From positions 3,100,001 to 3,164,000 of the forward strand of contig NZ_AP027041.1 in NCBI RefSeq assembly GCF_027924565.1: 64,000 nt of DNA. Reading direction: 5' to 3'. Both the position numbers and the translations under genes were made by a program. This document shows positions 1 through 64,000 of this stretch, piece after piece. A model generated the notes under the pieces. The model saw nothing but the letters and a program-made list of their open reading frames with translations, did no database searches and had not been told where the DNA came from. Position 1 is the first letter of the stretch, and every line of letters begins with the position of its first letter. This stretch comes from Lysobacter auxotrophicus. Its GTDB lineage: Bacteria; Pseudomonadota; Gammaproteobacteria; Xanthomonadales; Xanthomonadaceae.

Positions 1-7
1 GGCGAAA

Positions 8-28
8 GCCGGCGCGAATCGCACCGGC
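8..28 (-). terminator. Possible terminator hairpin after ppnN
   Basis: A 9-bp stem with a 3-nt loop (one G·T pair) lies 13 bases beyond the ppnN stop codon. On the minus strand it is followed by only a short TTT, so it may be a weak or Rho-assisted terminator. Confidence 0.4.
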
Positions 29-41
29 CTTCGATGACGCC

Positions 42-1439
42 TTACGCCACCACGCGATAGCAGGGCTTGTACTCGCCCGCGATCTTCATGCGGCGCTGTT
101 CGACGAACGCGCGCAGCAGGGCGTCGAGCGACTGCATCATGTCCGCATCGCCGTGGATCTCGAACGGGCCGAATTCCTCGATGCGGCGCATGCCGTCTTC
201 CTTCACGTTGCCGGCGACGATGCCCGAGAACGCGCGGCGCAGGTCGGCGGCGAGTTCGTGCGGCTTGCGGCCGTGGTGCAGGTCGAGCACGGCCATCGCC
301 TCGTGCGTCGGCACGAACGGACGCTGGAACGTCAGCGGGATGTCGATCGACCAGTTGAAGAAGAACGAGTCCTTCTGCGCGATGCGATGCTCGCGTACCT
401 TGCGGATGCCGGCGGACATGCGCTTGGCGACCTGGTCCGGGTCGCCGACGATGATCTCGTAGCGCTTGGTGGCGTCATCGCCGAGCGTGAGGCGGATGAA
501 CTTGTCGATCTGCTCGAAGTACGGCGCCGCCGAGGCCGGGCCGGTGAAGATCAGCGGGAACGGCAGGTTCGCGTTCTCCTCGCGCAGCAGGATGCCCAGC
601 AGGTAGAGGATTTCCTCCGCCGTGCCCACGCCGCCGGGGAAGACGATGATGCCGTGGCCCATGCGGACGAAGGCCTCCAGGCGCTTCTCGATGTCCGGCA
701 TGATCACCAGGTGGTTGACGATCGGGTTGGGCGATTCGGCCGCGATGATGCCCGGCTCGGTGATGCCGATGTAGCGCGTCTTGAAGCGGCGCTGCTTGGC
801 ATGCGCGATCGTCGCGCCCTTCATCGGTCCCTTCATTGCGCCAGGGCCGCATCCCGTGCAGATGTCGAGGCCGCGCAGGCCCAGTTCGTACCCGACCTGC
901 TTGGTGTAGACGTACTCGTCGCGCGAAATGGAATGGCCGCCCCAGCACACGACCAGGTTCGGATCGGTCGGATGCAGGATGCGCGCGTTGCGCAGCAGGC
1001 CGAACACGGCGTCGGTGATGCCGTCGGTGGTGTCCAGGTCGCGCGGCGAATCCGGGCCGAGGTCCATCGCGGTGTACGCAAGATCGCGCACCACGGCGAA
1101 CAGCAGTTCGGCCACGCCGCGGATGATCTCGCCATCGACGAACGCCATCGCCGGCGCGTTGTGCAGGTCGATGCGCATGCCGCGATCCTGCTGGTGCACC
1201 TCGATGTCGAACTCGGGATACAGCTCGCGCGCGGCGCGCGGGTCGTCGGACGCGCTGCCGCTGGTCAGCACGGCCAGCGCGCAGCGGCGCAGCAGGTCGT
1301 GCATGCCGGTGGAGACATCGCGCAGGCGGGCGACTTCGTTGTGCGACAGGACGTCCAGCCCGCCCTTCGGGTAGATGCGGGCGTTGACGGTGGGAAGCGT
1401 GGTTTCAAGGGGGATGGCGGTGCTCATGTGGTTCTTCAT
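42..1439 (-). CDS. ppnN: Pyrimidine/purine nucleotide 5'-monophosphate nucleosidase (PpnN, LOG family)
   Basis: A 465-residue protein that should hydrolyse nucleoside 5'-monophosphates to a free base and ribose 5-phosphate, a cytosolic nucleotide-salvage step; the E. coli enzyme is activated by (p)ppGpp. The LOG-family signatures are visible: GCGPGAMKGPM at residues 196–206 and the phosphate-binding PGGVGTAEE at 268–276. Length matches E. coli PpnN (about 454 aa), including the extra N- and C-terminal parts that separate it from short plant-type LOG proteins. The first ATG is used; a second in-frame ATG lies four codons later and neither has a strong ribosome-binding site. It stands alone, downstream of the TonB receptor terminator. 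Confidence 0.92.
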   Translation of the reverse strand: MKNHMSTAIPLETTLPTVNARIYPKGGLDVLSHNEVARLRDVSTGMHDLLRRCALAVLTSGSASDDPRAARELYPEFDIEVHQQDRGMRIDLHNAPAMAFVDGEIIRGVAELLFAVVRDLAYTAMDLGPDSPRDLDTTDGITDAVFGLLRNARILHPTDPNLVVCWGGHSISRDEYVYTKQVGYELGLRGLDICTGCGPGAMKGPMKGATIAHAKQRRFKTRYIGITEPGIIAAESPNPIVNHLVIMPDIEKRLEAFVRMGHGIIVFPGGVGTAEEILYLLGILLREENANLPFPLIFTGPASAAPYFEQIDKFIRLTLGDDATKRYEIIVGDPDQVAKRMSAGIRKVREHRIAQKDSFFFNWSIDIPLTFQRPFVPTHEAMAVLDLHHGRKPHELAADLRRAFSGIVAGNVKEDGMRRIEEFGPFEIHGDADMMQSLDALLRAFVEQRRMKIAGEYKPCYRVVA

Positions 1440-1489
1440 TCGTTCTCGTTCTTCAGCCCTGCGACTCTAGCCCCCTGCCCCATAAAAAG

Positions 1490-1517
1490 AAAACGGCCGG
1501 GTTTCCCCGGCCGTTTT
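1490..1517 (-). terminator. Rho-independent terminator of the TonB receptor gene
   Basis: A perfect 12-bp stem (AAAACGGCCGGG) with a 4-nt loop sits 24 bases after the receptor stop codon. On the minus strand the run of T continues past the stem, giving a classic intrinsic terminator. The AAAA/TTTT flanks make it potentially bidirectional. Confidence 0.85.
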
Positions 1518-1540
1518 CGGTACCGCTTTGGCGATGACGC

Positions 1541-4500
1541 TTAGAACTTGTAGCGGAAGCCGACCTGCAGCGACCACTGCGACACGCCCTGGTTGAAGCC
1601 GTCGGCGTCCGCGTTGGCGACGGCAGGCGCTTCGACCGCGCTCGGCGAGAAGTTGTAGATGTACTTCCCGGTCGCCGGGTCGATGCCGTTGACGCGCAGC
1701 ACCGTCTGGTCGGCGAAGAAGCCGTAGTCGTAGATGTGGCCCCAATCCTTGTTGATCAGGTTGCCGACATTGATGATGTCGAGCCAGATTTCAGACTTGT
1801 GGCCTTCGAAGAAGCCCGGCAGTTCCTGGCTGATGCGGATGTCGAAGGTGTTCACCCAATCCGCACGGCCAGCGTTGGCCGGAGTGACCTGGCCGGCGTA
1901 GCGGGCCAGTTCCGGGTTCTGCGCGAGCCAGTCGAAGAACTGGGCTTCCATCGCTGCGCCGCCGCTGAAGATCACGTCGCCCGGGCCATTGGGCACGTAG
2001 AACAGATCGTTGGTGCGGCTGTCGCCGTTCATGTCGTTGGTGAAGACGTAGCTGAACGGACGACCGCTGCGGCCTTCGTAGAACAGGCCGATGTTGGTGT
2101 TGTTGTCGCCGAAGAACTTGTGCTTCCAGTTCAACTGGCCCGAGATGCGGTCCTTGATCTCGTAACGCGCGGTCGAGGCGACTTCCTCGTTGGCCTGGAA
2201 CACGTAGTTGTAGTTCCAGCCCGAGGTCGCGGTCGAGCTGGTCAGGCCGCTGACTTCGGTCGCATTGGTGTACGTGTAGGCCAGCGACCAGGACCAGTCG
2301 CTCGACTCGGTCCACGGCTTGCTCAGGCTGACCGTGAACTGCTGGCTCTCGCCCTTGTCGGTGGTATCGAGCAGCAGCACGTCACCGAAACGCGGATCGC
2401 GGTTGCCGCGGGCCGTCGCGAAGGTGTTCGAGTTGCCCCAATACAGCGCACGGCCATCCTGACCGGTGGTCGGGCCGACGTCGGCAGCATCGTTCGGGGC
2501 GCCAAGATCCAGGCGCTTGTAGAACAGGCCGGTCTTGACGCTCGTGAGCAGCAGCTCGGCCGAACCGACCATGCCATACCACGGCAGCTCGTGATCGAAC
2601 GCGAGGTTGGCCTTCCACACCGACGGCGCTTCGAAGTCCGGCGAGATGAAGTTGACGTTCTGGCGCGGCGTGGCCGGCGTGACGCCCGGACGTGCGTACT
2701 CTTCGGTCTGCGTGTAGTTCAGGCCCGTGGTGTTGTAGGCATTGGACAGCCAGACCTGCGGGGAATCGCCCTGGAACAGGCCCAGGCCGCCACGCAGCTG
2801 CGTCGGGCGCTCGGTGTCGAAGGTGTAGTTGAAACCGAAGCGCGGCTGCCACAGCCACTCGTCGCCGCCGACATCGCTGTTGTCGTAGCCGTACACCTGC
2901 TGCGCCAGCGCGTTGTACTCCGGAATGTCGTCGATCTTGAAGCGGTCACCGCGCACGCCGAAGGTCAGCGTCAGGTTCGGGCTGACGTACCACTGGTCCT
3001 GCACGAAGACGCCCATCGCCTTGTACGTGTAGTCGGACGCCATGTTGTTGACGTCGCCGCCGACCGGGGTACGGAACTGGCGGTAGCTCCAGCGACCGGC
3101 ACGGAAGTCGGCCATGCTGTTGTAGGTGTAGTAACCGTCGACGTACGGCGCGTAGAGATTGAAGATCTCGTTCGTCGAATAGTCGGCACCGAACTTGACG
3201 TCATGGTCGCCCAGGGTGAGCGTGCCGGCGCCGAAGTAGTTCCAGGTCTTCGTGAAGAGGTCGTTGTACTGCGAGTTCGTCTCGGTGCCGAGGTACAGCT
3301 GCGGACGCTGGCCCACGCCGTCGCGGTTCGGGGCGCCGTAGGTCAGTTCGATCGCCGGCGTGCCCTGCGTCGGAGTGTTGCGGATGGCCGAATAGTCGCG
3401 GTACGAGACCTTGAACTCGGTCGAGAAGACGTCGGTCCAGTCGCTGAAGAGCTGGGCGACGTAGTTTTCGATGGTCTTGTCGTGCTGGTACCAGTAGGAA
3501 CTCAGCGAGGCGGCACCCGTGCTGCCGGTAAAGAAGCCGTTGAGGCGCAGCTTGCTCTGCTCGAGCTTGCTGTAACGGAAATCGGCGCGATGGTTGTCGC
3601 TGATGTTCCAGTCCAGCTTGATCGCGTATTCCTCGAGATCCGTGTCGCCATCGCTGGTCAGGTCGCCCGCATCGAACGGAGCGAAATTGCCGTTACCGGC
3701 CAGCGCGATATCGCGCGCCTCAGCCGGATCGTCGGACGGGATGATGCCCAGGCCGAGCGGGCTGTTCGCGATGTCCGCACCCGGTGCGGCCTGCTTGAAC
3801 TTCTCGTAGTTGGCGAAGAAGAACAGCTTGTCCTTGAGCAGCGGACCGCCAAGGGTCAGGCCGTAGGTTTCTTCCTTCGTGAAGCCGTTGAACGGTGCAC
3901 CGGTCGGGTCGTCGCCGAACCAGTCGCCGTCGCGGTAGTAGCCGTACACCGAGCCGTGGAACTCGTTGGTACCCGACTTGGTCACTGCGTCGACCACCGC
4001 GCCGGTGGCGCCGGTGATGGTGACGTCGTAGTTGGCCAGGTCGACGTTGATCGCTTCGATGGCTTCCATCGACACCGGCTGGCGGCGGGTCGGCATGTTG
4101 TTGCCTTCCAGGCCGAAGGTGTCGGAGGCCGACACGCCGTCGATGCGGATCGCGTTGTAGCGCGGATTCTGGCCGCCGGCGCTGATGCTGCCCGATGCGC
4201 GATCGACGAACGCCACGCGCGGGTCAAGGCGCATGTAGTCCTGGATGTTGCCGCCATTGCTCGGCAGCGCTTCGATGGTCTGGCGCGTGACGGCGGTACC
4301 GGCGCCCATCTTGGTGGCGCTGAAAACGTCCGAGCCGCCGACCGCTACGGCAGTCACCGAGTCCAGCGTCGTCACATCGCCGGTCAGCGCGGCGTTGATC
4401 GTGTTCGTCTTGTTGAGGTCGAGGTAGACGTTGTCTTCCGTCTTGGTGCCTTCGCCCGCCTTGGTGATGGTCACCGAGTACGGACCACCGACGCGCAGGC

Positions 4501-4726
4501 CGCGCGCGGTGTAACGACCGCTGGCGTCCGTCGTGGCGCGGCTCACCGTGCCCGACTCGACGTGGGTGATCGTGACTTCGGCGCCGGCGACGGGCTGGCC
4601 ATTCGTGCTGGTCACCGTACCGCCGACACCGGCGGACGTGGACTGCGCGAACACAGGCGCGGTGGCGAGGGCGGCGAGCAGGCCAAGCGTGAGCTTGGAC
4701 AGACGGACGCGGTTCGGATGGGTCAT
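1541..4726 (-). CDS. TonB-dependent receptor, Oar-like, with carboxypeptidase-regulatory-like domain
   Basis: A 1061-residue outer-membrane protein. A signal peptide (about residues 1–28, ending APVFAQS) is followed by a carboxypeptidase-like Ig-fold domain (about 30–115, beginning GVGGTVTSTNGQPVAGAEV), a plug domain (about 130–270) and a long beta-barrel that ends in aromatic Phe (…VGFRYKF), as required for BAM-mediated insertion. Oar-type receptors are numerous in Xanthomonadaceae, and their substrates (siderophores, sugars, peptides) cannot be told from sequence alone. No TonB, sigma/anti-sigma or substrate-processing gene is adjacent. The start ATG directly precedes the signal peptide. 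A stable hairpin lies in the leader. Confidence 0.9.
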   Translation of the reverse strand: MTHPNRVRLSKLTLGLLAALATAPVFAQSTSAGVGGTVTSTNGQPVAGAEVTITHVESGTVSRATTDASGRYTARGLRVGGPYSVTITKAGEGTKTEDNVYLDLNKTNTINAALTGDVTTLDSVTAVAVGGSDVFSATKMGAGTAVTRQTIEALPSNGGNIQDYMRLDPRVAFVDRASGSISAGGQNPRYNAIRIDGVSASDTFGLEGNNMPTRRQPVSMEAIEAINVDLANYDVTITGATGAVVDAVTKSGTNEFHGSVYGYYRDGDWFGDDPTGAPFNGFTKEETYGLTLGGPLLKDKLFFFANYEKFKQAAPGADIANSPLGLGIIPSDDPAEARDIALAGNGNFAPFDAGDLTSDGDTDLEEYAIKLDWNISDNHRADFRYSKLEQSKLRLNGFFTGSTGAASLSSYWYQHDKTIENYVAQLFSDWTDVFSTEFKVSYRDYSAIRNTPTQGTPAIELTYGAPNRDGVGQRPQLYLGTETNSQYNDLFTKTWNYFGAGTLTLGDHDVKFGADYSTNEIFNLYAPYVDGYYTYNSMADFRAGRWSYRQFRTPVGGDVNNMASDYTYKAMGVFVQDQWYVSPNLTLTFGVRGDRFKIDDIPEYNALAQQVYGYDNSDVGGDEWLWQPRFGFNYTFDTERPTQLRGGLGLFQGDSPQVWLSNAYNTTGLNYTQTEEYARPGVTPATPRQNVNFISPDFEAPSVWKANLAFDHELPWYGMVGSAELLLTSVKTGLFYKRLDLGAPNDAADVGPTTGQDGRALYWGNSNTFATARGNRDPRFGDVLLLDTTDKGESQQFTVSLSKPWTESSDWSWSLAYTYTNATEVSGLTSSTATSGWNYNYVFQANEEVASTARYEIKDRISGQLNWKHKFFGDNNTNIGLFYEGRSGRPFSYVFTNDMNGDSRTNDLFYVPNGPGDVIFSGGAAMEAQFFDWLAQNPELARYAGQVTPANAGRADWVNTFDIRISQELPGFFEGHKSEIWLDIINVGNLINKDWGHIYDYGFFADQTVLRVNGIDPATGKYIYNFSPSAVEAPAVANADADGFNQGVSQWSLQVGFRYKF

Positions 4727-4764
4727 TACGATGGCCTCGAAACGTGGTTCACAAGAGGGAAGCC

Positions 4765-4786
4765 AGGCACGACCCCGGTCGTGCCT
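4765..4786 (-). other. Leader hairpin upstream of the TonB receptor gene
   Basis: A perfect 9-bp stem (AGGCACGAC/GTCGTGCCT) with a 4-nt loop begins 38 bases upstream of the receptor start codon. There is no T-run, so it is not an obvious terminator; it could stabilise the mRNA or act in post-transcriptional control. The function is inference. The rest of the 4727–5016 gap shows no gene; 'TTAAC' motifs at about 4840–4857 may belong to the promoter. Confidence 0.4.
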
Positions 4787-4966
4787 GTGCAGAAAGGTGT
4801 TTGGTTCCGCCCCCTGGGGCGCCGGGCCGGAGCCCGCCGGTTAACGTCAGTTTAACAGGCTAGAAGCCCTCTGTGACAGGGCCGTGACGGCGGTCACTAA
4901 CGGCCACAAAGCGCCAACCGCGCCCAGGTCGGCTCCCGCCGCGGCGCGACGGCCCTGAACGCAAAA

Positions 4967-4995
4967 CGCCCGACCCGGCAAAACCGGATCGGGCG
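4967..4995 (-). terminator. Intrinsic terminator of the grxD–yciK–marC operon
   Basis: A 12-bp stem with one G·T pair and a 5-nt loop, followed on the minus strand by TTTT. It lies 21 bases beyond the stop codon of the MarC-family gene. Confidence 0.75.
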
Positions 4996-5016
4996 TCGTC
5001 CTGCGCAGCGCGAGCC

Positions 5017-5613
5017 TTAAGGGGGCGCGATCTTGAGGTAGGTCCCCAGGCCGTCCAGGAACATCTGCACCGAGATCGCCACCAGCAACATGCCCATCAG
5101 GCGCTCGATGGCGGTCAGCGCGCGGCGGCCGAGCAGCTTGTAGAGCAGCGTCGCGGAGAACAGGATCGCCGCCGTTGCGCCCCAGGCGATGAGCAGCGCG
5201 AGGCTCCACTCGTTGAGGCGCTCGGGCTCGTTGCTGCCCATGAGCATCACCGCGGCCATGCCCGACGGGCCGGCGACCAGCGGGATGGCCATCGGCACGA
5301 TGAATGGCTCGCCATCGGGAATCTCGCCCATCAGCCCTTCCGGCGGCGGAAAGATCATGCGGATGCCGATCAGGAACAGCACGATGCCGCCGGCGATCGA
5401 CACCGACTCCTGGCGAAGGTGCATCAGCTCCAGCGCGTACTTGCCGCCCCACAGGAACATCATCAGCACGGCGAGCGCGATCAGCAGTTCGCGCGCGAGC
5501 ACGACGCGCTGTCGTTGCGGCGGTAGGCCGCGCAGCAGGCTCAGGAAGACCGGCACGTTGCCGAGCGGGTCGAGGATCAAAAACAGCAGCAGCGCTGCGG
5601 ACGCGATGGTCAT
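5017..5613 (-). CDS. MarC/YhgN-family integral membrane protein
   Basis: A 198-residue, very hydrophobic protein with about six predicted membrane segments, the usual size of the MarC family (about 200 aa). Recognisable family stretches are the N-terminal FLILDPLGNVPVFLSLL and VPMAIPLVAGPSGMAAVMLMG. The family has no settled biochemical role; the name MarC came from the mar locus, but a role in multiple-antibiotic resistance was not upheld. It is the last gene of a minus-strand unit, starting 7 bases after the preceding dehydrogenase stop codon, and an intrinsic terminator follows. Confidence 0.88.
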   Translation of the reverse strand: MTIASAALLLFLILDPLGNVPVFLSLLRGLPPQRQRVVLARELLIALAVLMMFLWGGKYALELMHLRQESVSIAGGIVLFLIGIRMIFPPPEGLMGEIPDGEPFIVPMAIPLVAGPSGMAAVMLMGSNEPERLNEWSLALLIAWGATAAILFSATLLYKLLGRRALTAIERLMGMLLVAISVQMFLDGLGTYLKIAPP

Positions 5614-5620
5614 GGATTCG

Positions 5621-6364
5621 TCATTGCAGCTGGGTCAGGCCGACGGCGGCGGGCGCCGGCGCCCACACCTGTCCGCGACGGGTCGCGCCGGCGGGCGAAA
5701 GTAGCGTCACGCAAGACGCGGCGTACGCGGTGGGGTCGAGTGCGGCGCGATCGTTCTCTTCCACGTACGCCTTGGCGCGAAGCGCGGTGCGCATCGGCCC
5801 CGGTCGCAGGCCCGCGACGCGCACGGTGGAATTGGACAGTTCGGCATGCAGCATGCGCACCAGGCCTTCAAGGCCCTGCTGCGCCAAGCCATAGCCGCCC
5901 CAGTACGCGTTGCCGACGCGCTCCGCATCGTCCACGACGAACACCACCGCGGCATCGTCCGATCTGGCGAGCAGCGGCAGGCACGCCTGCGTGAGCCACC
6001 ACGGCGCGGTGAGGTTCACATGCAGCGCGCGCGCGAACACCGCCGGATCGGTCTGCGCCAGCGGAGTCAGGCCGGCGAAATCCGCGGCGCAATGCAGCAC
6101 GCCGTCGAGGCGTCCGAGTTCGGCTTCGATGCGTTGCGCGAGCTCGGCGTAGTCGTCGGCGCTCGCGCCTTCCAGGTCGAGCGGATACAGCAGCGGCTCC
6201 GGCCCGACCTGTGCCAGCGCGTCGTACACGCGGTTCAACTTCGGCACCTTGCGGCCGAGCAACACGACCGTCGCGCCTGCGCGCGCGCACGCCTGCGCGG
6301 CTGCGGCGCCCAGGCCGCCGTGGGCGCCGGTGATCAGGACGACGCGTCCTTCGAGCGGACTCAC
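5621..6364 (-). CDS. SDR-family oxidoreductase, YciK-like, with degenerate active site
   Basis: A 247-residue Rossmann-fold protein with the dinucleotide-binding motif GAHGGLG near the N-terminus (residues 13–19). It aligns over its length with E. coli YciK (…LLGR…LDGVLHCAADFAGL…HVNLTAPWWLTQACLPLL…YWGGYG). The GTG start at 6364 is chosen because its GTGA overlaps the grxD stop, the usual sign of translational coupling; a longer reading would run into grxD. Odd points: the catalytic YxxxK reads Y158-GLA-Q162, and the catalytic Ser position holds Asp145. It may therefore bind a dinucleotide without classical SDR chemistry. The substrate is unknown. Confidence 0.8.
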   Translation of the reverse strand: MSPLEGRVVLITGAHGGLGAAAAQACARAGATVVLLGRKVPKLNRVYDALAQVGPEPLLYPLDLEGASADDYAELAQRIEAELGRLDGVLHCAADFAGLTPLAQTDPAVFARALHVNLTAPWWLTQACLPLLARSDDAAVVFVVDDAERVGNAYWGGYGLAQQGLEGLVRMLHAELSNSTVRVAGLRPGPMRTALRAKAYVEENDRAALDPTAYAASCVTLLSPAGATRRGQVWAPAPAAVGLTQLQ

Positions 6365-6681
6365 TGGTTGTGCGTCTCGCTGATCATCCGCGCCAGTTCG
6401 CCCGACTCGAACAGCTCCAGCGTGATGTCGCAACCGCCGATCAGTTCACCGTGGATGAAAAGCTGCGGGAACGTCGGCCAGTTCGAATAGCGCGGCAGGT
6501 TCGCGCGGATCTCCGGATCCTCCAGCACGTTGACCGTGTGCAGCTGCGTCGCGCCGGCGGCCTTGAGGGCCTGTACCGCGCGGCTGGAAAAGCCGCACAT
6601 CGGGAACTGCGCGGTGCCCTTCATGAAAAGGACGATGGGATGGCTTTCGACTTCGGCCTGGATCCGCTCCATCACGGACAT
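6361..6681 (-). CDS. grxD: Monothiol glutaredoxin Grx4/GrxD
   Basis: A 106-residue CGFS-type glutaredoxin (CGFS at residues 29–32, followed by the family's [19 protein letters not shown] segment). CGFS glutaredoxins bind a [2Fe-2S] cluster with glutathione, often with a BolA partner, and deliver clusters to apoproteins. The ATG at 6681 gives the standard N-terminus ([22 protein letters not shown]); further upstream the frame is not family-like. It is the first gene of the grxD–yciK–marC unit and is divergent from sodB, so an iron–sulfur handling gene and an iron superoxide dismutase share one intergenic region (6682–6839). Confidence 0.95.
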
Positions 6682-6839
6682 GGCGACAACTCCTGCAATG
6701 GTGCGTTGCCCGCCGGTTGACGGCACGGCAACGGAACGTGGGGATAGAATGTCCAATTGTAAGCCTTCCGAAGCCGCGGACGCGCCGAGTTCACCGGTGG
6801 CCGCCCGGCACTCCCCTAGCCAGCCCCCAGGAGCCCGCA

Positions 6840-7418
6840 ATGGCCATCGAACTGCCCCCCCTGCCCTACGACCGCACCGCGCTGGAGCCGCACATCTCCG
6901 CCGAGACGCTGGATTACCACCACGGCAAGCACCACAAGGCCTACGTGGACAACCTCAACAAGATGATCGAGGGCACCGAATTCGAGCAGCTGTCGCTGGT
7001 CGAGATCATCCGCAAGGCGCAGGGCGGCATGTTCAACAACGCCGCGCAGGTGTGGAACCACACCTTCTACTGGAACTGCCTCTCGCCCAAGGGCGGCGGC
7101 GAGCCGACCGGCAAGCTGGCCGAGCTGATCAACAAGGCGTTCGGCGACTTCGCCAAGTTCAAGGACGAGTTCTCCAAGCTCTCCATCGCCACCTTCGGTT
7201 CGGGCTGGGGCTGGCTGGTGCAGCGTCCGGACGGTTCGCTCGGCCTGGTGAGCACGTCCAACGCCAACACCCCGATCACCGGCGAGGACACCCCGCTGCT
7301 GACCTGCGACGTGTGGGAACACGCGTACTACATCGACTACCGCAACGCCCGTCCGAAGTACGTCGAGGCGTTCTGGAACCTGGTCAACTGGGACTTCGTG
7401 GCGTCGAACCTGAAGTAA
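6840..7418 (+). CDS. sodB: Superoxide dismutase [Fe]
   Basis: A 192-residue cytosolic enzyme that disproportionates superoxide. The metal ligands are visible: His27, His74 (NHTFYW), Asp157 and His161 ([11 protein letters not shown]). Gln at residue 70 (NNAAQVWNH) is the Fe-SOD type, and the sequence is very close to E. coli SodB over its full length. The ATG follows an AGGAG ribosome-binding site. A TAGAAT box at 6745–6750 could be the -10 element, but the nearest TTGACG (6717) is 22 bases away, too far for a standard promoter. It is divergent from grxD and ends at a strong terminator. Confidence 0.96.
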
Positions 7419-7442
7419 GTTCGCGTTGCGTGTGCGATACGG

Positions 7443-7472
7443 AAACGGCCGGGGAGACCCGGCCGTTTTTTG
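7443..7472 (+). terminator. Intrinsic terminator of sodB
   Basis: An 11-bp stem (AAACGGCCGGG/CCCGGCCGTTT) followed by a run of T, starting 24 bases after the sodB stop codon. Confidence 0.88.
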
Positions 7473-7492
7473 TTTTCGCGCGGTGCCGGCCT

Positions 7493-7582
7493 TTGTAGCC
7501 CGGGTAAGCGCAGCGCACCCGGGATCGACGTGTATCGACGCTGGAACGTGCCCCGGGTGCGCTGCGCTTACCCGGGCTACAA
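7493..7582. repeat. REP-like palindrome, copy 1 (perfect)
   Basis: Two perfectly inverted 31-nt arms (7493–7523 and 7552–7582), starting TTGTAGCCCGGGTAAGCG and separated by 28 bases. It lies between sodB and purK, which converge here. Diverged copies occur at 11728–11803, 35979–36062 and, as a single arm, 59577–59607. These resemble the short REP-type palindromes common in Xanthomonadaceae intergenic regions. No RAYT transposase gene is in the window. Confidence 0.8.
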
Positions 7583-7633
7583 CAGCGGGCGATCGTCATC
7601 CGGCGATGGCGCGAATCAGGAGACGCCGCCGCC

Positions 7634-8769
7634 TCAGCGCAGCGCCGCGATCACCGGCGCCACCTGCGCCTCGCGCCCCAGGGCGGCACCCACGCGCTCC
7701 AGCGACATCGCGAGCGCACCCGCCTCGTCGGCGCGCAGCGTGGCGTGGCCGACCTTGCGGCCGGCGCGCGGCAGCTTGCCGTAGTCGTGCCAGTGGCCGC
7801 CGGGTTCGCGCAGCATCGGCAGCGCGTCGGGCATCTGCCCGATCCAGTTGAGCATGCACGCCAGCCCGACCATGCGCGTGTCGCCGAGCGGCAGGCCGAG
7901 CACTGCGCGCAGGTGGTTCTGGAACTGGCTCGTCTCGCTGCCTTCGATCGTCCAGTGGCCGGAGTTGTGCACGCGCGGCGCAAGCTCGTTGGCGAGCAGT
8001 TCGCCATCGCGGCAGAACAGTTCGAGCGCGAACACCCCGACGTAATCCATCGCGTCGGCCAGGCGGCGCGCGTAGTCGTAGGCGATCTCGCCGAGCGCGG
8101 TGTCCACGCGCGCCGGCGCAAGACTCGCCGAGAGCACGCCATCGACGTGCCAGTTCTCGGTGAGCGGCCATGCGCGGAATTCGCCGTCGCGGCCGCGCAC
8201 GGCAACCACCGACAGCTCCCGCTGGAAGTGCACGAAGCCTTCCAGGATCAGCCCGACCTTCGGCGCCTGCGCACCGAGCGCGTCCCACGCGGCATCGGCA
8301 TCGGCCAGCGTCTTGATGCGGAACTGGCCCTTGCCGTCGTAGCCCAGGCGGCGCGTCTTGAGGATGCACGGCGTGCCGATCTCGGCCAGCGCGGCGTCGA
8401 GCTGATCGCGCGTGTCGATCGGCGCGAACGGCGGCACCGGGATGCCCAGTTCGCGGAACAGCGTCTTCTCGGCCAGGCGATCCTGCGCGGTCGCCAGCGC
8501 GCCCGGGTTCGGGAACACCGGCACGCGCTCGCTCAGCCACTGCGCCGATTCGGCCGGCACGTTCTCGAAATCGAACGTCGCCACGTCCACGCGCGATGCG
8601 AACTCGGTGAGCGTGGCGTCATCGCGGTAGTCGCCCACGACCATCGGCGCGAACTGCCCCGCGCACGCGTCGGCGACGTTGTCCATCACCAGGAAGCGCA
8701 GGCCGAGCGGTGCGCCCGACAGCGCGAGCATGCGCGCGAGCTGGCCGCCGCCGAGGATGCCGACCGTCG

Positions 8770-8773
<4 letters not shown>
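7634..8773 (-). CDS. purK: 5-(carboxyamino)imidazole ribonucleotide synthase (PurK)
   Basis: A 379-residue ATP-grasp enzyme that carboxylates 5-aminoimidazole ribonucleotide at N5, using ATP and bicarbonate, in de novo purine synthesis. It begins with the typical [20 protein letters not shown] dinucleotide-like motif and has the ATP-grasp segments [14 protein letters not shown] and [13 protein letters not shown]. Length matches the family (about 355–390 aa). The ATG overlaps the purE stop codon (ATGA at 8770–8773), so purE and purK are translationally coupled. Confidence 0.96.
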
Positions 8774-9270
<497 letters not shown>

Positions 9271-9334
9271 GGTCCTAAGGCCCTGTGCAAAGACGTATTC
9301 TAACCCCCTGTTCGATTCCCCCGGCACCGCATCC

Positions 9335-9604
9335 ATGGACCGCAAGCTGCTCGACCTGCTCGTCTGCCCCACCACGCGCCAGCCGTTGCAACTCCTGGAC
9401 GGCCGGGGCCTCACGGCGCTGAACGCCGCGATCGAGGGCGGCGGCCTGCAACGCGCCGACGGCAGCGCCCAGACCGACACGCTGCACGAGGCGCTCGTCA
9501 CGCGGGATCGCAAGACCGTCTACCGCGTCGACGACGGCATCCCGGTGCTGCTGGCCGAAGAGGCCATCGCGACCGCGCAGATTCCGGCCTTCCCGGGGGC
9601 ATGA
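9335..9604 (+). CDS. Trm112-family protein (UPF0434/YcaR-like)
   Basis: An 89-residue protein whose [18 protein letters not shown] start and [16 protein letters not shown] end are the hallmarks of the Trm112/UPF0434 family. Eukaryotic Trm112 activates methyltransferases; the bacterial role is unsettled. It is longer than E. coli YcaR (60 aa) because of an insert at about residues 27–55. Only one of the Cys residues of the zinc-binding Trm112 version is present (CPTT), so zinc binding is doubtful. Its TGA overlaps the nadC ATG (ATGA at 9601–9604), giving a coupled two-gene unit. Confidence 0.85.
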
Positions 9605-10467
9605 GCACCCTCGCGCCGCCGCCGGCGGAAGTCGTCGAGCGCGACGTCGCGCTTGCACTGGCCGAAGACCTGGGCGATGGCGACGTCACCTCGGCGCTGC
9701 TGCCGGACGTCGCGGACGACGCCTACCTGCTGTGCAAGGAAGACGCGGTTGTCTGCGGCCGCCCGTGGTTCGACGCCTGCCATCGCGCGCTCGATCCGCA
9801 GGTGCAAATCGACTGGCGCGTGGCCGAAGGCGATCGGGTGAAGGCCGGCACGGTGCTGGTGACGCTGCACGGCCGGGCGCGTGCGCTGGTGAGCGCCGAG
9901 CGCGCATCGCTCAACTTCATGCAGACGCTGTCGGCGACGGCGACGACGACCGCTGCCTACGTCGATGCGGTGCGCGGCACGGCCGCGAAGATCCTCGACA
10001 CGCGCAAGACCCTTCCCGGGCTGCGCCAGGCACAGAAGTACGCCGTGCGCGTCGGCGGTGGCGTCAATCACCGCATCGGCCTGTTCGACGCGGTGATGCT
10101 CAAGGAAAACCACGTGCGTGCCGCCGGCTCGATCACCGCCGCGATCCGCGCCGCGCGCACGATGCATCCGTCGCTGCCGCTGATCGTGGAAGTCGAATCG
10201 ATCGCGCAACTGCGCGAAGCGCTGCAGGAAGGCTGCGATCGCATCCTCATCGACGACTTCGACGAGTCGATGCGCCGCGAAGCGGTGCGCATCGCGCACG
10301 AGTTGCCCGTCGAGCGGCGCATCCCGCTGGAAGTGTCCGGCGGGGTCGACATGCAGACGCTGCGGTCCATCGCCGAGGACGGCGTGGATTGCATTTCGAT
10401 CGGCGGACTGACCAAGCACGTCCGCGCGATCGACCTGTCGCTGAAGCTCGGACCGCCGCCCGCCTGA
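9601..10467 (+). CDS. nadC: Nicotinate-nucleotide diphosphorylase (carboxylating)
   Basis: A 288-residue quinolinate phosphoribosyltransferase that converts quinolinate and PRPP to nicotinate mononucleotide, CO2 and pyrophosphate in de novo NAD synthesis. Family motifs visible: ALAEDLGDGDVTS, LNFMQTLSATAT, DTRKTLPGLRQAQKYAV, VGGGVNHRIGLFDAVMLKENH and the C-terminal EVSGGVDMQTLRSIAEDGVDCISIG. The length is standard. It overlaps the Trm112-like gene by 4 bases. The convergent FHA gene begins 20 bases after its stop, with no strong terminator between them. Confidence 0.97.
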   Translation: MSTLAPPPAEVVERDVALALAEDLGDGDVTSALLPDVADDAYLLCKEDAVVCGRPWFDACHRALDPQVQIDWRVAEGDRVKAGTVLVTLHGRARALVSAERASLNFMQTLSATATTTAAYVDAVRGTAAKILDTRKTLPGLRQAQKYAVRVGGGVNHRIGLFDAVMLKENHVRAAGSITAAIRAARTMHPSLPLIVEVESIAQLREALQEGCDRILIDDFDESMRREAVRIAHELPVERRIPLEVSGGVDMQTLRSIAEDGVDCISIGGLTKHVRAIDLSLKLGPPPA

Positions 10468-10487
10468 GGCGGCGCATCCCGGCGCCG

Positions 10488-11285
10488 TTACGGCATCAAC
10501 ACGACCGCGGCGGCACCGGCCGCCGCCAGAACGAGCACCAGCGCGACCCACGGCCACGCCGAACGCTTGCGCTTGTCGGGGGCCTTGCGCATCGAGGTCG
10601 GCACGACCTGCACCGGTTCGGCGACCGACGTCCCGGCCACACGGAAACGCAGCACGTCGAAGGCGAGCTCGTCGCCGACCTTCGCCTCGCCGCGCAGGAT
10701 GCGCTTGCCGTTGAGGAACGTGCCGTTGCTGGAACCCAGGTCTTCGACCTGGACGCCGTTGTCGGTGGGAATCAGCCGTGCATGCGCGCGCGACAGCCCC
10801 GGCGCATCGAAGCGCAGGTTGCAGTCCGGGCCGCGCCCGATGGTCAGCACGCCGACCAGCGCGTCGCTGCGGCTGCCCAGTTCCGCCGACACGCTGCGCA
10901 GGAAGAAGCGCGGCAACACCGGCCGCACGGCGGTGACGCCGGGGTCGTCGTTGGCGGACATGAGATCCGGCCCCGGCACAGACTGGCGCGCGACTACCGG
11001 CGGCGGACCAAGCGCGGCGAGCTTGGCCTGCACCTGATCGAAACCGACGCTGTCGCCCGGACGCAGGGCGATGAGGCCCTGCACCTGCCGGCCGTTCACG
11101 CTGACCGCCGTGCCGGCGGGGACGTCGAGCATCACGCCCTGCGCGGTGACGTGCAGCTGGCAGTGCTGCGGCAGCACGCCCGGGCGGTCGATGACGATGG
11201 TGGATTCGGGGTCGGAACCGACCCGGTTGACGCCGTGGCCAAGCAATACCTGTGGGTGTTCGCCACCCGGAAAGACGAGTTTCAA
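10488..11285 (-). CDS. Double-FHA-domain protein with C-terminal membrane anchor
   Basis: About 265 residues with two forkhead-associated domains, which bind phosphothreonine peptides. The first spans about residues 1–95 (GVNRVGSDPESTIVID, then an NGRQV loop). The second, about 130–215, is more canonical (LTIGRGPDCNLRFDAPGLSRAHARL, then LGSSNGTFLNGKRI). A basic stretch (RKAPDKRKR) precedes one C-terminal transmembrane helix, so it is probably tail-anchored with both FHA domains in the cytosol. A TTG at 11285, preceded by AGGGGG, gives a start at LKLVFPGG; this is the best-supported start because the frame upstream is arginine-rich and atypical. No kinase or phosphatase gene is adjacent. Confidence 0.8.
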   Translation of the reverse strand: MKLVFPGGEHPQVLLGHGVNRVGSDPESTIVIDRPGVLPQHCQLHVTAQGVMLDVPAGTAVSVNGRQVQGLIALRPGDSVGFDQVQAKLAALGPPPVVARQSVPGPDLMSANDDPGVTAVRPVLPRFFLRSVSAELGSRSDALVGVLTIGRGPDCNLRFDAPGLSRAHARLIPTDNGVQVEDLGSSNGTFLNGKRILRGEAKVGDELAFDVLRFRVAGTSVAEPVQVVPTSMRKAPDKRKRSAWPWVALVLVLAAAGAAAVVLMP

Positions 11286-11392
11286 GCGGGATCTGCCCCC
11301 TGCAGCGGTTCCCTTCGTTCGATTGAGCCCGACGGGCCTTTTGACGGCGTCCCGACCTTGCGGGCAACACGGCGCGTCGCCACAGTAACGGC

Positions 11393-11713
11393 ATGACTCT
11401 ACTGATCTTGATGATCGTCGCTGCGATGGCGTTCGCATTCTGGAGCGCAAGCCGCGCCGCCGCCGAACGCGCCGAGGCCGTCGGACGCGATGCATGCCGC
11501 GCTGCCGGCGTGCAGTGGCTGGACCAGAGCGTGCACGCGATCGGCCTGCGCCCGTACCGCCAGGAGAGCGGCTGGCTCGGCTTCGAGCGCACGTTCCGCT
11601 TCGACTATTCGATCAACGGCGAAGACCGGCACGTCGGCAAGCTGGTGCTGCGCGGCGATCGGCTGGTGGCGTTTACCGGACCGGTGACACGGGAGCCGTC
11701 GGCGTTGCATTGA
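11393..11713 (+). CDS. DUF3301 family small membrane-anchored protein
   Basis: A 106-residue protein with one N-terminal transmembrane helix (about residues 2–20) and a charged soluble part carrying the family pattern C-x-x-x-G-x-Q-W-L-D-Q-S-V and FERTFRFDYSINGEDRHVGKLVL. It matches the DUF3301 family, of unknown function, found in gammaproteobacteria. The size agrees with the family. It is divergent from the FHA gene and followed by a REP-like palindrome. Confidence 0.8.
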   Translation: MTLLILMIVAAMAFAFWSASRAAAERAEAVGRDACRAAGVQWLDQSVHAIGLRPYRQESGWLGFERTFRFDYSINGEDRHVGKLVLRGDRLVAFTGPVTREPSALH

Positions 11714-11727
11714 GCCGTCGTCGGCTC

Positions 11728-11803
11728 TTGTAGTCCGGGTCAGCGAAGCGCGCCGGGGTTGCGGGCGTCTATCCCGGGTGCGCTTCGCTTACCCGGGCTA
11801 CAA
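11728..11803. repeat. REP-like palindrome, copy 2 (diverged)
   Basis: An imperfect version of the 7493–7582 palindrome. The right arm (CCCGGGTGCGCTTCGCTTA, then CCCGGGCTACAA) is close to copy 1, while the left arm carries several substitutions (TTGTAGTCCGGGTCAGCG). It directly follows the DUF3301 gene. Confidence 0.7.
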
Positions 11804-11830
11804 ACGCCCAACGGGCTGATGCGCGATCGA

Positions 11831-12101
11831 CCTGGATCCGGGCCTGTGTCGGGGTGACGCATCGGCAAAGCGCTCGCTTCGCGAGCGCGAACAATCACCT
11901 GGATCCCGGCCTGCGCCTGGACGACGCATCGGTAAGGGCGCTCGCTTCGCGCGAGCGAACAATCACCTGGATCCCGGCCTGCGCCGGGATGACGCATCGG
12001 CAAGGCGCTCGCCTTGCGAGCGAACAATCACCTGGATCCCGGCCTGCGCCGGGATGACGCATCGGCAAAGGCGCTCGCTTCGCGAGCGCGCCGATGCGTC
12101 A
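11831..12101. repeat. Tandem array of four 65–68-bp units ending on the sspB stop codon
   Basis: Units begin CCTGGATCC at 11831, 11898, 11966 and 12031 (periods 67, 68 and 65). Each contains ATCCCGGCCTGCGCCGGGAT, then TGACGCATCGG, then the palindrome GCGCTCGCTTCGCGAGCG, and a short linker AACAATCA. The array ends in an inverted copy of TGACGCATCGGC whose first three bases on the minus strand are the TGA stop of sspB. Units are contiguous without unique spacers, so it is not a CRISPR. The 11714–12098 gap holds nothing else. Confidence 0.85.
12055..12101 (-). terminator. Large hairpin at the sspB stop codon
   Basis: A 12-bp outer stem (TGACGCATCGGC/GCCGATGCGTCA) and an 8-bp inner stem (GCGCTCGC/GCGAGCGC) with a 3-nt loop and a one-sided AAAG bulge. 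The outer right arm contains the sspB stop codon. It could end sspB transcription or protect its 3' end; there is no T-run. Confidence 0.5.
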
Positions 12102-12593
12102 CTTCACGATGCGCAGGTGGGCGCCGCGGCGCGGCGTCGGCGTTTGCGGGCCCTGGTCGTCGCCGTCGGGCGACGGCTCGCTGGGCACGGCGCTCAGCGG
12201 ACTGATGGGCGTCTCGTCGGCGAGTTCGACTTCCACTTCGCCTTCGTCCGCTGCGGCATGGATGTCCTCCGGCAACGCCATGCCCTGCCCGGTCTCGCGG
12301 GCGTAGATCGCCAGGACCGCCTGCACGGGCACGGTCACCGGGTAGCTCACGCCGCCGAAGCGGGCGCTGAAACGGATCGCGTCGTTGGCCATTTCCAGGC
12401 GCGACACGGCGCGCTCGGCGATGTTGAGCACGATCTTGCCGTCCTTCACCGCGTGGGTGGGGACCTGCACGCCATGGCGCGTGGCGTCGACCAGCAGATG
12501 CGGAGTCATGCCGTTGTCGGCGATCCACTCGTACAGCGCCCGCAGCAGGTACGGGCGATGGCTGGTCATCGGAGAATTGCTTTCCTGACTCAT
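12099..12593 (-). CDS. sspB: ClpXP protease specificity-enhancing factor SspB
   Basis: About 164 residues. SspB binds SsrA-tagged peptides and tethers them to ClpX for degradation. The N-terminal substrate-binding domain is recognisable (RPYLLRALYEWIADNGMTPHLLVDA … NIAERAV … ISFSARFGG-type core). The acidic linker (EGEVEVELADE) and the short C-terminal ClpX-binding tail, here HLRIVK, match the XB motif of E. coli SspB. The ATG at 12593 is used; an ATG eight codons later (12569) with AGGAAAG upstream is an equally possible start. It follows sspA but is separated from it by an intrinsic terminator. Confidence 0.93.
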   Translation of the reverse strand: MSQESNSPMTSHRPYLLRALYEWIADNGMTPHLLVDATRHGVQVPTHAVKDGKIVLNIAERAVSRLEMANDAIRFSARFGGVSYPVTVPVQAVLAIYARETGQGMALPEDIHAAADEGEVEVELADETPISPLSAVPSEPSPDGDDQGPQTPTPRRGAHLRIVK

Positions 12594-12670
12594 GGCCGGA
12601 GTGTAGCGCCGGGCGCTCGCCGACCGATACACGCAATGGTCAGGGCACACAGGCCGCCGGTCGCGAAAAA

Positions 12671-12698
12671 ACGAACGGGCCCGAAGGCCCGTCGGTTC
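12671..12698 (-). terminator. Intrinsic terminator between sspA and sspB
   Basis: A 7-bp GC core (ACGGGCC/GGCCCGT) with a CGAA loop and extra flanking pairs, followed on the minus strand by TTTTTT. It lies 20 bases after the sspA stop. It implies that sspB is read through only in part or has its own promoter. Confidence 0.75.
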
Positions 12699-12717
12699 GC
12701 GCGGCACGTCGATGCGT

Positions 12718-13353
12718 TCAGGCCGGCATCTCGCGCAGCTTGCGTTCCTGGTCGGTCAGGCTGCGGGTGAAACCCGGGTTGCGGAAGATGCGGTTGCCGT
12801 AGTCCTCGATGGCCTTGCCGTCCTTCGGAAGCGGCACGCCCAGCGCGTCCAGGCGCCAGATGATCGGCGCCATCGCGCAGTCGGCCAGGCTCATTTCGGG
12901 ATTCAGGAAGAACTTGCTCGCCTTGAACAGCGGGACCGACGCGGTCAGCAGTTCCTTCAGGCGTTTGCGGCCGGCTTCGGCCTGGGCCTTGTTGCCCAGC
13001 TGGATCGCCTGCACCTGCGGGACCCAGTCGTGTTCCAGGCGCAGCATCGCCAGGCGCAGGCGCGCGCGGGACAGCGGGTCGACCGGCATCAGCGGCGGGT
13101 GCGGATAGCGCTCGTCGAGGTACTCGCTGACCACGCTGGCCGCGTAGAGCACCAGGTCGCGCTCGACCAGGGTCGGCACCGAGTGGTACGGGTTGAGGTC
13201 GACGAGGTCTTCCGGCGGGTTCTGCGGGTCGACCGCGACCAGATCGTAGGTCACGCCTTTCGCGGCCAGCACCAGGCGCACGCGATGGCACAGCACGCAG
13301 TCGGTGGAAGAAAACAGCGTCAGGGCATTGCGCATACGTGGACTCGCCGCCAT
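12718..13353 (-). CDS. sspA: Stringent starvation protein A (glutathione S-transferase-like)
   Basis: 211 residues with a GST fold. The thioredoxin-like N-terminal domain (LTLFSSTDCVLCHRVRLVLAAKGV … NPYHSVPTLVERDLVLYAASVVSEYLDERYPHPPLMP) is followed by an all-helical domain. SspA binds RNA polymerase with sigma-70 and alters transcription in stationary phase and under stress; it lacks GST activity in E. coli. The ATG at 13353 follows AGAGG at a good distance; a second ATG at 13335 is possible. Gene order petABC–sspA–sspB is the common gammaproteobacterial arrangement. Confidence 0.93.
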   Translation of the reverse strand: MAASPRMRNALTLFSSTDCVLCHRVRLVLAAKGVTYDLVAVDPQNPPEDLVDLNPYHSVPTLVERDLVLYAASVVSEYLDERYPHPPLMPVDPLSRARLRLAMLRLEHDWVPQVQAIQLGNKAQAEAGRKRLKELLTASVPLFKASKFFLNPEMSLADCAMAPIIWRLDALGVPLPKDGKAIEDYGNRIFRNPGFTRSLTDQERKLREMPA

Positions 13354-13455
13354 TCGACCTCTCCGGCCACCGGAATCCGCCGGTGGTTAGACGCCGCCCA
13401 CCCCGTGTGGACAGTCGTCGCGGCCTCGATCAGCTGCACCCTCACTGCAAACCAA

Positions 13456-13483
13456 GGAGCCCGCACATTCCTGTACGGGCTCC
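13456..13483 (-). terminator. Probable terminator of the petABC operon
   Basis: An 8-bp perfect stem (GGAGCCCG/CGGGCTCC) with a 12-nt loop, 20 bases after the petC stop. The T-run on the minus strand is interrupted (TTGGTTT). Confidence 0.6.
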
Positions 13484-13502
13484 AAAGGGATACAGCATGC
13501 GA

Positions 13503-14309
13503 TCAGTGCTTGTCCACGTCCCGCCAGTATTCGTGCTTCAGCAGGTAGGCCAGCAGGGTGAACATCGCCAGGAACAGGATGACCCACACGCCGATGCTCT
13601 GGCGCTTGAGGGCCGCCGGCTCGCCGGCGTACTCGAGGAAAGCGGTGATGTCGCGCACCGACTGGTTGAACTCCTCGGCGTTCTGGTGACCCGGCTGGGT
13701 GACCTTCAGGCCGAGGACCGGGCGCTCGCCCGTCGCCTTGTCGGCGTCGCCGAATTCGGCGTGCTGCAGGCCCTGCAGCTCCCACAGCGGGTTGGGCATC
13801 GAGGCGTTCGGGAACAGCTTGTTGTTCCAGCCCAGCGGACGCGATTCGTCGAGGTAGAACGACTTGAGGTAGGTGTACACCCAGTCGCTGCCGCGGACGC
13901 GGGCGATCAGGCTCAGGTCCGGCGGCATCTTGCCGAACCACTGGTTGGCGTGGTCCGGGGTCAGGCTGACCTGGATCTGCTCGCCGAACTTGGCACCCGT
14001 GAAGTTGAGGTTGTTCATCACCTCGTCTTCGGTCAGGCCCAGGTCCTCGGCCATGCGCGAGTAGCGCAGGTACTTCAGCGAGTGGCAGCCGGAGCAGTAG
14101 TTCATGAACAGCTGGGCGCCGCGCTGCAGCGACGCGCGGTCGCCCAGGTCGGTGCCCGACTGCAGCAGGTGACCGCCCTCCGCGGCCGACGCACTGGTCG
14201 TCAGCGCGGCGAAGGACACCAGCAGGCCGGCGGCAAAGGTGGCGAACTTGTTCACGATGCGCATCTTCTGGACGGGGCGGTGGATGGCGCGAGCGGTCAT
14301 CTCAGTCAT
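13503..14309 (-). CDS. petC: Cytochrome c1 of the bc1 complex
   Basis: 268 residues. It carries electrons from the Rieske protein to soluble or membrane cytochrome c. A signal sequence (about residues 16–42) precedes the covalent haem site CSGCH at 72–76; the axial Met is probably in NASMPNPLWELQ. A single C-terminal transmembrane helix (VWVILFLAMFTLLAYLLKHEYW) anchors it with the haem domain in the periplasm. The ATG at 14309 overlaps the petB end by 8 bases; an internal ATG at residue 16 would also give a good signal peptide. It is the last gene of petABC. Confidence 0.96.
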   Translation of the reverse strand: MTEMTARAIHRPVQKMRIVNKFATFAAGLLVSFAALTTSASAAEGGHLLQSGTDLGDRASLQRGAQLFMNYCSGCHSLKYLRYSRMAEDLGLTEDEVMNNLNFTGAKFGEQIQVSLTPDHANQWFGKMPPDLSLIARVRGSDWVYTYLKSFYLDESRPLGWNNKLFPNASMPNPLWELQGLQHAEFGDADKATGERPVLGLKVTQPGHQNAEEFNQSVRDITAFLEYAGEPAALKRQSIGVWVILFLAMFTLLAYLLKHEYWRDVDKH

Positions 14310-15561
14310 GCATCGTCACCCGTTGCGGTACCGGCTTGGTTTTGTCGAGCTTGGTCCAGATCGGCATGGTGATGAAGAAGGCGAAGTACAGGAACGTCAG
14401 CACGCGACCGATGATCGTCTCCACCGGATCGGTACCCGGGCCCGCGCCGATCTTGCCCAGCCACAGGAAGCAGATGGCCAGGATGCCGAGCATCACCTTG
14501 GTGATCCAGCCGCGGTAGCGGTGCGACTTCACCGGCGAGCGGTCCAGCCACGGTACGAAGAACAGCACCGCGATCGCCGAGAACATCACCAGCACGCCGC
14601 TGAGCTTGTGCGGGATGACGCGCAACATCGCGTAGTACGGCGTGTAGTACCACACCGGCTTGATGTGCTCCGGCGTCACCAGGCGGTTGGCCTCGGTGAA
14701 GTTGTCGTGCTCCAGGAACCAGCCGCCGAAGGCCGGCGCGAAGAAGATCACGAACGCGCAGATGATCAGGAAGAAGCCGACGCCGAACAGGTCCTTCACC
14801 GTGTAATACGGATGGAACGGAATGCCGTCGGTCGGCTTGTTGGGATCCCAGCGGTTGCCCTTCGGACCCTTCTTGATCTCCACGCCGTCGGGGTTGTTCG
14901 AACCCACTTCGTGCAACGCGCCCAGGTGCAGCACGACCAGCAGCAGCAGGACGAGCGGCAGCGCGATGACGTGCAGCGCGAAGAAGCGGTTCAGCGTGGC
15001 GTCGCCGGGCAGGAAGTCGCCCATGATCCACTCGGTCAGGCCGTTGCCGATGACCGGGATCGCGCCGAACAGCGAGATGATCACCTTGGCGCCCCAGAAC
15101 GACATCTGGCCCCACGGCAGCACGTAGCCCATGAAGGCCTCGGCCATCAGGACCAGGTAGATCAGCATGCCCAGGATCCACACCAGCTCGCGCGGCTTCT
15201 GGTACGAGCCGTACATCAGGCCGCGGAACATGTGCAGGTACACGACGATGAAGAACATCGACGCGCCCGTGGAATGCATGTAGCGGATCAGCCAGCCCCA
15301 CTCCACGTCGCGCATGATGTATTCGACCGACGAGAACGCTTCGGCCGCGGACGGCTTGAAGTGCATCGTCAGGAAGATGCCGGTGACGATCTGGTTGACC
15401 AGCACCAGCAGCGCGAGCGAACCGAAGTAGTACCAGAAGTTGAAGTTCTTCGGCGCGTAGTACTCGGTCATGTGCTTGCGGTACGCCGGCATCATCGCCG
15501 GTGCCCGCTCGTTGACCCAGCCCATCACGCCGTTAGCGGTCTTGGTGAAGATGTTCGCCAT
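14302..15561 (-). CDS. petB: Cytochrome b of the bc1 complex
   Basis: 419 residues with about eight membrane helices. It holds the two b haems and the quinol oxidation and quinone reduction sites. Recognisable segments are YWYYFGSLALLVLVNQIVTG, the haem-ligand helix HSTGASMFFIVVYLHMFRG, GYVLPWGQMSFWGAKVI and the PEHIKPVWYYTPYYAMLR quinol-site region, close to the PEWY-type motif. It lies 3 bases after petA and overlaps petC, so the operon is tightly coupled. Confidence 0.97.
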   Translation of the reverse strand: MANIFTKTANGVMGWVNERAPAMMPAYRKHMTEYYAPKNFNFWYYFGSLALLVLVNQIVTGIFLTMHFKPSAAEAFSSVEYIMRDVEWGWLIRYMHSTGASMFFIVVYLHMFRGLMYGSYQKPRELVWILGMLIYLVLMAEAFMGYVLPWGQMSFWGAKVIISLFGAIPVIGNGLTEWIMGDFLPGDATLNRFFALHVIALPLVLLLLVVLHLGALHEVGSNNPDGVEIKKGPKGNRWDPNKPTDGIPFHPYYTVKDLFGVGFFLIICAFVIFFAPAFGGWFLEHDNFTEANRLVTPEHIKPVWYYTPYYAMLRVIPHKLSGVLVMFSAIAVLFFVPWLDRSPVKSHRYRGWITKVMLGILAICFLWLGKIGAGPGTDPVETIIGRVLTFLYFAFFITMPIWTKLDKTKPVPQRVTMHD

Positions 15562-15564
15562 GGC

Positions 15565-16188
15565 TTACGCCGCTCCCTTGCTGCTGGACGACGGATCGAC
15601 ACCGATGATGATGGTGGTGTCGTTCTCGTAATGGTGCGGCGGCACGAGCAGGTTGATCGGCGCCGGGACGCCCTGGAACACGCGACCGGCCATGTCGAAG
15701 CGCGACTTGTGGCAGGGGCAGAAGTAGCCGCCCTTCCACTCCGGATCGAACGGCTCCGGACGGATCTCGGCCTTCATCTCGGGCGAGCAGCCCAGGTGGG
15801 TGCACAGGCCCACCAGGACGGAGATCTCCGGCTTGATCGAACGCAGTTCGCCGGTGATGTACGCCGGCTGCTGGTCCTTGTTCTCGGACTTGGGATCGCG
15901 CAGTTGCGCGTCCAGCGTGGGCAGCGCGTCGAGGATCGCCTTGGAACGCTTGACGATCCAGATCGGCTGGCCGCGCCATTCCAGGATCAGGCGTTGGCCT
16001 TCTTCCAGCGCGCTGATGTCGGCGGTCACCGGCGCACCGGCGAGCTTCGCCCGCGTGCTCGGATTCCAGGACTTGATAAACGGAACCGCCACGAATCCGG
16101 CACCGACCGCGCCGACCACAGCAGTGGTCGCGGTCAGGAACCGACGGCGGCCCTGGTTGACAGGATCGTTGACCCCTTGGTTGGCCAT
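15565..16188 (-). CDS. petA: Rieske iron–sulfur subunit of the bc1 complex
   Basis: 207 residues. A Tat-type N-terminus (QGRRRFLTATTAVVGAVGAGFVAV, twin arginines at 14–16) provides the membrane anchor. The [2Fe-2S] ligands sit in CTHLGC (129–134) and CPCHKS (157–162), with the two Cys and two His of the Rieske fold. It takes electrons from quinol at the cytochrome b site and passes them to cytochrome c1. It is the first gene of the petABC operon; the 192-base gap upstream should contain the promoter, though I cannot assign -35/-10 boxes with confidence. Confidence 0.97.
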   Translation of the reverse strand: MANQGVNDPVNQGRRRFLTATTAVVGAVGAGFVAVPFIKSWNPSTRAKLAGAPVTADISALEEGQRLILEWRGQPIWIVKRSKAILDALPTLDAQLRDPKSENKDQQPAYITGELRSIKPEISVLVGLCTHLGCSPEMKAEIRPEPFDPEWKGGYFCPCHKSRFDMAGRVFQGVPAPINLLVPPHHYENDTTIIIGVDPSSSSKGAA

Positions 16189-16380
16189 CCGGCACTCCGC
16201 AAAGCTGGAACGAAGTTACGCCGCACCGCCGACGCCACTGGCGACAGCTCGCGGCACAAAAGACGGGGAAGTGTAACGGAACGATGAATGAACCGACAAT
16301 CCGCTCCACGTTGCGCGAGTCGTCCGCTTGTTGGGCGAACGCGCGCACCACGCCCCGCCGGGCGCGGGACGGGAAAAAAG

Positions 16381-17325
16381 TCAGCGCATCATGGCGGTCG
16401 CGCCCCGATAGCGATCGGCCAGCTGGCCCACGCGCTGGACATAGCGCTGGGTTTCGCTGTAGGGCGGGACGCCGTTGTACTTGTCGACCGCGCCCTCGCC
16501 CGCGTTGTAGCCGGCGGCCGCGAGCGTCAGGTTGTTGTTGAAGCGCTTGAGCAGCCACGCCAGGTACTGCACGCCGCCCTGGATGTTCTGCCGCGCGTCG
16601 AACGCGTTGCTCACGCCGAACCGCCGCGCGGTCGCGGGCATCAACTGCATCAGGCCCTGCGCGCCGGCGCGCGAGAGTGCGTTGGGGTTGTAGGCCGATT
16701 CGGCGTGGATGATCGCGCGCACGATCGCCTCGTCGACGCCGTGCTGGCGCGCGGCGGCGGCGATCTCGTCGCGATAGGCATCGGTGTTGAGGCGAACCGT
16801 GCCGAAGTTGACGCCGGGCCGCATCGAGCACGCGTAGCAGGTCTCGATGTAGCTGTAGCGGATGGTGCGTAGCGCCGACGCGTTGGCCACGTTCTGCGGC
16901 TTGCGGCTGGTGTAATGGCGCACGCCGTCCTTGATGTAGGAATACACCTGCCCCTGCACCACGCGCGGCGCGCTGGTCGAGGGCGTGGGCATCGGCGTCG
17001 GCGCGATGGGCGCCGAGGTGGCGACGGTCGCGATCGTCGCAGGCACCGACGCGGGCGCGGAGACCGACGCACTGACCGATGAAGGCGATGACATCACCGC
17101 GCCGACGGCAGCGGCAGGCGCCGGCGGGATCGGAGTCGAAACGGCCGACCTGCGCGCCGGGCGGTCCGGCGTCTGGCTGACGATGGTGCACTTCGCGCCG
17201 GGCGTGCGCTTGCTGACGTAGCTGCGTGCGCCATCGGGCGAATCGCAACGGTACAGGGTGCCGGCAACGGACGGCGCCGTGGCCAGCAGGCAGACGATCC
17301 CCAGCAGCAGTGAGCCCCCCCTCAT
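16381..17325 (-). CDS. Lytic transglycosylase, SLT domain, paralogue 1
   Basis: 314 residues. A signal peptide (about 1–22) is followed by a DUF4124-like segment ([18 protein letters not shown]), a Ser/Pro/Ala-rich linker (about 55–120) and a C-terminal soluble lytic transglycosylase domain. The catalytic Glu is E209 in [27 protein letters not shown], and [25 protein letters not shown] is intact. It should cleave peptidoglycan glycan strands with 1,6-anhydro product formation in the periplasm. An unusual CYAC motif (163–166) precedes the SLT domain and is conserved in the next gene, its tandem paralogue. Confidence 0.88.
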
Positions 17326-17448
17326 GGCGGCGAGTGTGTCCTGTCTCCTTCCCCTTCACAAGTCCTTGATTGCGCTGGCCGCGCGAAACGTGATCGCGCC
17401 CGCATCCCGCTCCGCGACCCCGCCGCGGAAGGCGCCGGCCGGATGCCC

Positions 17449-18243
17449 TCAGCGCCGCATGGCGGTGGCCGAGCGGTAGCGTTCGGCCAGGACGGACACC
17501 CGCTGCACGTAGCGCTGGGTCTCGTCGAAGGGCGGCACGCCCCGGTAGCGGTCCACGGCGCCCTCGCCGGCGTTGTACCCGGCCGCGGCCAGCACGAGGT
17601 TCCCGTCGAAGCGCTGCAGCAGCCACGCCAGGTACTGCACGCCGCCGCGGATGTTCTGGCGGATGTCGAACACGTTGACCACGCCGAAACGCCGCGCGGT
17701 GGCGGGCATCAGCTGCATCAGCCCCTGCGCGCCGACGCGCGAGATCGCGTTGGGGTTGTAGGCCGACTCGGCATGGATGATGGCCCGCACGACGGCCTCG
17801 TCGACCCCGAAGTCGCGCGAGGCCGCGGCGATCTCGGCCCGGAAGGCCTGCGTGTCCAGGCGGATGGTCGCGAAGTCCACGCCCGGCTGCAGCGCGCAGG
17901 CGTAGCAGGATTCCATGTAGGTGTAGGTGACCCGGGTGACGCGCCCGAGTCCCGCGCGCGGGCTCGGCCGCTGGCTGGCGTAATGGACGACGCCGGCTTC
18001 GGTGTAGGTGTAGACCTGCCCCGTGGCGACACGCATCGGCGGCCGGGCGCCTGCCTGGGCGTCGTCCTGCGTTTTCTGGATCGCGCCGGGCGCGTCGCCA
18101 TCGGCACCGGCGGGGAATCCCAGCGACCGGACCGGCGCGGGCGGCCGGCTCGGTTGCCCGAGCGATTGCGCCCACGCGGGCGACGCCGCGATGAGCAGCC
18201 CGACCAACCCCAGCGATGCAAAGCCTGCCTTCGGGGACTTCAC
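17449..18243 (-). CDS. Lytic transglycosylase, SLT domain, paralogue 2
   Basis: 264 residues from a GTG start at 18243, which directly precedes a clear signal peptide ([20 protein letters not shown], then SPAWAQS). The frame extends far upstream, but that part lies antisense to miaB and is not gene-like. The C-terminal SLT domain has catalytic E159 in [27 protein letters not shown] and is very similar to paralogue 1. The CYAC motif (113–116) and the preceding [16 protein letters not shown] repeat-like segment are also shared. It lacks the N-terminal DUF4124-like region. The ribosome-binding site is weak; a GTG 18 codons upstream is an alternative start. Confidence 0.85.
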
Positions 18244-18399
18244 GAACGTTCGGGTCTGCCGGCGCGGCCCGCGCGCCCTCCTTCTGCCTCGCACCAGATA
18301 ACGCGGTTTCCGTGCCCGGCCGGACTGGCGCAGGCCCGGCCTGTAGAATGGCGGCCCCTCCGGCGCGGAATAACCGCCGCCCCTCCCGGATCGAGCCAG

Positions 18400-19818
18400 A
18401 TGAGCCAGACCAACACGCCCCCTGTCGCCGAGCGCGGCACCGATGCTGCCGTCGCCACCGCGCCGCGCAAGCTCTACATCCAGACCCACGGTTGCCAGAT
18501 GAACGAGTACGACTCGGCCAAGATGGCCGACGTGCTCGCCGCCAGCGACGGCCTGGAGCTCACCGACAACGCCGAAGAGGCCGACGTCATCCTGATCAAC
18601 ACCTGCTCCATCCGCGAGAAGGCGCAGGAGAAGGTGTTCAGCCAGCTCGGCCGCTGGAAGTCGCTGAAGCAGGGAGACAAGCCGGTCGTCATTGGCGTCG
18701 GCGGCTGCGTGGCGTCGCAGGAAGGCGAGGCGATCGTGAAGCGCGCGCCGTTCGTGGACCTGGTTTTCGGGCCGCAGACGCTGCACCGCCTGCCCGAACT
18801 CATCCAGGCCCGTCGCGACACCGGCCTGCCGCAGGTCGACATCTCCTTCCCCGAGATCGAGAAGTTCGACCGCCTGCCCGAACCGCGCGCCGAAGGCCCC
18901 TCGGCGTTCGTCTCGATCATGGAAGGCTGCAGCAAGTACTGCTCGTTCTGCGTGGTGCCCTACACGCGCGGTGAGGAAATCAGCCGTCCGTTCGAGGACG
19001 TCCTGGTGGAAGTGGCCGACCTCGCCGCGCAGGGCGTGCGCGAGATCAACCTGCTCGGCCAGAACGTCAACGCGTATCGCGGGCCCATGCCGGGCGAAGA
19101 TGGCGGTGACGGCGAAGTCGCCGACCTCGGCCTGCTGATCCGCGCGATCGCCGAAATTGAAGGCATCGGCCGCATCCGCTTCACCACCTCGCATCCGCTG
19201 GAGTTTTCCGACTCGCTGATCGAGGCGTATCGCGACGTACCCAAGCTCGCCAACTACCTGCATCTTCCGGTGCAGGCCGGCAGCGACCGCATTCTCTCGG
19301 CGATGAAGCGCGGTTACACGGCGCTTGAGTTCAAGCAGAAGATCCGCAAGCTGCGCGCCGTGCGTCCGGACATCTCGGTCAGCTCGGACTTCATCGTCGG
19401 CTTCCCCGGCGAATCCGAGGCCGACTTCGAGAAGACCATGAAGCTGATCGAGGACGTCGGCTTCGACCAGTCGTTCTCCTTCATCTATTCGCGCCGCCCA
19501 GGTACGCCGGCGGCCGACCTGGAAGACAATGTCACCAGCGACGAGAAGCACGCGCGCCTGTCGCGCCTGCAGGCGCACATCAACGCGCATGCGCGTTCGA
19601 TCTCCGACGCGATGGTCGGAAGCGTGCAGACGGTGCTGGTCGAAGGCCCGTCGAAGAAGAATCCGAACGAGCTCACCGGCAAGACCGAGAACATGCGTTC
19701 GGTGAACTTCCCCGGCAACGCGCGGCTGATCGGCCAGTTCGTCGATGTCGTCATTACCGAGGCGATGAGCAACTCGCTGCGTGGCCGCGTGGCCATGGCG
19801 GAAACGAACGAAGCCTGA
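18400..19818 (+). CDS. miaB: tRNA-2-methylthio-N6-dimethylallyladenosine synthase MiaB
   Basis: 472 residues. It methylthiolates i6A37 in tRNAs reading UNN codons. The N-terminal MTTase domain has its three cluster Cys (C32 in HGCQMN, C69 in NTCSIR, C103 in GGCVAS). The radical-SAM CxxxCxxC is C177/C181/C184 ([19 protein letters not shown]). A C-terminal TRAM domain covers about residues 405–470. The ATG at 18400 starts MSQTNTPP; the frame upstream is antisense to a transglycosylase. A TAGAAT box at 18344–18349 is a candidate -10. Unlike in many relatives, phoH–ybeY–corC does not follow directly. Confidence 0.97.
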
Positions 19819-19838
19819 TCGCGGCTTCGTCCGCTTCC

Positions 19839-19864
19839 ATCGCCCCGCTTCCTGCCGGGGCGAT
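19839..19864. terminator. Hairpin between miaB and the convergent DUF5694 gene
   Basis: A perfect 9-bp stem (ATCGCCCCG/CGGGGCGAT) with an 8-nt loop, abutting the stop of the minus-strand gene. There is no T-run on either side, so termination is only probable. Confidence 0.5.
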
Positions 19865-20917
19865 CTACTTCAGGACCCGCTCGACGTCCACGATGTCCAC
19901 GCCCTGCAGCTGGCCCAGCCAGCTGTCGAACCACGGCTTGTGCCCGCTCCCGACGATCGACAGCACGCGCGCGCCGGGCTTTTCGCGGAAGGTCTCGCGG
20001 ATGTTGGCGACCATGCGCAGATTGCGGATTTCCCAACCGGCGACCCACACCTGCGGATAGCGTTCGGGGGACGACGACCCCATCGCCGCCACGATGTTGT
20101 GCCTGGCGCGGATCGCCAGCGATTCGGGGCGGTTCACCGCGCGATACAGCGACAGCATGTCGCCCGCCTCGACGAACGCCTTCTCGCGCTTCTCCACGGC
20201 GTCGAGCGCCGTGCGATCGGAATCCCATGCCGCCTGTATCGCCTTCCCGTACGCCTGCACGTCGGTGATGCGGGCGTTGTCGCCGGTGTGGTTGTCCACC
20301 GCGTGCACGCGCGGCAGGCCCAGTCGCGCGGCAAGTTGCGCGCCGAGCTGGTACCCCTCGTCGCGGCGCGTTTCCAGCTTGCGCAGCATCGCGACGAGCG
20401 CGTCGTCCAGGCCGTCGCCCGCGCGCCGTTCGGCTTCGGGCAGCTGCAGCCATTGCACGTACGCCGACGGACGATCGTTCGCTGCGAGGAAACGCGACGC
20501 CAGGTGCCTGCGTTGCGCGGGCGTGGGCTGCGCGGGCCAGGTCGCGAGCGTCTTCTCGACTTCCGCGATGGCCGCCGGAACGTCGAGGCCCGTCGCGTTT
20601 TTCGCCGCCTCCGTGCCCGCGCAATAGTTGGCGCCGTAGATCGCGACGTTGCGCGCGGCCGTGTCGCATTCCTCGCCCGGCAGCGTCTCGATGGTGACGA
20701 TCCCGGGCTTGAACGCGGCAAGGCGGTCGATCACCGGCTCGAGCGATGCCGGCGTGATCGACCCCGGCTGCTCGCCGAAGTGCACGGTCCCGAGCACCAG
20801 CACCTGCGCGCGCGGCCCCGCCGTGTCGCGGTCGAGCGTCGTCAGGTCGACCTGCGCGTGCGCCATCGCCGGCGCCAGCAGCATCGCGCCCGTCCATCGG
20901 ATCCATCGTCTGCTCAT
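19865..20917 (-). CDS. DUF5694 protein, secreted, TraB/GumN-like
   Basis: About 350 residues with a signal peptide ending in AMAHAQ. Features seen: VLVLGTVHF near residues 40–48, IETLPGEECDTA in the first half, and VLSIVGSGHKPWFDSWL near the C-terminus. This pattern resembles DUF5694 proteins and, more loosely, the TraB/GumN/Tiki group, in which conserved Glu/His residues may bind metal. No enzymatic role is established for DUF5694. The ATG at 20917 is preferred over the adjacent GTG because AGGAG lies five bases upstream. It is the first of a run of minus-strand accessory genes inserted between miaB and phoH. Confidence 0.75.
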   Translation of the reverse strand: MSRRWIRWTGAMLLAPAMAHAQVDLTTLDRDTAGPRAQVLVLGTVHFGEQPGSITPASLEPVIDRLAAFKPGIVTIETLPGEECDTAARNVAIYGANYCAGTEAAKNATGLDVPAAIAEVEKTLATWPAQPTPAQRRHLASRFLAANDRPSAYVQWLQLPEAERRAGDGLDDALVAMLRKLETRRDEGYQLGAQLAARLGLPRVHAVDNHTGDNARITDVQAYGKAIQAAWDSDRTALDAVEKREKAFVEAGDMLSLYRAVNRPESLAIRARHNIVAAMGSSSPERYPQVWVAGWEIRNLRMVANIRETFREKPGARVLSIVGSGHKPWFDSWLGQLQGVDIVDVERVLK

Positions 20918-20998
20918 CACGACTCCTGTCGGTGTTTGGGTGCGGAGGATTCTTGCAGACGACGACGCTCCACACCCGTGACATCGGACACAGGCGCG

Positions 20999-22630
20999 TC
21001 ATGCGTCGACGACGACGCGTTCGACGAGTCGGCCATGCTCGAGCGCGAGCCGGCGCGTGGGGGCAATCGCGTCGACGAACGCCGCATCGTGGCTGATCAC
21101 CACCAGCGCGCCGCGATACGCACGCAACGCGCGTTCGAGTTCGCGCACGGCCCACAGGTCGAGGTTGTTGGTCGGCTCGTCCAGCACGAGCAATTGCGGC
21201 GCGGGCGTCGCGTGCAACGTGCACGCCAGGTGGATGCGCAGGCGCTCGCCGCCGGACAATGCAGCGACGGGCCGGTGCATCGCCGTTCCGCGGAACAGCC
21301 AGCGCGCCAGCAGGTTCGCGCGTTCGACGTCGTCGAGCGCCGGCGTACATGCCGCGAAACATCCCATCACCGTCTCGCCCGCATCGAACGACTCCAGCCG
21401 TTGCGATAGCCGCGCGACACGACCCTCGCCGCGCCGGACCGACCCCGCATCCGGCGCGAGCTCACCGCTGACCAGCCGCGCCAGCGTGGTCTTTCCCGCG
21501 CCGTTCCCACCGGCGATGACGATGCGCTCGGGGCCGCGGATGTCCAGGTCGATGCCGCCGGGTGCGAACAGCGCCGCGCCGTCATGCACGACCTGCAGCG
21601 CTTGCCCGGAAAACAGCCATTTCCCCGGCGGAACCTGCGTGTCCGGCAACTCGATGAGAAGGTCCGGCGCTTCGCGGATGGACCGCCGCGCGACCGCCAG
21701 GCGCTGCGCCGCGTCGGCCGCGCGGGCCGCATGCACGTCGTCCGAGCGAGCGGCCGACACCTGCGCCGAGCGCGCGCGGTTCCCGGCGACGATGCGCGGC
21801 AATCCGGCATCGTCTACGCCGCGACGCGCGTTGGACGCGCGACGTTCGCTGCGCTCGCGCGACTGCTGGCGTTCGCGGTGCTCCCGCCTGGCGGCCTGCC
21901 GGAGGTTGCGCACGTCCTGCTCCGCGGCGTCCGCCTGCGCCCGCACGGCCGCTTCGTAGAACGTGAAGTTGCCGCCGTACATGCGCAGCGATTCGCGATC
22001 GAGTTCGGCGATCTGGTCCATGCGCTCCAGCAGCGCGCGATCGTGGCTGGCGACGAGCAGGCAGCCCGGCCAGTCGTCGATGAAGCGATGAAGCCGCTGC
22101 CGCGCGGCCGCGTCGAGGTGGTTCGACGGCTCGTCCAGCAGGAGGACGTCCGGCTGCTTCAGCCATTGCGCCGCGAGCCCGAGCGCCATGACTTCGCCGC
22201 CGCTTAGCGACGCCAGCGCGCGGTCGAGCGCGAGATGGTCGAGCCCGAACCTCGCCAGGCTCGCGCGCGTGCGCTCTTCCAGGTCCCACGCGTCGCCGAC
22301 CATGTCGAACAGCCCCTGCTCCATGCGCCCGGCCGCGATCGCGGCGAGTGCATCGAGCCGCTCGCGCACGCCCAGCACGTCGGCGACGCGCATCGCGTTG
22401 GGGAACACGAGGTCCTGCGGGAGCCAGGCCAGCGAGCCGGCGATCTCGACGTGCCCGGACGCGGGCGTCAGCGTGCCGGCGAGCAGGCGCAGCAACGTGC
22501 TCTTGCCGGCACCGTTGGGGGCGACGAGACCGGTGCGGCGCGCGTCGAGCGTGAAGGAAAGTCCATCGAAGACCGGCGTGCCATCCGGCCAGGCGAAACA
22601 AAGTTGCGAGACGCGTACGTGTGCGCGCAT
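20999..22630 (-). CDS. ABC-F family ATP-binding protein
   Basis: 543 residues with two ABC ATPase domains and no membrane segments, the ABC-F layout (translation factors and antibiotic-resistance ribosome-protection proteins). Walker A motifs: APNGAGKST at 37–45 and GGNGAGKTT in the second half. Signatures: SLSGGE and ALSGGE. Walker B: VLLLDEPSNHLD and LVLDEPTNNLD. The inter-domain linker is long, charged and arginine-rich (about 215–285: AARREHRERQQSRERSERRAS). It is not close enough to call EttA, Uup, YheS or YbiT. It acts in the cytosol, probably on ribosomes. The leader (22631–22800) shows no clear attenuator peptide. Confidence 0.88.
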   Translation of the reverse strand: MRAHVRVSQLCFAWPDGTPVFDGLSFTLDARRTGLVAPNGAGKSTLLRLLAGTLTPASGHVEIAGSLAWLPQDLVFPNAMRVADVLGVRERLDALAAIAAGRMEQGLFDMVGDAWDLEERTRASLARFGLDHLALDRALASLSGGEVMALGLAAQWLKQPDVLLLDEPSNHLDAAARQRLHRFIDDWPGCLLVASHDRALLERMDQIAELDRESLRMYGGNFTFYEAAVRAQADAAEQDVRNLRQAARREHRERQQSRERSERRASNARRGVDDAGLPRIVAGNRARSAQVSAARSDDVHAARAADAAQRLAVARRSIREAPDLLIELPDTQVPPGKWLFSGQALQVVHDGAALFAPGGIDLDIRGPERIVIAGGNGAGKTTLARLVSGELAPDAGSVRRGEGRVARLSQRLESFDAGETVMGCFAACTPALDDVERANLLARWLFRGTAMHRPVAALSGGERLRIHLACTLHATPAPQLLVLDEPTNNLDLWAVRELERALRAYRGALVVISHDAAFVDAIAPTRRLALEHGRLVERVVVDA

Positions 22631-22806
22631 GGGGTGACTCCATCGGGCCGGCGCGAAGGCGCGGCGATCAGAACGGAACCTGCGTCGCGCGAGGCGATGG
22701 CAGGTCGGCGGCTCTGCGGAAGGAGTCGTGCGATCACATGTGCGGGGCGGTCTCCGGATATGCGCGCCAGAACGGCGCGCTGAGATTGGGCGTGGCGCGC
22801 ATTATC

Positions 22807-22841
22807 GGCCGTGCGCCGCGCGATGTCGCGCGGGCACGGCC
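22807..22841 (-). terminator. Long GC-rich hairpin between amidohydrolase and ABC-F genes
   Basis: A 15-bp stem with a single bulged base and a 4-nt ATGT loop lies 31 bases beyond the amidohydrolase stop. It lacks a T-run. It may end the amidohydrolase transcript or shape the ABC-F leader, which starts in this gap. Confidence 0.5.
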
Positions 22842-22871
22842 GGAACGTTCAGCAGCGTGAGGAGGCGCTCC

Positions 22872-24542
22872 TCACTTCGCCCGGTACACCGCCTTGCCGT
22901 CCACGTAGGTCGCCTGCACGGTGAGGTTGCGCAGGCCGTTGGGCGCGATCGCCAGCGGATCCTCGGTCAGCACCACGAAGTCGGCGCGCTTGCCGACCGC
23001 GAGGCTGCCGACCTGCGTCTCGGCGAAACCCGCATAGGCCGCATCGAGCGTGAAGCCGCGCAGCGCCTCGAACGCGGTGAGCTTTTCCTGCGGGAACCAG
23101 CCGCCGGCGGGCAGCCCCTGTGCATCCGCACGCGTGGTCGCCGAATACAGGCCGAAGCGCGGATCGACCGATTCCACCGGGAAATCCGAACCGAGCGCGA
23201 GGCGCGCGCCGCTGTCGCGCAACTGGCGCCATGCGTAAGCGCCGATGATGCGCTGCGGGCCGACGCGATCTTCGGCCCAGGGCATGTCGCTGGTCGCATG
23301 CGTGGGCTGCATCGAGGCGATCACGTGCATCTGCGCCAGGCGCGGCAGGTCGGTCGGCGACAGCACCTGCGCGTGTTCGATGCGCCAGCGGTGATCGGTC
23401 TTCGCCGCGTCGTTGCCCAGCGCCCGGGCGTAGCTTTCGAGCACGACGTGGTTGCCGCGGTCGCCGATGGCGTGCGTGGCGACCTGCACGCCGCAGCGCT
23501 TGGCCTTGTCCACCGCCACGGCGATCTGCTCGGGCGAGGTCACCATGATGCCGAGGTTGCCGTGATCGTCGCTGTAGTCCTTCAGCATCGCCGCGCCGCG
23601 GCTGCCCAGCGCGCCGTCGGCGTAGAGCTTGAGCGTGCGCATCTGCAGCCGGCCCGACGGATGCGTGTACAGGCCGTGCTGGCACAGCGATTCGAGCGCT
23701 TCGTTGTTGCCGTCGGCCATCGCCGTGATGCGCAGCGGCATCGCGCCGCGATCGGCCAGGCGCTGGTAGCGCTTGAGTTCGGCCAGGCTCACGCCCGCGT
23801 CGTGCACGCCGGTGAGGCCGTGCTCGACCGCCGACTGCATGCCGAGCGTCAGCGCGCGTTCGGCCGTGGCGTCATCCAGCGGCGGGCGGGCCTGCTCGAC
23901 CAGCGCCGAGGCGGCGTCGACGAACACGCCGGTGGGCTGCCTGCGCGCATCGCGTTCGATGCGACCGCCGTCGGGCTGCCAGTCGCCGGACAGATCGCGT
24001 TTCACCGCGCGCATCGCCGCGGTGTTCGCCCAGCCGGCGTGGCCGTCGATGCGCTCGAGCCACACCGGGCGATCGGGGAAGGCGGCATCCAGATCGGCCG
24101 CGGTCGGGAAGGTCTTTTCCGGCCAGTCGTTCTGGTCCCAGCCGCGCCCGATCAGCCACGCGCCCGGCGGCAGTTGCTTTTCGAACGCCTGCAGCCGCTG
24201 CACGACCTCCTGCTTGCTCGCCGCATCGACCAGATCGGCACTAAGCATCGTCATGCCGAGGCCGGACACGTGCGCGTGCGCATCGATCAGGCCCGGGATC
24301 ACCGTCGCCTGCCCCGCGTCGATGCGCTGCGCCTTCGGGTAGCGCTTGATCAGCTCGGCGGTCGCGCCCAGCGCGAGGATGCGGCCGGACTCGTCGAACG
24401 CCACCGCCTGCACCTTCGGCTGCGCGGTTTCCATCGTGTGGATGCGCGCGGCGGTGAGCACCGTGACCTGCGCGGCCATCGCATGGCCCGACATGGCGGC
24501 CAGCGCCATGAAAATTCCAGAAACCCGCTTGCGCATCCCCAC
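22872..24542 (-). CDS. Exported amidohydrolase, YtcJ-like (Amidohydro_3)
   Basis: 556 residues. A signal peptide (about 1–24, ending GHAMAA) is followed by a metal-dependent hydrolase of the amidohydrolase superfamily. Metal-site stretches are visible: PGLIDAHAHVSGLG (HxH), GVHDAGVS, ATHAIGDRGNHVVL and WRIEHAQVLSP, then ALGSDFPVESVDPRFGLY with the conserved Asp. The C-terminal small beta-domain GSLAVGKRADFVVLTEDPL is typical of cyclic amidases and aryldialkylphosphatase-like enzymes. The natural substrate is unknown. The third-codon ATG is an alternative start. Confidence 0.9.
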   Translation of the reverse strand: MGMRKRVSGIFMALAAMSGHAMAAQVTVLTAARIHTMETAQPKVQAVAFDESGRILALGATAELIKRYPKAQRIDAGQATVIPGLIDAHAHVSGLGMTMLSADLVDAASKQEVVQRLQAFEKQLPPGAWLIGRGWDQNDWPEKTFPTAADLDAAFPDRPVWLERIDGHAGWANTAAMRAVKRDLSGDWQPDGGRIERDARRQPTGVFVDAASALVEQARPPLDDATAERALTLGMQSAVEHGLTGVHDAGVSLAELKRYQRLADRGAMPLRITAMADGNNEALESLCQHGLYTHPSGRLQMRTLKLYADGALGSRGAAMLKDYSDDHGNLGIMVTSPEQIAVAVDKAKRCGVQVATHAIGDRGNHVVLESYARALGNDAAKTDHRWRIEHAQVLSPTDLPRLAQMHVIASMQPTHATSDMPWAEDRVGPQRIIGAYAWRQLRDSGARLALGSDFPVESVDPRFGLYSATTRADAQGLPAGGWFPQEKLTAFEALRGFTLDAAYAGFAETQVGSLAVGKRADFVVLTEDPLAIAPNGLRNLTVQATYVDGKAVYRAK

Positions 24543-24609
24543 TTCCCCGCATGTCCGAAAGTGTCCGGACTGTGCGCAATCGCGTGCGCGGTGGCAAGCC
24601 CCGGGGCCG

Positions 24610-25719
24610 TCAATCCAGCCGCTTGCGGAACCGCGAGATCGCCAGGGTCATCATCACCGCGATGAAGGCCAGCAGCGCCAGCACGTCGGGCCACAGCTCG
24701 GTCAGGCCCGCGCCGCGCAGCATGATGCCGCGGATCAGCCGCAGGAAATGCGTCAGCGGCAGGACCTCCGCCAGCCACTGCACCACGCGCGGCATGCCGG
24801 CGAAGGGGAACATGAAACCCGACAGCAGGATCGATGGCAGGAACACGAAGAACGTCATCTGCATCGCCTGGAACTGCGACTGCGCCTTGGTCGAGATCAG
24901 CAGCCCCAGCGTGAGGTTGGCGAGGATCAGCAGCACGGCAGCCAGGTACACGTCGAGCAGGCTGCCGCGGATCGGCACGTCGAAGAGCCAGACCCCGAGC
25001 ACCAGGATCACGGTGGTCTGGACCAGGCCGATCGCCGCGTACGGCAGCACCTTGCCGATCATCAGTTCCGAACTCGACAGCGGCGTGGCGATCAGCAGTT
25101 CCATGTTGCCGCGCTCGCGCTCGCGCACGATGGCCACGCCGGTGAACAGCACCATGGTCATCGTCAGGATCACGCCGATCAGTCCCGGCACGATGTTGAT
25201 CGCCGAACGTCGCTGCGGGTTGTAGAAGCTCACCACGCTCACCTGCCCCGCCGCCTGGCCCACGTTGCCGACGCGCAGGTTGGTAGTGGACTGCGTGTTC
25301 AACGGCAGTTGCGCCAGCTGCACCGCGGCGCTCTGCACGACGGTGTCGCTACCGTCGACCAGCACCTGCACCGCTTCGCGGCCTTCGAAACGACGCCGCT
25401 CGAAGTCCGGCGGAATCACCACGCCGATGCTGATCTCGCCACGCCGCAGGCCTTCCATCAGCGCCTGCGGCGAGGTCGCGCTGACCGTCGGCGTGATCAC
25501 GCCGGTGGCGACCATGTCCATCACCAGCGCGCGCGAGGCCGCAGTGTTCGACTGGTCGGCGATGCCGGTTTCCAGTCCGCGCAGGTTGAGGTTGATCGCA
25601 TAACCGAACAGCACCAGCTGCATCACCGGGATGCCGACGATCATCGCCAGCGTGATGCGGTCGCGGCGCATCTGCCGCAGTTCCTTCATCACGATGGCGA
25701 AGAGGCGGCGCGGGTTCAT
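24610..25719 (-). CDS. ABC-2 type transporter permease (YbhS/YbhR/YhhJ-like)
   Basis: 369 residues with one N-terminal membrane helix (VGIPVMQLVLFGYAINLNL), a large periplasmic domain (about 45–170) and five C-terminal helices, the ABC-2 permease topology. The start ATG at 25719 overlaps the stop of the ATPase gene (ATGA at 25716–25719). The order TetR regulator–adaptor–ATPase–permease mirrors E. coli ybhG-ybhF-ybhS-ybhR, a cation/drug exporter, but only one permease gene is present, so it presumably forms a homodimer. The substrate is not determinable. Confidence 0.9.
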   Translation of the reverse strand: MNPRRLFAIVMKELRQMRRDRITLAMIVGIPVMQLVLFGYAINLNLRGLETGIADQSNTAASRALVMDMVATGVITPTVSATSPQALMEGLRRGEISIGVVIPPDFERRRFEGREAVQVLVDGSDTVVQSAAVQLAQLPLNTQSTTNLRVGNVGQAAGQVSVVSFYNPQRRSAINIVPGLIGVILTMTMVLFTGVAIVRERERGNMELLIATPLSSSELMIGKVLPYAAIGLVQTTVILVLGVWLFDVPIRGSLLDVYLAAVLLILANLTLGLLISTKAQSQFQAMQMTFFVFLPSILLSGFMFPFAGMPRVVQWLAEVLPLTHFLRLIRGIMLRGAGLTELWPDVLALLAFIAVMMTLAISRFRKRLD

Positions 25720-26690
25720 GCGGCTTTCTCCGCGCCTTCGTCGTCGCGACCGCGCGTGGACGAGACGAACACGTCCTCGAGGTTGGGATGCGATTGCGTG
25801 ACCTCGGCGTCGAGCCCGGCGTCGGCCAGCGCTTTGTGCACGCGTGCGGCGGCGTCGCCGTTGGCATCGTTCAGCACGCGCAGCGCATTGCCTATCTGCG
25901 CGACGCTGAGCACGCCCGGCACGCCGAGCAGCGCCTTCTGCGCGCGGCGCGGCTGCTTGGCCATCACCTCCAGCGTGCGTCCGGCGAGTGCGTGCGTGAG
26001 TTCGTCCGGCGTGCCGTCGGCAACGAGCACGCCGCGGTCGAGGATCGCGATGCGATGGCACCGCTCGGCCTCGTCCATGTAGTGCGTGGAAACGAGGATG
26101 GTGGTGCCCGCATCGGCGAGGTCGAAGAGCTTCTCCCAGAAATCCCGTCGCGATTCCGGGTCCACCGCGCTGGTTGGTTCGTCGAGGAACAGCAGCTCGG
26201 GCTTCTGGATCACCGCGCCGGCCAGCGCGAGGCGCTGCTTCTGCCCGCCGCTCATCGTGCCGGCGAGCTGTTTCTGGCGGTCGGCGAAGTGGTACTGCTC
26301 GACGAGTTCGTCGATGCGTTTGGCCGCTTCGGCGCGCGGGATGTCCTGCACGGCGGCGAGGAATTCCAGGTTCTCGCGCACGGTGAGGTCCTCGAACAGC
26401 GAGAACTTCTGCGTCATGTAGCCGATGCGGCGGCGCAGCGCTTCGGCTTGTTCCGGAATGCGCAGGCCGAGCACCTCGACGTCGCCTTCGGTCGGCGTGA
26501 GCAGGCCGCAGAGCATGCGGATCGTCGTGGTCTTGCCCGAGCCGTTCGGGCCGAGGAAGCCGTACACGTTCGCACGCGGAACGCTCAGGTCGACGTGGTT
26601 CACGGCGATCAGTTGGCCGAACCGCTTGGTCAAACCCCGCGCGCGAATCGCCAGGTCCTGCGGCGCGATCGTGTCGCTTGGCGCGTTCAT
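25716..26690 (-). CDS. ABC exporter ATP-binding protein (CcmA/YbhF-like)
   Basis: 324 residues, one ABC ATPase domain. Walker A GPNGSGKT is at 47–54, the Q-loop YMTQKFSLFEDLT at about 91, the signature MSGGQKQRL at 146–154 and Walker B LFLDEPTSAVDP at 167. The C-terminal extension (about 235–324) resembles the DUF4162-like domain of drug-export ATPases. E. coli YbhF has two fused ATPase domains; here there is one. The gene overlaps both neighbours by 4 bases (ATGA each side), so adaptor, ATPase and permease are translated as a coupled unit. Confidence 0.93.
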   Translation of the reverse strand: MNAPSDTIAPQDLAIRARGLTKRFGQLIAVNHVDLSVPRANVYGFLGPNGSGKTTTIRMLCGLLTPTEGDVEVLGLRIPEQAEALRRRIGYMTQKFSLFEDLTVRENLEFLAAVQDIPRAEAAKRIDELVEQYHFADRQKQLAGTMSGGQKQRLALAGAVIQKPELLFLDEPTSAVDPESRRDFWEKLFDLADAGTTILVSTHYMDEAERCHRIAILDRGVLVADGTPDELTHALAGRTLEVMAKQPRRAQKALLGVPGVLSVAQIGNALRVLNDANGDAAARVHKALADAGLDAEVTQSHPNLEDVFVSSTRGRDDEGAEKAA

Positions 26691-27634
26691 CGCGCGAATT
26701 CCACCCGCACCGGCACGCCCGCCGGAAGGTCGCCACCGGTGTCGCCGGTGATCTCCACTTCGGCCAGGTAGCTCAATCGCGCGGCGTCCTCGCCGATCAG
26801 GGCGTAGTACGGCGTGAAGCTGGGCTCGCTGCGTATCATGCGCACACGGCCGGCCAGCGCGGCATCGCGTCCGCTGAGGAACACGCGCGCGGCATCGCCC
26901 ACCTTGACGCTCGCGCGGATCGGTTCGGGCACGTAGATGCGCGCGTACGGACGATCGCCGACCAGCATCACCGCCAGTGGCGCGCCAAGCGGCGCTTCAT
27001 CGCCCAGCCGGTACGGCAGGCTGTCGACGACGCCGGCACGCGGCGCGGTGACGTCGAGCCGGCGCAGCGTCGCCGACTGGTTCGCGGCCTGCGCCTGCGC
27101 GGCGGCGACCGCCGAGCGGCCCTGCGCGATCTGCTCCACGCGCGTGCCGCGTTCGAGTTCGAGCAGCGCGGCCTGCGCGGCCCGTACCTGGCCGTCGGCA
27201 TTGCCGGCCGCGGCGCGGGCACGGTCGACATCGGACGCGGCGACCAGTTGCTGTCGCCCAAGCGGCTGCAGGCGCGTGTAGTACGCGCGTGCATCGGCGG
27301 CCTGCGCCTGCGCTGCGGCGAGGTTCGCGCGGGCCTGCGCGATCTGCTCGCTGCGCGGGCCGTGTTCGAGTTCCTCCAGCGCCTCACCCGCCTGCTGCGC
27401 CTGCGCCTGCAACGCCTCCAGCTGCGCCTGCGTGCGCGTGACTTCCAGTTGCAGCAGCGGCGTGCCGGCCTTCACGTGCTGACCCTCGCGCACGTCGATG
27501 CGGACGATCTTTTCCGATGCGGGCGCGGGCAGCGCGATGCGGTCCCATTCCAGCGTGCCCAGTGCCTGCGGCGTGTCGTCGCGGCAGGCGACCAGCAGGA
27601 GCGTCAACGCGAGAAGACACAGACGGGCTTTCAT
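26687..27634 (-). CDS. HlyD-family periplasmic adaptor, probable lipoprotein (YbhG-like)
   Basis: 315 residues. The N-terminus MKARLCLLALTLLLVACRDD carries a lipobox (LVAC, Cys17), suggesting lipid anchoring. The order is a short biotinyl-lipoyl-like half (IVRIDVREGQHVKAGTPLLQLE), a long Ala/Gln-rich coiled coil (about 65–185, with two EQIAQ/GRS repeats) and the second lipoyl half (LDVTAPRAGVVDSLPYRLGDE), then a beta-barrel domain. It should link the ABC exporter to an outer-membrane channel. No TolC-like gene is nearby. It starts 4 bases after the TetR stop. Confidence 0.88.
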   Translation of the reverse strand: MKARLCLLALTLLLVACRDDTPQALGTLEWDRIALPAPASEKIVRIDVREGQHVKAGTPLLQLEVTRTQAQLEALQAQAQQAGEALEELEHGPRSEQIAQARANLAAAQAQAADARAYYTRLQPLGRQQLVAASDVDRARAAAGNADGQVRAAQAALLELERGTRVEQIAQGRSAVAAAQAQAANQSATLRRLDVTAPRAGVVDSLPYRLGDEAPLGAPLAVMLVGDRPYARIYVPEPIRASVKVGDAARVFLSGRDAALAGRVRMIRSEPSFTPYYALIGEDAARLSYLAEVEITGDTGGDLPAGVPVRVEFAR

Positions 27635-27638
27635 GGCG

Positions 27639-28361
27639 TCACTCCAGTCCCAGGCCGCGGTCGAGCAGCGCAAGCGTGTGCCGGCGCAGGGCATCGAAAT
27701 CGAGGTCGTCCGCCTGCAGCAGACGGCGCCAGATCGGCGCGCCGGCCGCGGGGAACAAGGTCAGCCCGACCAGCGACACCATCAGCAGCCGCGGGTCGAG
27801 GTCTTCGTTGATTTCACCGCGCGCCTGCGCCTGCGCGAAGCGCGCCGTCATCATCTGCGGCAGTTGCGGGCCGATGCGTTCGAAGAGCACGTCGCGCAGC
27901 GCCCCGCCTTCACACAGCACTTCGCGCACCCACAGCGGCGGCAGCCACGGATGCGCGGCGACCACGCGACCCACGCCGTTCACGAACGCCGCGATCAACC
28001 CGGCGACGTCATCGCCCGCGGCCGCGAGGGGTTCGCGCAACTGCTGGAAGGCCGGCAACACGCGCTCGGAGATCACGGCCTCCTGCAGCTGGACCTTGTC
28101 GCCGAAGTAGTAATGCAGGAGAGCGGGCGTGACGCCCGCTTCGGACGCGATGGTCCGCAGCGACGTGCCGGCGATGCCCTCGCGCACGAAGCAGGCGATG
28201 GCGGCATCGAGCAGGCGCTCGCGAAGGTCCGGGCCGTCGGCACCCGGGCGGCCGGGCGAGCGACCGGGCCGGCCAGCTCCGGGTCGGGCGTCTGCGGCGG
28301 GCGCCGCGGGGGCTGGTTTTGCCGGCTTGCGGCGGGGTTTGGCGGGTTGGTCCGGGCTCAT
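27639..28361 (-). CDS. TetR-family repressor of the ABC exporter operon
   Basis: About 240 residues. A Pro/Ala/Arg-rich N-terminal tail (about 1–45) precedes a TetR helix-turn-helix domain (LLDAAIACFVREGIAGTSLRTIASEAGVTPALLHYYFGDKVQLQEAVI). The C-terminal ligand-binding domain resembles the CecR/YbiH type, which controls the ybhGFSR exporter in E. coli. The ATG at 28361 is used; the frame upstream has no family match. It heads the four-gene operon and probably represses it from the palindrome just upstream. Confidence 0.88.
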   Translation of the reverse strand: MSPDQPAKPRRKPAKPAPAAPAADARPGAGRPGRSPGRPGADGPDLRERLLDAAIACFVREGIAGTSLRTIASEAGVTPALLHYYFGDKVQLQEAVISERVLPAFQQLREPLAAAGDDVAGLIAAFVNGVGRVVAAHPWLPPLWVREVLCEGGALRDVLFERIGPQLPQMMTARFAQAQARGEINEDLDPRLLMVSLVGLTLFPAAGAPIWRRLLQADDLDFDALRRHTLALLDRGLGLE

Positions 28362-28368
28362 GGTCAGC

Positions 28369-28391
28369 AATTTAATTGGGCGATTAATTAT
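28369..28391 (-). promoter_or_regulatory. AT-rich palindrome: candidate TetR operator/promoter
   Basis: AATTTAATTGGGCGATTAAT contains TTAAT-(6)-ATTAA, an inverted repeat in an otherwise GC-rich region, 8–30 bases upstream of the TetR start codon. AT-rich palindromes at this position are typical of autoregulated TetR genes. The assignment is inference from position and symmetry. Confidence 0.55.
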
Positions 28392-28525
28392 ATTGCAACC
28401 ACAGCCCGACGAACGGTCCCGCCCCCCGGGCAATCCGCGGCGTGAAGGCAACCGTCGGGGCCATGACAAGCGCCGCAGGCCGCGCGGGTCCATGATGGGG
28501 CCCGGTTCACCATGGGTCCCTCGCC

Positions 28526-28756
28526 ATGACGCCGTCGACGTCCCTGCTCCATCGCTGCGCCTTGGGTCTGTGGTTCCTGGGGCTCGGCTTCCTCGGGCTG
28601 CTGCGCTGGTGGATGCGCTACTCGCGCGATGCGCAGGTGTTCGCCGATGCGGTGATGCACGCGTGGCTGTGGGGATCGCTGGGGCTCACCGCGATCGGCG
28701 CGATCTGGGTCGCGCGGGCGTTCGCGGCGCATCGACGCCATCGCGACGCACGCTAG
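28526..28756 (+). CDS. Small two-helix membrane protein of unknown function
   Basis: A possible 76-residue protein with two hydrophobic segments (about residues 10–27 and 47–64) separated by a charged loop (MRYSRDAQVFADAV), and a basic C-terminus (HRRHRDAR). I do not recognise the family. The composition looks like a real small inner-membrane protein rather than a shadow frame, but no convincing ribosome-binding site precedes the ATG. It lies between the divergent TetR gene and phoH and could be co-transcribed with phoH. Confidence 0.45.
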   Translation: MTPSTSLLHRCALGLWFLGLGFLGLLRWWMRYSRDAQVFADAVMHAWLWGSLGLTAIGAIWVARAFAAHRRHRDAR

Positions 28757-28846
28757 CGTCTCTTTGAAAAATGACACCCACGGGCGCAAGCTTGTGGACT
28801 CCGGCGCGCGACGCGCGCACTCCCCCACGGAAGACGCCCCATCACG

Positions 28847-29830
28847 ATGTCCCGAACCACGTCCGAATTCGTCCTCGAGCCGGCCGAAACCGAGCGCCTG
28901 GCCAACCTCAGCGGCCCCTTCGACGGTCACCTGCGCATGATCGAACTGCGCCTGGGCGTGGAGATCGCCAACCGCGGCAACATCTTCCGCATCGTCGGTC
29001 CGCAGGACGCGGTGGGCAAGGCCGAGCGCCTGCTGCGCGACCTGTGGCGCGACGCCGCCGAGGAAACGCTCACCGAGCCGGCGATCCACCTGCGCCTGAC
29101 CGAGATCGACGCCGACCGCGTCGCCAACGACGACGTCGAGCCGCAGGAAGTGGCCATCCGCGTCAAGCGCGGCACCATCCGCGGCCGCGGCGCGAACCAG
29201 GCGAAATACCTGCACGCCATCGCCACCAACGACATCAACTTCGGCATCGGGCCGGCCGGCACGGGCAAGACGTTCCTCGCCGTCGCCAGCGCGGTGGAGG
29301 CGTTGAACGAAGCGCGCGTGCAACGCCTGGTCCTGGTGCGCCCGGCGGTCGAAGCCGGCGAGAAGCTGGGTTTCCTGCCGGGCGACCTCACGCAGAAGGT
29401 CGACCCGTACCTGCGCCCGCTCTACGACGCGCTGTACGAAATGCTCGGCGTGGAAAAGGTCGTCAAGCTGCTGGAGAAGAACGTCATCGAGATCGCGCCG
29501 CTGGCGTACATGCGCGGACGCACGCTTAACGACGCGTATGTGATCCTCGACGAGGCGCAGAACACGACCATCGAGCAGATGAAGATGTTCCTGACCCGCA
29601 TCGGTTACGGCAGCACCGCCGTCGTCACCGGCGATCTGACGCAGATCGACCTTCCGCGCCACCAGAAGTCCGGCCTGAAGGACGCGCTCGACGTACTGCG
29701 CGACGTCAACGGCATCAGCTTCACCTTCTTCGAATCGCGCGACGTGGTCCGCCATCCGCTGGTGGCGCGAATCGTCAACGCCTACGACGCCCGCGACGCG
29801 CAGAACGCCGCGACCGGCCCGTCCGCCTGA
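28847..29830 (+). CDS. ybeZ: PhoH-like ATPase (YbeZ)
   Basis: 327 residues. The core is a P-loop NTPase related to superfamily I helicases, with Walker A GPAGTGKT at 135–142, the [22 protein letters not shown] Walker B region at about 223, and [12 protein letters not shown]. The N-terminal region (about 1–100) is KH-like. YbeZ/PhoH physically and functionally associates with YbeY in RNA maturation. It is followed after 8 bases by ybeY, then corC, the normal order, but miaB, which often precedes it, is 9 kb upstream. Confidence 0.93.
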
Positions 29831-29838
29831 GCGACGCC

Positions 29839-30318
29839 ATGACCAAGGGCCCGATCCGTCTCGACGTCGTCATCAACTATGCGGTGCCGCGCGCAGGGGT
29901 GCCGTCCGCGGTGAGCTTCCGCAAGTGGGTGGCCGCGGCGCTCGACAGCCGCATCCGCGAGGCCGACCTCGCCATCCGCATCGTCGGCACGAAGGAAGGC
30001 CGCGCACTCAACCACCACTACCGTGGCAAGGACTACGCGACGAACGTGCTGAGCTTTCCGGCGGAGCTGCCCGACGGGCTCCCCGAAGGCGTGAAGATGC
30101 CGCTGCTCGGCGACCTGGTCATCTGCGCCCCCGTGGTGGCGCGCGAGGCGAAGGAACAGAAGAAGCCGCTGGCGGCGCACTACGCGCACCTGACCGTGCA
30201 CGGCGTGCTGCACCTGCTCGGCTGGGACCACGAGGACGAAAAGGAAGCCGTCTGCATGGAGCAGCTGGAGCGCGAAATCCTCGCCGCGATGGGCATCGAG
30301 GATCCCTACCGGGAGTGA
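29839..30318 (+). CDS. ybeY: Endoribonuclease YbeY (rRNA maturation factor)
   Basis: 159 residues. The zinc site [11 protein letters not shown] (H121, H125, H131) is the family hallmark, with [14 protein letters not shown] and [13 protein letters not shown] upstream. YbeY is a single-strand endoribonuclease needed for 16S rRNA 3'-end maturation and ribosome quality control. It lies 8 bases after ybeZ. Confidence 0.96.
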
Positions 30319-30413
30319 GCGCGCCGCCGCCGGGCCCCGCCAAGCGCCCGTCGCCCATCCGCGCTAGACTCCCACGGACGTCCCCATCCCCCCGGGGCGC
30401 CTGACTGAACGCA

Positions 30414-31310
30414 ATGTCCGAGGACGACAGTAGTAGCTTCCATTCGCCCGAGAACCAGGAAAAGCGCGCCGACCGGCGCGGGCACGAAAAGCCCCGTTCC
30501 TGGCTCGAACGCATCAGCTCGGCGCTTTCCGGCGAACCGACCACCCGCGAAGACCTGGTCGAACTGCTGCGCGACGCGCAGGCCGACGGGCTGATCGCCG
30601 CCGACACGCTTCGCATGATGGAAGGCGCCATCGCGGTGTCCGACCTCACGGTGGGCGATGTGATGATCCCGCGCTCGCAGATGGTCTCGCTGCCGGCCGA
30701 CGCCAAGTTCCTGGACCTGATGAAGCAGGTGGTCGAATCCGGCCATTCGCGCTTCCCGGTGCACGGCGAGGACAAGGACGAGATCCTCGGCGTGCTGCTC
30801 GCCAAGGACCTGCTGCGCGGCGTGGTCGCCGACAACGGCCCGGGCAGCATCCACGAGCTGCTGCGCCCGGCGGTGCTGATCCCCGAATCCAAGCGCCTGA
30901 ACGTGCTGTTGCGCGAGTTCCGCCAGTCGCGCAACCACATGGCGATCGTGATCGACGAGCACGGCGGCGTCGCCGGCCTGGTCACCATCGAGGACGTGCT
31001 GGAACAGATCGTCGGCGAGATCGACGACGAGCACGACGATGCCGAGGATCCGAGCGCGCTGATCGCCGCGCAGGCCGATGGCCAGTTCGTGGTCGATGCG
31101 CTGACGCCGATTTCCGATTTCAACGAGCGCTTCGGTGCCGATTTCGATGACGACGAATACGACACCATCGGCGGCCTCGTCACGGCCGCGATCGGCCACC
31201 TGCCCGAGGCCGGTGAAGAACTCACGCTGGGACGCTTCGTGTTCCGCGTCTCCGGCGCCGACGCGCGCCGCGTGCACGCCTTCCACGTCGGGGTGCTGGG
31301 TGACGCGTAA
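30414..31310 (+). CDS. corC: CorC/YbeX-family CBS-domain protein
   Basis: 298 residues. After a polar N-terminus come two CBS domains (about 75–200: GDVMIPRSQMVSLPADAKFLD … GHSRFPVHGEDKDEILGVLLAKDLL … EFRQSRNHMAIVIDEHGGVAGLVTIEDVLEQIVGEI) and a C-terminal CorC/HlyC transporter-associated domain (about 215–298). E. coli YbeX/CorC is linked to magnesium/cobalt efflux and ribosome metabolism. It follows ybeY in the expected order. An lnt gene, which commonly comes next, is absent; a DUF4105 gene takes its place. Confidence 0.93.
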   Translation: MSEDDSSSFHSPENQEKRADRRGHEKPRSWLERISSALSGEPTTREDLVELLRDAQADGLIAADTLRMMEGAIAVSDLTVGDVMIPRSQMVSLPADAKFLDLMKQVVESGHSRFPVHGEDKDEILGVLLAKDLLRGVVADNGPGSIHELLRPAVLIPESKRLNVLLREFRQSRNHMAIVIDEHGGVAGLVTIEDVLEQIVGEIDDEHDDAEDPSALIAAQADGQFVVDALTPISDFNERFGADFDDDEYDTIGGLVTAAIGHLPEAGEELTLGRFVFRVSGADARRVHAFHVGVLGDA

Positions 31311-31320
31311 GCCGGGCGCG

Positions 31321-32487
31321 ATGCGCCGCGCGCTCGCGCTGGTCGTCTTCCTGCTGGCGCTCGTCGCCCTGCCGGCCTACGCCGCCGCGCCGCGCATCGG
31401 CGTGGCGACGATGCAGCCGGGCGAGATCTTCTTCGAACGCTTCGGTCACAACGCGATCGTGGTGGTCGATCCCGACACCGGCGACGCGATCTCCTACAAC
31501 TTCGGTTTCTTCGATCCGACCGAGAAGGATTTCGTCAGCCGCTTCGTCAAGGGCGACATGCGCTATCGCCTCGCGGCGCTGCCGTTCGAGCAGGACCTGA
31601 TGCAGTACCGCGAGGAAGGCCGCGGCGTCAGCGTGCAGTGGCTCGACCTGAGCGACGCGCAGGCGACGCGGATCGCCGCCGCGCTGGCCGAGAACGCGAA
31701 GCCCGAGAACGCGTTCTACAAGTACGAATACTTCGACGACAACTGCTCCACGCGCGTGCGCGACGCGCTCGACCGCGTGCTCGACGGCGGCCTGCGTCGA
31801 CAGATCGAAGGGCGTTCGCACGGTTCCACTGCGCGTAGCGAAGCGGTGCGCCTGGCCTCGCCCGCGTGGTGGATGTGGCTGGGCTTCGACGTCGGCCTGG
31901 GCCCGTCGGCGGACCAGCCGATGCCGGTGTGGCGCGAATCCTACGTGCCGATGCGCCTGGCGGCCGCGCTGCGCGAGGTGAAGAACACCGACGGTCGCCC
32001 GCTCGTTCGGGAAGAACAGCAAATCCTCCCGCATCGCCTCCCGCCCGAACCGCAGGACGGCCCGGTGCGCTGGTGGCCGTGGGCGTTGGCCGGCATCGCG
32101 ATCGGCATCGCCGCCGCGATGGCCGCACGCACACGCCCGCGCGTGGTGGCCGCGATAGCGCTGCCGTTCTGGTTGCTTGCAGGCGTGCTCGGGGCGCTGA
32201 TGCTGTTCCTGTGGTTCGGCACGCAGCACACCTATGCGTGGGCAAATGCGAACCTGCTGCTGCTCAGCCCCTTGTGCTGGCTGCTGCTTCCCGGCGGCGT
32301 GCGCGTGCTGCGCGGACGCGATGCGGGGCGCTTCTTCCGCGGCGTGCTCGCGGTCATCGCGCTGGGCGCGGTGGCGTCGCTGTTCGTGTACTGGCTGCCG
32401 GTGACCCCGCAGCGCAACGTGCACTGGATCGCGCTGCTGCTGCCGATCCACCTGGGTCTCTTCCAGGCCTTTCGCGTGCGGCGTTGA
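31321..32487 (+). CDS. DUF4105 inner-membrane protein
   Basis: 388 residues. A signal peptide (about 1–21) is followed by a periplasmic DUF4105 domain (about 25–240; GEIFFERFGHNAIVV, then EYFDDNCSTRVRDALDRVL with a conserved Cys) and five C-terminal membrane helices (about 255–385). DUF4105 resembles NlpC/LRAT-like folds by its His and Cys positions, which is inference; the function is unknown. The ATG at 31321 is chosen; a GTG at 31300 would overlap corC by 11 bases and is also possible. It probably belongs to the ybeZ–ybeY–corC transcript. Confidence 0.82.
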   Translation: MRRALALVVFLLALVALPAYAAAPRIGVATMQPGEIFFERFGHNAIVVVDPDTGDAISYNFGFFDPTEKDFVSRFVKGDMRYRLAALPFEQDLMQYREEGRGVSVQWLDLSDAQATRIAAALAENAKPENAFYKYEYFDDNCSTRVRDALDRVLDGGLRRQIEGRSHGSTARSEAVRLASPAWWMWLGFDVGLGPSADQPMPVWRESYVPMRLAAALREVKNTDGRPLVREEQQILPHRLPPEPQDGPVRWWPWALAGIAIGIAAAMAARTRPRVVAAIALPFWLLAGVLGALMLFLWFGTQHTYAWANANLLLLSPLCWLLLPGGVRVLRGRDAGRFFRGVLAVIALGAVASLFVYWLPVTPQRNVHWIALLLPIHLGLFQAFRVRR

Positions 32488-32525
32488 GGCTTGCCGTGGC
32501 AGGCGTGCCGGCGCACGATTCGCGC

Positions 32526-33551
32526 ATGAGCACGCCTGCCCCGATCCAGACCCACGCCGAGAGCCCACGATCCAATCCGCAATGCGTGGTCAACTGCGCC
32601 GCCTATGAGCGCGGCGGCAAGCGGCGCGAGATCACGCTGGACGAGATCAGCGAAGTCCTCGCGAAGGACGACGACACCTTCGTCTGGGTCGGCGTGTACG
32701 AGCCGGAAGACTTCATCCTCGACAAGCTGCAGGAAGAATTCTCCCTGCACGATCTGGCCATCGAGGACGCGCGCAACGCGCACCAGCGGCCGAAGATCGA
32801 AACCTACGGCAACTCGCTCTTCATCGTCGTGCACACCGCGCAGAGCGTGGACAGCCACATCCGTTTCGGCGAGACGCACATCTTCGTCGGCCCACGTTAC
32901 CTGGTGACGGTACGCCACGGCGCGTCCACCAGTTATGCGCCGGCGCGAGCCCGCTACGAGCGCGACGCCGACGATCTCGCGCACGGTCCGGGCGCGGCGC
33001 TGTACACGGTGCTCGACCTCATCGTCGACAACTTCCAGCCGATCGTGCAGGAGTTCAGCCAGGACCTGAACGAGCTGGAGCAGGACATCTTCGCCGAGGA
33101 ATTCCGCAGCGAGACGGTGAAGCACCTGTACGACCTCAAGCGCGAACTCACGCGACTGCGCATGGCGGTGTCGCCGCTGCAGGACATCCTCGGCCAGCTC
33201 ACGCGTGCGCGCACCGGGCTCATCGACGAGGAAAGCCAGCTCTACTTCCGCGACGTGCTCGACCACGCCGTGCGCCTGAACGAGACCACCGACACCCTGC
33301 GCGAGATGCTCACCGCCGCGATGAGCGTGAACCTGTCGCTGGTCACGATCCACCAGGGCGAAGTCGTCAAGCGGCTGGCGGGCTGGGCCGCACTGCTGGC
33401 CGCCCCGACCCTCATCACCAGCTGGTACGGCATGAATTTCTCGCACATGCCCGAACTGGAGGGCCGCTGGAGTTATCCGGCGATGATCGTCCTCGTCGCC
33501 GTGGTCTGCGTTGTGCTGTATGTGTTGTTGCGGCGCGCAAAATGGCTCTGA
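32526..33551 (+). CDS. corA: CorA-family magnesium/cobalt transporter
   Basis: 341 residues. A large N-terminal cytosolic domain with a long coiled coil (about 150–270) precedes two C-terminal helices. The YGMNF signature sits between them (LITSWYGMNFSHMPELEG), the selectivity motif of CorA channels. The protein mediates Mg2+ (and Co2+/Ni2+) passage across the inner membrane. The ATG at 32526 starts MSTPAPIQTHAES; further upstream the frame overlaps the DUF4105 gene and is not CorA-like. CorA next to CorC is suggestive of magnesium handling, although they are in separate units. Confidence 0.95.
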   Translation: MSTPAPIQTHAESPRSNPQCVVNCAAYERGGKRREITLDEISEVLAKDDDTFVWVGVYEPEDFILDKLQEEFSLHDLAIEDARNAHQRPKIETYGNSLFIVVHTAQSVDSHIRFGETHIFVGPRYLVTVRHGASTSYAPARARYERDADDLAHGPGAALYTVLDLIVDNFQPIVQEFSQDLNELEQDIFAEEFRSETVKHLYDLKRELTRLRMAVSPLQDILGQLTRARTGLIDEESQLYFRDVLDHAVRLNETTDTLREMLTAAMSVNLSLVTIHQGEVVKRLAGWAALLAAPTLITSWYGMNFSHMPELEGRWSYPAMIVLVAVVCVVLYVLLRRAKWL

Positions 33552-33664
33552 TGGCGTGAACGCGGGCCGCGCATAGACCAAAGTCGCAGGCGAGTTGACG
33601 CATTGCGCATTGACCGGGCGCCCGGCGCGGCGCGACCCTTCCTTGATCCTTCCGGAGGGGTGTC

Positions 33665-35725
33665 ATGAAATCTCTGTCCTGGCTTGGCTGGGCCGTCCTG
33701 GCGGTACTGGCGGCTTTCTGCATCGGCACCATCGCCCTGCATCGCGGCGAAACCATCAACGCCATCTGGCTGGTGGTCGCGGCGGTGGCGACGTTCACCG
33801 TCGCGTTCCGCTTCTATGGGCTGTACATCGCGCGCAACGCGCTGATGATCGACGGCTCGCGCGCCACGCCCGCATGGCGACGCAACGACGGACTGGACTA
33901 CGTCCCGACCGCCAAGAGCATCGTCTTCGGCCACCACTTCGCCGCGATCGCCGGCGCCGGCCCGCTGGTCGGCCCGGTGCTCGCCGCGCAGATGGGCTAC
34001 CTGCCCGGCACGCTGTGGATCCTCTTCGGCGTGGTCCTCGCCGGCGCGGTGCAGGACATGCTGGTGCTGTTCTTCTCCACGCGCCGCGACGGCCGCTCGC
34101 TCGGCGAGATGATCCGCGCCGAGATGGGTCCGGCCGCCGGCGTGATCTCCATGATCGGCATCCTGATGATCATGGTGATCCTGCTCGCGGTGCTCGCGCT
34201 GGTCGTGGTGAAGGCGCTGGCCGAAAGCCCGTGGGGCACGTTCACCGTCGCGATGACCATTCCGATCGCGATCCTGATGGGCCTGTACCTGCGCTACTTC
34301 CGCCCCGGCCGCATCCTGGAAGTGTCGATCATCGGCTTCGTGCTGCTGATGCTGGCGATCTGGGGCGGCGGGCTGGTCGCCGCGCACCCGACGTGGGGCC
34401 CGGTGTTCCATCTCAAGGGCACGACGCTGGCGTGGCTGATGATCGGCTACGGCTTCATCGCCTCGGTGCTGCCGGTGTGGTTCCTGCTCGCGCCGCGCGA
34501 TTACCTCTCCACGTTCCTCAAGATCGGCACCGTGCTGATCCTCGCGCTCGCCATCATCGTGGCGATGCCCGACCTGCAGATGCCGGCCATGACGAAGTTC
34601 GTCGACGGCACCGGCCCGGTGTTCTCGGGCAAGCTGTTCCCGTTCCTGTTCATCACCATCGCGTGCGGCGCGGTCTCGGGTTTCCACGCGCTGATCAGCT
34701 CCGGCACCACGCCGAAGATGATCTCCAACGAACGCGATATCCCGATCGTGGGCTACGGCGGCATGCTGATGGAAGCCTTCGTCGCGATCATGGCGCTCAT
34801 CGCCGCGTGCGTGCTGCAGCCGGGCGTGTACTTCGCGATGAACTCGCCCGCCGCGCTGATCGGCACCACCGCCGAGTCCGCCGCCGCGGCGATCTCCAGC
34901 TGGGGCTTCGTGCTGACGCCCGACGTGCTGACCGCCACGGCGAAGGAAATCGGCGAACAGACGATCCTGTCGCGTACCGGCGGCGCGCCGACGCTCGCGG
35001 TGGGCATGGCGCAGATCCTGCACGGCCTGATCCCGGGTGAGGGGATGATGGCGTTCTGGTACCACTACGCGATCCTGTTCGAAGCGCTCTTCATCCTGAC
35101 CACGGTCGATGCCGGCACGCGCGTGGCGCGCTTCATGATCCAGGAACTCGTGGGCCTGGCGTACGAGCCGTTCAAGCAGACCGAAAGCTGGGTGAGCAAC
35201 GTGGTGTGCACGCTGCTGGCCGTGAGTCTGTGGGGCTACTTCCTGTACCAGGGCGTGGTCGATCCGCTGGGCGGCATCAACACGCTGTGGCCGCTGTTCG
35301 GCATCGCCAACCAGATGCTCGCGGGCATCGCGCTGGTGTTCTGCAGTGTGGTGATGGTGAAGATGAAGCGCGAGAAGTTCCTGTGGATTCCGCTGATCCC
35401 GACCGCGTGGCTGCTGATCTGCACGCTCACCGCGGGCTGGCAGAAGCTGTTCCACCCGGATCCGAAGATCGGCTTCATCGCCAACGCCCGCAAGTTCGCC
35501 GATGCCGCCGCGCGCGGCGAAGTGCTCGCGCCGGCGAAGTCGATGGACGACATGTCGCGGGTGATCTTCAACAACTACCTCGACGCCGCGCTGTGCGGGT
35601 TGTTCGTCGCGGTCGTGGTGGCGACGGTGCTGTTCGGCATCCGCGCCGCGCTCGCCGCACGACGCAGCAACGCACCGACGGCGAAGGAGTCCGACTATGT
35701 CGCGCTCGATGCCATCGCCCGCTGA
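33665..35725 (+). CDS. cstA: Carbon starvation protein CstA family transporter
   Basis: 686 residues with about 16–18 membrane helices. Family stretches: [15 protein letters not shown], the [28 protein letters not shown] block, [32 protein letters not shown] and the C-terminal GNQLL-type NQMLAGIAL. CstA and its paralogue BtsT import pyruvate and have been linked to peptide use under starvation. The AGGGGTGTC before the ATG is a good ribosome-binding site. The small partner gene overlaps its 3' end by 29 bases. Confidence 0.96.
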
Positions 35726-35936
35726 TCGCGCAGTCCGCGTCGCCCTCGAACTGCTCGCACGCTGGTGGCGTGCGAGCTGCCAGACGGCGCGGCTCGCCAT
35801 CGGCATCCCCGATTACGACGTGTACGTGGCGCATGTGCGACGCACGCATCCCGACCGGGACCCGATGACGCGCGAGGAGTTCTTCCGCGAACGCATGGAA
35901 GCGCGATACGGGAAAGGACGAAGCCGCTGTTGTTGA
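35697..35936 (+). CDS. YbdD/YjiX-family small protein, CstA partner
   Basis: 79 residues. The C-terminal half, [37 protein letters not shown], followed by a terminal RCC, is diagnostic of the YbdD/YjiX family, which always accompanies cstA/btsT and is required for pyruvate uptake. The N-terminus is basic. The 29-base overlap with cstA, in another frame, suggests translational coupling. A strong terminator follows. Confidence 0.92.
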
Positions 35937-35948
35937 GCGGTCTCAGGG

Positions 35949-35980
35949 AAAAAGGCGCCTTTAAGGCGCCTTTTTCTTTT
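35949..35980 (+). terminator. Intrinsic terminator of cstA–ybdD
   Basis: An 11-bp stem (AAAAAGGCGCC/GGCGCCTTTTT) with a 5-nt loop, then CTTTT. It lies 12 bases after the small gene's stop codon. Confidence 0.9.
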
Positions 35981-36062
35981 GTAGCCCGGGTAGGCGAAGC
36001 GCAGCCGGGGCATCGTCGCGCCAAGCCCCGGGACGCGGCCTGCCGCATTGCCCGGCTACAAA
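35979..36062. repeat. REP-like palindrome, copy 3 (diverged)
   Basis: Left arm TTGTAGCCCGGGTAGGCG and right arm ending TGCCCGGCTACAA, with an internal CCGGGG/CCCCGGG pair. The family is that of 7493–7582. It lies between the cstA terminator and the convergent 36075 gene. Confidence 0.7.
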
Positions 36063-36074
36063 GGCGCTGCCCCG

Positions 36075-37052
36075 CTACTCGACCGCTTCGGTTCCGGGCC
36101 AGCGCAAGGTGCGCAAGACCGCCTGCGAGGACTGCGCCGGGAACGTGATGCGCAGCGCGCGCGAGGACAACACGCCGCGCAGCTCGATGGCGAACAGGCA
36201 CACGCGTCGCGTCCGTCCGAGCGCGCGCGAGTAGCGCACGCCGGCGACGCCATCGAGCGGATGGCAGCGTTCGACCCACCGGCCGCGACGTTTGCACCGC
36301 ACCAGCAGCACGCCTTTCCACAGACGCACGTCGGGCGGCGTCCGCGAGCTGCGGATCGCGAGGAACACCATCGTCCCGACGATCGCGCCGGCGCAACACG
36401 CCGCGATCGCAACCCACCACGGCGGCGCATCGAACGCGGCGGGCCACGCCAGGGCGATGAGGTAACACGACACCACACTGCCGATCGCGAGCACCGTCGC
36501 CAGCGGGATCGCCATCAGCTCCGGACATCGTGCCCACCACGGCAGCGTGGACACCTCGCCGCCCAGGCGCGGCGCACGCTCGCGCACCGAGGTATCGGGC
36601 AGCCGTGCGAGCAGTTCGGCGAGCATCGGCGAGCGAAGCCGCGTGAATGCATTGCGATGCGCGAAGGCGAAGCTGCATCGCGCGTCGTCGGCGAGTCGCA
36701 GCGTCACCACTTCCAGCGGAAACACGTCGCGCACCTGAACGTCGCGGACCTGCACGAGTTCGATCGCGCGCTCGCCCTGTCCGCTCCCGATGCGTAGCGC
36801 TTCCGCTTCAATCCGCACGCGTTCCAGTCGCACGCCGATGCGGTTGCGCAACGCCGACACGATGCCGCCGGCGAACACGGCGACGGCCAGCGCAACGGCG
36901 CCCGCGGCGACCGGACGGTGCGCCGCGTGTCGCCAGCCGAAGCAGGCCAATGCGAGCGCGATCGCTCCCGCGCACGAAAGCGGAACGGCGGCCACGCGCC
37001 AGCGGGCCGCGGCATGGGAAACGGAAAGCGGGGAACGCATCGGGCGCCGCAC
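36075..37052 (-). CDS. Unrecognised four-helix membrane protein
   Basis: 325 residues; I do not recognise the family. Two hydrophobic helices near the N-terminus (about 19–38 and 47–68) and two in the middle (about 180–204 and 212–236) alternate with soluble segments (about 70–165 and 240–325). Each soluble part is rich in beta-prone residues (VRLERVRIEAEALRIGSG … ELVQVRDVQVRDVFPLEVVTLRLADD; VRLWKGVLLVRCKRRGRWVERCHPLDGVAGVRYS). This repeated 'two helices plus beta domain' plan suggests two bacterial-PH-like halves, but that is inference. It is alone, with a REP element downstream and no evident operon partner. Confidence 0.6.
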   Translation of the reverse strand: MRRPMRSPLSVSHAAARWRVAAVPLSCAGAIALALACFGWRHAAHRPVAAGAVALAVAVFAGGIVSALRNRIGVRLERVRIEAEALRIGSGQGERAIELVQVRDVQVRDVFPLEVVTLRLADDARCSFAFAHRNAFTRLRSPMLAELLARLPDTSVRERAPRLGGEVSTLPWWARCPELMAIPLATVLAIGSVVSCYLIALAWPAAFDAPPWWVAIAACCAGAIVGTMVFLAIRSSRTPPDVRLWKGVLLVRCKRRGRWVERCHPLDGVAGVRYSRALGRTRRVCLFAIELRGVLSSRALRITFPAQSSQAVLRTLRWPGTEAVE

Positions 37053-37158
37053 CCATCAGGGGATTCGGCCTCCCATTCTCGGCACGCACCCACGCGGTTC
37101 GAATCAGACGCTTCCGAGTTCGCGCACGCGACCCCGCGAAACAGCTACCGCCGTGGCA

Positions 37159-38403
37159 TCACTCCGCCAGCGATCGCAGCACCAGCCCCAGCGCGTACGC
37201 GAGCCCCGTGCCGGTCGCGTAGCCCAGCGTGCCGAGCAACGCGCCCACCGGCGCCAATGCCGGATGGAAGGCTGATGCAACGACCGGCGCCGAGGCCGGG
37301 CCGCCGATGTTGCTCTGCGAGCCGATCGCGAAATAGAAGAACGGCACCTTCAGCAGGCGGCCGACCAGCCACAGCAGGAGGATGTGGATCGCGAGCCACA
37401 CCAGGCCCAGCAGATACAGCCACGGGCGGTCGAACAGCGCGAGGATGTCCATCTGCATGCCGATGGCGGCGATCAGGAAATACAGCAGCAGCGTGCCGAT
37501 GTTCGACGCGCCGGCGCCTTCCAGCGTGCGCGCGCGGGTGAAGCTCAGGCCGAGCCCGACGAAGGTGGAGATCAGCACCACCCACACGAAGGGTTCGTGC
37601 AGGCTCACCGAACGCGCCCACGACACGTTCGCGCCGAACCACGCCGACAGCGGCGCCGCCAGCCAATGCGCCAAGCCCACGGTGCCGAAGGCGATGCCGA
37701 CGATCACCATCAGGTCGGTCAGCGTCGGTACGCGGCTGTGCTGCGCCTTGAATGCGGCCAGCTTGTCCTTCAGCTCGTCGATGGCGCGGGTGTCCGCGCC
37801 GCTGCGCGCGTCGATCGCCGCCGAGCGCCCGGCGAGGAAGATGAGGATCGCCATCCACACGTAACCCACGCCGACGTCGACCACCGCGAACTGGCCGAAC
37901 GTCGTCGCGTCGACCTGGAAGATTTCCTTCATCGCGAGCATGTTCGCGCCGCCGCCGGTCCAGCTGCCGGCGAGCGCGGTCATGCCGGCCCAGGTATCGC
38001 CTGCGACGGTTTCCGGGTGCACCGCCTTGAACAGCAGGAAGGCGAGGATGCCGCCTGCGACGACACTGAGCGAGGCGGTGACGTACATCGCCACCAGCTT
38101 CGGTCCCAGGCGCAGCACGGCCTTCAGGTCGATGGAGAGCGTCAGCAGCACCAGTGCGGCGGGCAGCAGCACGCGGCTGGCGACCGGGTTGTAGAGCTTG
38201 CTGTGTTCGCCGTCGATGACGCCGAAGGTGTTGAACAACCCCGGGATCAGGTAGCACAGCAGCAGCGCGGGGACGATCGAGTAGAACTTGCGGAACGATG
38301 CGAGCGACGAGGTCCAGAACACCGCGCCGAGCGTGGCGGCGATCAGCCCCAGTATCACGATGTCGTTGGTGATCAGCGCGGTACTCGGGGTGTCGTTGGG
38401 CAT
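37159..38403 (-). CDS. DUF819 family membrane protein (YjcL-like)
   Basis: 414 residues with about 11–12 membrane helices. Family blocks: FGVIDGEHSKLYNPVASRVLLPAALVLLTLSIDL, AGSWTGGGANMLAMKEIF, VDVGVGYVWMAILIF and the C-terminal AIGSQSNIGGPASAPVVASAFHPALAPVGALLGTLGYATGTGLAYALG. The last block has the small-residue-rich look of a substrate-binding helix in a secondary carrier. DUF819 proteins have no firmly assigned substrate. A possible regulatory or repeat element (38446–38481) lies between it and the upstream peptidase gene, whose stop is 93 bases away. Confidence 0.88.
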   Translation of the reverse strand: MPNDTPSTALITNDIVILGLIAATLGAVFWTSSLASFRKFYSIVPALLLCYLIPGLFNTFGVIDGEHSKLYNPVASRVLLPAALVLLTLSIDLKAVLRLGPKLVAMYVTASLSVVAGGILAFLLFKAVHPETVAGDTWAGMTALAGSWTGGGANMLAMKEIFQVDATTFGQFAVVDVGVGYVWMAILIFLAGRSAAIDARSGADTRAIDELKDKLAAFKAQHSRVPTLTDLMVIVGIAFGTVGLAHWLAAPLSAWFGANVSWARSVSLHEPFVWVVLISTFVGLGLSFTRARTLEGAGASNIGTLLLYFLIAAIGMQMDILALFDRPWLYLLGLVWLAIHILLLWLVGRLLKVPFFYFAIGSQSNIGGPASAPVVASAFHPALAPVGALLGTLGYATGTGLAYALGLVLRSLAE

Positions 38404-38445
38404 CGTGCGGGTTCCGGTGTCCTGTGGAGACGGTGAGGGTACGTT

Positions 38446-38481
38446 CCCTCACCCCGACCCTCTCCCGCGAGCGGGAGAGGG
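38446..38481. repeat. Dispersed 'CTCTCCCGCGAGCGGGAGAG' element
   Basis: CCCTCACCCCGACCCTCTCC continues into CGCGAGCGGGAGAGGG; the second part folds into a 10–11-bp hairpin. The same kind of intergenic element is widely dispersed in proteobacterial genomes. It sits 14 bases beyond the S9 peptidase stop and may also act as its 3' hairpin. Confidence 0.65.
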
Positions 38482-38495
38482 CGAATTGCTCGTGC

Positions 38496-40577
38496 TTACT
38501 TGGCGACGACGTCCTGGCCGATGTAACGCTTCAGCCACGCGTTGACCGTATCGTGCCACTGCACCGAGTTGGCCGGCTTGAGCACCCAGTGGTTCTCGTC
38601 CGGGAAGTACAGGAACTGCGACGCGATGCCCTGGCGCTGCAGCGCGGTGAACACGCCGATGCCCTGCTCCACCGGGATGCGGAAGTCCTGCTGCCCGTGC
38701 ACGACGAGCATCGGCACGCGCCACTGCTTGACGTGGTTGACCGGGTTGAACTTCTCGTAGTTCGACGCCTTGTCGATGGCGTTGCCGCCCTGCTCCCAGT
38801 CGGTGAACCACTGTTCTTCCGTCGCGAAGCCCATCATGCGCTGGTCGAACACGCCGTCGTGGCTGACCAGGCACTTCCACGGCTGGTTCCAGTTGCCGGC
38901 AATCCAGTTGACCATGAAGCCACCGTAGCTCGCGCCCAGCGCGCAGGCCTTGTCGCCGTCGAGGAAGCCGTACTGCTTTTGCGCCGCGGCCCAGCCCTTC
39001 TGCAGGTCCTCCAGCGGACGGTCGCCCCAGTGCTGGCTGATCGCATCGGTGAACGCCTGGCCGTAACCGGTCGAGCCGTGGAAGTCGATCATCACCACCG
39101 CGTAGCCCTGGCCCGCGTACGTCTGCGGGTTCCAGCGGTAGCTCCAGCCGTTGCCGAAGCTGCCCTGCGGGCCGCCGTGGATGAGGAACGCGACCGGATA
39201 CTTCTTGCCTTCCTGGTAGTTCCACGGCTTGACGATGTAGCCGTGCACGGTGTCGCCGTTCCAGCCCTTGAAGTCGAACTGTTCGAAATCGCCGAACGCG
39301 ACGTCGGGCAGGCGCTCGCCGGTGGTCTGCGTGATCGCGCGCAGCGGCGCGGACGCATCGGCGCTCGTGGTGTAGAGCACGTCGCCGGTCTTGAGCGTGT
39401 TGCGCGTGAGCGCGAGCGTCGGACCGGCGAGATCGATGGACGAGATGCTGCCTTCGCCGACGAGCTTCTTCGCCTCGCCCGACGCGATGTCGACTGCGAA
39501 CAGCGGGTGCTCGCCCATGTCGGTGGCGGTGGTGTAGATCGTCCTGCCGTCATTGGCGAGCGTGATGCCATCGGCGGAACGGTCCCACTTCGGCGCGATC
39601 TCGCGCGCCTTGCCCGTCGCGAGGTCCATCGCCATCAGGCCGAAGCGGTCGGCTTCGAAACCCGGACGCTTCATCGCGCGATAGAACAGCGTCTTGCCGT
39701 CGCTGCTGAAGGTCGCGCCGGTGTCCCATGCGGGATTCGACGCGGTGAGGTTCTTCGCCGTGCCGGTGCCGTCGGCGTTGACCTGGTACAGGTCGAAGTT
39801 GGTCGACGTCGGCTCCTTCGCGTCGGCGATGCGTGCGCTGAACACCAGCGACTTGCCGTCGGGCGACCAGGTGTATTCGGTGCTGTCTCCGAACGGGCGC
39901 GACGGCACGTCGCCGTTGACGCCGCCGCTGACGAGCGTCGCGTTGCTCGCCGGCTTGTCGCCGAGCGTGGCCACGAACAGGCGGTTCAGGCGGCCGTCGT
40001 TCCACGCGTCCCAGTGGCGGATGAACATGCGGTCGAACACGACGCCCGTGTTCTTCTGCGCGCCGCGCTCGTCGAGCTGCTTCTTCGAGCAGGCGAGATC
40101 GCCCTTGCAGTCCGGGAAGACTTCCAGGTTGATCGCCACGCGCTTGCCGTCGGGCGAGAGCTTGTAGCCGCCGACGTCGGTGTTCAGCGCCGTCACCTGC
40201 TTGGGCGTGCCGCCGGCGGCGGGAATCGAGTACAGCTGCATCGAGCCGCCCTTCGCGCTGAGGAAGTAGACGGTCTTGCCGTCGGGCGAGAAGCCCGGCG
40301 AATTGACGTTCCAGCCGTCCGGCGTGAGGCGCTTGGGCGGCGCGGCATCGCGCGCCATCAGGTCTTCGATGTAAAGCGCGGTCGAGGACTTGTTGGCTGC
40401 CATATCGACCACGCGCTTGGCGAACACCACGCGGCGGCCGTCGGGCGACAGCGTCGGCGAGGACACGCGCTCGAGCGAAGCGAGGTCGCGCACGTCGAAG
40501 CCGCGCGCGGCCAGTGCGTTGGTGGAACCGCAGGCGAGCAGTAGCGCGAGCGGGAGGATGGCGTGGCGTGGCGTCAT
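38496..40577 (-). CDS. S9-family serine peptidase (dipeptidyl/acylaminoacyl peptidase type), secreted
   Basis: 693 residues. A signal peptide (about 1–23, ending STNALAA) is followed by a WD40-like beta-propeller (about 30–430, with repeated LSPDGRRVVF, SPDGKTVYF and SPDGKSLVF blades) and a C-terminal alpha/beta-hydrolase domain. The nucleophile is S550 in GASYGGFM; the Asp lies in VVHGQQDFRIPVEQG and the His in PDENHWVLKP. The enzyme should release dipeptides or acyl-amino acids in the periplasm. Start: the ATG directly before the signal peptide at 40577; the upstream frame is translated repeat DNA. It neighbours OPT and POT peptide transporters. Confidence 0.93.
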   Translation of the reverse strand: MTPRHAILPLALLLACGSTNALAARGFDVRDLASLERVSSPTLSPDGRRVVFAKRVVDMAANKSSTALYIEDLMARDAAPPKRLTPDGWNVNSPGFSPDGKTVYFLSAKGGSMQLYSIPAAGGTPKQVTALNTDVGGYKLSPDGKRVAINLEVFPDCKGDLACSKKQLDERGAQKNTGVVFDRMFIRHWDAWNDGRLNRLFVATLGDKPASNATLVSGGVNGDVPSRPFGDSTEYTWSPDGKSLVFSARIADAKEPTSTNFDLYQVNADGTGTAKNLTASNPAWDTGATFSSDGKTLFYRAMKRPGFEADRFGLMAMDLATGKAREIAPKWDRSADGITLANDGRTIYTTATDMGEHPLFAVDIASGEAKKLVGEGSISSIDLAGPTLALTRNTLKTGDVLYTTSADASAPLRAITQTTGERLPDVAFGDFEQFDFKGWNGDTVHGYIVKPWNYQEGKKYPVAFLIHGGPQGSFGNGWSYRWNPQTYAGQGYAVVMIDFHGSTGYGQAFTDAISQHWGDRPLEDLQKGWAAAQKQYGFLDGDKACALGASYGGFMVNWIAGNWNQPWKCLVSHDGVFDQRMMGFATEEQWFTDWEQGGNAIDKASNYEKFNPVNHVKQWRVPMLVVHGQQDFRIPVEQGIGVFTALQRQGIASQFLYFPDENHWVLKPANSVQWHDTVNAWLKRYIGQDVVAK

Positions 40578-40628
40578 GTGCGTCTCTCGATTGCATGCGG
40601 TCGCTGGAGCGAGCCGCGGGGTTTGATC

Positions 40629-40731
40629 GTCATCCCCGCGCAGGCGGGGATCCATGGACGTCATGCGCCTTGCCGCTGCGCGTCGTGGCGGATGAAGCAA
40701 CGTCCATGGAGTCCGCCTTCGCGGGAATGAC
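40629..40731. repeat. Inverted pair of 'GTCATCCCCGCG' repeats
   Basis: Arm 40629–40661 (GTCATCCCCGCGCAGGCGGGG, reading on to ATCCATGGACGT) and arm 40700–40731 (ACGTCCATGGAGTCCGCC, then TTCGCGGGAATGAC) are imperfect inverted copies separated by 38 bases. They fill the gap between the OPT gene stop and the S9 gene start and are related to the repeats at 42890–43207. Confidence 0.75.
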
Positions 40732-40748
40732 CGAATGTCTGGACCTCG

Positions 40749-42692
40749 TCAGGTCGTCTTCAGTGCCGGATCGCTGTCGCGCACGCTGGTGCGATACAGC
40801 AGCCACGCAACCACGGCCAGGACCGCGAGGCCGACCCACGGGCCCAGGTGCGTACCCAGCGAGAGCACGTCGGCGCGACCGGACACGACGATCGGAATCG
40901 CGATGGCGATGCCCGTCAGCGCTTCGCCGGTGATCAGGCCCGCGGCGAACAGCGTGCCCGGACGATGCGCGCGATCGCGCTCGGCTTCGTCGCTGTCGAT
41001 CGACAGGCCGTGGCGACGCTCGACGATGTACGCGAGCAGGCCGCCGAGGAAAATCGGCACCATCAGTTCCAGCGGCAGGTAGATGCCGATGGCCGCGGCC
41101 AGCACCGGCACGCGGAAGTGCGACCTGCGCGACTTCAGCCATTCATCCAGCGCGATGACCAGCGCGCCGATGACGGCGCCGATGCCGATCATGTCCCACG
41201 GCAGCTTGCCGCCGAACAGGCCCTTGGCGACGGACGCCATCAGCGTGGCCTGCGGCGCGGACAGCGAGTTTGGATGCTGCGCGGTCGGCGGACCGATGCC
41301 GTAGGCCTGCGCGAGCAGGTTCAGCACCGGTGCCATGATCAGCGCGCACGAGAACGCGCCGATGCCGAGCATCAGCTGCTGCTTCCACGGCGTGGCGCCG
41401 ACGATGTAGCCGGCCTTGAGATCCTGCAGGTTGTCGCCGCCGACCGCTGCCGCGCAGCACACCACGGCGCCGATCATGATCGCGGCAACCGGGCCGATGG
41501 ACGAATCGCGGCCGAGCAGCAGCATCAGCACGAGCGAGGCGAACAGGATCGTCGCGATGGTGATGCCGGAAACGGGATTGTTCGAGGAACCCACCAGGCC
41601 GGCGAGGTACGCCGACACCGACACGAACAGGAAGCCGGCGACGATCATGATGATCGTCATCGTCAGGCTCACGCCCCAGGACTGCACGATCGCGTGGTAG
41701 AGCATCCACAGCGGGATCACGAACACGGCGAGCGCGACGAGCATCCACTTCATCGGAAGATCGCGTTCGGTTTCGGCAACGGCCAGGCCGCCGCCCTTGC
41801 GCGCCGCGGCCAGGCCGCTCTTGATGCCCGAAGCCAGCGAGTTGCGCAGCGAGAACAGCGTCCAGATGCCGCCGATCAGCATCGCGCCGACGCCGAGGTA
41901 GCGGATCTTCGCCGACCAGATCGCGCCGCCTGCATCAGCGGCGGACGCGCCGGCGATCTGCGCGGCCAGCGCCGGATCGGAGTTGAGGAAGAACGCGTGG
42001 TAGATCGGAATGGCGAACTGCCACGACAGGATCGAGCCGGACACCACCACGATGCCGATGTTCAGGCCGACGATGTAACCCACGCCCAGCAGCGCCGGCG
42101 ACAGGTTGGTGCCCATGTAGCCCAGGTACTTGCCGATGAAGCCCGAGGCGACGGCGTTGTCGGGGATCAGGCGCAGGCCGCTTTCCGCGGCAAGCTTCAC
42201 CAGCGCGCCGAGGCCACCGGCGACGCCGAGGATCTTCAGGCCCGGGCCGGGGTTCTCGCCGGCCTTGAGCACTTCGGCCGCGGCCTTGCCTTCGGGGAAC
42301 GGCAGCGGTTCCTCGACGATCATCGAGCGGCGCAGCGGCACCGAGAACAGCACGCCGAGCAGGCCGCCGAGACCGGCGATGCCGACGACCCACCAGTATT
42401 TGAAGTCGGGCCAGACGCCCATGATGATCAGCGCGGGGATCGTGAAGATCACGCCGGCGGCGATCGACGAGCCCGCCGAAGCGCCGGTCTGGACGATGTT
42501 GTTTTCCAGGATGCTGCCGCCGCCCAGCAGGCGCAGCACGCCCATGGAGACGACCGCGGCGGGAATCGCGGTGGCGATGGTCAGGCCCGCGAACAGGCCC
42601 AGGTATGCGTTGGCGGCGGAGAGGATCACCGCCAGCACGACGGCCAGCAGGACAGCACGGAAGGTCAATTGCGGCGTCGCGGGCGAGGCCAT
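40749..42692 (-). CDS. OPT family oligopeptide transporter
   Basis: 647 residues with about 14–16 membrane helices. Typical bacterial OPT stretches: the N-terminal LTFRAVLLAVVLAVILSAANAYLGLFAGLTIATAIPAAVVSMGVLRLL, ILENNIVQTGASAGSSIAAGVIFTIPALIIMG, VEEPLPFPEGKAAAEVLKAGE and GGDNLQDLKAGYIVGATPWKQQ. OPT carriers take up oligopeptides or metal–chelate complexes by proton symport. The start ATG at 42692 follows GGAG. A terminator-like hairpin lies about 105 bases upstream in its leader. It is between two S9 peptidase/POT genes, which favours peptides as substrate. Confidence 0.93.
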   Translation of the reverse strand: MASPATPQLTFRAVLLAVVLAVILSAANAYLGLFAGLTIATAIPAAVVSMGVLRLLGGGSILENNIVQTGASAGSSIAAGVIFTIPALIIMGVWPDFKYWWVVGIAGLGGLLGVLFSVPLRRSMIVEEPLPFPEGKAAAEVLKAGENPGPGLKILGVAGGLGALVKLAAESGLRLIPDNAVASGFIGKYLGYMGTNLSPALLGVGYIVGLNIGIVVVSGSILSWQFAIPIYHAFFLNSDPALAAQIAGASAADAGGAIWSAKIRYLGVGAMLIGGIWTLFSLRNSLASGIKSGLAAARKGGGLAVAETERDLPMKWMLVALAVFVIPLWMLYHAIVQSWGVSLTMTIIMIVAGFLFVSVSAYLAGLVGSSNNPVSGITIATILFASLVLMLLLGRDSSIGPVAAIMIGAVVCCAAAVGGDNLQDLKAGYIVGATPWKQQLMLGIGAFSCALIMAPVLNLLAQAYGIGPPTAQHPNSLSAPQATLMASVAKGLFGGKLPWDMIGIGAVIGALVIALDEWLKSRRSHFRVPVLAAAIGIYLPLELMVPIFLGGLLAYIVERRHGLSIDSDEAERDRAHRPGTLFAAGLITGEALTGIAIAIPIVVSGRADVLSLGTHLGPWVGLAVLAVVAWLLYRTSVRDSDPALKTT

Positions 42693-42795
42693 CGGCAGCT
42701 CCAGGCGGAGTGAACGGGGAAAACGGGAAAACGGGAAAACGGTGACGCGAATCGGGCAAAGCGCCCGGATCATCGCATCCGGCAGGCGCGCCTGT

Positions 42796-42826
42796 AAAAA
42801 CCCCGTCACGAATGGACAGGACGGGG
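42796..42826 (-). promoter_or_regulatory. Terminator-like hairpin in the leader of the OPT gene
   Basis: A perfect 7-bp stem (CCCCGTC/GACGGGG) with a 12-nt loop, followed on the minus strand by TTTTT. It faces into the OPT gene about 104 bases before its start, and no minus-strand gene lies upstream for it to terminate. It may act as an attenuator or stop antisense transcription from the repeat region. Confidence 0.5.
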
Positions 42827-42889
42827 CAAGCATGCGGCGGTGCAGCGATACGCGGTGGTATTGGTGGGATTCGGGCGCGCCCCGATTCC

Positions 42890-43207
42890 GTCGTCCCGGC
42901 GAAGGCCGGACTCAGGCCATCAAGACATCGGCCGTCCACACCGTCAACCCGGCGAAGGCCGGGACCCAGGCCTCACGCCATCCGCCCTTGCATCGTCATT
43001 CCAGCGAAAGCTGGAACCCATTTTTGCTTTCCGTCCTTCAAGCATGGGACGCAACATCAACATGGGTTCCAGCTTTCGCTGGAATGACGGTGAGAGAGCG
43101 TGGCCCAGAGCGAACGGGCTTACGGGCCGGCTGCCTTTTCTCGAACGAAGACGACGAGGACGCGGACAGCGTGACGGTCTGGGTCCCGGCCTTCGCCGGG
43201 ACGACGG
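42890..43207. repeat. Nested inverted array of five 'GTCNTYCCRGCGAARGCYGG' units
   Basis: Units at 42890–42916, 42943–42970 and 42995–43020 read forward; units at 43063–43088 and 43179–43207 read in reverse. The third and fourth are perfect 26-nt inverted copies (GTCATTCCAGCGAAAGCTGG, then AACCCA), 42 bases apart. The 682-base gap between the OPT and POT genes otherwise holds only the leader hairpin and no coding sequence. Confidence 0.8.
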
Positions 43208-43374
43208 AGTAACGAGGCGCACACGCCAACGACGCCCGCGCACAATCCGCTCCACCCGCTACAAAAACGCACCCAAACGCCGCCCCACGCCTGCGCGCGA
43301 ACCTTTCCAACCCTCGTCTCCACGGGGCGCCGCGCCCCGCTCCTATACTCCCCCGTCCCCTCGCGGAACCCATC

Positions 43375-45144
43375 GTGGCCACCCTCTACCTCCCCATCGC
43401 CCGCGATCCGCGCGACGAACTCTTCGGCCACCCCAAAGGCGTCTACGTCTGCTTCTTCACCGAGATGTGGGAACGTTTCTCCTTCTACGGGATGAAGGCG
43501 CTGCTGCTGCTCTACCTGCTGCAACACCATCGCTTCGGCGATGGGCCGGGGTTGGACGTCCTCGGCGCATACGGCGGGCTCGTGTACTGCCTGCCGGTGG
43601 TGGGCGGCCTGCTCGCCGATCGCTTCCTGGGCATGCGCAAGGCCATCGTCTTCGGCGGACTGCTGCTCGTCGCCGGGCACCTGGGCATGGCGGTGGAGGG
43701 CCACGCGGCGACCGTCAGTGGCGGTCATGTGATGCGCGACGAGGGCGCGCTGCGCGTGTTCTATTTTTCACTGGCGCTGATCATTGTCGGCGTCGGCTTC
43801 CTCAAGCCGAACATTTCCACCATCGTCGGGCGCCTGTATCCCGAGAACGATCCGCGCCGCGATTCGGGTTTCTCGCTGTTCTACGCCGGCATCAACCTCG
43901 GCGCGCTGTTCTCGGCGCTGGTGTGCGGCTACCTGGGGCAGACGCTCGGCTGGAAGTGGGGCTTCGGCGCGGCGGGCATCGGCATGCTGCTGGGACTGGC
44001 GCAGTTCCTCTGGGGCCAGAAATATCTGCACGGCCACGCCGAGCCGCCGGATCCCGCGCGCCTGCGCGAGCGCGTTGCCGGCATGCCGCGCGAATGGGCG
44101 ATCTACCTGGGCTCGCTGCTCGCGCTGGTGCCGCTGGCGGCGCTGATGTGGGCCGTCGCGAACGGACGGTTCGCGCTCGGCGGCGAGGTCTCGCTCGCGT
44201 TGCTGCTCATGCTGCTGGTGATGCTCGCGGTGCTGGCGTGGTTCGCGTGGTTCCTGAAAACGCGCTGCACGCGCGAACAACGCCATCGCATGCTCGCGCT
44301 GATGGCGTTGATCTTCATGGCGCTGGTGTACTTCACGTTGTACGAGCAGACGTACGGTTCGTGGGTGACCTTCACCGATCGCCTGCTCACCAAGGATGTG
44401 TTCCCGTCGCTGGTGATCCGCGAAGGCACGCCGTGGCCGTGGTCGACGATCTCGCTGGTGCTCGCGCCCGCGGCGTTCGTCGCCGCGGCGGCGCTGTCGG
44501 ACCGCCGGCCGGATTCGCCGATGCCGAAAGTGCTGTTCGCCGGCGCGATCGTGCTGATGCTCGTCTTCCTCCTGCGCGATTGCGTGGTGTTGCCGCAGAC
44601 GGCCGGCTCGCTGACGTACCTCGGCGCGCTGTTCCTGGTGCTGCTCGCGCCGGTGTTCGCGCGCTTGTGGGATTCGCTCGACCGGCGCGGGCTGGATCCA
44701 TCGAAGCCGGCAAAATCCGCGCTGGGCCTGCTCTTCGCCGGCCTGAGCTTCGTGCCCATGGCGTGCGCGGCGCAGCACGCGGGCGACACGGGACAACTCG
44801 CAAGCGTGTGGTGGCTGGTGCTGGCCTACCTGGTGCTGGAAATCGGCGAGATGTGCCTGGCGCCGGTCGGCCTCGCGGCGGTGACGCAGCTGTCGGTGAA
44901 GAGCGTCATGAGCCTGATGATGGGCACGTGGTTCCTCGCGACCGCGTTCTCCGAAACACTGGCCGCGCTGTTCGGCAAGCTCGCCGCGATCGACATGCCC
45001 GAAGGCGCCGCGCTCGACTTCCCCGCGGCCGGCACGAAATACGCGGACCTGTTCTGGCTGATGACCGCCATCGGCGTCGGCTGGGCGCTGCTCGCCTTCA
45101 TCGCCGCGCCGATGCTGCGCCGGCTGATGCACGGCGTGAAGTGA
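43375..45144 (+). CDS. POT/PTR-family proton-dependent peptide transporter
   Basis: 589 residues, about 14 membrane helices. The N-terminal signature HPKGVYVCFFTEMWERFSFYGMKALLLLYLL contains the ExxERFxYY-type proton-coupling motif, and GVGFLKPNISTIVGRLY and FSLFYAGINLGALFSALVCGYLGQ are the PTR2 motifs. It imports di- and tripeptides with protons. The start is GTG at 43375 (GTGGCCACC), with a weak GCGGAA upstream. It is longer than E. coli DtpA (500 aa) because of extended mid-protein helices, as in other Xanthomonadaceae. It converges on an S9 peptidase gene. Confidence 0.94.
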   Translation: MATLYLPIARDPRDELFGHPKGVYVCFFTEMWERFSFYGMKALLLLYLLQHHRFGDGPGLDVLGAYGGLVYCLPVVGGLLADRFLGMRKAIVFGGLLLVAGHLGMAVEGHAATVSGGHVMRDEGALRVFYFSLALIIVGVGFLKPNISTIVGRLYPENDPRRDSGFSLFYAGINLGALFSALVCGYLGQTLGWKWGFGAAGIGMLLGLAQFLWGQKYLHGHAEPPDPARLRERVAGMPREWAIYLGSLLALVPLAALMWAVANGRFALGGEVSLALLLMLLVMLAVLAWFAWFLKTRCTREQRHRMLALMALIFMALVYFTLYEQTYGSWVTFTDRLLTKDVFPSLVIREGTPWPWSTISLVLAPAAFVAAAALSDRRPDSPMPKVLFAGAIVLMLVFLLRDCVVLPQTAGSLTYLGALFLVLLAPVFARLWDSLDRRGLDPSKPAKSALGLLFAGLSFVPMACAAQHAGDTGQLASVWWLVLAYLVLEIGEMCLAPVGLAAVTQLSVKSVMSLMMGTWFLATAFSETLAALFGKLAAIDMPEGAALDFPAAGTKYADLFWLMTAIGVGWALLAFIAAPMLRRLMHGVK

Positions 45145-45155
45145 TCGCACGAAAA

Positions 45156-45181
45156 CGAACGGCGCCCGCAGGCGCCGTTCG
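45156..45181. terminator. Shared terminator of the POT and second S9 genes
   Basis: A perfect 11-bp stem (CGAACGGCGCC/GGCGCCGTTCG) with a CGCA loop between two convergent genes. On the minus strand it is followed by TTTTCG. Confidence 0.7.
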
Positions 45182-45200
45182 ATCCGCTCATTGAAGCCAG

Positions 45201-47189
45201 CTACTTCGCGGCCTTGGCTTCGCCCGTGGCGGGGCTGGTTGTCGCGATCGAACCGCCGAGGCTGCGCGAGAGGAATGCGAGCAGGCGCGTGTAGAACTCC
45301 TGGCGGTGTTCCTGCGTGTAGAAGCCGTGCGCTTCGGTGTCGTAGTAGAGCGTCTCCACCGGCACGCCAGCCTTGCGCAACGAGGATTCCATCATCCGGC
45401 TGTGCTCGATCGGCGCCACGCGGTCCTTGCCGCCCGCCGCCAGGAACACCGGCACCTTGATGCGATCGGCGATGCGGTTCGGCGAAACGTCGCCCAGTTC
45501 GGCCGGATCGCCGACCCATTCGCGCAGCCAGTTGCCGGAACGGCGGCTTTCGCGCGTGTCGTCGGCGATCATTTTCGGCAGGTCGTACACACCGACGTAG
45601 CCCACCGCGCACTTGTACAGGCCCGGTTCCTTCGCCACGCCCATCAGCGACGCATAGCCGCCGTAGCTGGCGCCGTACATGCAGATGCGGCCCTTGTCGG
45701 CGACGCCTTCGGCGATGGCCCAGCGCGTGGCATCGGTGAGGTCGTCCTGCATGCGGCCGCCCCACTCGCGCGCGCCGGCGCCGATGTAGGACTTGCCGTA
45801 GCCGGCCGAGCCGCGATAGTTCAGCTGCAGCACGGCGTAACCGGCCGATGCGAGCAGCTGCGCGTCCGAATCGAAGCCCCAGGAATCCTGCACGTCGATG
45901 GGACCGCCGTGCGGCATCACCACCAGCGGCAGGTTCTTTCCGCTGCTGCCGCTGGGCGTGGTCAGGAACCCGTGCAGGGTCATGCCATCGCGCGCCTTGA
46001 GTTCGATCGGCCTGGAGGTGGCCTGCTTCTGCGGATCGAACCACTCGCGCTTGGCCAGCACGTGCGCGGGCTTCTTCGCCTGCGTGTCGAAGAGGTAGAA
46101 GTCGCCGGGGTTCTGGTCGCTGAACACCTGGACCAGTGCAAGCGACCCGTCGTTCGTCTGCGAGGTGACCACGACGCCCTGCCCCTGGAACGCGGCTTCC
46201 AGGCTCTTCTGCAGGCGCGCTTCAGGCGCTTGGCTGTCGAAGAACGCCGAGTGCGGACGGCCGTCGGCGAAGTACGCACCGATGGGCACGCGCGTGTTGT
46301 TGCGATAGATGATGCGCGCCGGATCGGCCTTGTCGTCGCGCAGCACCTGCGTGCGCTGGCGCGAGGCGAGGTTCATCGCGACGATCGCATCGGGACCGCG
46401 CGGCTGCTCGACCTGCAGGTAGACCGTCTGGTTGTCGGCGGAGAACCCGATCGGCACCTCGAACAGGCCGTCCTTCTCGATGGTCAGCAGGTCCCACTCC
46501 GCGCCATCGCCGGTGCGGTAGTACAGATGCCGGATGTTGTCGGAGTCCGAGCCCCACGTGAACCGCACCACGCCCGCGTTGTCGGCGGCGAAACGTGCGT
46601 TGCGAATCGGCGCGATCGCAACGCGCCGCATCCGGCCGCTGTAGGCGTCGAGGCGTTCGGCGGTGGAACGCGGGTCCTGCGAGTAGGGCTGCGCCGAGAT
46701 CAGCGTCGTGCGACCGTCATCGGCGATCGGCGTCGGCACGAGGCGGGCCCAGACCCGGTCGTTGCCCTTCTTCGGCTTGATGGTCGTGCCAAGGCCGCCG
46801 TCCTGCGTGCGGTAGCCGATCAACATCTCGGCCTTGCTGCCGTCGGCGTTGATGGCGAACAGCTCGCCGGTGAGCACCGGCTCGTCGAGCGAACCGAACT
46901 TCTCCGCGGCGCTGAGCACCACGCGCTCCGGGTTGATCCACTCGAAGTCGGCGACGTAGTTGTCGCGCGGCATCTTGAAGGTGCCGGTGAGCTTGTTGGT
47001 CCCGCGCTCGATCACTGCCAGGACGCTGCGATCCTCCATGGGCACCGTCGCAGCCAGGTACTGTCCGCCTGGCGAGATCTTCAGATCGGTGAACTGGTCC
47101 TAGCGCGTGTAGGCCGACACGTCGACACCGTCGGCCGCTGCATTGAGCGACAGCGCCATGAGCGCGGCCGCGAGCAGAAGTTTCTTCAT
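45201..47189 (-). pseudogene. S9-family prolyl oligopeptidase-like gene interrupted by an in-frame TAG after the signal peptide
   Basis: From the ATG at 47189 the frame encodes a signal peptide (MKKLLLAAALMALSLNAAA) and then DGVDVSAYTR, meets TAG at codon 30 (47100–47102), and continues in the same frame as DQFTDLKISPGGQYLAATVP and the rest of a full-length S9 peptidase to 45201. The catalytic core is intact: Ser at codon 508 (GASYGGY), Asp in AAGGKDRVAPIEH, His in DTEAHGFYTQEH. One base change would restore a 662-codon exported enzyme. As it stands, translation could only restart at an internal GTG/ATG (47045 or 47039), yielding a 614-aa protein without a signal peptide. Recent nonsense mutation, sequencing error or stop readthrough are all possible. 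Confidence 0.88.
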
Positions 47190-47289
47190 TGTCCCCTTCC
47201 CTAGTGTGCGCCGCCCGACTCCCCGTCGGCGGACCACGCCAGACTAGCGCGTGGCGTCGCGCGACACGAGAGGCACCGCCCGGAAGGCC

Positions 47290-48174
47290 TCAGTCCAGCG
47301 TTCGTGCCAACGCGTCGCGCCAATCCGGCAAATCCAGCGCGTATTCCTCGCGCAGGCGGGTGGTGTCCAGCACGGAGTACGCAGGCCGGACAGCGCGCGT
47401 GGGGTAATCGGCGGTCGCGATCGGGGTGACGACGGGGCGCCGCGCGATCAGGCCGCGCTGGCTCGCCGCGTCGAAGATCGCGTCGGCGAAGCCGTGCCAC
47501 GTCGTCTGTCCGCTGGCGACCAGGTGACGGATACCCGATGCCGTGATGCCCTGGCGCAGGATGGCCGCCGTGGCATCGGCGATCAGCCACGCGGGCGTGG
47601 GGCAGCCGTGCTGGTCGGCGACCACGCGAAGTTCGTCGCGTTCGGCGCCCACGCGCAGCATCGTGCGCAGGAAATTGTGGCCGTGGAGCCCGTACACCCA
47701 CGCGGTGCGCAGGATCAGGTGTCGTGCGCCGCTGCGTTCGATGGCCACTTCGCCATCGCGCTTGCTGTGTCCGTACACGCCGAGCGGGCTCGTCGGATCG
47801 TCTTCACGATACGGGCGCGAGCCGCCGCCATCGAAAACGTAATCGGTCGAGTAATGCACGAGCGGGACGCCGGCCTCGGCGCACGCAAGCGCGAGGCGCT
47901 CCGTGGCGCGTGCGTTGATGCGGAACGCGACCTCGGGTTCGTCCTCGGCACGATCCACGGCCGTGTATGCGGCCGCATTGACGACCACGTCGGGCCGCAC
48001 GCGTTCGACGAACGGCGCGATGGCGTCCAGTTCCGCCAGATCAAGGGTTTCGCAGGCGACGTCGTCGTCCAGACGTCCGCTGCGCGTGGTCGCGACCACG
48101 TCGCCCAGTGGCGCCAGGCTGCGCCGCAACGCATGGCCGACCTGACCGTTCGCGCCAACCAGCAGCAGTCTCAC
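47290..48174 (-). CDS. rfbD: dTDP-4-dehydrorhamnose reductase
   Basis: 294 residues. It reduces dTDP-4-keto-L-rhamnose to dTDP-L-rhamnose with NAD(P)H. The Rossmann motif LLVGANGQVGHAL opens the protein, followed by NAAAYTAVDRAEDEP, the active-site VHYSTDYVFDG and YGHSKRDGE. The GTG at 48174 is chosen; it begins VRLLLVGANG 8 bases after the rfbC stop. It is the last gene of rfbBACD. Confidence 0.95.
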   Translation of the reverse strand: MRLLLVGANGQVGHALRRSLAPLGDVVATTRSGRLDDDVACETLDLAELDAIAPFVERVRPDVVVNAAAYTAVDRAEDEPEVAFRINARATERLALACAEAGVPLVHYSTDYVFDGGGSRPYREDDPTSPLGVYGHSKRDGEVAIERSGARHLILRTAWVYGLHGHNFLRTMLRVGAERDELRVVADQHGCPTPAWLIADATAAILRQGITASGIRHLVASGQTTWHGFADAIFDAASQRGLIARRPVVTPIATADYPTRAVRPAYSVLDTTRLREEYALDLPDWRDALARTLD

Positions 48175-48181
48175 GACGGCC

Positions 48182-48739
48182 TCACGGTGCGTAGACCGGC
48201 AGCCGGTCCTCGGGGATTTCGTCCAGGAACGGCGCGCGCGCGTCCTTGTCCGAAAGCGTGACGTCCGACATCGGCCAATCGACCGCGAGCGTGGCATCGT
48301 TCCAGCGGACGGCCGCATCGGCGGACGCATCGTAGGTCTGCGTGCACAGGTACGTGAACACCGCGCGCTCGCTGAGGGTGACGAACCCGTGCGCGAAGCC
48401 TTCCGGAATCCAGAAATGGCGCTTGTTCTCGGCGCTGAGCAGCACGCCCGTCCAGCGGCCGAAAGTAGGCGAACCGCGGCGGATGTCGACCGCCACGTCC
48501 CAGACCTCGCCTTCGATCACGGAGACGTACTTGCCCTGCGGCCGGGGCCACTGGTAATGGAGACCGCGCAACACGCCGCGTCGCGACGACGACACGTTGC
48601 CCTGCACGAACGTCGGCTTGATGCCGGCGTCGCCGAGTTTGTCGAGGTTGAACGATTCGAAGAAGAAGCCGCGATCGTCGCCGAAGACACGCGGCTCGAT
48701 CACCACGCAACCCGGCAGGTCGGTTTCGATGATCTTCAC
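48182..48739 (-). CDS. rfbC: dTDP-4-dehydrorhamnose 3,5-epimerase
   Basis: 185 residues, a cupin-fold epimerase. Key segments: the start [47 protein letters not shown] with the catalytic His, and [25 protein letters not shown]. Its ATG overlaps the rfbA stop (ATGA-type, 48736–48739). It catalyses the third step of dTDP-rhamnose synthesis. Confidence 0.96.
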
Positions 48740-49620
48740 GGTACCGGCCCCCGCTCGGCGAGGCTCAGCAGGTATTCGCCGTAGCCGTTCTTTGCCAGCG
48801 GACGGGCCAGTTCATTGAGTTGCGCCGCGGTGATCCAGCCGTTGTTCCAGGCGATCTCTTCCGGACAGCACACACGCAGGCCCTGGCGCGCTTCGATGGT
48901 TTCGATGTAGTTCGAAGCCTCGAGCAACGACTGGTGCGTGCCGGTGTCCAGCCACGCGTATCCGCGGCCGAGTTGCTCCAGGTGCAGCGAACCCTCTTCC
49001 AGGTACCGGCGATTGAGATCGGTGATCTCGAGCTCGCCGCGCGCGGAGGGCTGCAGCTGCGCCGCGAAATCGCTGGCACGCCCGTCGTAGAAGTACAGCC
49101 CGGTCACGGCGTAGTTCGAGCGCGGGACTGCGGGCTTTTCTTCCAGGCCGACGATCTTCCCGTCAGTGTCGAATTCGGCAACGCCATAACGCTCCGGATC
49201 GCGGACCCAATAACCGAACACGGTGGCGCCTGACGCCCGCGCGTCGGCGCGCTTCAACATCGAGGTCAGACCGGGACCGTGGAAGATGTTGTCGCCCAGC
49301 ACGAGACAGCTCGGCCCACCCGCAAGGAATTCGCGTCCGATCAGAAACGCCTGCGCCAGGCCGTCGGGGCTGGGTTGCACGGCATACTCGATGCGCATGC
49401 CCCACTGGGAGCCATCTCCCAGCAGCGCCTTGAAGAGCGCCTGCTCGTGAGGCGTGTTGATCACCAGCACGTCCCGGATGCCCGCGAGCATCAGCACGCT
49501 CAGCGGGTAGTAGATCATCGGCTTGTCGTACACCGGCAGCAGCTGCTTGCTGACGCCCTTGGTGATCGGATAGAGCCGCGTGCCGGTCCCGCCTGCGAGG
49601 ATGATGCCCTTGCGGTTCAT
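48736..49620 (-). CDS. rfbA: Glucose-1-phosphate thymidylyltransferase
   Basis: 294 residues. It couples glucose 1-phosphate and dTTP to dTDP-glucose, the first step of the pathway. Motifs: [45 protein letters not shown] and [13 protein letters not shown], then [16 protein letters not shown] and the IACPEEIAWRNGWI-type C-terminus. Length is standard. It lies 9 bases after rfbB. Confidence 0.97.
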
Positions 49621-49629
49621 TGGTTGTGC

Positions 49630-50682
49630 TCAACCCTGTCCGATGCGTTCTAGCCGATAACTGCCGTCAAGCACCCGCTGCACCCAGGCCTGGTTCCGGA
49701 GGTACCAGTCGACAGTGATCGCGATGCCTTCTTCGAACGTGACCGTCGGCGCCCACCCCAGCTCGCGCTTGAGCTTGGACGCATCGATCGCATAACGGCG
49801 ATCGTGGCCGGGTCGATCGGCGACGAAGGTGATCAACGATTCGCGCGCGCGTCCGTCGACGAGCGGCTGACGCGCGTCGAGCAGGCGACAGATCGCCGTG
49901 ACGACTTCCAGGTTCTGCCGTTCCGCATCGCCGCCGACGTTGTAGGTCTCGCCTACGCGTCCGGCTTCGAGCACGCGCCGGATCGCGGCGCAGTGATCGC
50001 CCACGTAGAGCCAGTCGCGCACGTTGCGTCCGTCGCCGTACACCGGCAGCGGCTCGCCAGCCAACGCTCGCGCGATGATCAGCGGGATCAGCTTTTCCGG
50101 GAACTGGTACTGCCCGTAATTGTTCGAGCAGTTGGTGGTCAGCACCGGGAGGCCGTACGTGTGGTGGAACGCACGGACGAGGTGGTCCGACGCCGCCTTG
50201 GAGGCCGAGTACGGCGAATTCGGCGCGTACGGAGTTTCCTCGGTGAACTTGCCGGTTTCGCCGAGCGTCCCGTAGACCTCGTCGGTGGACACATGGAGGA
50301 AGCGGAACGCATCGCGACCGGCGGCGTCCAGCGACTTCCAGTAGTCGCGCGTCTTTTCGAGCAGCGCCAGGGTGCCCACCACGTTCGTCTGGACGAATGC
50401 GGCCGGTCCATCGATCGACCGGTCCACGTGGCTTTCGGCCGCGAAATTGATCACCGCGTCGGGGCGGTGCTCGCGCAGAAGGCCTTCGACCAGGTCACCA
50501 TCGCCGATGTCGCCATGGACGAAGACGTGTCTGGGGTCGTTCTCGAGCGACGCGAGCGTGTCGACGTTGCCCGCATACGTGAGCGCGTCGAGGTTGACGA
50601 CCTTGATGTTGCGCTGGACCGCATCCAGCACGAAGTTGCCACCGATGAAACCGGCGCCTCCCGTGACAAGCCACGTCGCCAC
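49630..50682 (-). CDS. rfbB: dTDP-glucose 4,6-dehydratase
   Basis: 350 residues. It converts dTDP-glucose to dTDP-4-keto-6-deoxyglucose using bound NAD+. Motifs: [40 protein letters not shown] and the catalytic [15 protein letters not shown] (Tyr/Lys). The start is GTG at 50682 with AAGGAG five bases upstream. It heads rfbBACD; the product dTDP-L-rhamnose serves lipopolysaccharide or exopolysaccharide. No glycosyltransferase lies in the window. Confidence 0.96.
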
Positions 50683-50726
50683 TGGAACTCCTTGTCGATT
50701 CTCGAAGCGCCGAAAGCCGGTATGGC

Positions 50727-51224
50727 TCAGAACGGAATATCGTCGTCCGCGAAATCGTCGTTGAAGCTGCTCGACTTGGCCGGAGGCGCCTCACGACGCG
50801 GTGCGGATTCCTGGCGCGCCGGCGCACGCGACGAACGCTCGCCGCCGCCACCGCCGCGGTATTCGCTGCGGCTGCCGCCGCCCTCGCCCGGACGGCCGCC
50901 GAGCATCTGCATCTCGTCGGCGATGATGTCGGTGGAGTAGCGCTCCACGCCGTCCTGGCCGGTGTACTTGTCGTAGCGGATCGAGCCTTCGACGTATACC
51001 TGGCTGCCCTTGCGCAGGTACTCGCCGGCGATCTCGCCAAGCTTGCCGAAGAAGGTCACTCGGTGCCACTCGGTGCGCTCCTGGGTGTTGCCGTCGCGGT
51101 CCTTGCGCACGCTCGTCGTCGCCAGGCGGGCCTTGGTCACGGCCATGCCGCCCTGGGTGTACTTGGTTTCGGGATCGTCGCCAAGATTGCCGACCAGGAT
51201 CACCTTGTTGATGCCGCGTGCCAT
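50727..51224 (-). CDS. ssb: Single-stranded DNA-binding protein
   Basis: 165 residues. The N-terminal OB fold ([36 protein letters not shown] … [58 protein letters not shown]) binds ssDNA as a tetramer. A Gly/Arg/Ser-rich disordered linker leads to the acidic tip DDDIPF, which recruits repair and replication partners. The ATG at 51224 is preceded by GGGGAAGG. It is upstream of rfbB on the same strand, 44 bases apart, but functionally unrelated. Confidence 0.97.
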
Positions 51225-51363
51225 GGGAGTGCCTTCCCCTCTTATGTTGTTTCGTCTGGAGGCCGGGCGCGACGCGCGAGGCGGCCGCGCCGGCAGGGGA
51301 AGCATCATAACAGCCGCCCGTCGTCCGCCGCCGGGGGCGATCCGGCCGCGCGGGCGTCGGAAA

Positions 51364-51678
51364 TCACATGCGCCGCAAGTCGCCCAAACGGCAAGCGAAG
51401 GCCAGGAACATGCTGGCGCGGATGTCGGATTCCGCCTGTCCCGTGCCTTGGGCGTACCGTCCGCAGGCGTGGCTGAACAGGTCGGCGAGGAGGATCCCGA
51501 AATCCGACGGCTCGCCCTCGATGCGCGAATACACGCTCATCTCCAGGCTGCGGTCGATCGCCCAGAGCCTGAGCAGTTCGAACGACGCCGGGTCCTCGTG
51601 CGCGCCCGGCGGCACGGCCAGCGCCTCGCCCACGAGGATGCGTTCCTTCGGCTTGCGCCGGACCGTACGACCGGCCAT
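51364..51678 (-). CDS. DUF5076-like small protein
   Basis: 104 residues, not secreted. The stretch [48 protein letters not shown] resembles the DUF5076 family, whose function is unknown; that assignment is from memory of the family pattern. Its start ATG overlaps the stop of the preceding small gene (ATGA at 51675–51678 reading on the minus strand), so the two are translationally coupled. The N-terminus is basic ([14 protein letters not shown]). Confidence 0.68.
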
Positions 51679-51965
51679 CAGGCGGCCGCTCCGTCGCTGG
51701 CCATCGCGCGTGCCGGCCCGAGGCGCCGGAGCACTTCGTCGAGCTCCGCGTCCAGGTCGAGGCAGGCGGTGCCAATACGCTGCGTCGTGCCGGCGAGGTA
51801 ACGGTCGAGCGTCTGCGCCACCGCGTCGAGCAGCGCCTCGCGCCGCGAGCCGCCAAGCCGGCGAAGGTTGCGTTCGATCACGTCCACATGGCGCAAACCC
51901 GGGAATTGGGGGACGGCGACGGGCGATATCGCGGCGTCTGCGGCGGCGTTCTGTCGTGTACTCAT
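51678..51965 (-). CDS. Unrecognised 95-residue protein coupled to the DUF5076-like gene
   Basis: A 95-residue protein I do not recognise. It begins MSTRQNAAADAAISPVAVPQF and has a mainly helical, charged middle (LRHVDVIERNLRRLGGSRREALLDAVAQTLDRYLAG) and an acidic/amphipathic end (LDLDAELDEVLRRLGPARAMASDGAAA). It has no membrane segment or signal peptide. The 4-base overlap with the next gene is the main support for its reality. It is divergent from ispB; 147 bases separate the start codons. Confidence 0.6.
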   Translation of the reverse strand: MSTRQNAAADAAISPVAVPQFPGLRHVDVIERNLRRLGGSRREALLDAVAQTLDRYLAGTTQRIGTACLDLDAELDEVLRRLGPARAMASDGAAA

Positions 51966-52079
51966 GGGATGTTCCGGTGGGTGACTGCGATGCGGGAGTC
52001 GAAACCACAGGTTGGTGCGCACCACCGGGCGACGTACATCGGAACTGTCCGAAAAATCCGCGCCGCGGACGCGCCCTCG

Positions 52080-52085
52080 TATAAT
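52080..52085 (+). promoter_or_regulatory. Candidate -10 box of ispB
   Basis: A perfect TATAAT 27 bases upstream of the ispB ATG. No convincing -35 box lies at 16–18 bases, so it is a candidate only. Confidence 0.4.
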
Positions 52086-52112
52086 CCAGAGCCCTTCCTT
52101 CGCGGCTCGCCC

Positions 52113-53129
52113 ATGCAACCCAGCCCGACGACGACCCCGGCCGTCCCCGACCTGGCCACCATCCAGGCCCTGGCCCGTCAGGACATGGCGGCGGTGGACG
52201 CGCTGATCCGGCGCCGGCTCGCATCGGACGTGGTGCTGATCAACCAGGTCGCCGAGTACATCGTCGGCGCCGGCGGCAAGCGTTTGCGGCCGATGTTGCT
52301 GCTGCTCGCCAACGGGGCGCTGGGCGGACGACAGGGCCGTGGCATCGGCGAGGACGCGCACCAGCTCGCCGCCGTCGTGGAGTTCATCCATACCGCGACG
52401 CTGCTGCACGACGACGTCGTCGATGAATCGGACCTGCGCCGCGGCCGCAAGACGGCCAACGCGGTATGGGGCAACGCGGCGAGCGTGCTGGTCGGCGACT
52501 TCCTGTATTCGCGCAGCTTCCAGCTGATGGTCGAACTGGAACGCATGGCGGTGATGCAGATCCTGGCCGACACGACCAACCGCATCGCCGAAGGCGAAGT
52601 GCTGCAGCTGCTGCACGTGCGCAACCCCGACACGGACGAGGCCGCCTACCTGCGGGTGATCGAGCGCAAGACCGCGGTGCTCTTCGCCGCCGCGACGCGC
52701 CTGGGCGCGCTGCTGGCCGACGCGGACGAGACCACGTGCGACGCGCTGCACGACTATGGCATGAACCTGGGTTACGCGTTCCAGATCGCCGACGACGTGC
52801 TCGATTACGCATCCGATGCGGCGACGCTGGGCAAGAACCTCGGCGACGACCTCGCCGAAGGCAAGGCGACGCTGCCGCTGATCCACGCCATCGCGCACAG
52901 CGACGCCGCCACGCGCGACGTACTACGCAACGCGGTGGAGCAAGGCGATACCGCTGCGATGCCGCAGGTGCTGGCCGCGATCCACGCCACCGGCGGCCTC
53001 GACTACAGCCGCCGCCGCGCGCAGGAATACGCACGCGAAGCCGAACGCGCGCTCGATGGCCTCGACGAGAACGACTACACGCTCGCGCTGCGTGGGCTGG
53101 CGCGCTATGCGGTGAGCCGCGATCACTGA
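52113..53129 (+). CDS. ispB: Octaprenyl diphosphate synthase (long-chain polyprenyl synthase)
   Basis: 338 residues. It condenses IPP with allylic diphosphates to make the C40 side chain of ubiquinone (chain length by family analogy). First Asp-rich motif DDVVDESDLRRG with D100, D101 and D104; second DDVLDY at 227–232; the basic GGKRLRP is at about 54–60. The ATG at 52113 gives the normal N-terminus; earlier in-frame sequence overlaps the divergent small gene. It converges on murD2. Confidence 0.95.
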   Translation: MQPSPTTTPAVPDLATIQALARQDMAAVDALIRRRLASDVVLINQVAEYIVGAGGKRLRPMLLLLANGALGGRQGRGIGEDAHQLAAVVEFIHTATLLHDDVVDESDLRRGRKTANAVWGNAASVLVGDFLYSRSFQLMVELERMAVMQILADTTNRIAEGEVLQLLHVRNPDTDEAAYLRVIERKTAVLFAAATRLGALLADADETTCDALHDYGMNLGYAFQIADDVLDYASDAATLGKNLGDDLAEGKATLPLIHAIAHSDAATRDVLRNAVEQGDTAAMPQVLAAIHATGGLDYSRRRAQEYAREAERALDGLDENDYTLALRGLARYAVSRDH

Positions 53130-53153
53130 TCGCGATCCACCGACCCTCGGGAG

Positions 53154-54578
53154 TCAGGCGACGCCGAGTCCCGGAATCGTGCTGATCCTCTCCGGATCGA
53201 ACCCCGCCAGCTCGGCGAAGTGGCGCCCGCGCGCCACGTAATCGCGATACAGGCCGAAGCTCGGCGCACCGGGCGACAGCAGCACCACGCCCTCCCCGCC
53301 CAATGCCGATTTCGCCTGCGCCATCGCATCGGCCAGATCGCTCGCCTCACCCAGTACGAAGCCCATCTGCGCGGCGAGCGGTTCGAGCAGCGCGTGGATG
53401 CGCGGCCCGTTCTGCCCCATCGTCACGATCGACCGCGGCGCACGTGTCCGCATCGCCTCGGCGAAGTCTTCCCACGGCAGGCCACGATCGTGTCCACCGA
53501 TCAGGATCGCGACACGTCGCGAGGCGAAACACTCCAATGCCGCGAGGCTCGCGTGCGGCGTGGTGCTGATCGAATCGTTGACGTAGGTGATGCCGTCCCG
53601 CGTACCGATCGTCTGCAGCCGATGCGGCAGCGGGCGGAAGCTCGCGGCGTGCGGCGCAAGCGGCACCGCATCCAGCCCAAGTGCTTCGATCGCCGTCAGC
53701 ACCGCGCACAGGTTGCCGCGGTTGTGGCGCCCCGGCAGCGGCAGCGCGCGCGTATCCATGACGAACGCATCGCCGCGGTACAGATCGTCCTCGCGCAGAT
53801 GCCACCCGTCGGCGCGACCGAACCAGCGCACCTCGCTGCCGGTGAGCGAAGCGCCCAGTTGCGCCAGTCGCGGATCGTTCGCGTTGAGCACGGCAATGCG
53901 CGGCCGGGCCTGCGTGATCAGGCGGAGCTTGTCCGCGACGTAGCGCTCGTGCGAGCCGTGCCAGTCCAGGTGCTCGGGGAAGAGGTTCAGCGCGATCGCC
54001 ACCTGCGGTCGTACACCGCTCTCCGCGACGTCGCCGGTCTGGTAGCTCGACAGCTCGATCGCCCAGAGCTCCGGCGCGATGTCCGGCTCCAGCGCTTCCA
54101 GCAGCGGCAACCCGATGTTGCCCGCGAGCGCGGTGACGTGGCCGCCAGCGCGTAGCAGGTGCGCGAGCAGCGCCGTCGTCGTGCTCTTTCCCTTCGTGCC
54201 GGTGACGCAGATCGTGTCCGCGGCGACGCCGTCGCGGCCCGCATGTTCGGCGAACCACAGCGTCGTGCCGCCGATGAAACGCGTGCCGGCCTGCGCGGCG
54301 GCAACGGCCTCGGGCTTGTACGGGCTGATGCCGGGCGATTTCACCACCACGTCGAACGCCGACAGGCGCGATGCGGAGGCGTCCGTTTCAGCGGACAGGT
54401 TCGCATCGCCGAGCGCCATCGCTTCCGCGGCTTCCGCCGTCGAGCAGAACAACGTCAACGCCAACTCCGGCAGTCGAGCGCGGATCGCGCGATACGCCGC
54501 TCGGCCTTCGCGGCCCCAGCCCCAGAGCGCGACCTTGCGGCCGTCGAGCGAGGCGATGTCAGGCGGCGAACTGCGCAC
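53154..54578 (-). CDS. murD2: UDP-MurNAc-L-Ala:L-glutamate ligase MurD2
   Basis: About 474 residues of the Mur ligase fold: an N-terminal dinucleotide-like domain ([17 protein letters not shown]), the ATPase P-loop [11 protein letters not shown] at 125–135, and a C-terminal domain. In Xanthomonas, MurD2 adds L-Glu, not D-Glu, to UDP-MurNAc-L-Ala; MurL then epimerises it. I assign MurD2 because murL is adjacent and overlapping. The GTG at 54578 is chosen: it opens [20 protein letters not shown] and overlaps the murL end by 20 bases; the upstream frame is antisense-like. Confidence 0.9.
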
Positions 54579-55920
54579 GCAGGCGTTCCCACAAGGCGGC
54601 CGGGATGCGGTGATCGTCGTCGATGACGAGCAGCGGCTCGATCGCGAGTTCGCCAGCATCCAGCTGCGGACGGATCTCGTGCGCGAAGCGGTCAACCAGC
54701 GCGTCCTCGCGCCACTCCGGCCGATCGGCCAATGCGGACATCGCGGCGCGGGATTCGCGGCCTTCGCCGACGCATTCGAACGGCTTGTGGTTCTGGTATT
54801 CCAGCAGCGCGTCGAAGCCGGGGATCTGCGCCGGGTCGTCGAGCAGGTTGCGGCCGAAAATCCCCATCAGGCGCGGCTTCGGCATGAACGGCGCGAGCGC
54901 GAGGAACACGAAATGGCACTTCGGGCACACGCCGCACCAGCGGCTCGCCGGGCGCTCGCCGAGGATGTGGAAGTTGCGGTTGCAGCTGCTGAAGTGCGCG
55001 TCGTAGCGGTCGGTCTTCGCGAACTGGCGCGCGACCGCGAGTTCGCTCAGCGGACGCAACAGCGAGTAGTAATGCAGGTCCGCGGCGACCTCGCGCTGCA
55101 CGTACTCGCCGAACGCGCGCTCGCACGCCCAGCCCTTCGACCACTGGTGGTTCACCTCGCCCGTGCCTTCGATCACGCTGCCGTAGCTGGCGGAGCGTTC
55201 GTTCGAGAACACCACCTGGTCCACGCCCAGCAGCACCGCGGCGAAGACCATGATCGCCGAGTTCAGCACCGTGACCGGAATGTGCCCGTTCCACGCGCCT
55301 TCGCGGTTGTAGTCGAACAGCTGCGGCGCGAGCGCGCGGCCGAGGTTCAGCGTCGGCAGGCCCGTGCGTTCGGCACAGGCGCGGATCAGCTGCGAGCCGC
55401 CGATCCACGTGACCGTCTGTTCGACGCCCAGCGCGCGCAGCGCTTCGATGCTGACCAGCGAATCCTTGCCGCCGCCGATGGCGACGAGCGCGTGTTCGCG
55501 CAGGCCGAGCTTCGGCGCCTTCGTGCCCGCCTGCTGCGTCACCGGGAAGTTGATCTTCCCGTGCAGGTTCAAGCCATTGCGATAGGCGAATTCGCCCAGG
55601 CCGTTGACGTAGATCAGCTCCATCAGCGCCGCGGTGTCCCCGTCGATCGCGTAGGAATCGATGCGGATTTCCGACGGCACCGCCGCCTTGTAATAGCTCA
55701 CGCCGGCGATCAGGTGCAGCAGGCGCAGCGCGCGCTCGGCAGCCTGCGTGCGCTGCACGTCGAGCACGAACGGCGCACCCGGCACGGTGATCGTCTCGAT
55801 CATCTCCGGGCCGTCGTCGAAGGCGTACACCAGCTGCGCGACGCCCGTGTCCGCGTCGAATCCGCAACGCACGAAACGGAACGCGCGGATCGCGTCGCGG
55901 TTGAATTTCCACTCACTCAT
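54559..55920 (-). CDS. murL: UDP-MurNAc-L-Ala-L-Glu epimerase MurL
   Basis: 453 residues. MurL inverts the terminal L-Glu of UDP-MurNAc-L-Ala-L-Glu to D-Glu in an ATP-dependent reaction, replacing glutamate racemase as a source of peptidoglycan D-Glu (established for Xanthomonas oryzae). Features seen: a PP-loop-like GGGKDS at 149–154 ([20 protein letters not shown]), the SNERSASYG region and CGVCPKC with three Cys at 329, 332 and 335. The ATG at 55920 overlaps the lysCA stop (ATGA at 55917–55920). It acts in the cytosol with MurD2. Confidence 0.92.
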
Positions 55921-58496
55921 TCGATTGCTTCCTCGGCCGGAAGGGCCCGCAGGTTGTAGGTGTTGGCCATCGCCATGCCGTAGGCGCCGGCGTCGGCAAC
56001 GAGGATCACGTCGCCTTCGGCGGTGTCGGCGGGCAGCGTGCGACCGCGGCCGATCACGTCGCTGCTTTCGCAGACCGGACCGACCACTTCGAACACCGCC
56101 GTGCCGTTCGCCTCGTCGCGGCCCAGGTTGAAGATGCTGTGGTAGGCCTCGTACATCGCCGGACGCATCAGCGCGTTCATGCCGGCATCGCAGCCGACGC
56201 GGCGCACGCCGTCCTTTTCGACGACCTGCGTCGCCGTCAGCAGCAGCGCGCCGCTTTCGGCGACGAGGTAACGACCCGGCTCGATCACCAGACCGTAGCG
56301 CGGATACGCCGCCTTGATTTCCTCCAGCCCCGCGCGCCACAGCGGCAGGTCGAACTGCGGCGCTTCCGGCGTGTACGGGATCGGCAATCCGCCGCCGATG
56401 TCGATGGTCTCGATCGTGCCGATGCCGTCCGCCAGCCCGGCGAGGTGCGCGTACACGCCACGCCAGTGCTGCGGATCCTCGATGCCGCTGCCCAGGTGCG
56501 CGTGCAGGCCGCTGATGCGAATGCCAAGCTTGCGCGCCTCTTCGACGAACGCATCGAAGCGCGTCATCGGCAGGCCGAACTTCGCCGCGACGCCACCGGT
56601 CTTGACCTTCTCGTGATGGCCTTCGCCGTGGCCGAGGTCGATGCGCAGCCAGATCGTGCGGTTGCGGAACACCTCGGGCCAGCGCTGCAGCGCTTCGATG
56701 TTGTCGAGCGTGACGATGATGCCGCGCTCGAACGCCGCCTCGTATTCGCGACGCGGCGCGAAGCTCGGCGTGAACAGCACGCGGCTCGGCGCGATGTGCG
56801 GCAGCGTCGCGAAGACGTGGTCGAATTCGCCCTGCGACACGCATTCCAGCCCGAAGCCTTCGCCGACCAGCGTGCGCAGGATGTCCGCATTCGGATTGGC
56901 CTTGATCGCATAGAAGCAGCGATCCACCGCATTGGTCGCGCTGAGCGAACGCGCGCGATCGCGCACCGTCGCCAGGTCGTAGACGTAGCGCGGCGTGCCT
57001 TTGCCGGCGAGCGAAAGCAGTTCATCGCGACGACCGCGCCACCACGCCGGCGCGCGCTGCGGCGCGCCGAAGGCGATCTCGCGCCAGCTCGGCCCGAACA
57101 CCGTCGCATCGCGCACCGGCATCGCGCGCGAACGGATGAGTTCGGCGTGCAGGTGCGGCAGCAGGCCTTCGGCATCGGCTTCGTCGATAACGAAGGTGAG
57201 GTTGAGGTCGTTGGACGATTGCGAGATCAGGTGCACGTGCTGGCGGCCGAACGTCGCCCAGATGTCGCTCAGGCGATGCAGCAGCGAACGCATGCCGCGC
57301 CCGACCAGCGTGATCGCCGCGCACGGCGCGATGACCTTCACGCGGCAGATTTCCGCGAGATCCGCGCTGAGCGCTTCCAGCACGTTGGTCGTGACCAGGT
57401 TCTCGCTGGGATCGAGCGAGACGGTGACGTTGGTTTCCGACGAACCGATCAGGTCGATCGACAACCCGTGGCGCTTGAAGCGTTCGAACACGTCGGCAAG
57501 GAAGCCGACCTGCTGCCACATGCCGATGCTTTCCATCGACACCAGCACGATGCCGTTGCGACGGCTGATCGCCTTCACGCCGGGCACCGTCGCGGCGGTC
57601 GCGTCGATGCGCGTGCCGGGCAGTTCCGCGCGTTCGGTGTCTAGGATCGCCATCGGCACGCCGGCATCGCGGCACGGCGCGATCGAACGCGGATGCAGCA
57701 CCTTCGCGCCGGTGGTGGCGATTTCCTGCGCTTCGGCGTAATGCAGGCGCGTGAGCAGGCGCGCTTCGGGCACGTCGCGCGGATTGGCGCTGAACATGCC
57801 GGGCACATCGGTCCAGATTTCCACGCGCTGCGCCTTCAGCAACGCGCCGAAATACGCCGCCGAGGTGTCCGAACCGCCGCGGCCGAGGATCGCCGTGCCG
57901 CCGTCGCCGTGGCGCGAGATAAAGCCCTGCGTGATCAGCGCGCGGGTCGGCTGCGCGGAGAAGCGTTCGCCGAAACCGTCGCCGTCGAGCCTGCAATTCA
58001 CCGACAACCGCTGCGACCACGCGCTGGCGTTGGGCAAGGACACGGCATCGAGCCAGTCGCGCGCATCGCACCAGCCGAAATCCAGCCCCTGCGAACGCAG
58101 GTACGCCGCACCGAGCGTGGACGACAGCAGTTCGCCCTGCGCGAGCACTTCGGCCTGCCACTCGAGCGGACGCTGCGCCGCGCGCGGGTCCGTACCCAGC
58201 GCCTGCAATGCCGCGAGGCGCTGGCCAAGCACGGTGTCCGGATCCAGGTCGAGTTCGCTGCAGAACGCGCGATGGCGTTCGACCAGCGCGGCGATGCGTG
58301 CGTCGACGTCATCGCCGTTGGAGATCGCCTGCAGCTCGTTGGTAACGCCCGACAGCGCCGAAACCACCACCAGCACGCGGACGCCCTCTTCGGACATGCG
58401 TTTTCCGGCGAGGCGTCCGATGGTGTCCCAACGGTTCCGGCGGGACACCGAGGTGCCGCCGAACTTGAGTACTACCCAGCGATTCGCTTCCGCCAC
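55917..58496 (-). CDS. lysCA: Bifunctional aspartate kinase/diaminopimelate decarboxylase
   Basis: About 859 residues. The N-terminal aspartate kinase (about 1–275; WVVLKFGGTSVSRRNRWDTIG) and its ACT regulatory part (about 295–435) are fused to a PLP-dependent diaminopimelate decarboxylase (about 460–859). The PLP lysine is K532 in CFYAIKANPN; the substrate-binding ends RYLVAESGAL and GCDAGMNALMRPAMY follow. It catalyses the first and last steps of lysine synthesis. The GTG at 58496 has an AAGGA box nine bases upstream and is preferred to the ATG at 58568. Such fusions are known from Xanthomonadaceae. It is the first gene of lysCA–murL–murD2. Confidence 0.94.
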   Translation of the reverse strand: MAEANRWVVLKFGGTSVSRRNRWDTIGRLAGKRMSEEGVRVLVVVSALSGVTNELQAISNGDDVDARIAALVERHRAFCSELDLDPDTVLGQRLAALQALGTDPRAAQRPLEWQAEVLAQGELLSSTLGAAYLRSQGLDFGWCDARDWLDAVSLPNASAWSQRLSVNCRLDGDGFGERFSAQPTRALITQGFISRHGDGGTAILGRGGSDTSAAYFGALLKAQRVEIWTDVPGMFSANPRDVPEARLLTRLHYAEAQEIATTGAKVLHPRSIAPCRDAGVPMAILDTERAELPGTRIDATAATVPGVKAISRRNGIVLVSMESIGMWQQVGFLADVFERFKRHGLSIDLIGSSETNVTVSLDPSENLVTTNVLEALSADLAEICRVKVIAPCAAITLVGRGMRSLLHRLSDIWATFGRQHVHLISQSSNDLNLTFVIDEADAEGLLPHLHAELIRSRAMPVRDATVFGPSWREIAFGAPQRAPAWWRGRRDELLSLAGKGTPRYVYDLATVRDRARSLSATNAVDRCFYAIKANPNADILRTLVGEGFGLECVSQGEFDHVFATLPHIAPSRVLFTPSFAPRREYEAAFERGIIVTLDNIEALQRWPEVFRNRTIWLRIDLGHGEGHHEKVKTGGVAAKFGLPMTRFDAFVEEARKLGIRISGLHAHLGSGIEDPQHWRGVYAHLAGLADGIGTIETIDIGGGLPIPYTPEAPQFDLPLWRAGLEEIKAAYPRYGLVIEPGRYLVAESGALLLTATQVVEKDGVRRVGCDAGMNALMRPAMYEAYHSIFNLGRDEANGTAVFEVVGPVCESSDVIGRGRTLPADTAEGDVILVADAGAYGMAMANTYNLRALPAEEAIE

Positions 58497-58680
58497 TGCA
58501 ACGGTTCCTTTGATGAGGTTCTGGAGTCTGGTGATGATCAGATGGAATGTGGTTGCCGCCGAAACCATGCCGGCGCGAGGCCGCCACGGAAACTAGAATG
58601 GCGCGCCCGCCCTGCCAGGGCGTGGGACGCGCCGTAAACTTCGCGATTCTAGTCGAATATTCCACTCGGACCCCCGCCGA

Positions 58681-59562
58681 ATGACGCTTCGCCGCTACCT
58701 GCAACTGGATGTGTTCGCCGACCGGCCCGGCGCCGGCAACCCGCTCGCCGTCGTGCTGGACGCACAGGGCCTGGACGACGCCCGCATGCAGGCCATCGCC
58801 CGCTGGACGCGCCTGCCCGAAACCACCTTCGTCTTCCCGCCGACGCAACCCGGCGCGGCGTATCGCGTGCGCATGTTCAGCCCGCGGCGCGAGGTGCCGT
58901 TCGCCGGACATCCCAGCGTCGGCACCGCGCACGTCGTGCTGGATGCGGGGATGGCCGAACTCGTCGACGGGCAAATCGTGCAGGAAGGCGCCGCGGGTAC
59001 GCTGCCGTTGTCCGTGGAGGGCGACGGCGCGACGCGCACCATCGCGGTGCGCACGCCGCGCGCGCGGGTGGTCGAGGTCGCCGAACCGGGCGATGCGCGT
59101 CTTGCCGCAGTGCTGGCAGCGCTGGAACCCGGCGCGCTCCCGCCGGCCCTGATGGACGGCGGCCGCCGCTGGTGGCTGGCCGAAGTCGCCAGCGAATCGG
59201 CGCTGCGCGGCGCGACGCCGGACTGGGACGCCATCGCGCAACTGGCGGAAACCACCGAAACGATGGGCTTGTGCGCGTTCGCCCGCGCCGATGCGGGCCG
59301 CGATTACGACCTGGTCGTGCGGGCTTTCGTTGGCGCGCCGGCGCGGTTCGAGGACGCCGCCTCCGGCGCCGCCAACGCCACGCTGGCCGCATGGCTCAGG
59401 CACAACGACGCGCTGCCGGGATCGGGCGGGCGCTATACCGTGAGCCAGGGGCGCGAAGTCGGTTTCGACGCGCGCCTGCAATTGCGCGTCGACGCCGACG
59501 GCGAAGTGTGGTCGGGCGGACAGGTGTGCAACGTGGTGCGCGGGACGATCGACTGGGCGTAA
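58681..59562 (+). CDS. PhzF-family isomerase/epimerase
   Basis: 293 residues. Two similar halves of the DAP-epimerase-like fold. Family marks: YLQLDVFADRPGAGNPLAVVL, the catalytic-type Glu47 in RLPETTFVFPP and FAGHPSVGTAHVVL, then the second-half FEDAASGAANATLAAWL. PhzF itself isomerises DHHA in phenazine synthesis, but no other phz gene is near, so this is a house-keeping paralogue of unknown substrate. The gene is divergent from lysCA. Confidence 0.92.
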   Translation: MTLRRYLQLDVFADRPGAGNPLAVVLDAQGLDDARMQAIARWTRLPETTFVFPPTQPGAAYRVRMFSPRREVPFAGHPSVGTAHVVLDAGMAELVDGQIVQEGAAGTLPLSVEGDGATRTIAVRTPRARVVEVAEPGDARLAAVLAALEPGALPPALMDGGRRWWLAEVASESALRGATPDWDAIAQLAETTETMGLCAFARADAGRDYDLVVRAFVGAPARFEDAASGAANATLAAWLRHNDALPGSGGRYTVSQGREVGFDARLQLRVDADGEVWSGGQVCNVVRGTIDWA

Positions 59563-59576
59563 GTCTGTGCGTCGGA

Positions 59577-59607
59577 CCCGGGCGCGCTGCGCTTGCCCGG
59601 GCTACAA
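59577..59607. repeat. REP-like element, single arm (copy 4)
   Basis: CCCGGGCGCGCTGCGCTTGC, reading on to CCGGGCTACAA, matches one arm of the 7493–7582 palindrome; no second arm is present. It lies between the convergent PhzF-like and glycine-zipper genes. Confidence 0.65.
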
Positions 59608-59615
59608 GACGGCGA

Positions 59616-60251
59616 TTACTCGGGCGTGACGTTGACCCGCACGCGGATGCGATCGCCCGGGTCGTAGTTCGTCCGCGTGGTGTAGGTGCGCCCGGCGTAT
59701 TCGTACGTCACGTCGTAGGCGCCCGCATTGCGGCTGCCGTTGCGCGAGGAGTAGTAGCCGTCGCCTTCGTACACGGGGTCGCAGACGCGTACCGTGCCGA
59801 CGCGTTCGCGCTGGTTCTGGCTCTGGTCGTAGATCTGACGGCCGGCCATGCCGCCCACGACCGAACCGATCGCCGAGGTCGCATAACGCGCACTGCCGCC
59901 GCCGATCTGGCTGCCGACCGCCGCACCGACGATGGTGCCGACGATGGTCGAGACCGTGCGCCCGGCTTGCGAACCACCCGTGGGATATCCGCTCCCGTAC
60001 GAATCGCCGCCGTAGTAGCCGTCGTTCCGGTAACCGTCGTTGCGGTAGCCGTCGCCGCCGACGTAGGTCGGGCGCTCGTAGCACCGCTGCTGCGGGGCGG
60101 CGGTGTCGTAGCGGTCGAACACCGGATCGACGCGGACCACCCGCGCGTAATCGCTGCTGCTGGTCGATCCGTACTGCGGGTAGGACTGCGCATGCAACGG
60201 GCCGCTCGCGGCGGCGGCCAGCGCGAGGGAAGCGACGATCAGGCGAATCAT
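59616..60251 (-). CDS. Glycine-zipper 2TM-domain envelope protein
   Basis: 211 residues with a signal peptide (about 1–22, ending PLHAQS). A Tyr/Asp/Gly-rich stretch contains short repeats (YRNDGYRNDGYYGGDSYGSGY). A glycine-zipper (about 98–140: VGTIVGAAVGSQIGGG and AIGSVVGGMAGRQIYD) matches the Rick_17kDa/2TM family. The C-terminal VRVCDPVYEG … VTYEYAGRTYTTRTNYDPGDRIRVRVNVTPE is the usual family tail. It probably sits in the periplasm or outer membrane, with unknown function. The start is ATG at 60251; the longer frame upstream is a shadow of the next gene. Confidence 0.85.
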   Translation of the reverse strand: MIRLIVASLALAAAASGPLHAQSYPQYGSTSSSDYARVVRVDPVFDRYDTAAPQQRCYERPTYVGGDGYRNDGYRNDGYYGGDSYGSGYPTGGSQAGRTVSTIVGTIVGAAVGSQIGGGSARYATSAIGSVVGGMAGRQIYDQSQNQRERVGTVRVCDPVYEGDGYYSSRNGSRNAGAYDVTYEYAGRTYTTRTNYDPGDRIRVRVNVTPE

Positions 60252-60361
60252 GGGAAGGCTCCGACGCCGAAGGGCGTGGCCGCATCGTCCTGCCGCTGCG
60301 GGCAATGGGTGCTGAATCCCGGCCTTCACACGCCCCGTCCCCCCGACGCGATTTACCGTGC

Positions 60362-61054
60362 CTACAGCCGCGGGGTCAGCCAGAGCGCGGCCTGCGTCGC
60401 GACGGTCGCGGCATCGCGGCCGAGCAGCGGCCCCACGTGGCCCGGCGATGCGACCCGCACAAGGTCCGCGTCCCAGGCCCGCGCGAGTTCGACGGTGAGT
60501 TCCGGCGGGACATCCTCGTCCAGCGCCGAGGCGATGCAGAGCGTCGGGCATGCGGGCGCATCCAGCAGCAGGCCGGCGTGCGCCTGCCGGAGCACGGCGC
60601 CGGATTCGTCGCGCCATCGCCGGAACGCATACAGCGCGGTGGCGTCGTCCGAATCGGGCAGCGCGCGCCGGGTAGAGGCGAGTCGGGCGTCGTGCCGCCA
60701 GTGGACGAGGTCGGGCCAGTCGCGACGCGGCAGGCGGTCGGCCCACGGCGCGGGCGGTACGGGGTTCACCAGCACCAGCGCGTCGGCCGCGTCCGCGCAG
60801 GCCATCGCGAGCAGACCGCCGAGGCTCGCGCCGACCAGCGCGCAGGGATGCGGCGCGGCGTCCAGCGCAGCGCGCACCTGCGCCACGTAGTCGTCGAAAC
60901 CGGTGGATTCCAGCCCGCCGCTGCCGGGCTCCAGGTCCAGCGCATCGACCTCGAACCCTTCGGCGGCGAGCACGCGCCGCCACACGTTCCATTCCCACCC
61001 GCCGCCGCCGGCGCCATGCACCAGCACGGCGTGGCGGTTCGGACCGGACGCCAT
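60362..61054 (-). CDS. Alpha/beta-hydrolase, cytosolic
   Basis: 230 residues without signal peptide. The N-terminal HAVLVHGAGGGGWEWNVWRRVL oxyanion-type HG motif, the nucleophile elbow GASLGG (Ser at about residue 76), and the C-terminal ASALDEDVPPELTVELARAW (Asp) and SPGHVGPLLG (His) give a complete triad. It resembles small esterase-like hydrolases; the substrate is unknown. It lies 9 bases downstream of the OsmC gene on the same strand and so is probably co-transcribed with it. Confidence 0.85.
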   Translation of the reverse strand: MASGPNRHAVLVHGAGGGGWEWNVWRRVLAAEGFEVDALDLEPGSGGLESTGFDDYVAQVRAALDAAPHPCALVGASLGGLLAMACADAADALVLVNPVPPAPWADRLPRRDWPDLVHWRHDARLASTRRALPDSDDATALYAFRRWRDESGAVLRQAHAGLLLDAPACPTLCIASALDEDVPPELTVELARAWDADLVRVASPGHVGPLLGRDAATVATQAALWLTPRL

Positions 61055-61063
61055 GCCGCCCGA

Positions 61064-61501
61064 TCAGCCCTGCAGCGTGGCCTGGAGCGTCACCGGCACC
61101 GACAGTGCGCGCGAGATCACGCAGCCGGCCTTGGCCGCTTCGGCGTGCTGCTTGAAGGTGGCCTCGTCCATGCCCGGGGCCTTGGCGGTGACCACCAGGT
61201 TCACGCCGGTGATCGTCGGGCCGGGGTCCATGCCCGGTTCCATCGTCACTTCGGCGCGGGTCTGGATGGTGTCCGGCGGGGTGCCGGCCTTGCTCATCAC
61301 GGCCGACAGCGCCATCGAGAAGCAGCCCGCGTGCGCGGCGGCCAGCAGTTCCTCGGGATTGGTGCCCTTCTCGTCGCCGAACCGCGTCTTGAAGGAGTAG
61401 TTCTGGTCCGTGAACAAGCCGCTCTGCGGCGTGCTCAGGGCGCCCTTTCCGCCCTGCAGGTCGCCGTTCCAGACCGCTTCGGCAATGCGCTTGAACGCCA
61501 T
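61064..61501 (-). CDS. osmC: OsmC-family peroxiredoxin
   Basis: 145 residues. OsmC/Ohr-fold enzymes reduce organic hydroperoxides with two reactive Cys residues. The first is in NPEELLAAAHAGCFSMAL, the second in EAAKAGCVISRAL, both at family positions. The KTRFGDEKGTNPEELLAAA pattern favours OsmC over Ohr. It is upstream of the hydrolase gene and divergent from the EF-G-like gene. Confidence 0.93.
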   Translation of the reverse strand: MAFKRIAEAVWNGDLQGGKGALSTPQSGLFTDQNYSFKTRFGDEKGTNPEELLAAAHAGCFSMALSAVMSKAGTPPDTIQTRAEVTMEPGMDPGPTITGVNLVVTAKAPGMDEATFKQHAEAAKAGCVISRALSVPVTLQATLQG

Positions 61502-61772
61502 CTCGCTACTCCTTCGTGGGGTGAAAGAGCGTGCAGCCTAGCGTGACGGACGTTAGCCGCGCATGCGCGATGGCGGGGACGCACGGCGTGAAACCCGTAG
61601 AGGGTCCACAGTTCGCCGCGCGCCGGCTTGACCACCCCTCCCCCTTGCGCGAGGCTTTCGGTCCCGGCGCCCCGCCGGCACCCGCCATGACCGCCCGCCG
61701 AGCGCCCCTTCGCGCAGGCGCAGCGCCGGACAGCCATGACGGCCTTCCCACCCTCACGGGAGAAGTCCGCTC

Positions 61773-63815
61773 ATGTCCTACAGCACACAATCCATCCGCA
61801 ACGTGGCCCTGGCAGGCCACCCCGGCGCCGGCAAAACAACGCTCTTCGAAGCCCTGCTGCAGGCCGGCGGCGCACTCCAGACGGCAGGCACGATCGAACG
61901 CGGCAACACCGTGTCCGACTTCGATCCGATCGAGAAACAACGCGGGCATTCCATCGACGCCGGCGTCGCCAGCATCGACCACGCCGGCATGCACGTGAAC
62001 CTCATCGACACCCCGGGCTATCCGGATTTCCGCGGGCCCGCGCTCTCGGCGCTGGGCGCGGTGGAAACCGTGGCCGTCGTCGTCGATGCCGCCACCGGCG
62101 TGGAATACGGCGCGCGCCGGATGATGGAGTACGCGCGCGGCCGCAACCTGTGCCGGGCCATCATCGTCAACAAGATCGACCATGAAGGCGCCGCGCTCGA
62201 CGGCGTGCTGTCGGACCTGCGCGAGACCTTCGGCCCGGAATGCCTCCCCCTCAACCTGCCCGCCGAAGGCGGAAAGCGCGTGGTCGATTGCCTGCTCAAC
62301 CCGCAGGGCGACAGCGACCTGGGGTCCGTGGCCGACTGGCACCAGAAGATCATCGACCAGATCGTCGAGATCAACGAAACGGTGATGGAGCACTACCTCG
62401 ACGTGGGCGAAGAAGGGCTTTCGGGCGAGGAATTGCACGACGCATTCGAGCAATGCCTGCGCGAAGGCCACCTGGTGCCGGTGCTGTTCTGCTCCGCGCG
62501 CACGGGCGTCGGCATCGCCGAACTGCTGGACGTGGCCGAACGCTGGTTCCCCAATCCCGCCGAAGCCAACGCGCCGCCGTTCGAGAAGGGCCCCGAACGC
62601 ACGCGCATCCAGGCCACGCCCGATCCGAAGGCGCACGTCATCGCCGACGTGTTCAAGATCGTCAACGATCCCTTCGTCGGCAAGCTCGGCGTGTTCCGCG
62701 TGCACCAGGGCACGGTGAAGAAGGACACGCAGCTGTTCGTCGACGACGGCAAGAAACCGTTCAAGGTCGGCCATCTGTTCAAGCTGCGCGGCAAGGACCA
62801 CGTCGAAATCGAACAGGCGATTCCCGGCGACATCGCCGCGGTGGCCAAGGTTGAGGAGCTGCACTTCGACGCGGTGCTGCACGACAGTCACGACGAGGAC
62901 CAGATCCGTCTCTCGCCGCTGGATTTCCCACGCCCGATGTTCGGCCTCGCGGTGGAAGCGGCGAGCAAGGGACAGGAACAGAAGCTCGCCACGGCGCTGC
63001 ACAAACTGTCGGAAGAAGATCCATGCTTCGTCGTCGAACACGAGGCCGAAACCAACGAGACGGTGATCCGCGGCCTCTCCGACCTGCACCTGCGCATCAA
63101 CCTGGAACGATTGAAGGAACGCTACGGCGTGGAAGTGACCTCGCGCCCGCCGCGCATCGCGTATCGCGAAACCGTCAGCGGCAAGGCCGAGGGCCACCAC
63201 CGCCACAAGAAGCAGACCGGGGGCGCGGGCCAGTTCGGCGAGGTGTTCCTGCGCATCGAACCGCTGCCGCGCGGCACGGGGTTCGAATTCGTCGACGAGG
63301 TGAAGGGCGGCACGATCCCGGGCCAGTTCATGCCGGCGGTGGAGAAAGGCGTGCGCCAGGTGCTGCGCAGCGGCGCGCTGGCCGGATACCCGATCCAGGA
63401 CGTACGCGTGATCGTCTACGACGGCAAGCATCATCCGGTGGACAGCAAGGAAGTCGCGTTCGTCGCCGCGGGCAAGAAGGCCTTCCTCGATGCGATCGGC
63501 AAGGCGCGCCCGCAGGTGCTGGAGCCCATCGTCGAGCTGGAAGTCAACGCGCCCGAGCAGCACATGGGCGACGTAAGCGGCGGCCTGGCCAGCAAACGCG
63601 CGCGCATCAGCGGCACCGACAGCGTGCGCGGCAACGAGATCGTCGTGAAGGCGCAGGTGCCGCTGTCGGAGCTGGAAGGCTACGCGGCGGAACTCAAGTC
63701 CGTCACCGCCGGCCGCGGCCGCTACTCGCTGGACTTCAGCCACTACGAGCCGGTGCCGACGAACGTGCAGCAGAAGCTGGTCGAGGCGTACAAGCCGCGG
63801 CACGAGGAGGATTGA
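61773..63815 (+). CDS. Elongation factor G-like GTPase (FusA2 type) with altered switch II
   Basis: 680 residues with the full EF-G/TetM domain order. The G domain has P-loop GHPGAGKTT (15–23), IVNKIDHEGA and the switch II motif DTPGYPDF at 79–86, where Tyr83 replaces the catalytic His of the canonical DTPGHVDF. RGHS (57–60) replaces the usual RGIT in switch I. Domains III–V (REP…SGKAEGHHRHKKQTGGAGQFGEV; VNAPEQHMGDVSGGLASKRARI) are complete. Length is close to EF-G (about 700 aa). It is a paralogue, not the main fusA, which would be near rpsL/rpsG/tufA, absent here. Function is uncertain: a slow translocation factor or ribosome-rescue role is possible. Confidence 0.88.
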   Translation: MSYSTQSIRNVALAGHPGAGKTTLFEALLQAGGALQTAGTIERGNTVSDFDPIEKQRGHSIDAGVASIDHAGMHVNLIDTPGYPDFRGPALSALGAVETVAVVVDAATGVEYGARRMMEYARGRNLCRAIIVNKIDHEGAALDGVLSDLRETFGPECLPLNLPAEGGKRVVDCLLNPQGDSDLGSVADWHQKIIDQIVEINETVMEHYLDVGEEGLSGEELHDAFEQCLREGHLVPVLFCSARTGVGIAELLDVAERWFPNPAEANAPPFEKGPERTRIQATPDPKAHVIADVFKIVNDPFVGKLGVFRVHQGTVKKDTQLFVDDGKKPFKVGHLFKLRGKDHVEIEQAIPGDIAAVAKVEELHFDAVLHDSHDEDQIRLSPLDFPRPMFGLAVEAASKGQEQKLATALHKLSEEDPCFVVEHEAETNETVIRGLSDLHLRINLERLKERYGVEVTSRPPRIAYRETVSGKAEGHHRHKKQTGGAGQFGEVFLRIEPLPRGTGFEFVDEVKGGTIPGQFMPAVEKGVRQVLRSGALAGYPIQDVRVIVYDGKHHPVDSKEVAFVAAGKKAFLDAIGKARPQVLEPIVELEVNAPEQHMGDVSGGLASKRARISGTDSVRGNEIVVKAQVPLSELEGYAAELKSVTAGRGRYSLDFSHYEPVPTNVQQKLVEAYKPRHEED

Positions 63816-63902
63816 GGTCGGCGGCCGGCACGCGTGCGACGCGATGCCGGCTTCACGCGCCTGTGGCCACTCTGTGCGCTCCGCCACGGACGAGCGCCCC
63901 CC

Positions 63903-64000
63903 ATGCGATCGACACGAACCACGCTGCCGACCGTTGTGATGGTCGCCTTGGGCATGACGCTGGCGGTGTTCGCGAGCCTCCCGGCGTGGGCGCAGACGGC
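63903..64000 (+). CDS. Partial secreted protein, cut by the window edge
   Basis: An ATG at 63903 opens MRSTRTTLPTVVMVALGMTL, then AVFASLPAWAQT. This is a clear signal peptide with a likely cleavage site after AWA, but the frame runs off the end of the window, so the product cannot be named. It is 87 bases downstream of the EF-G-like gene. Confidence 0.55.
   Translation, partial: MRSTRTTLPTVVMVALGMTLAVFASLPAWAQT

What the first reader, a model, noticed from the sequence alone, without database searches (positions are those of the whole stretch)
45201..47189. In-frame TAG separates the signal peptide from an otherwise intact S9 peptidase
The frame from 47189 reads as a perfect exported S9 peptidase except for TAG at codon 30 (47100–47102), just after the mature N-terminus begins. 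No frameshift is present and the catalytic Ser, Asp and His are intact, so the lesion looks recent. Either the enzyme is lost, a cytosolic 614-residue form is made by restart at 47045, the stop is read through, or the base is a sequencing error. The gene neighbours two peptide transporters and another S9 peptidase, which could buffer its loss.
Basis: seen in the sequence. Interest (0 to 1): 0.7.

Follow-up and report, generated by a model that had tools for sequence, protein, structure and literature searches.

The report
Freshly broken exported peptidase gene
A soil-type bacterium's gene for an exported protein-cutting enzyme carries a stop signal just after its export tag, most likely an ordinary and recent loss of a gene that some related bacteria have also lost.

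Summary
The minus-strand frame from 47189 has TAG at codon 30 (47102-47100), after a signal peptide and before an otherwise intact S9 peptidase. The gene lies beside rmlD in 12 of 12 genomes of the genus, own included; its nearest relatives have Lys or Arg at that codon. It is the only one of 49 rough gene calls in the window where I found a real in-frame stop against two relatives. The stop is young or unreal: dN/dS on this branch is 0.13, interval about 0.085-0.20. No amber-suppressor tRNA was found and release factor 1 is intact. The 614-residue restart has a poor ribosome-binding site and would lack invariant residues. Lysobacter soli broke the gene separately by deletion; 5 of 35 named relatives are broken at different places. 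With one method, at least 4 of 108 genomes are broken, against 0 of 150 for the neighbouring S9 gene. Verdict: an ordinary recent nonsense pseudogene of a dispensable exported peptidase. An assembly error is not excluded.

The parts
47103..47189 (-). Codons 1-29: signal peptide and first residues of the mature protein, with a strong ribosome-binding site upstream
   Evidence: Shine-Dalgarno -7.9 kcal/mol; conserved in relatives
47100..47102 (-). In-frame TAG at codon 30; the nearest relatives have a sense codon for Lys or Arg
47046..47099 (-). Codons 31-48: conserved stretch with invariant S39, P40, G42, which a restart at 47045 would lack
   Evidence: 22 sequences; 0 of 18 residues differ from Lysobacter soli, 3 of 18 from G007
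45201..47045 (-). 614-codon open frame from GTG (proposed restart), holding most of the enzyme
   Evidence: weak Shine-Dalgarno -1.5 kcal/mol
45252..45881 (-). Peptidase_S9 catalytic domain with Ser, Asp and His in place
43375..45144 (+). Neighbour: oligopeptide:H+ symporter (POT), intact
40749..42833 (-). Neighbour: OPT oligopeptide transporter, intact
38496..40700 (-). Neighbour: second S9 peptidase (best NCBIfam model Dpp5, below its cut-off); matched in 150 of 150 family genomes
47290..48330 (-). Upstream neighbour: dTDP-4-dehydrorhamnose reductase (rmlD), beside the S9 gene in 12 of 12 genus genomes

Best explanation
A recent nonsense mutation has inactivated an accessory, exported S9 (prolyl-oligopeptidase-type) peptidase. 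Shown: the stop; the conserved locus; sense codons at that place in relatives; low dN/dS on the branch; separate breakages of the same kind of gene in other species; no suppressor tRNA found. Inferred: ribosomes start at 47189, make a 29-residue signal-peptide fragment and stop, so no active exported enzyme is made; and the loss is tolerated because other peptidases and peptide uptake overlap with it.
For: Stop confirmed. Gene beside rmlD in 12 of 12 genus genomes, own included. Nearest relatives have a sense codon. Branch dN/dS 0.128; twice the log-likelihood drop passes 3.84 between 0.08 and 0.09 and between 0.19 and 0.21; G007 branch 0.080, L. soli branch 0.050, rest 0.216. If the value before the lesion was 0.05-0.08, at most about 13-15% of the branch was neutral. 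L. soli broken independently: about 174 codons missing and the frame changed. 5 of 35 named relatives broken (L033, L054, L057, L062, L066). In 150 family genomes at least 4 of the 108 with a match are broken (own TAG, G003, G031, G132), against 0 of 150 for the neighbouring S9 gene and no stop in 87 for the symporter; Fisher p = 0.009 for 4 of 108 against 0 of 237, 0.03 against 0 of 150. Release factor 1 intact, no CTA anticodon seen.
Against: No reads, no second strain of the species and no expression data, so an assembly error or a rare allele cannot be told from a fixed mutation. The low dN/dS fits a gene that still works as well as a young pseudogene. Several broken relatives are draft assemblies in which some lesions may be errors. 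The second-species comparison mixes orthologues and paralogues.
Confidence: 0.72

Rival explanations
1. The TAG is an error of the assembly and the gene is intact in the living strain.
For: Everything else in the gene is intact and under purifying selection; no reads were available.
Against: The genome is one contig, 100% complete. No other of 49 rough gene calls in the window showed a real in-frame stop against two relatives, so the error background looks low. Other relatives also have broken copies.
Confidence: 0.2
2. Ribosomes restart at GTG 47045, ATG 47039 or further down and make a cytosolic, shortened enzyme.
For: The frame is open. Reinitiation after an early nonsense codon is known in bacteria (recalled). 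ATG 47039 (-3.4) pairs slightly better than the random median (-2.4), and GTG codons 90-91 (46922, 46919) pair at -5.8.
Against: GTG 47045 pairs at -1.5 against -7.9 at the real start. Every restart product would lack invariant S39, P40 and G42, those from codons 90-91 far more. No fold model could be made.
Confidence: 0.05
3. The stop is read through and a full-length exported enzyme is made at a low level.
For: Purifying selection on the branch.
Against: No CTA anticodon seen among 50 tRNA matches, release factor 1 intact, TAG ends 8 of 49 rough gene calls in the window, and no relative in which codon 30 could be read has a stop there.
Confidence: 0.03

Closest known systems
   Same: Same locus, 87% identity over residues 1-614 after the stop, very similar signal peptide
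   Different: Sense codon at position 30
   Same: Same locus, gene broken; remaining pieces 86% and 89% identical
   Different: Sense codon at position 30; about 174 codons missing in the middle and the frame changed
Acylaminoacyl peptidases of known structure (5l8s, 1ve6)
   Same: Catalytic alpha/beta-hydrolase part (sequence match 1.1e-23 and 2.8e-22)
   Different: Best stretch covers only residues about 361-612 after the stop; substrate of the window enzyme unknown
Bacterial pseudogenes made by a premature stop (review PMC11078800; passages seen)
   Same: A native gene disrupted by a stop codon
   Different: No difference of kind

Membership tests
Peptidase family S9 (Pfam PF00326) | Domain score above curated cut-off | tested here: met
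   148.1 bits against 22.6
Peptidase family S9 (Pfam PF00326) | Catalytic Ser, Asp, His present | tested here: met
   S478, D559, H591 (counted after the TAG) invariant among 22 sequences; the catalytic assignment is recalled
Peptidase family S9 (Pfam PF00326) | N-terminal beta-propeller | not tested
Peptidase family S9 (Pfam PF00326) | Peptidase activity | not testable with these tools
   Needs an assay
Dipeptidyl-peptidase Dpp5 (NCBIfam NF053518) | Score above curated cut-off | tested here: not met
   68.6 bits against 900
Recent nonsense pseudogene | Premature stop where relatives have a sense codon | tested here: met
Recent nonsense pseudogene | Little or no relaxed evolution yet | tested here: met
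   dN/dS 0.128 on the branch; this fits a working gene too
Recent nonsense pseudogene | No functional product | not testable with these tools
   Needs proteomics or an assay
Stop-codon read-through or recoding | Suppressor tRNA or loss of release factor 1 | tested here: not met
Stop-codon read-through or recoding | Stop conserved at the same codon in relatives | tested here: not met
   No other locus of L001-L069 in which codon 30 could be read has a stop there (not readable in L016 and L063)

The most novel reading that the evidence does not exclude
Loss of this exported peptidase is favoured rather than merely tolerated: Xanthomonadaceae lineages keep breaking it independently (amber stop here, deletion in L. 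soli, stops or frameshifts elsewhere) because the enzyme is a liability under some condition, for example as a point of attack for rivals' peptides or phages, or in culture.
Probability: 0.08. Interest if true: 0.45.

Novelty: new member of a known kind. Interest (0 to 1): 0.15.

Why it matters
Mainly for annotation: the gene should be marked as a probable pseudogene, not as a 614-residue cytosolic peptidase. A minor point of interest is that this gene seems to be broken more often across the family than its neighbours, so comparing strains that have it and lack it could show what the enzyme is for.

Tried and rejected
Amber suppression or a changed code: rejected. A natural downstream start in relatives: rejected, the nearest relatives carry the full signal peptide. 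A lesion shared with Lysobacter soli: rejected, L. soli has a sense codon at 30 and the window lacks the deletion. An old pseudogene: rejected by dN/dS. The tree near the window genome is unresolved (support 43 and 60), so the codon model used a polytomy of G000, G003 and G007 with an assumed grouping of the other four. Stops at residues 621-622 in L037, L040 and L045 are natural gene ends and were not counted. The 35 named relatives are L031-L060, L062 and L066-L069; L061, L064, L065 (38-40% identity, no stop), L063 (partial contig) and L070-L110 (distant or partial) were left out; with L061, L064 and L065 the count would be 5 of 38. The match list was cut short, so 4 of 108 is a minimum. In one search nine of the 87 symporter matches are in pieces (G005, G059, G070, G096, G102, G118, G119, G124, G139); I counted them as unbroken because each piece lies in a longer open frame. 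One search (listing only) did not identify the strain; searches gave listings; passages were seen (nothing used).

Full report
What was checked. The minus-strand frame from 47189 to 45201 translates as a signal peptide, TAG at codon 30 (47102-47100), then 632 open residues and a natural TAG. The open part is a Peptidase_S9 protein with Ser, Asp and His conserved in 22 sequences.

Is it a real gene with a real stop? The window is G000:C1:3100001-3164000 of a 4,155,451-base single-contig genome; it is Lysobacter-like because its nearest named relatives are L. changpingensis and L. soli. The gene is found in 12 of 12 genomes of the genus, own included, beside rmlD in each; the transporters are next to it in most (no POT match in G001; the OPT match is only 36-37% in G005, G006 and G010). 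Close relatives carry a similar signal peptide and a sense codon for Lys or Arg where the window has TAG. I made 49 rough gene calls for the window and compared them both ways with the matching stretches of G007 and G003. The other stops seen in window sequence lie in over-long starts, at a gene end, or in one call that looks like a wrong frame (G007 stretch 7496-8581; inference). The G003 stretch starts at window 6867, some calls had no match, and a few partial matches were not resolved. Within these limits the S9 gene is the only real in-frame stop.

How old is it? A codon model with seven genus members gave dN/dS 0.128 on the window's branch, 0.050 for G003 (L. soli), 0.080 for G007 and 0.216 elsewhere. 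Profile likelihood puts the window's value at about 0.085-0.20. Six neighbouring genes have 0.027-0.137 on the same branch. If the value before the lesion was 0.05-0.08 and drift is neutral at 1, at most about 13-15% of the branch was neutral. So the stop is young, or the gene still works, or the base is an error.

Does the cell get round the stop? Fifty tRNA matches were found. ARAGORN shows no CTA anticodon; two degenerate tandem tRNA-like matches at G000:C1:3825628-3825766 were read by eye and have none either. Release factor 1 is intact. TAG ends 8 of 49 rough gene calls. Restart: GTG 47045 pairs with the anti-Shine-Dalgarno at -1.5 kcal/mol and ATG 47039 at -3.4, against -7.9 at 47189; 400 random positions have a median of -2.4. 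GTG codons 90-91 pair better (-5.8) but would cost 89 or more residues. S39, P40 and G42, invariant in 22 sequences down to 26% identity, lie between the stop and the first restart, so a restart product would probably not fold normally (inference).

Is the gene lost elsewhere? L. soli lacks about 174 codons in the middle, with a frame change, but has a sense codon at position 30, so the two losses are independent. Among 35 named relatives (L031-L060, L062, L066-L069) five are broken at different places: a stop in Vulcaniibacterium thermophilum (L033), a stop at the nucleophile motif in Xanthomonas sp. NCPPB 1128 (L054), the deletion in L. soli (L057), and frameshifts in X. arboricola pv. guizotiae (L062) and Pseudoxanthomonas sp. 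NC8 (L066). In 150 family genomes, 108 have a match at E 1e-120 or better; at least four of these are broken: the window's own TAG, which lies just outside that query; G003, whose better match in that list is another copy; G031, with an internal stop; and G132, split over two frames. The neighbouring S9 gene is matched in 150 of 150 with no stop and nearly full length; the symporter in 87 of 150 with no stop, nine of them in pieces within longer open frames. Fisher p is 0.03 for 4 of 108 against 0 of 150, and 0.009 against 0 of 237 pooled. Against over-reading this: several broken copies are in draft assemblies, G003 and L057, and G031 and L033, appear to be the same genomes (equal contig lengths), the 108 include paralogues, and the list was cut short.

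Verdict. Most likely an ordinary, recent nonsense pseudogene of an accessory exported peptidase (0.72), with an assembly error as the main rival (0.2). Buffering by other peptidases is plausible: the genome has 17 S9-domain matches including this gene, 16 marked over the Pfam cut-off and nine above 130 bits; it was not tested.

Noticed in passing
G000:C1:3825628-3825766 (outside the window; L196:129-267): Two tandem, degenerate tRNA-like elements, the first with a four-base anticodon loop; an overlapping stretch gives a sub-threshold match to the YrlA Y-RNA-like family (29.4 bits, cut-off 69).
   Followed up: partly
window 19842-22870: This stretch, with two rough gene calls (19865-20920, 20999-22630), does not align with the G007 stretch but does align in G003: an insertion or loss between close relatives.
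   Followed up: no
L178:10272-17387 (G003): About 7 kb of extra DNA in Lysobacter soli between the matches to window 38388 and 38514, beside the second S9 peptidase, with three rough gene calls that have no match in the window stretch.
   Followed up: no
window 40749-42833: In G005, G006 and G010 the best match to the OPT transporter near this locus is only 36-37% identical, as if replaced by another OPT gene.
   Followed up: no
window 43375-45144: In nine of 87 family genomes the POT symporter matches only in pieces within a longer open frame, suggesting an extra inserted or diverged segment near residues 250-345.
   Followed up: no
L054 and L062: A relative of the same S9 peptidase is broken at or beside its nucleophile motif in Xanthomonas sp. 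NCPPB 1128 (stop) and X. arboricola pv. guizotiae CFBP 7408 (frameshift).
   Followed up: partly
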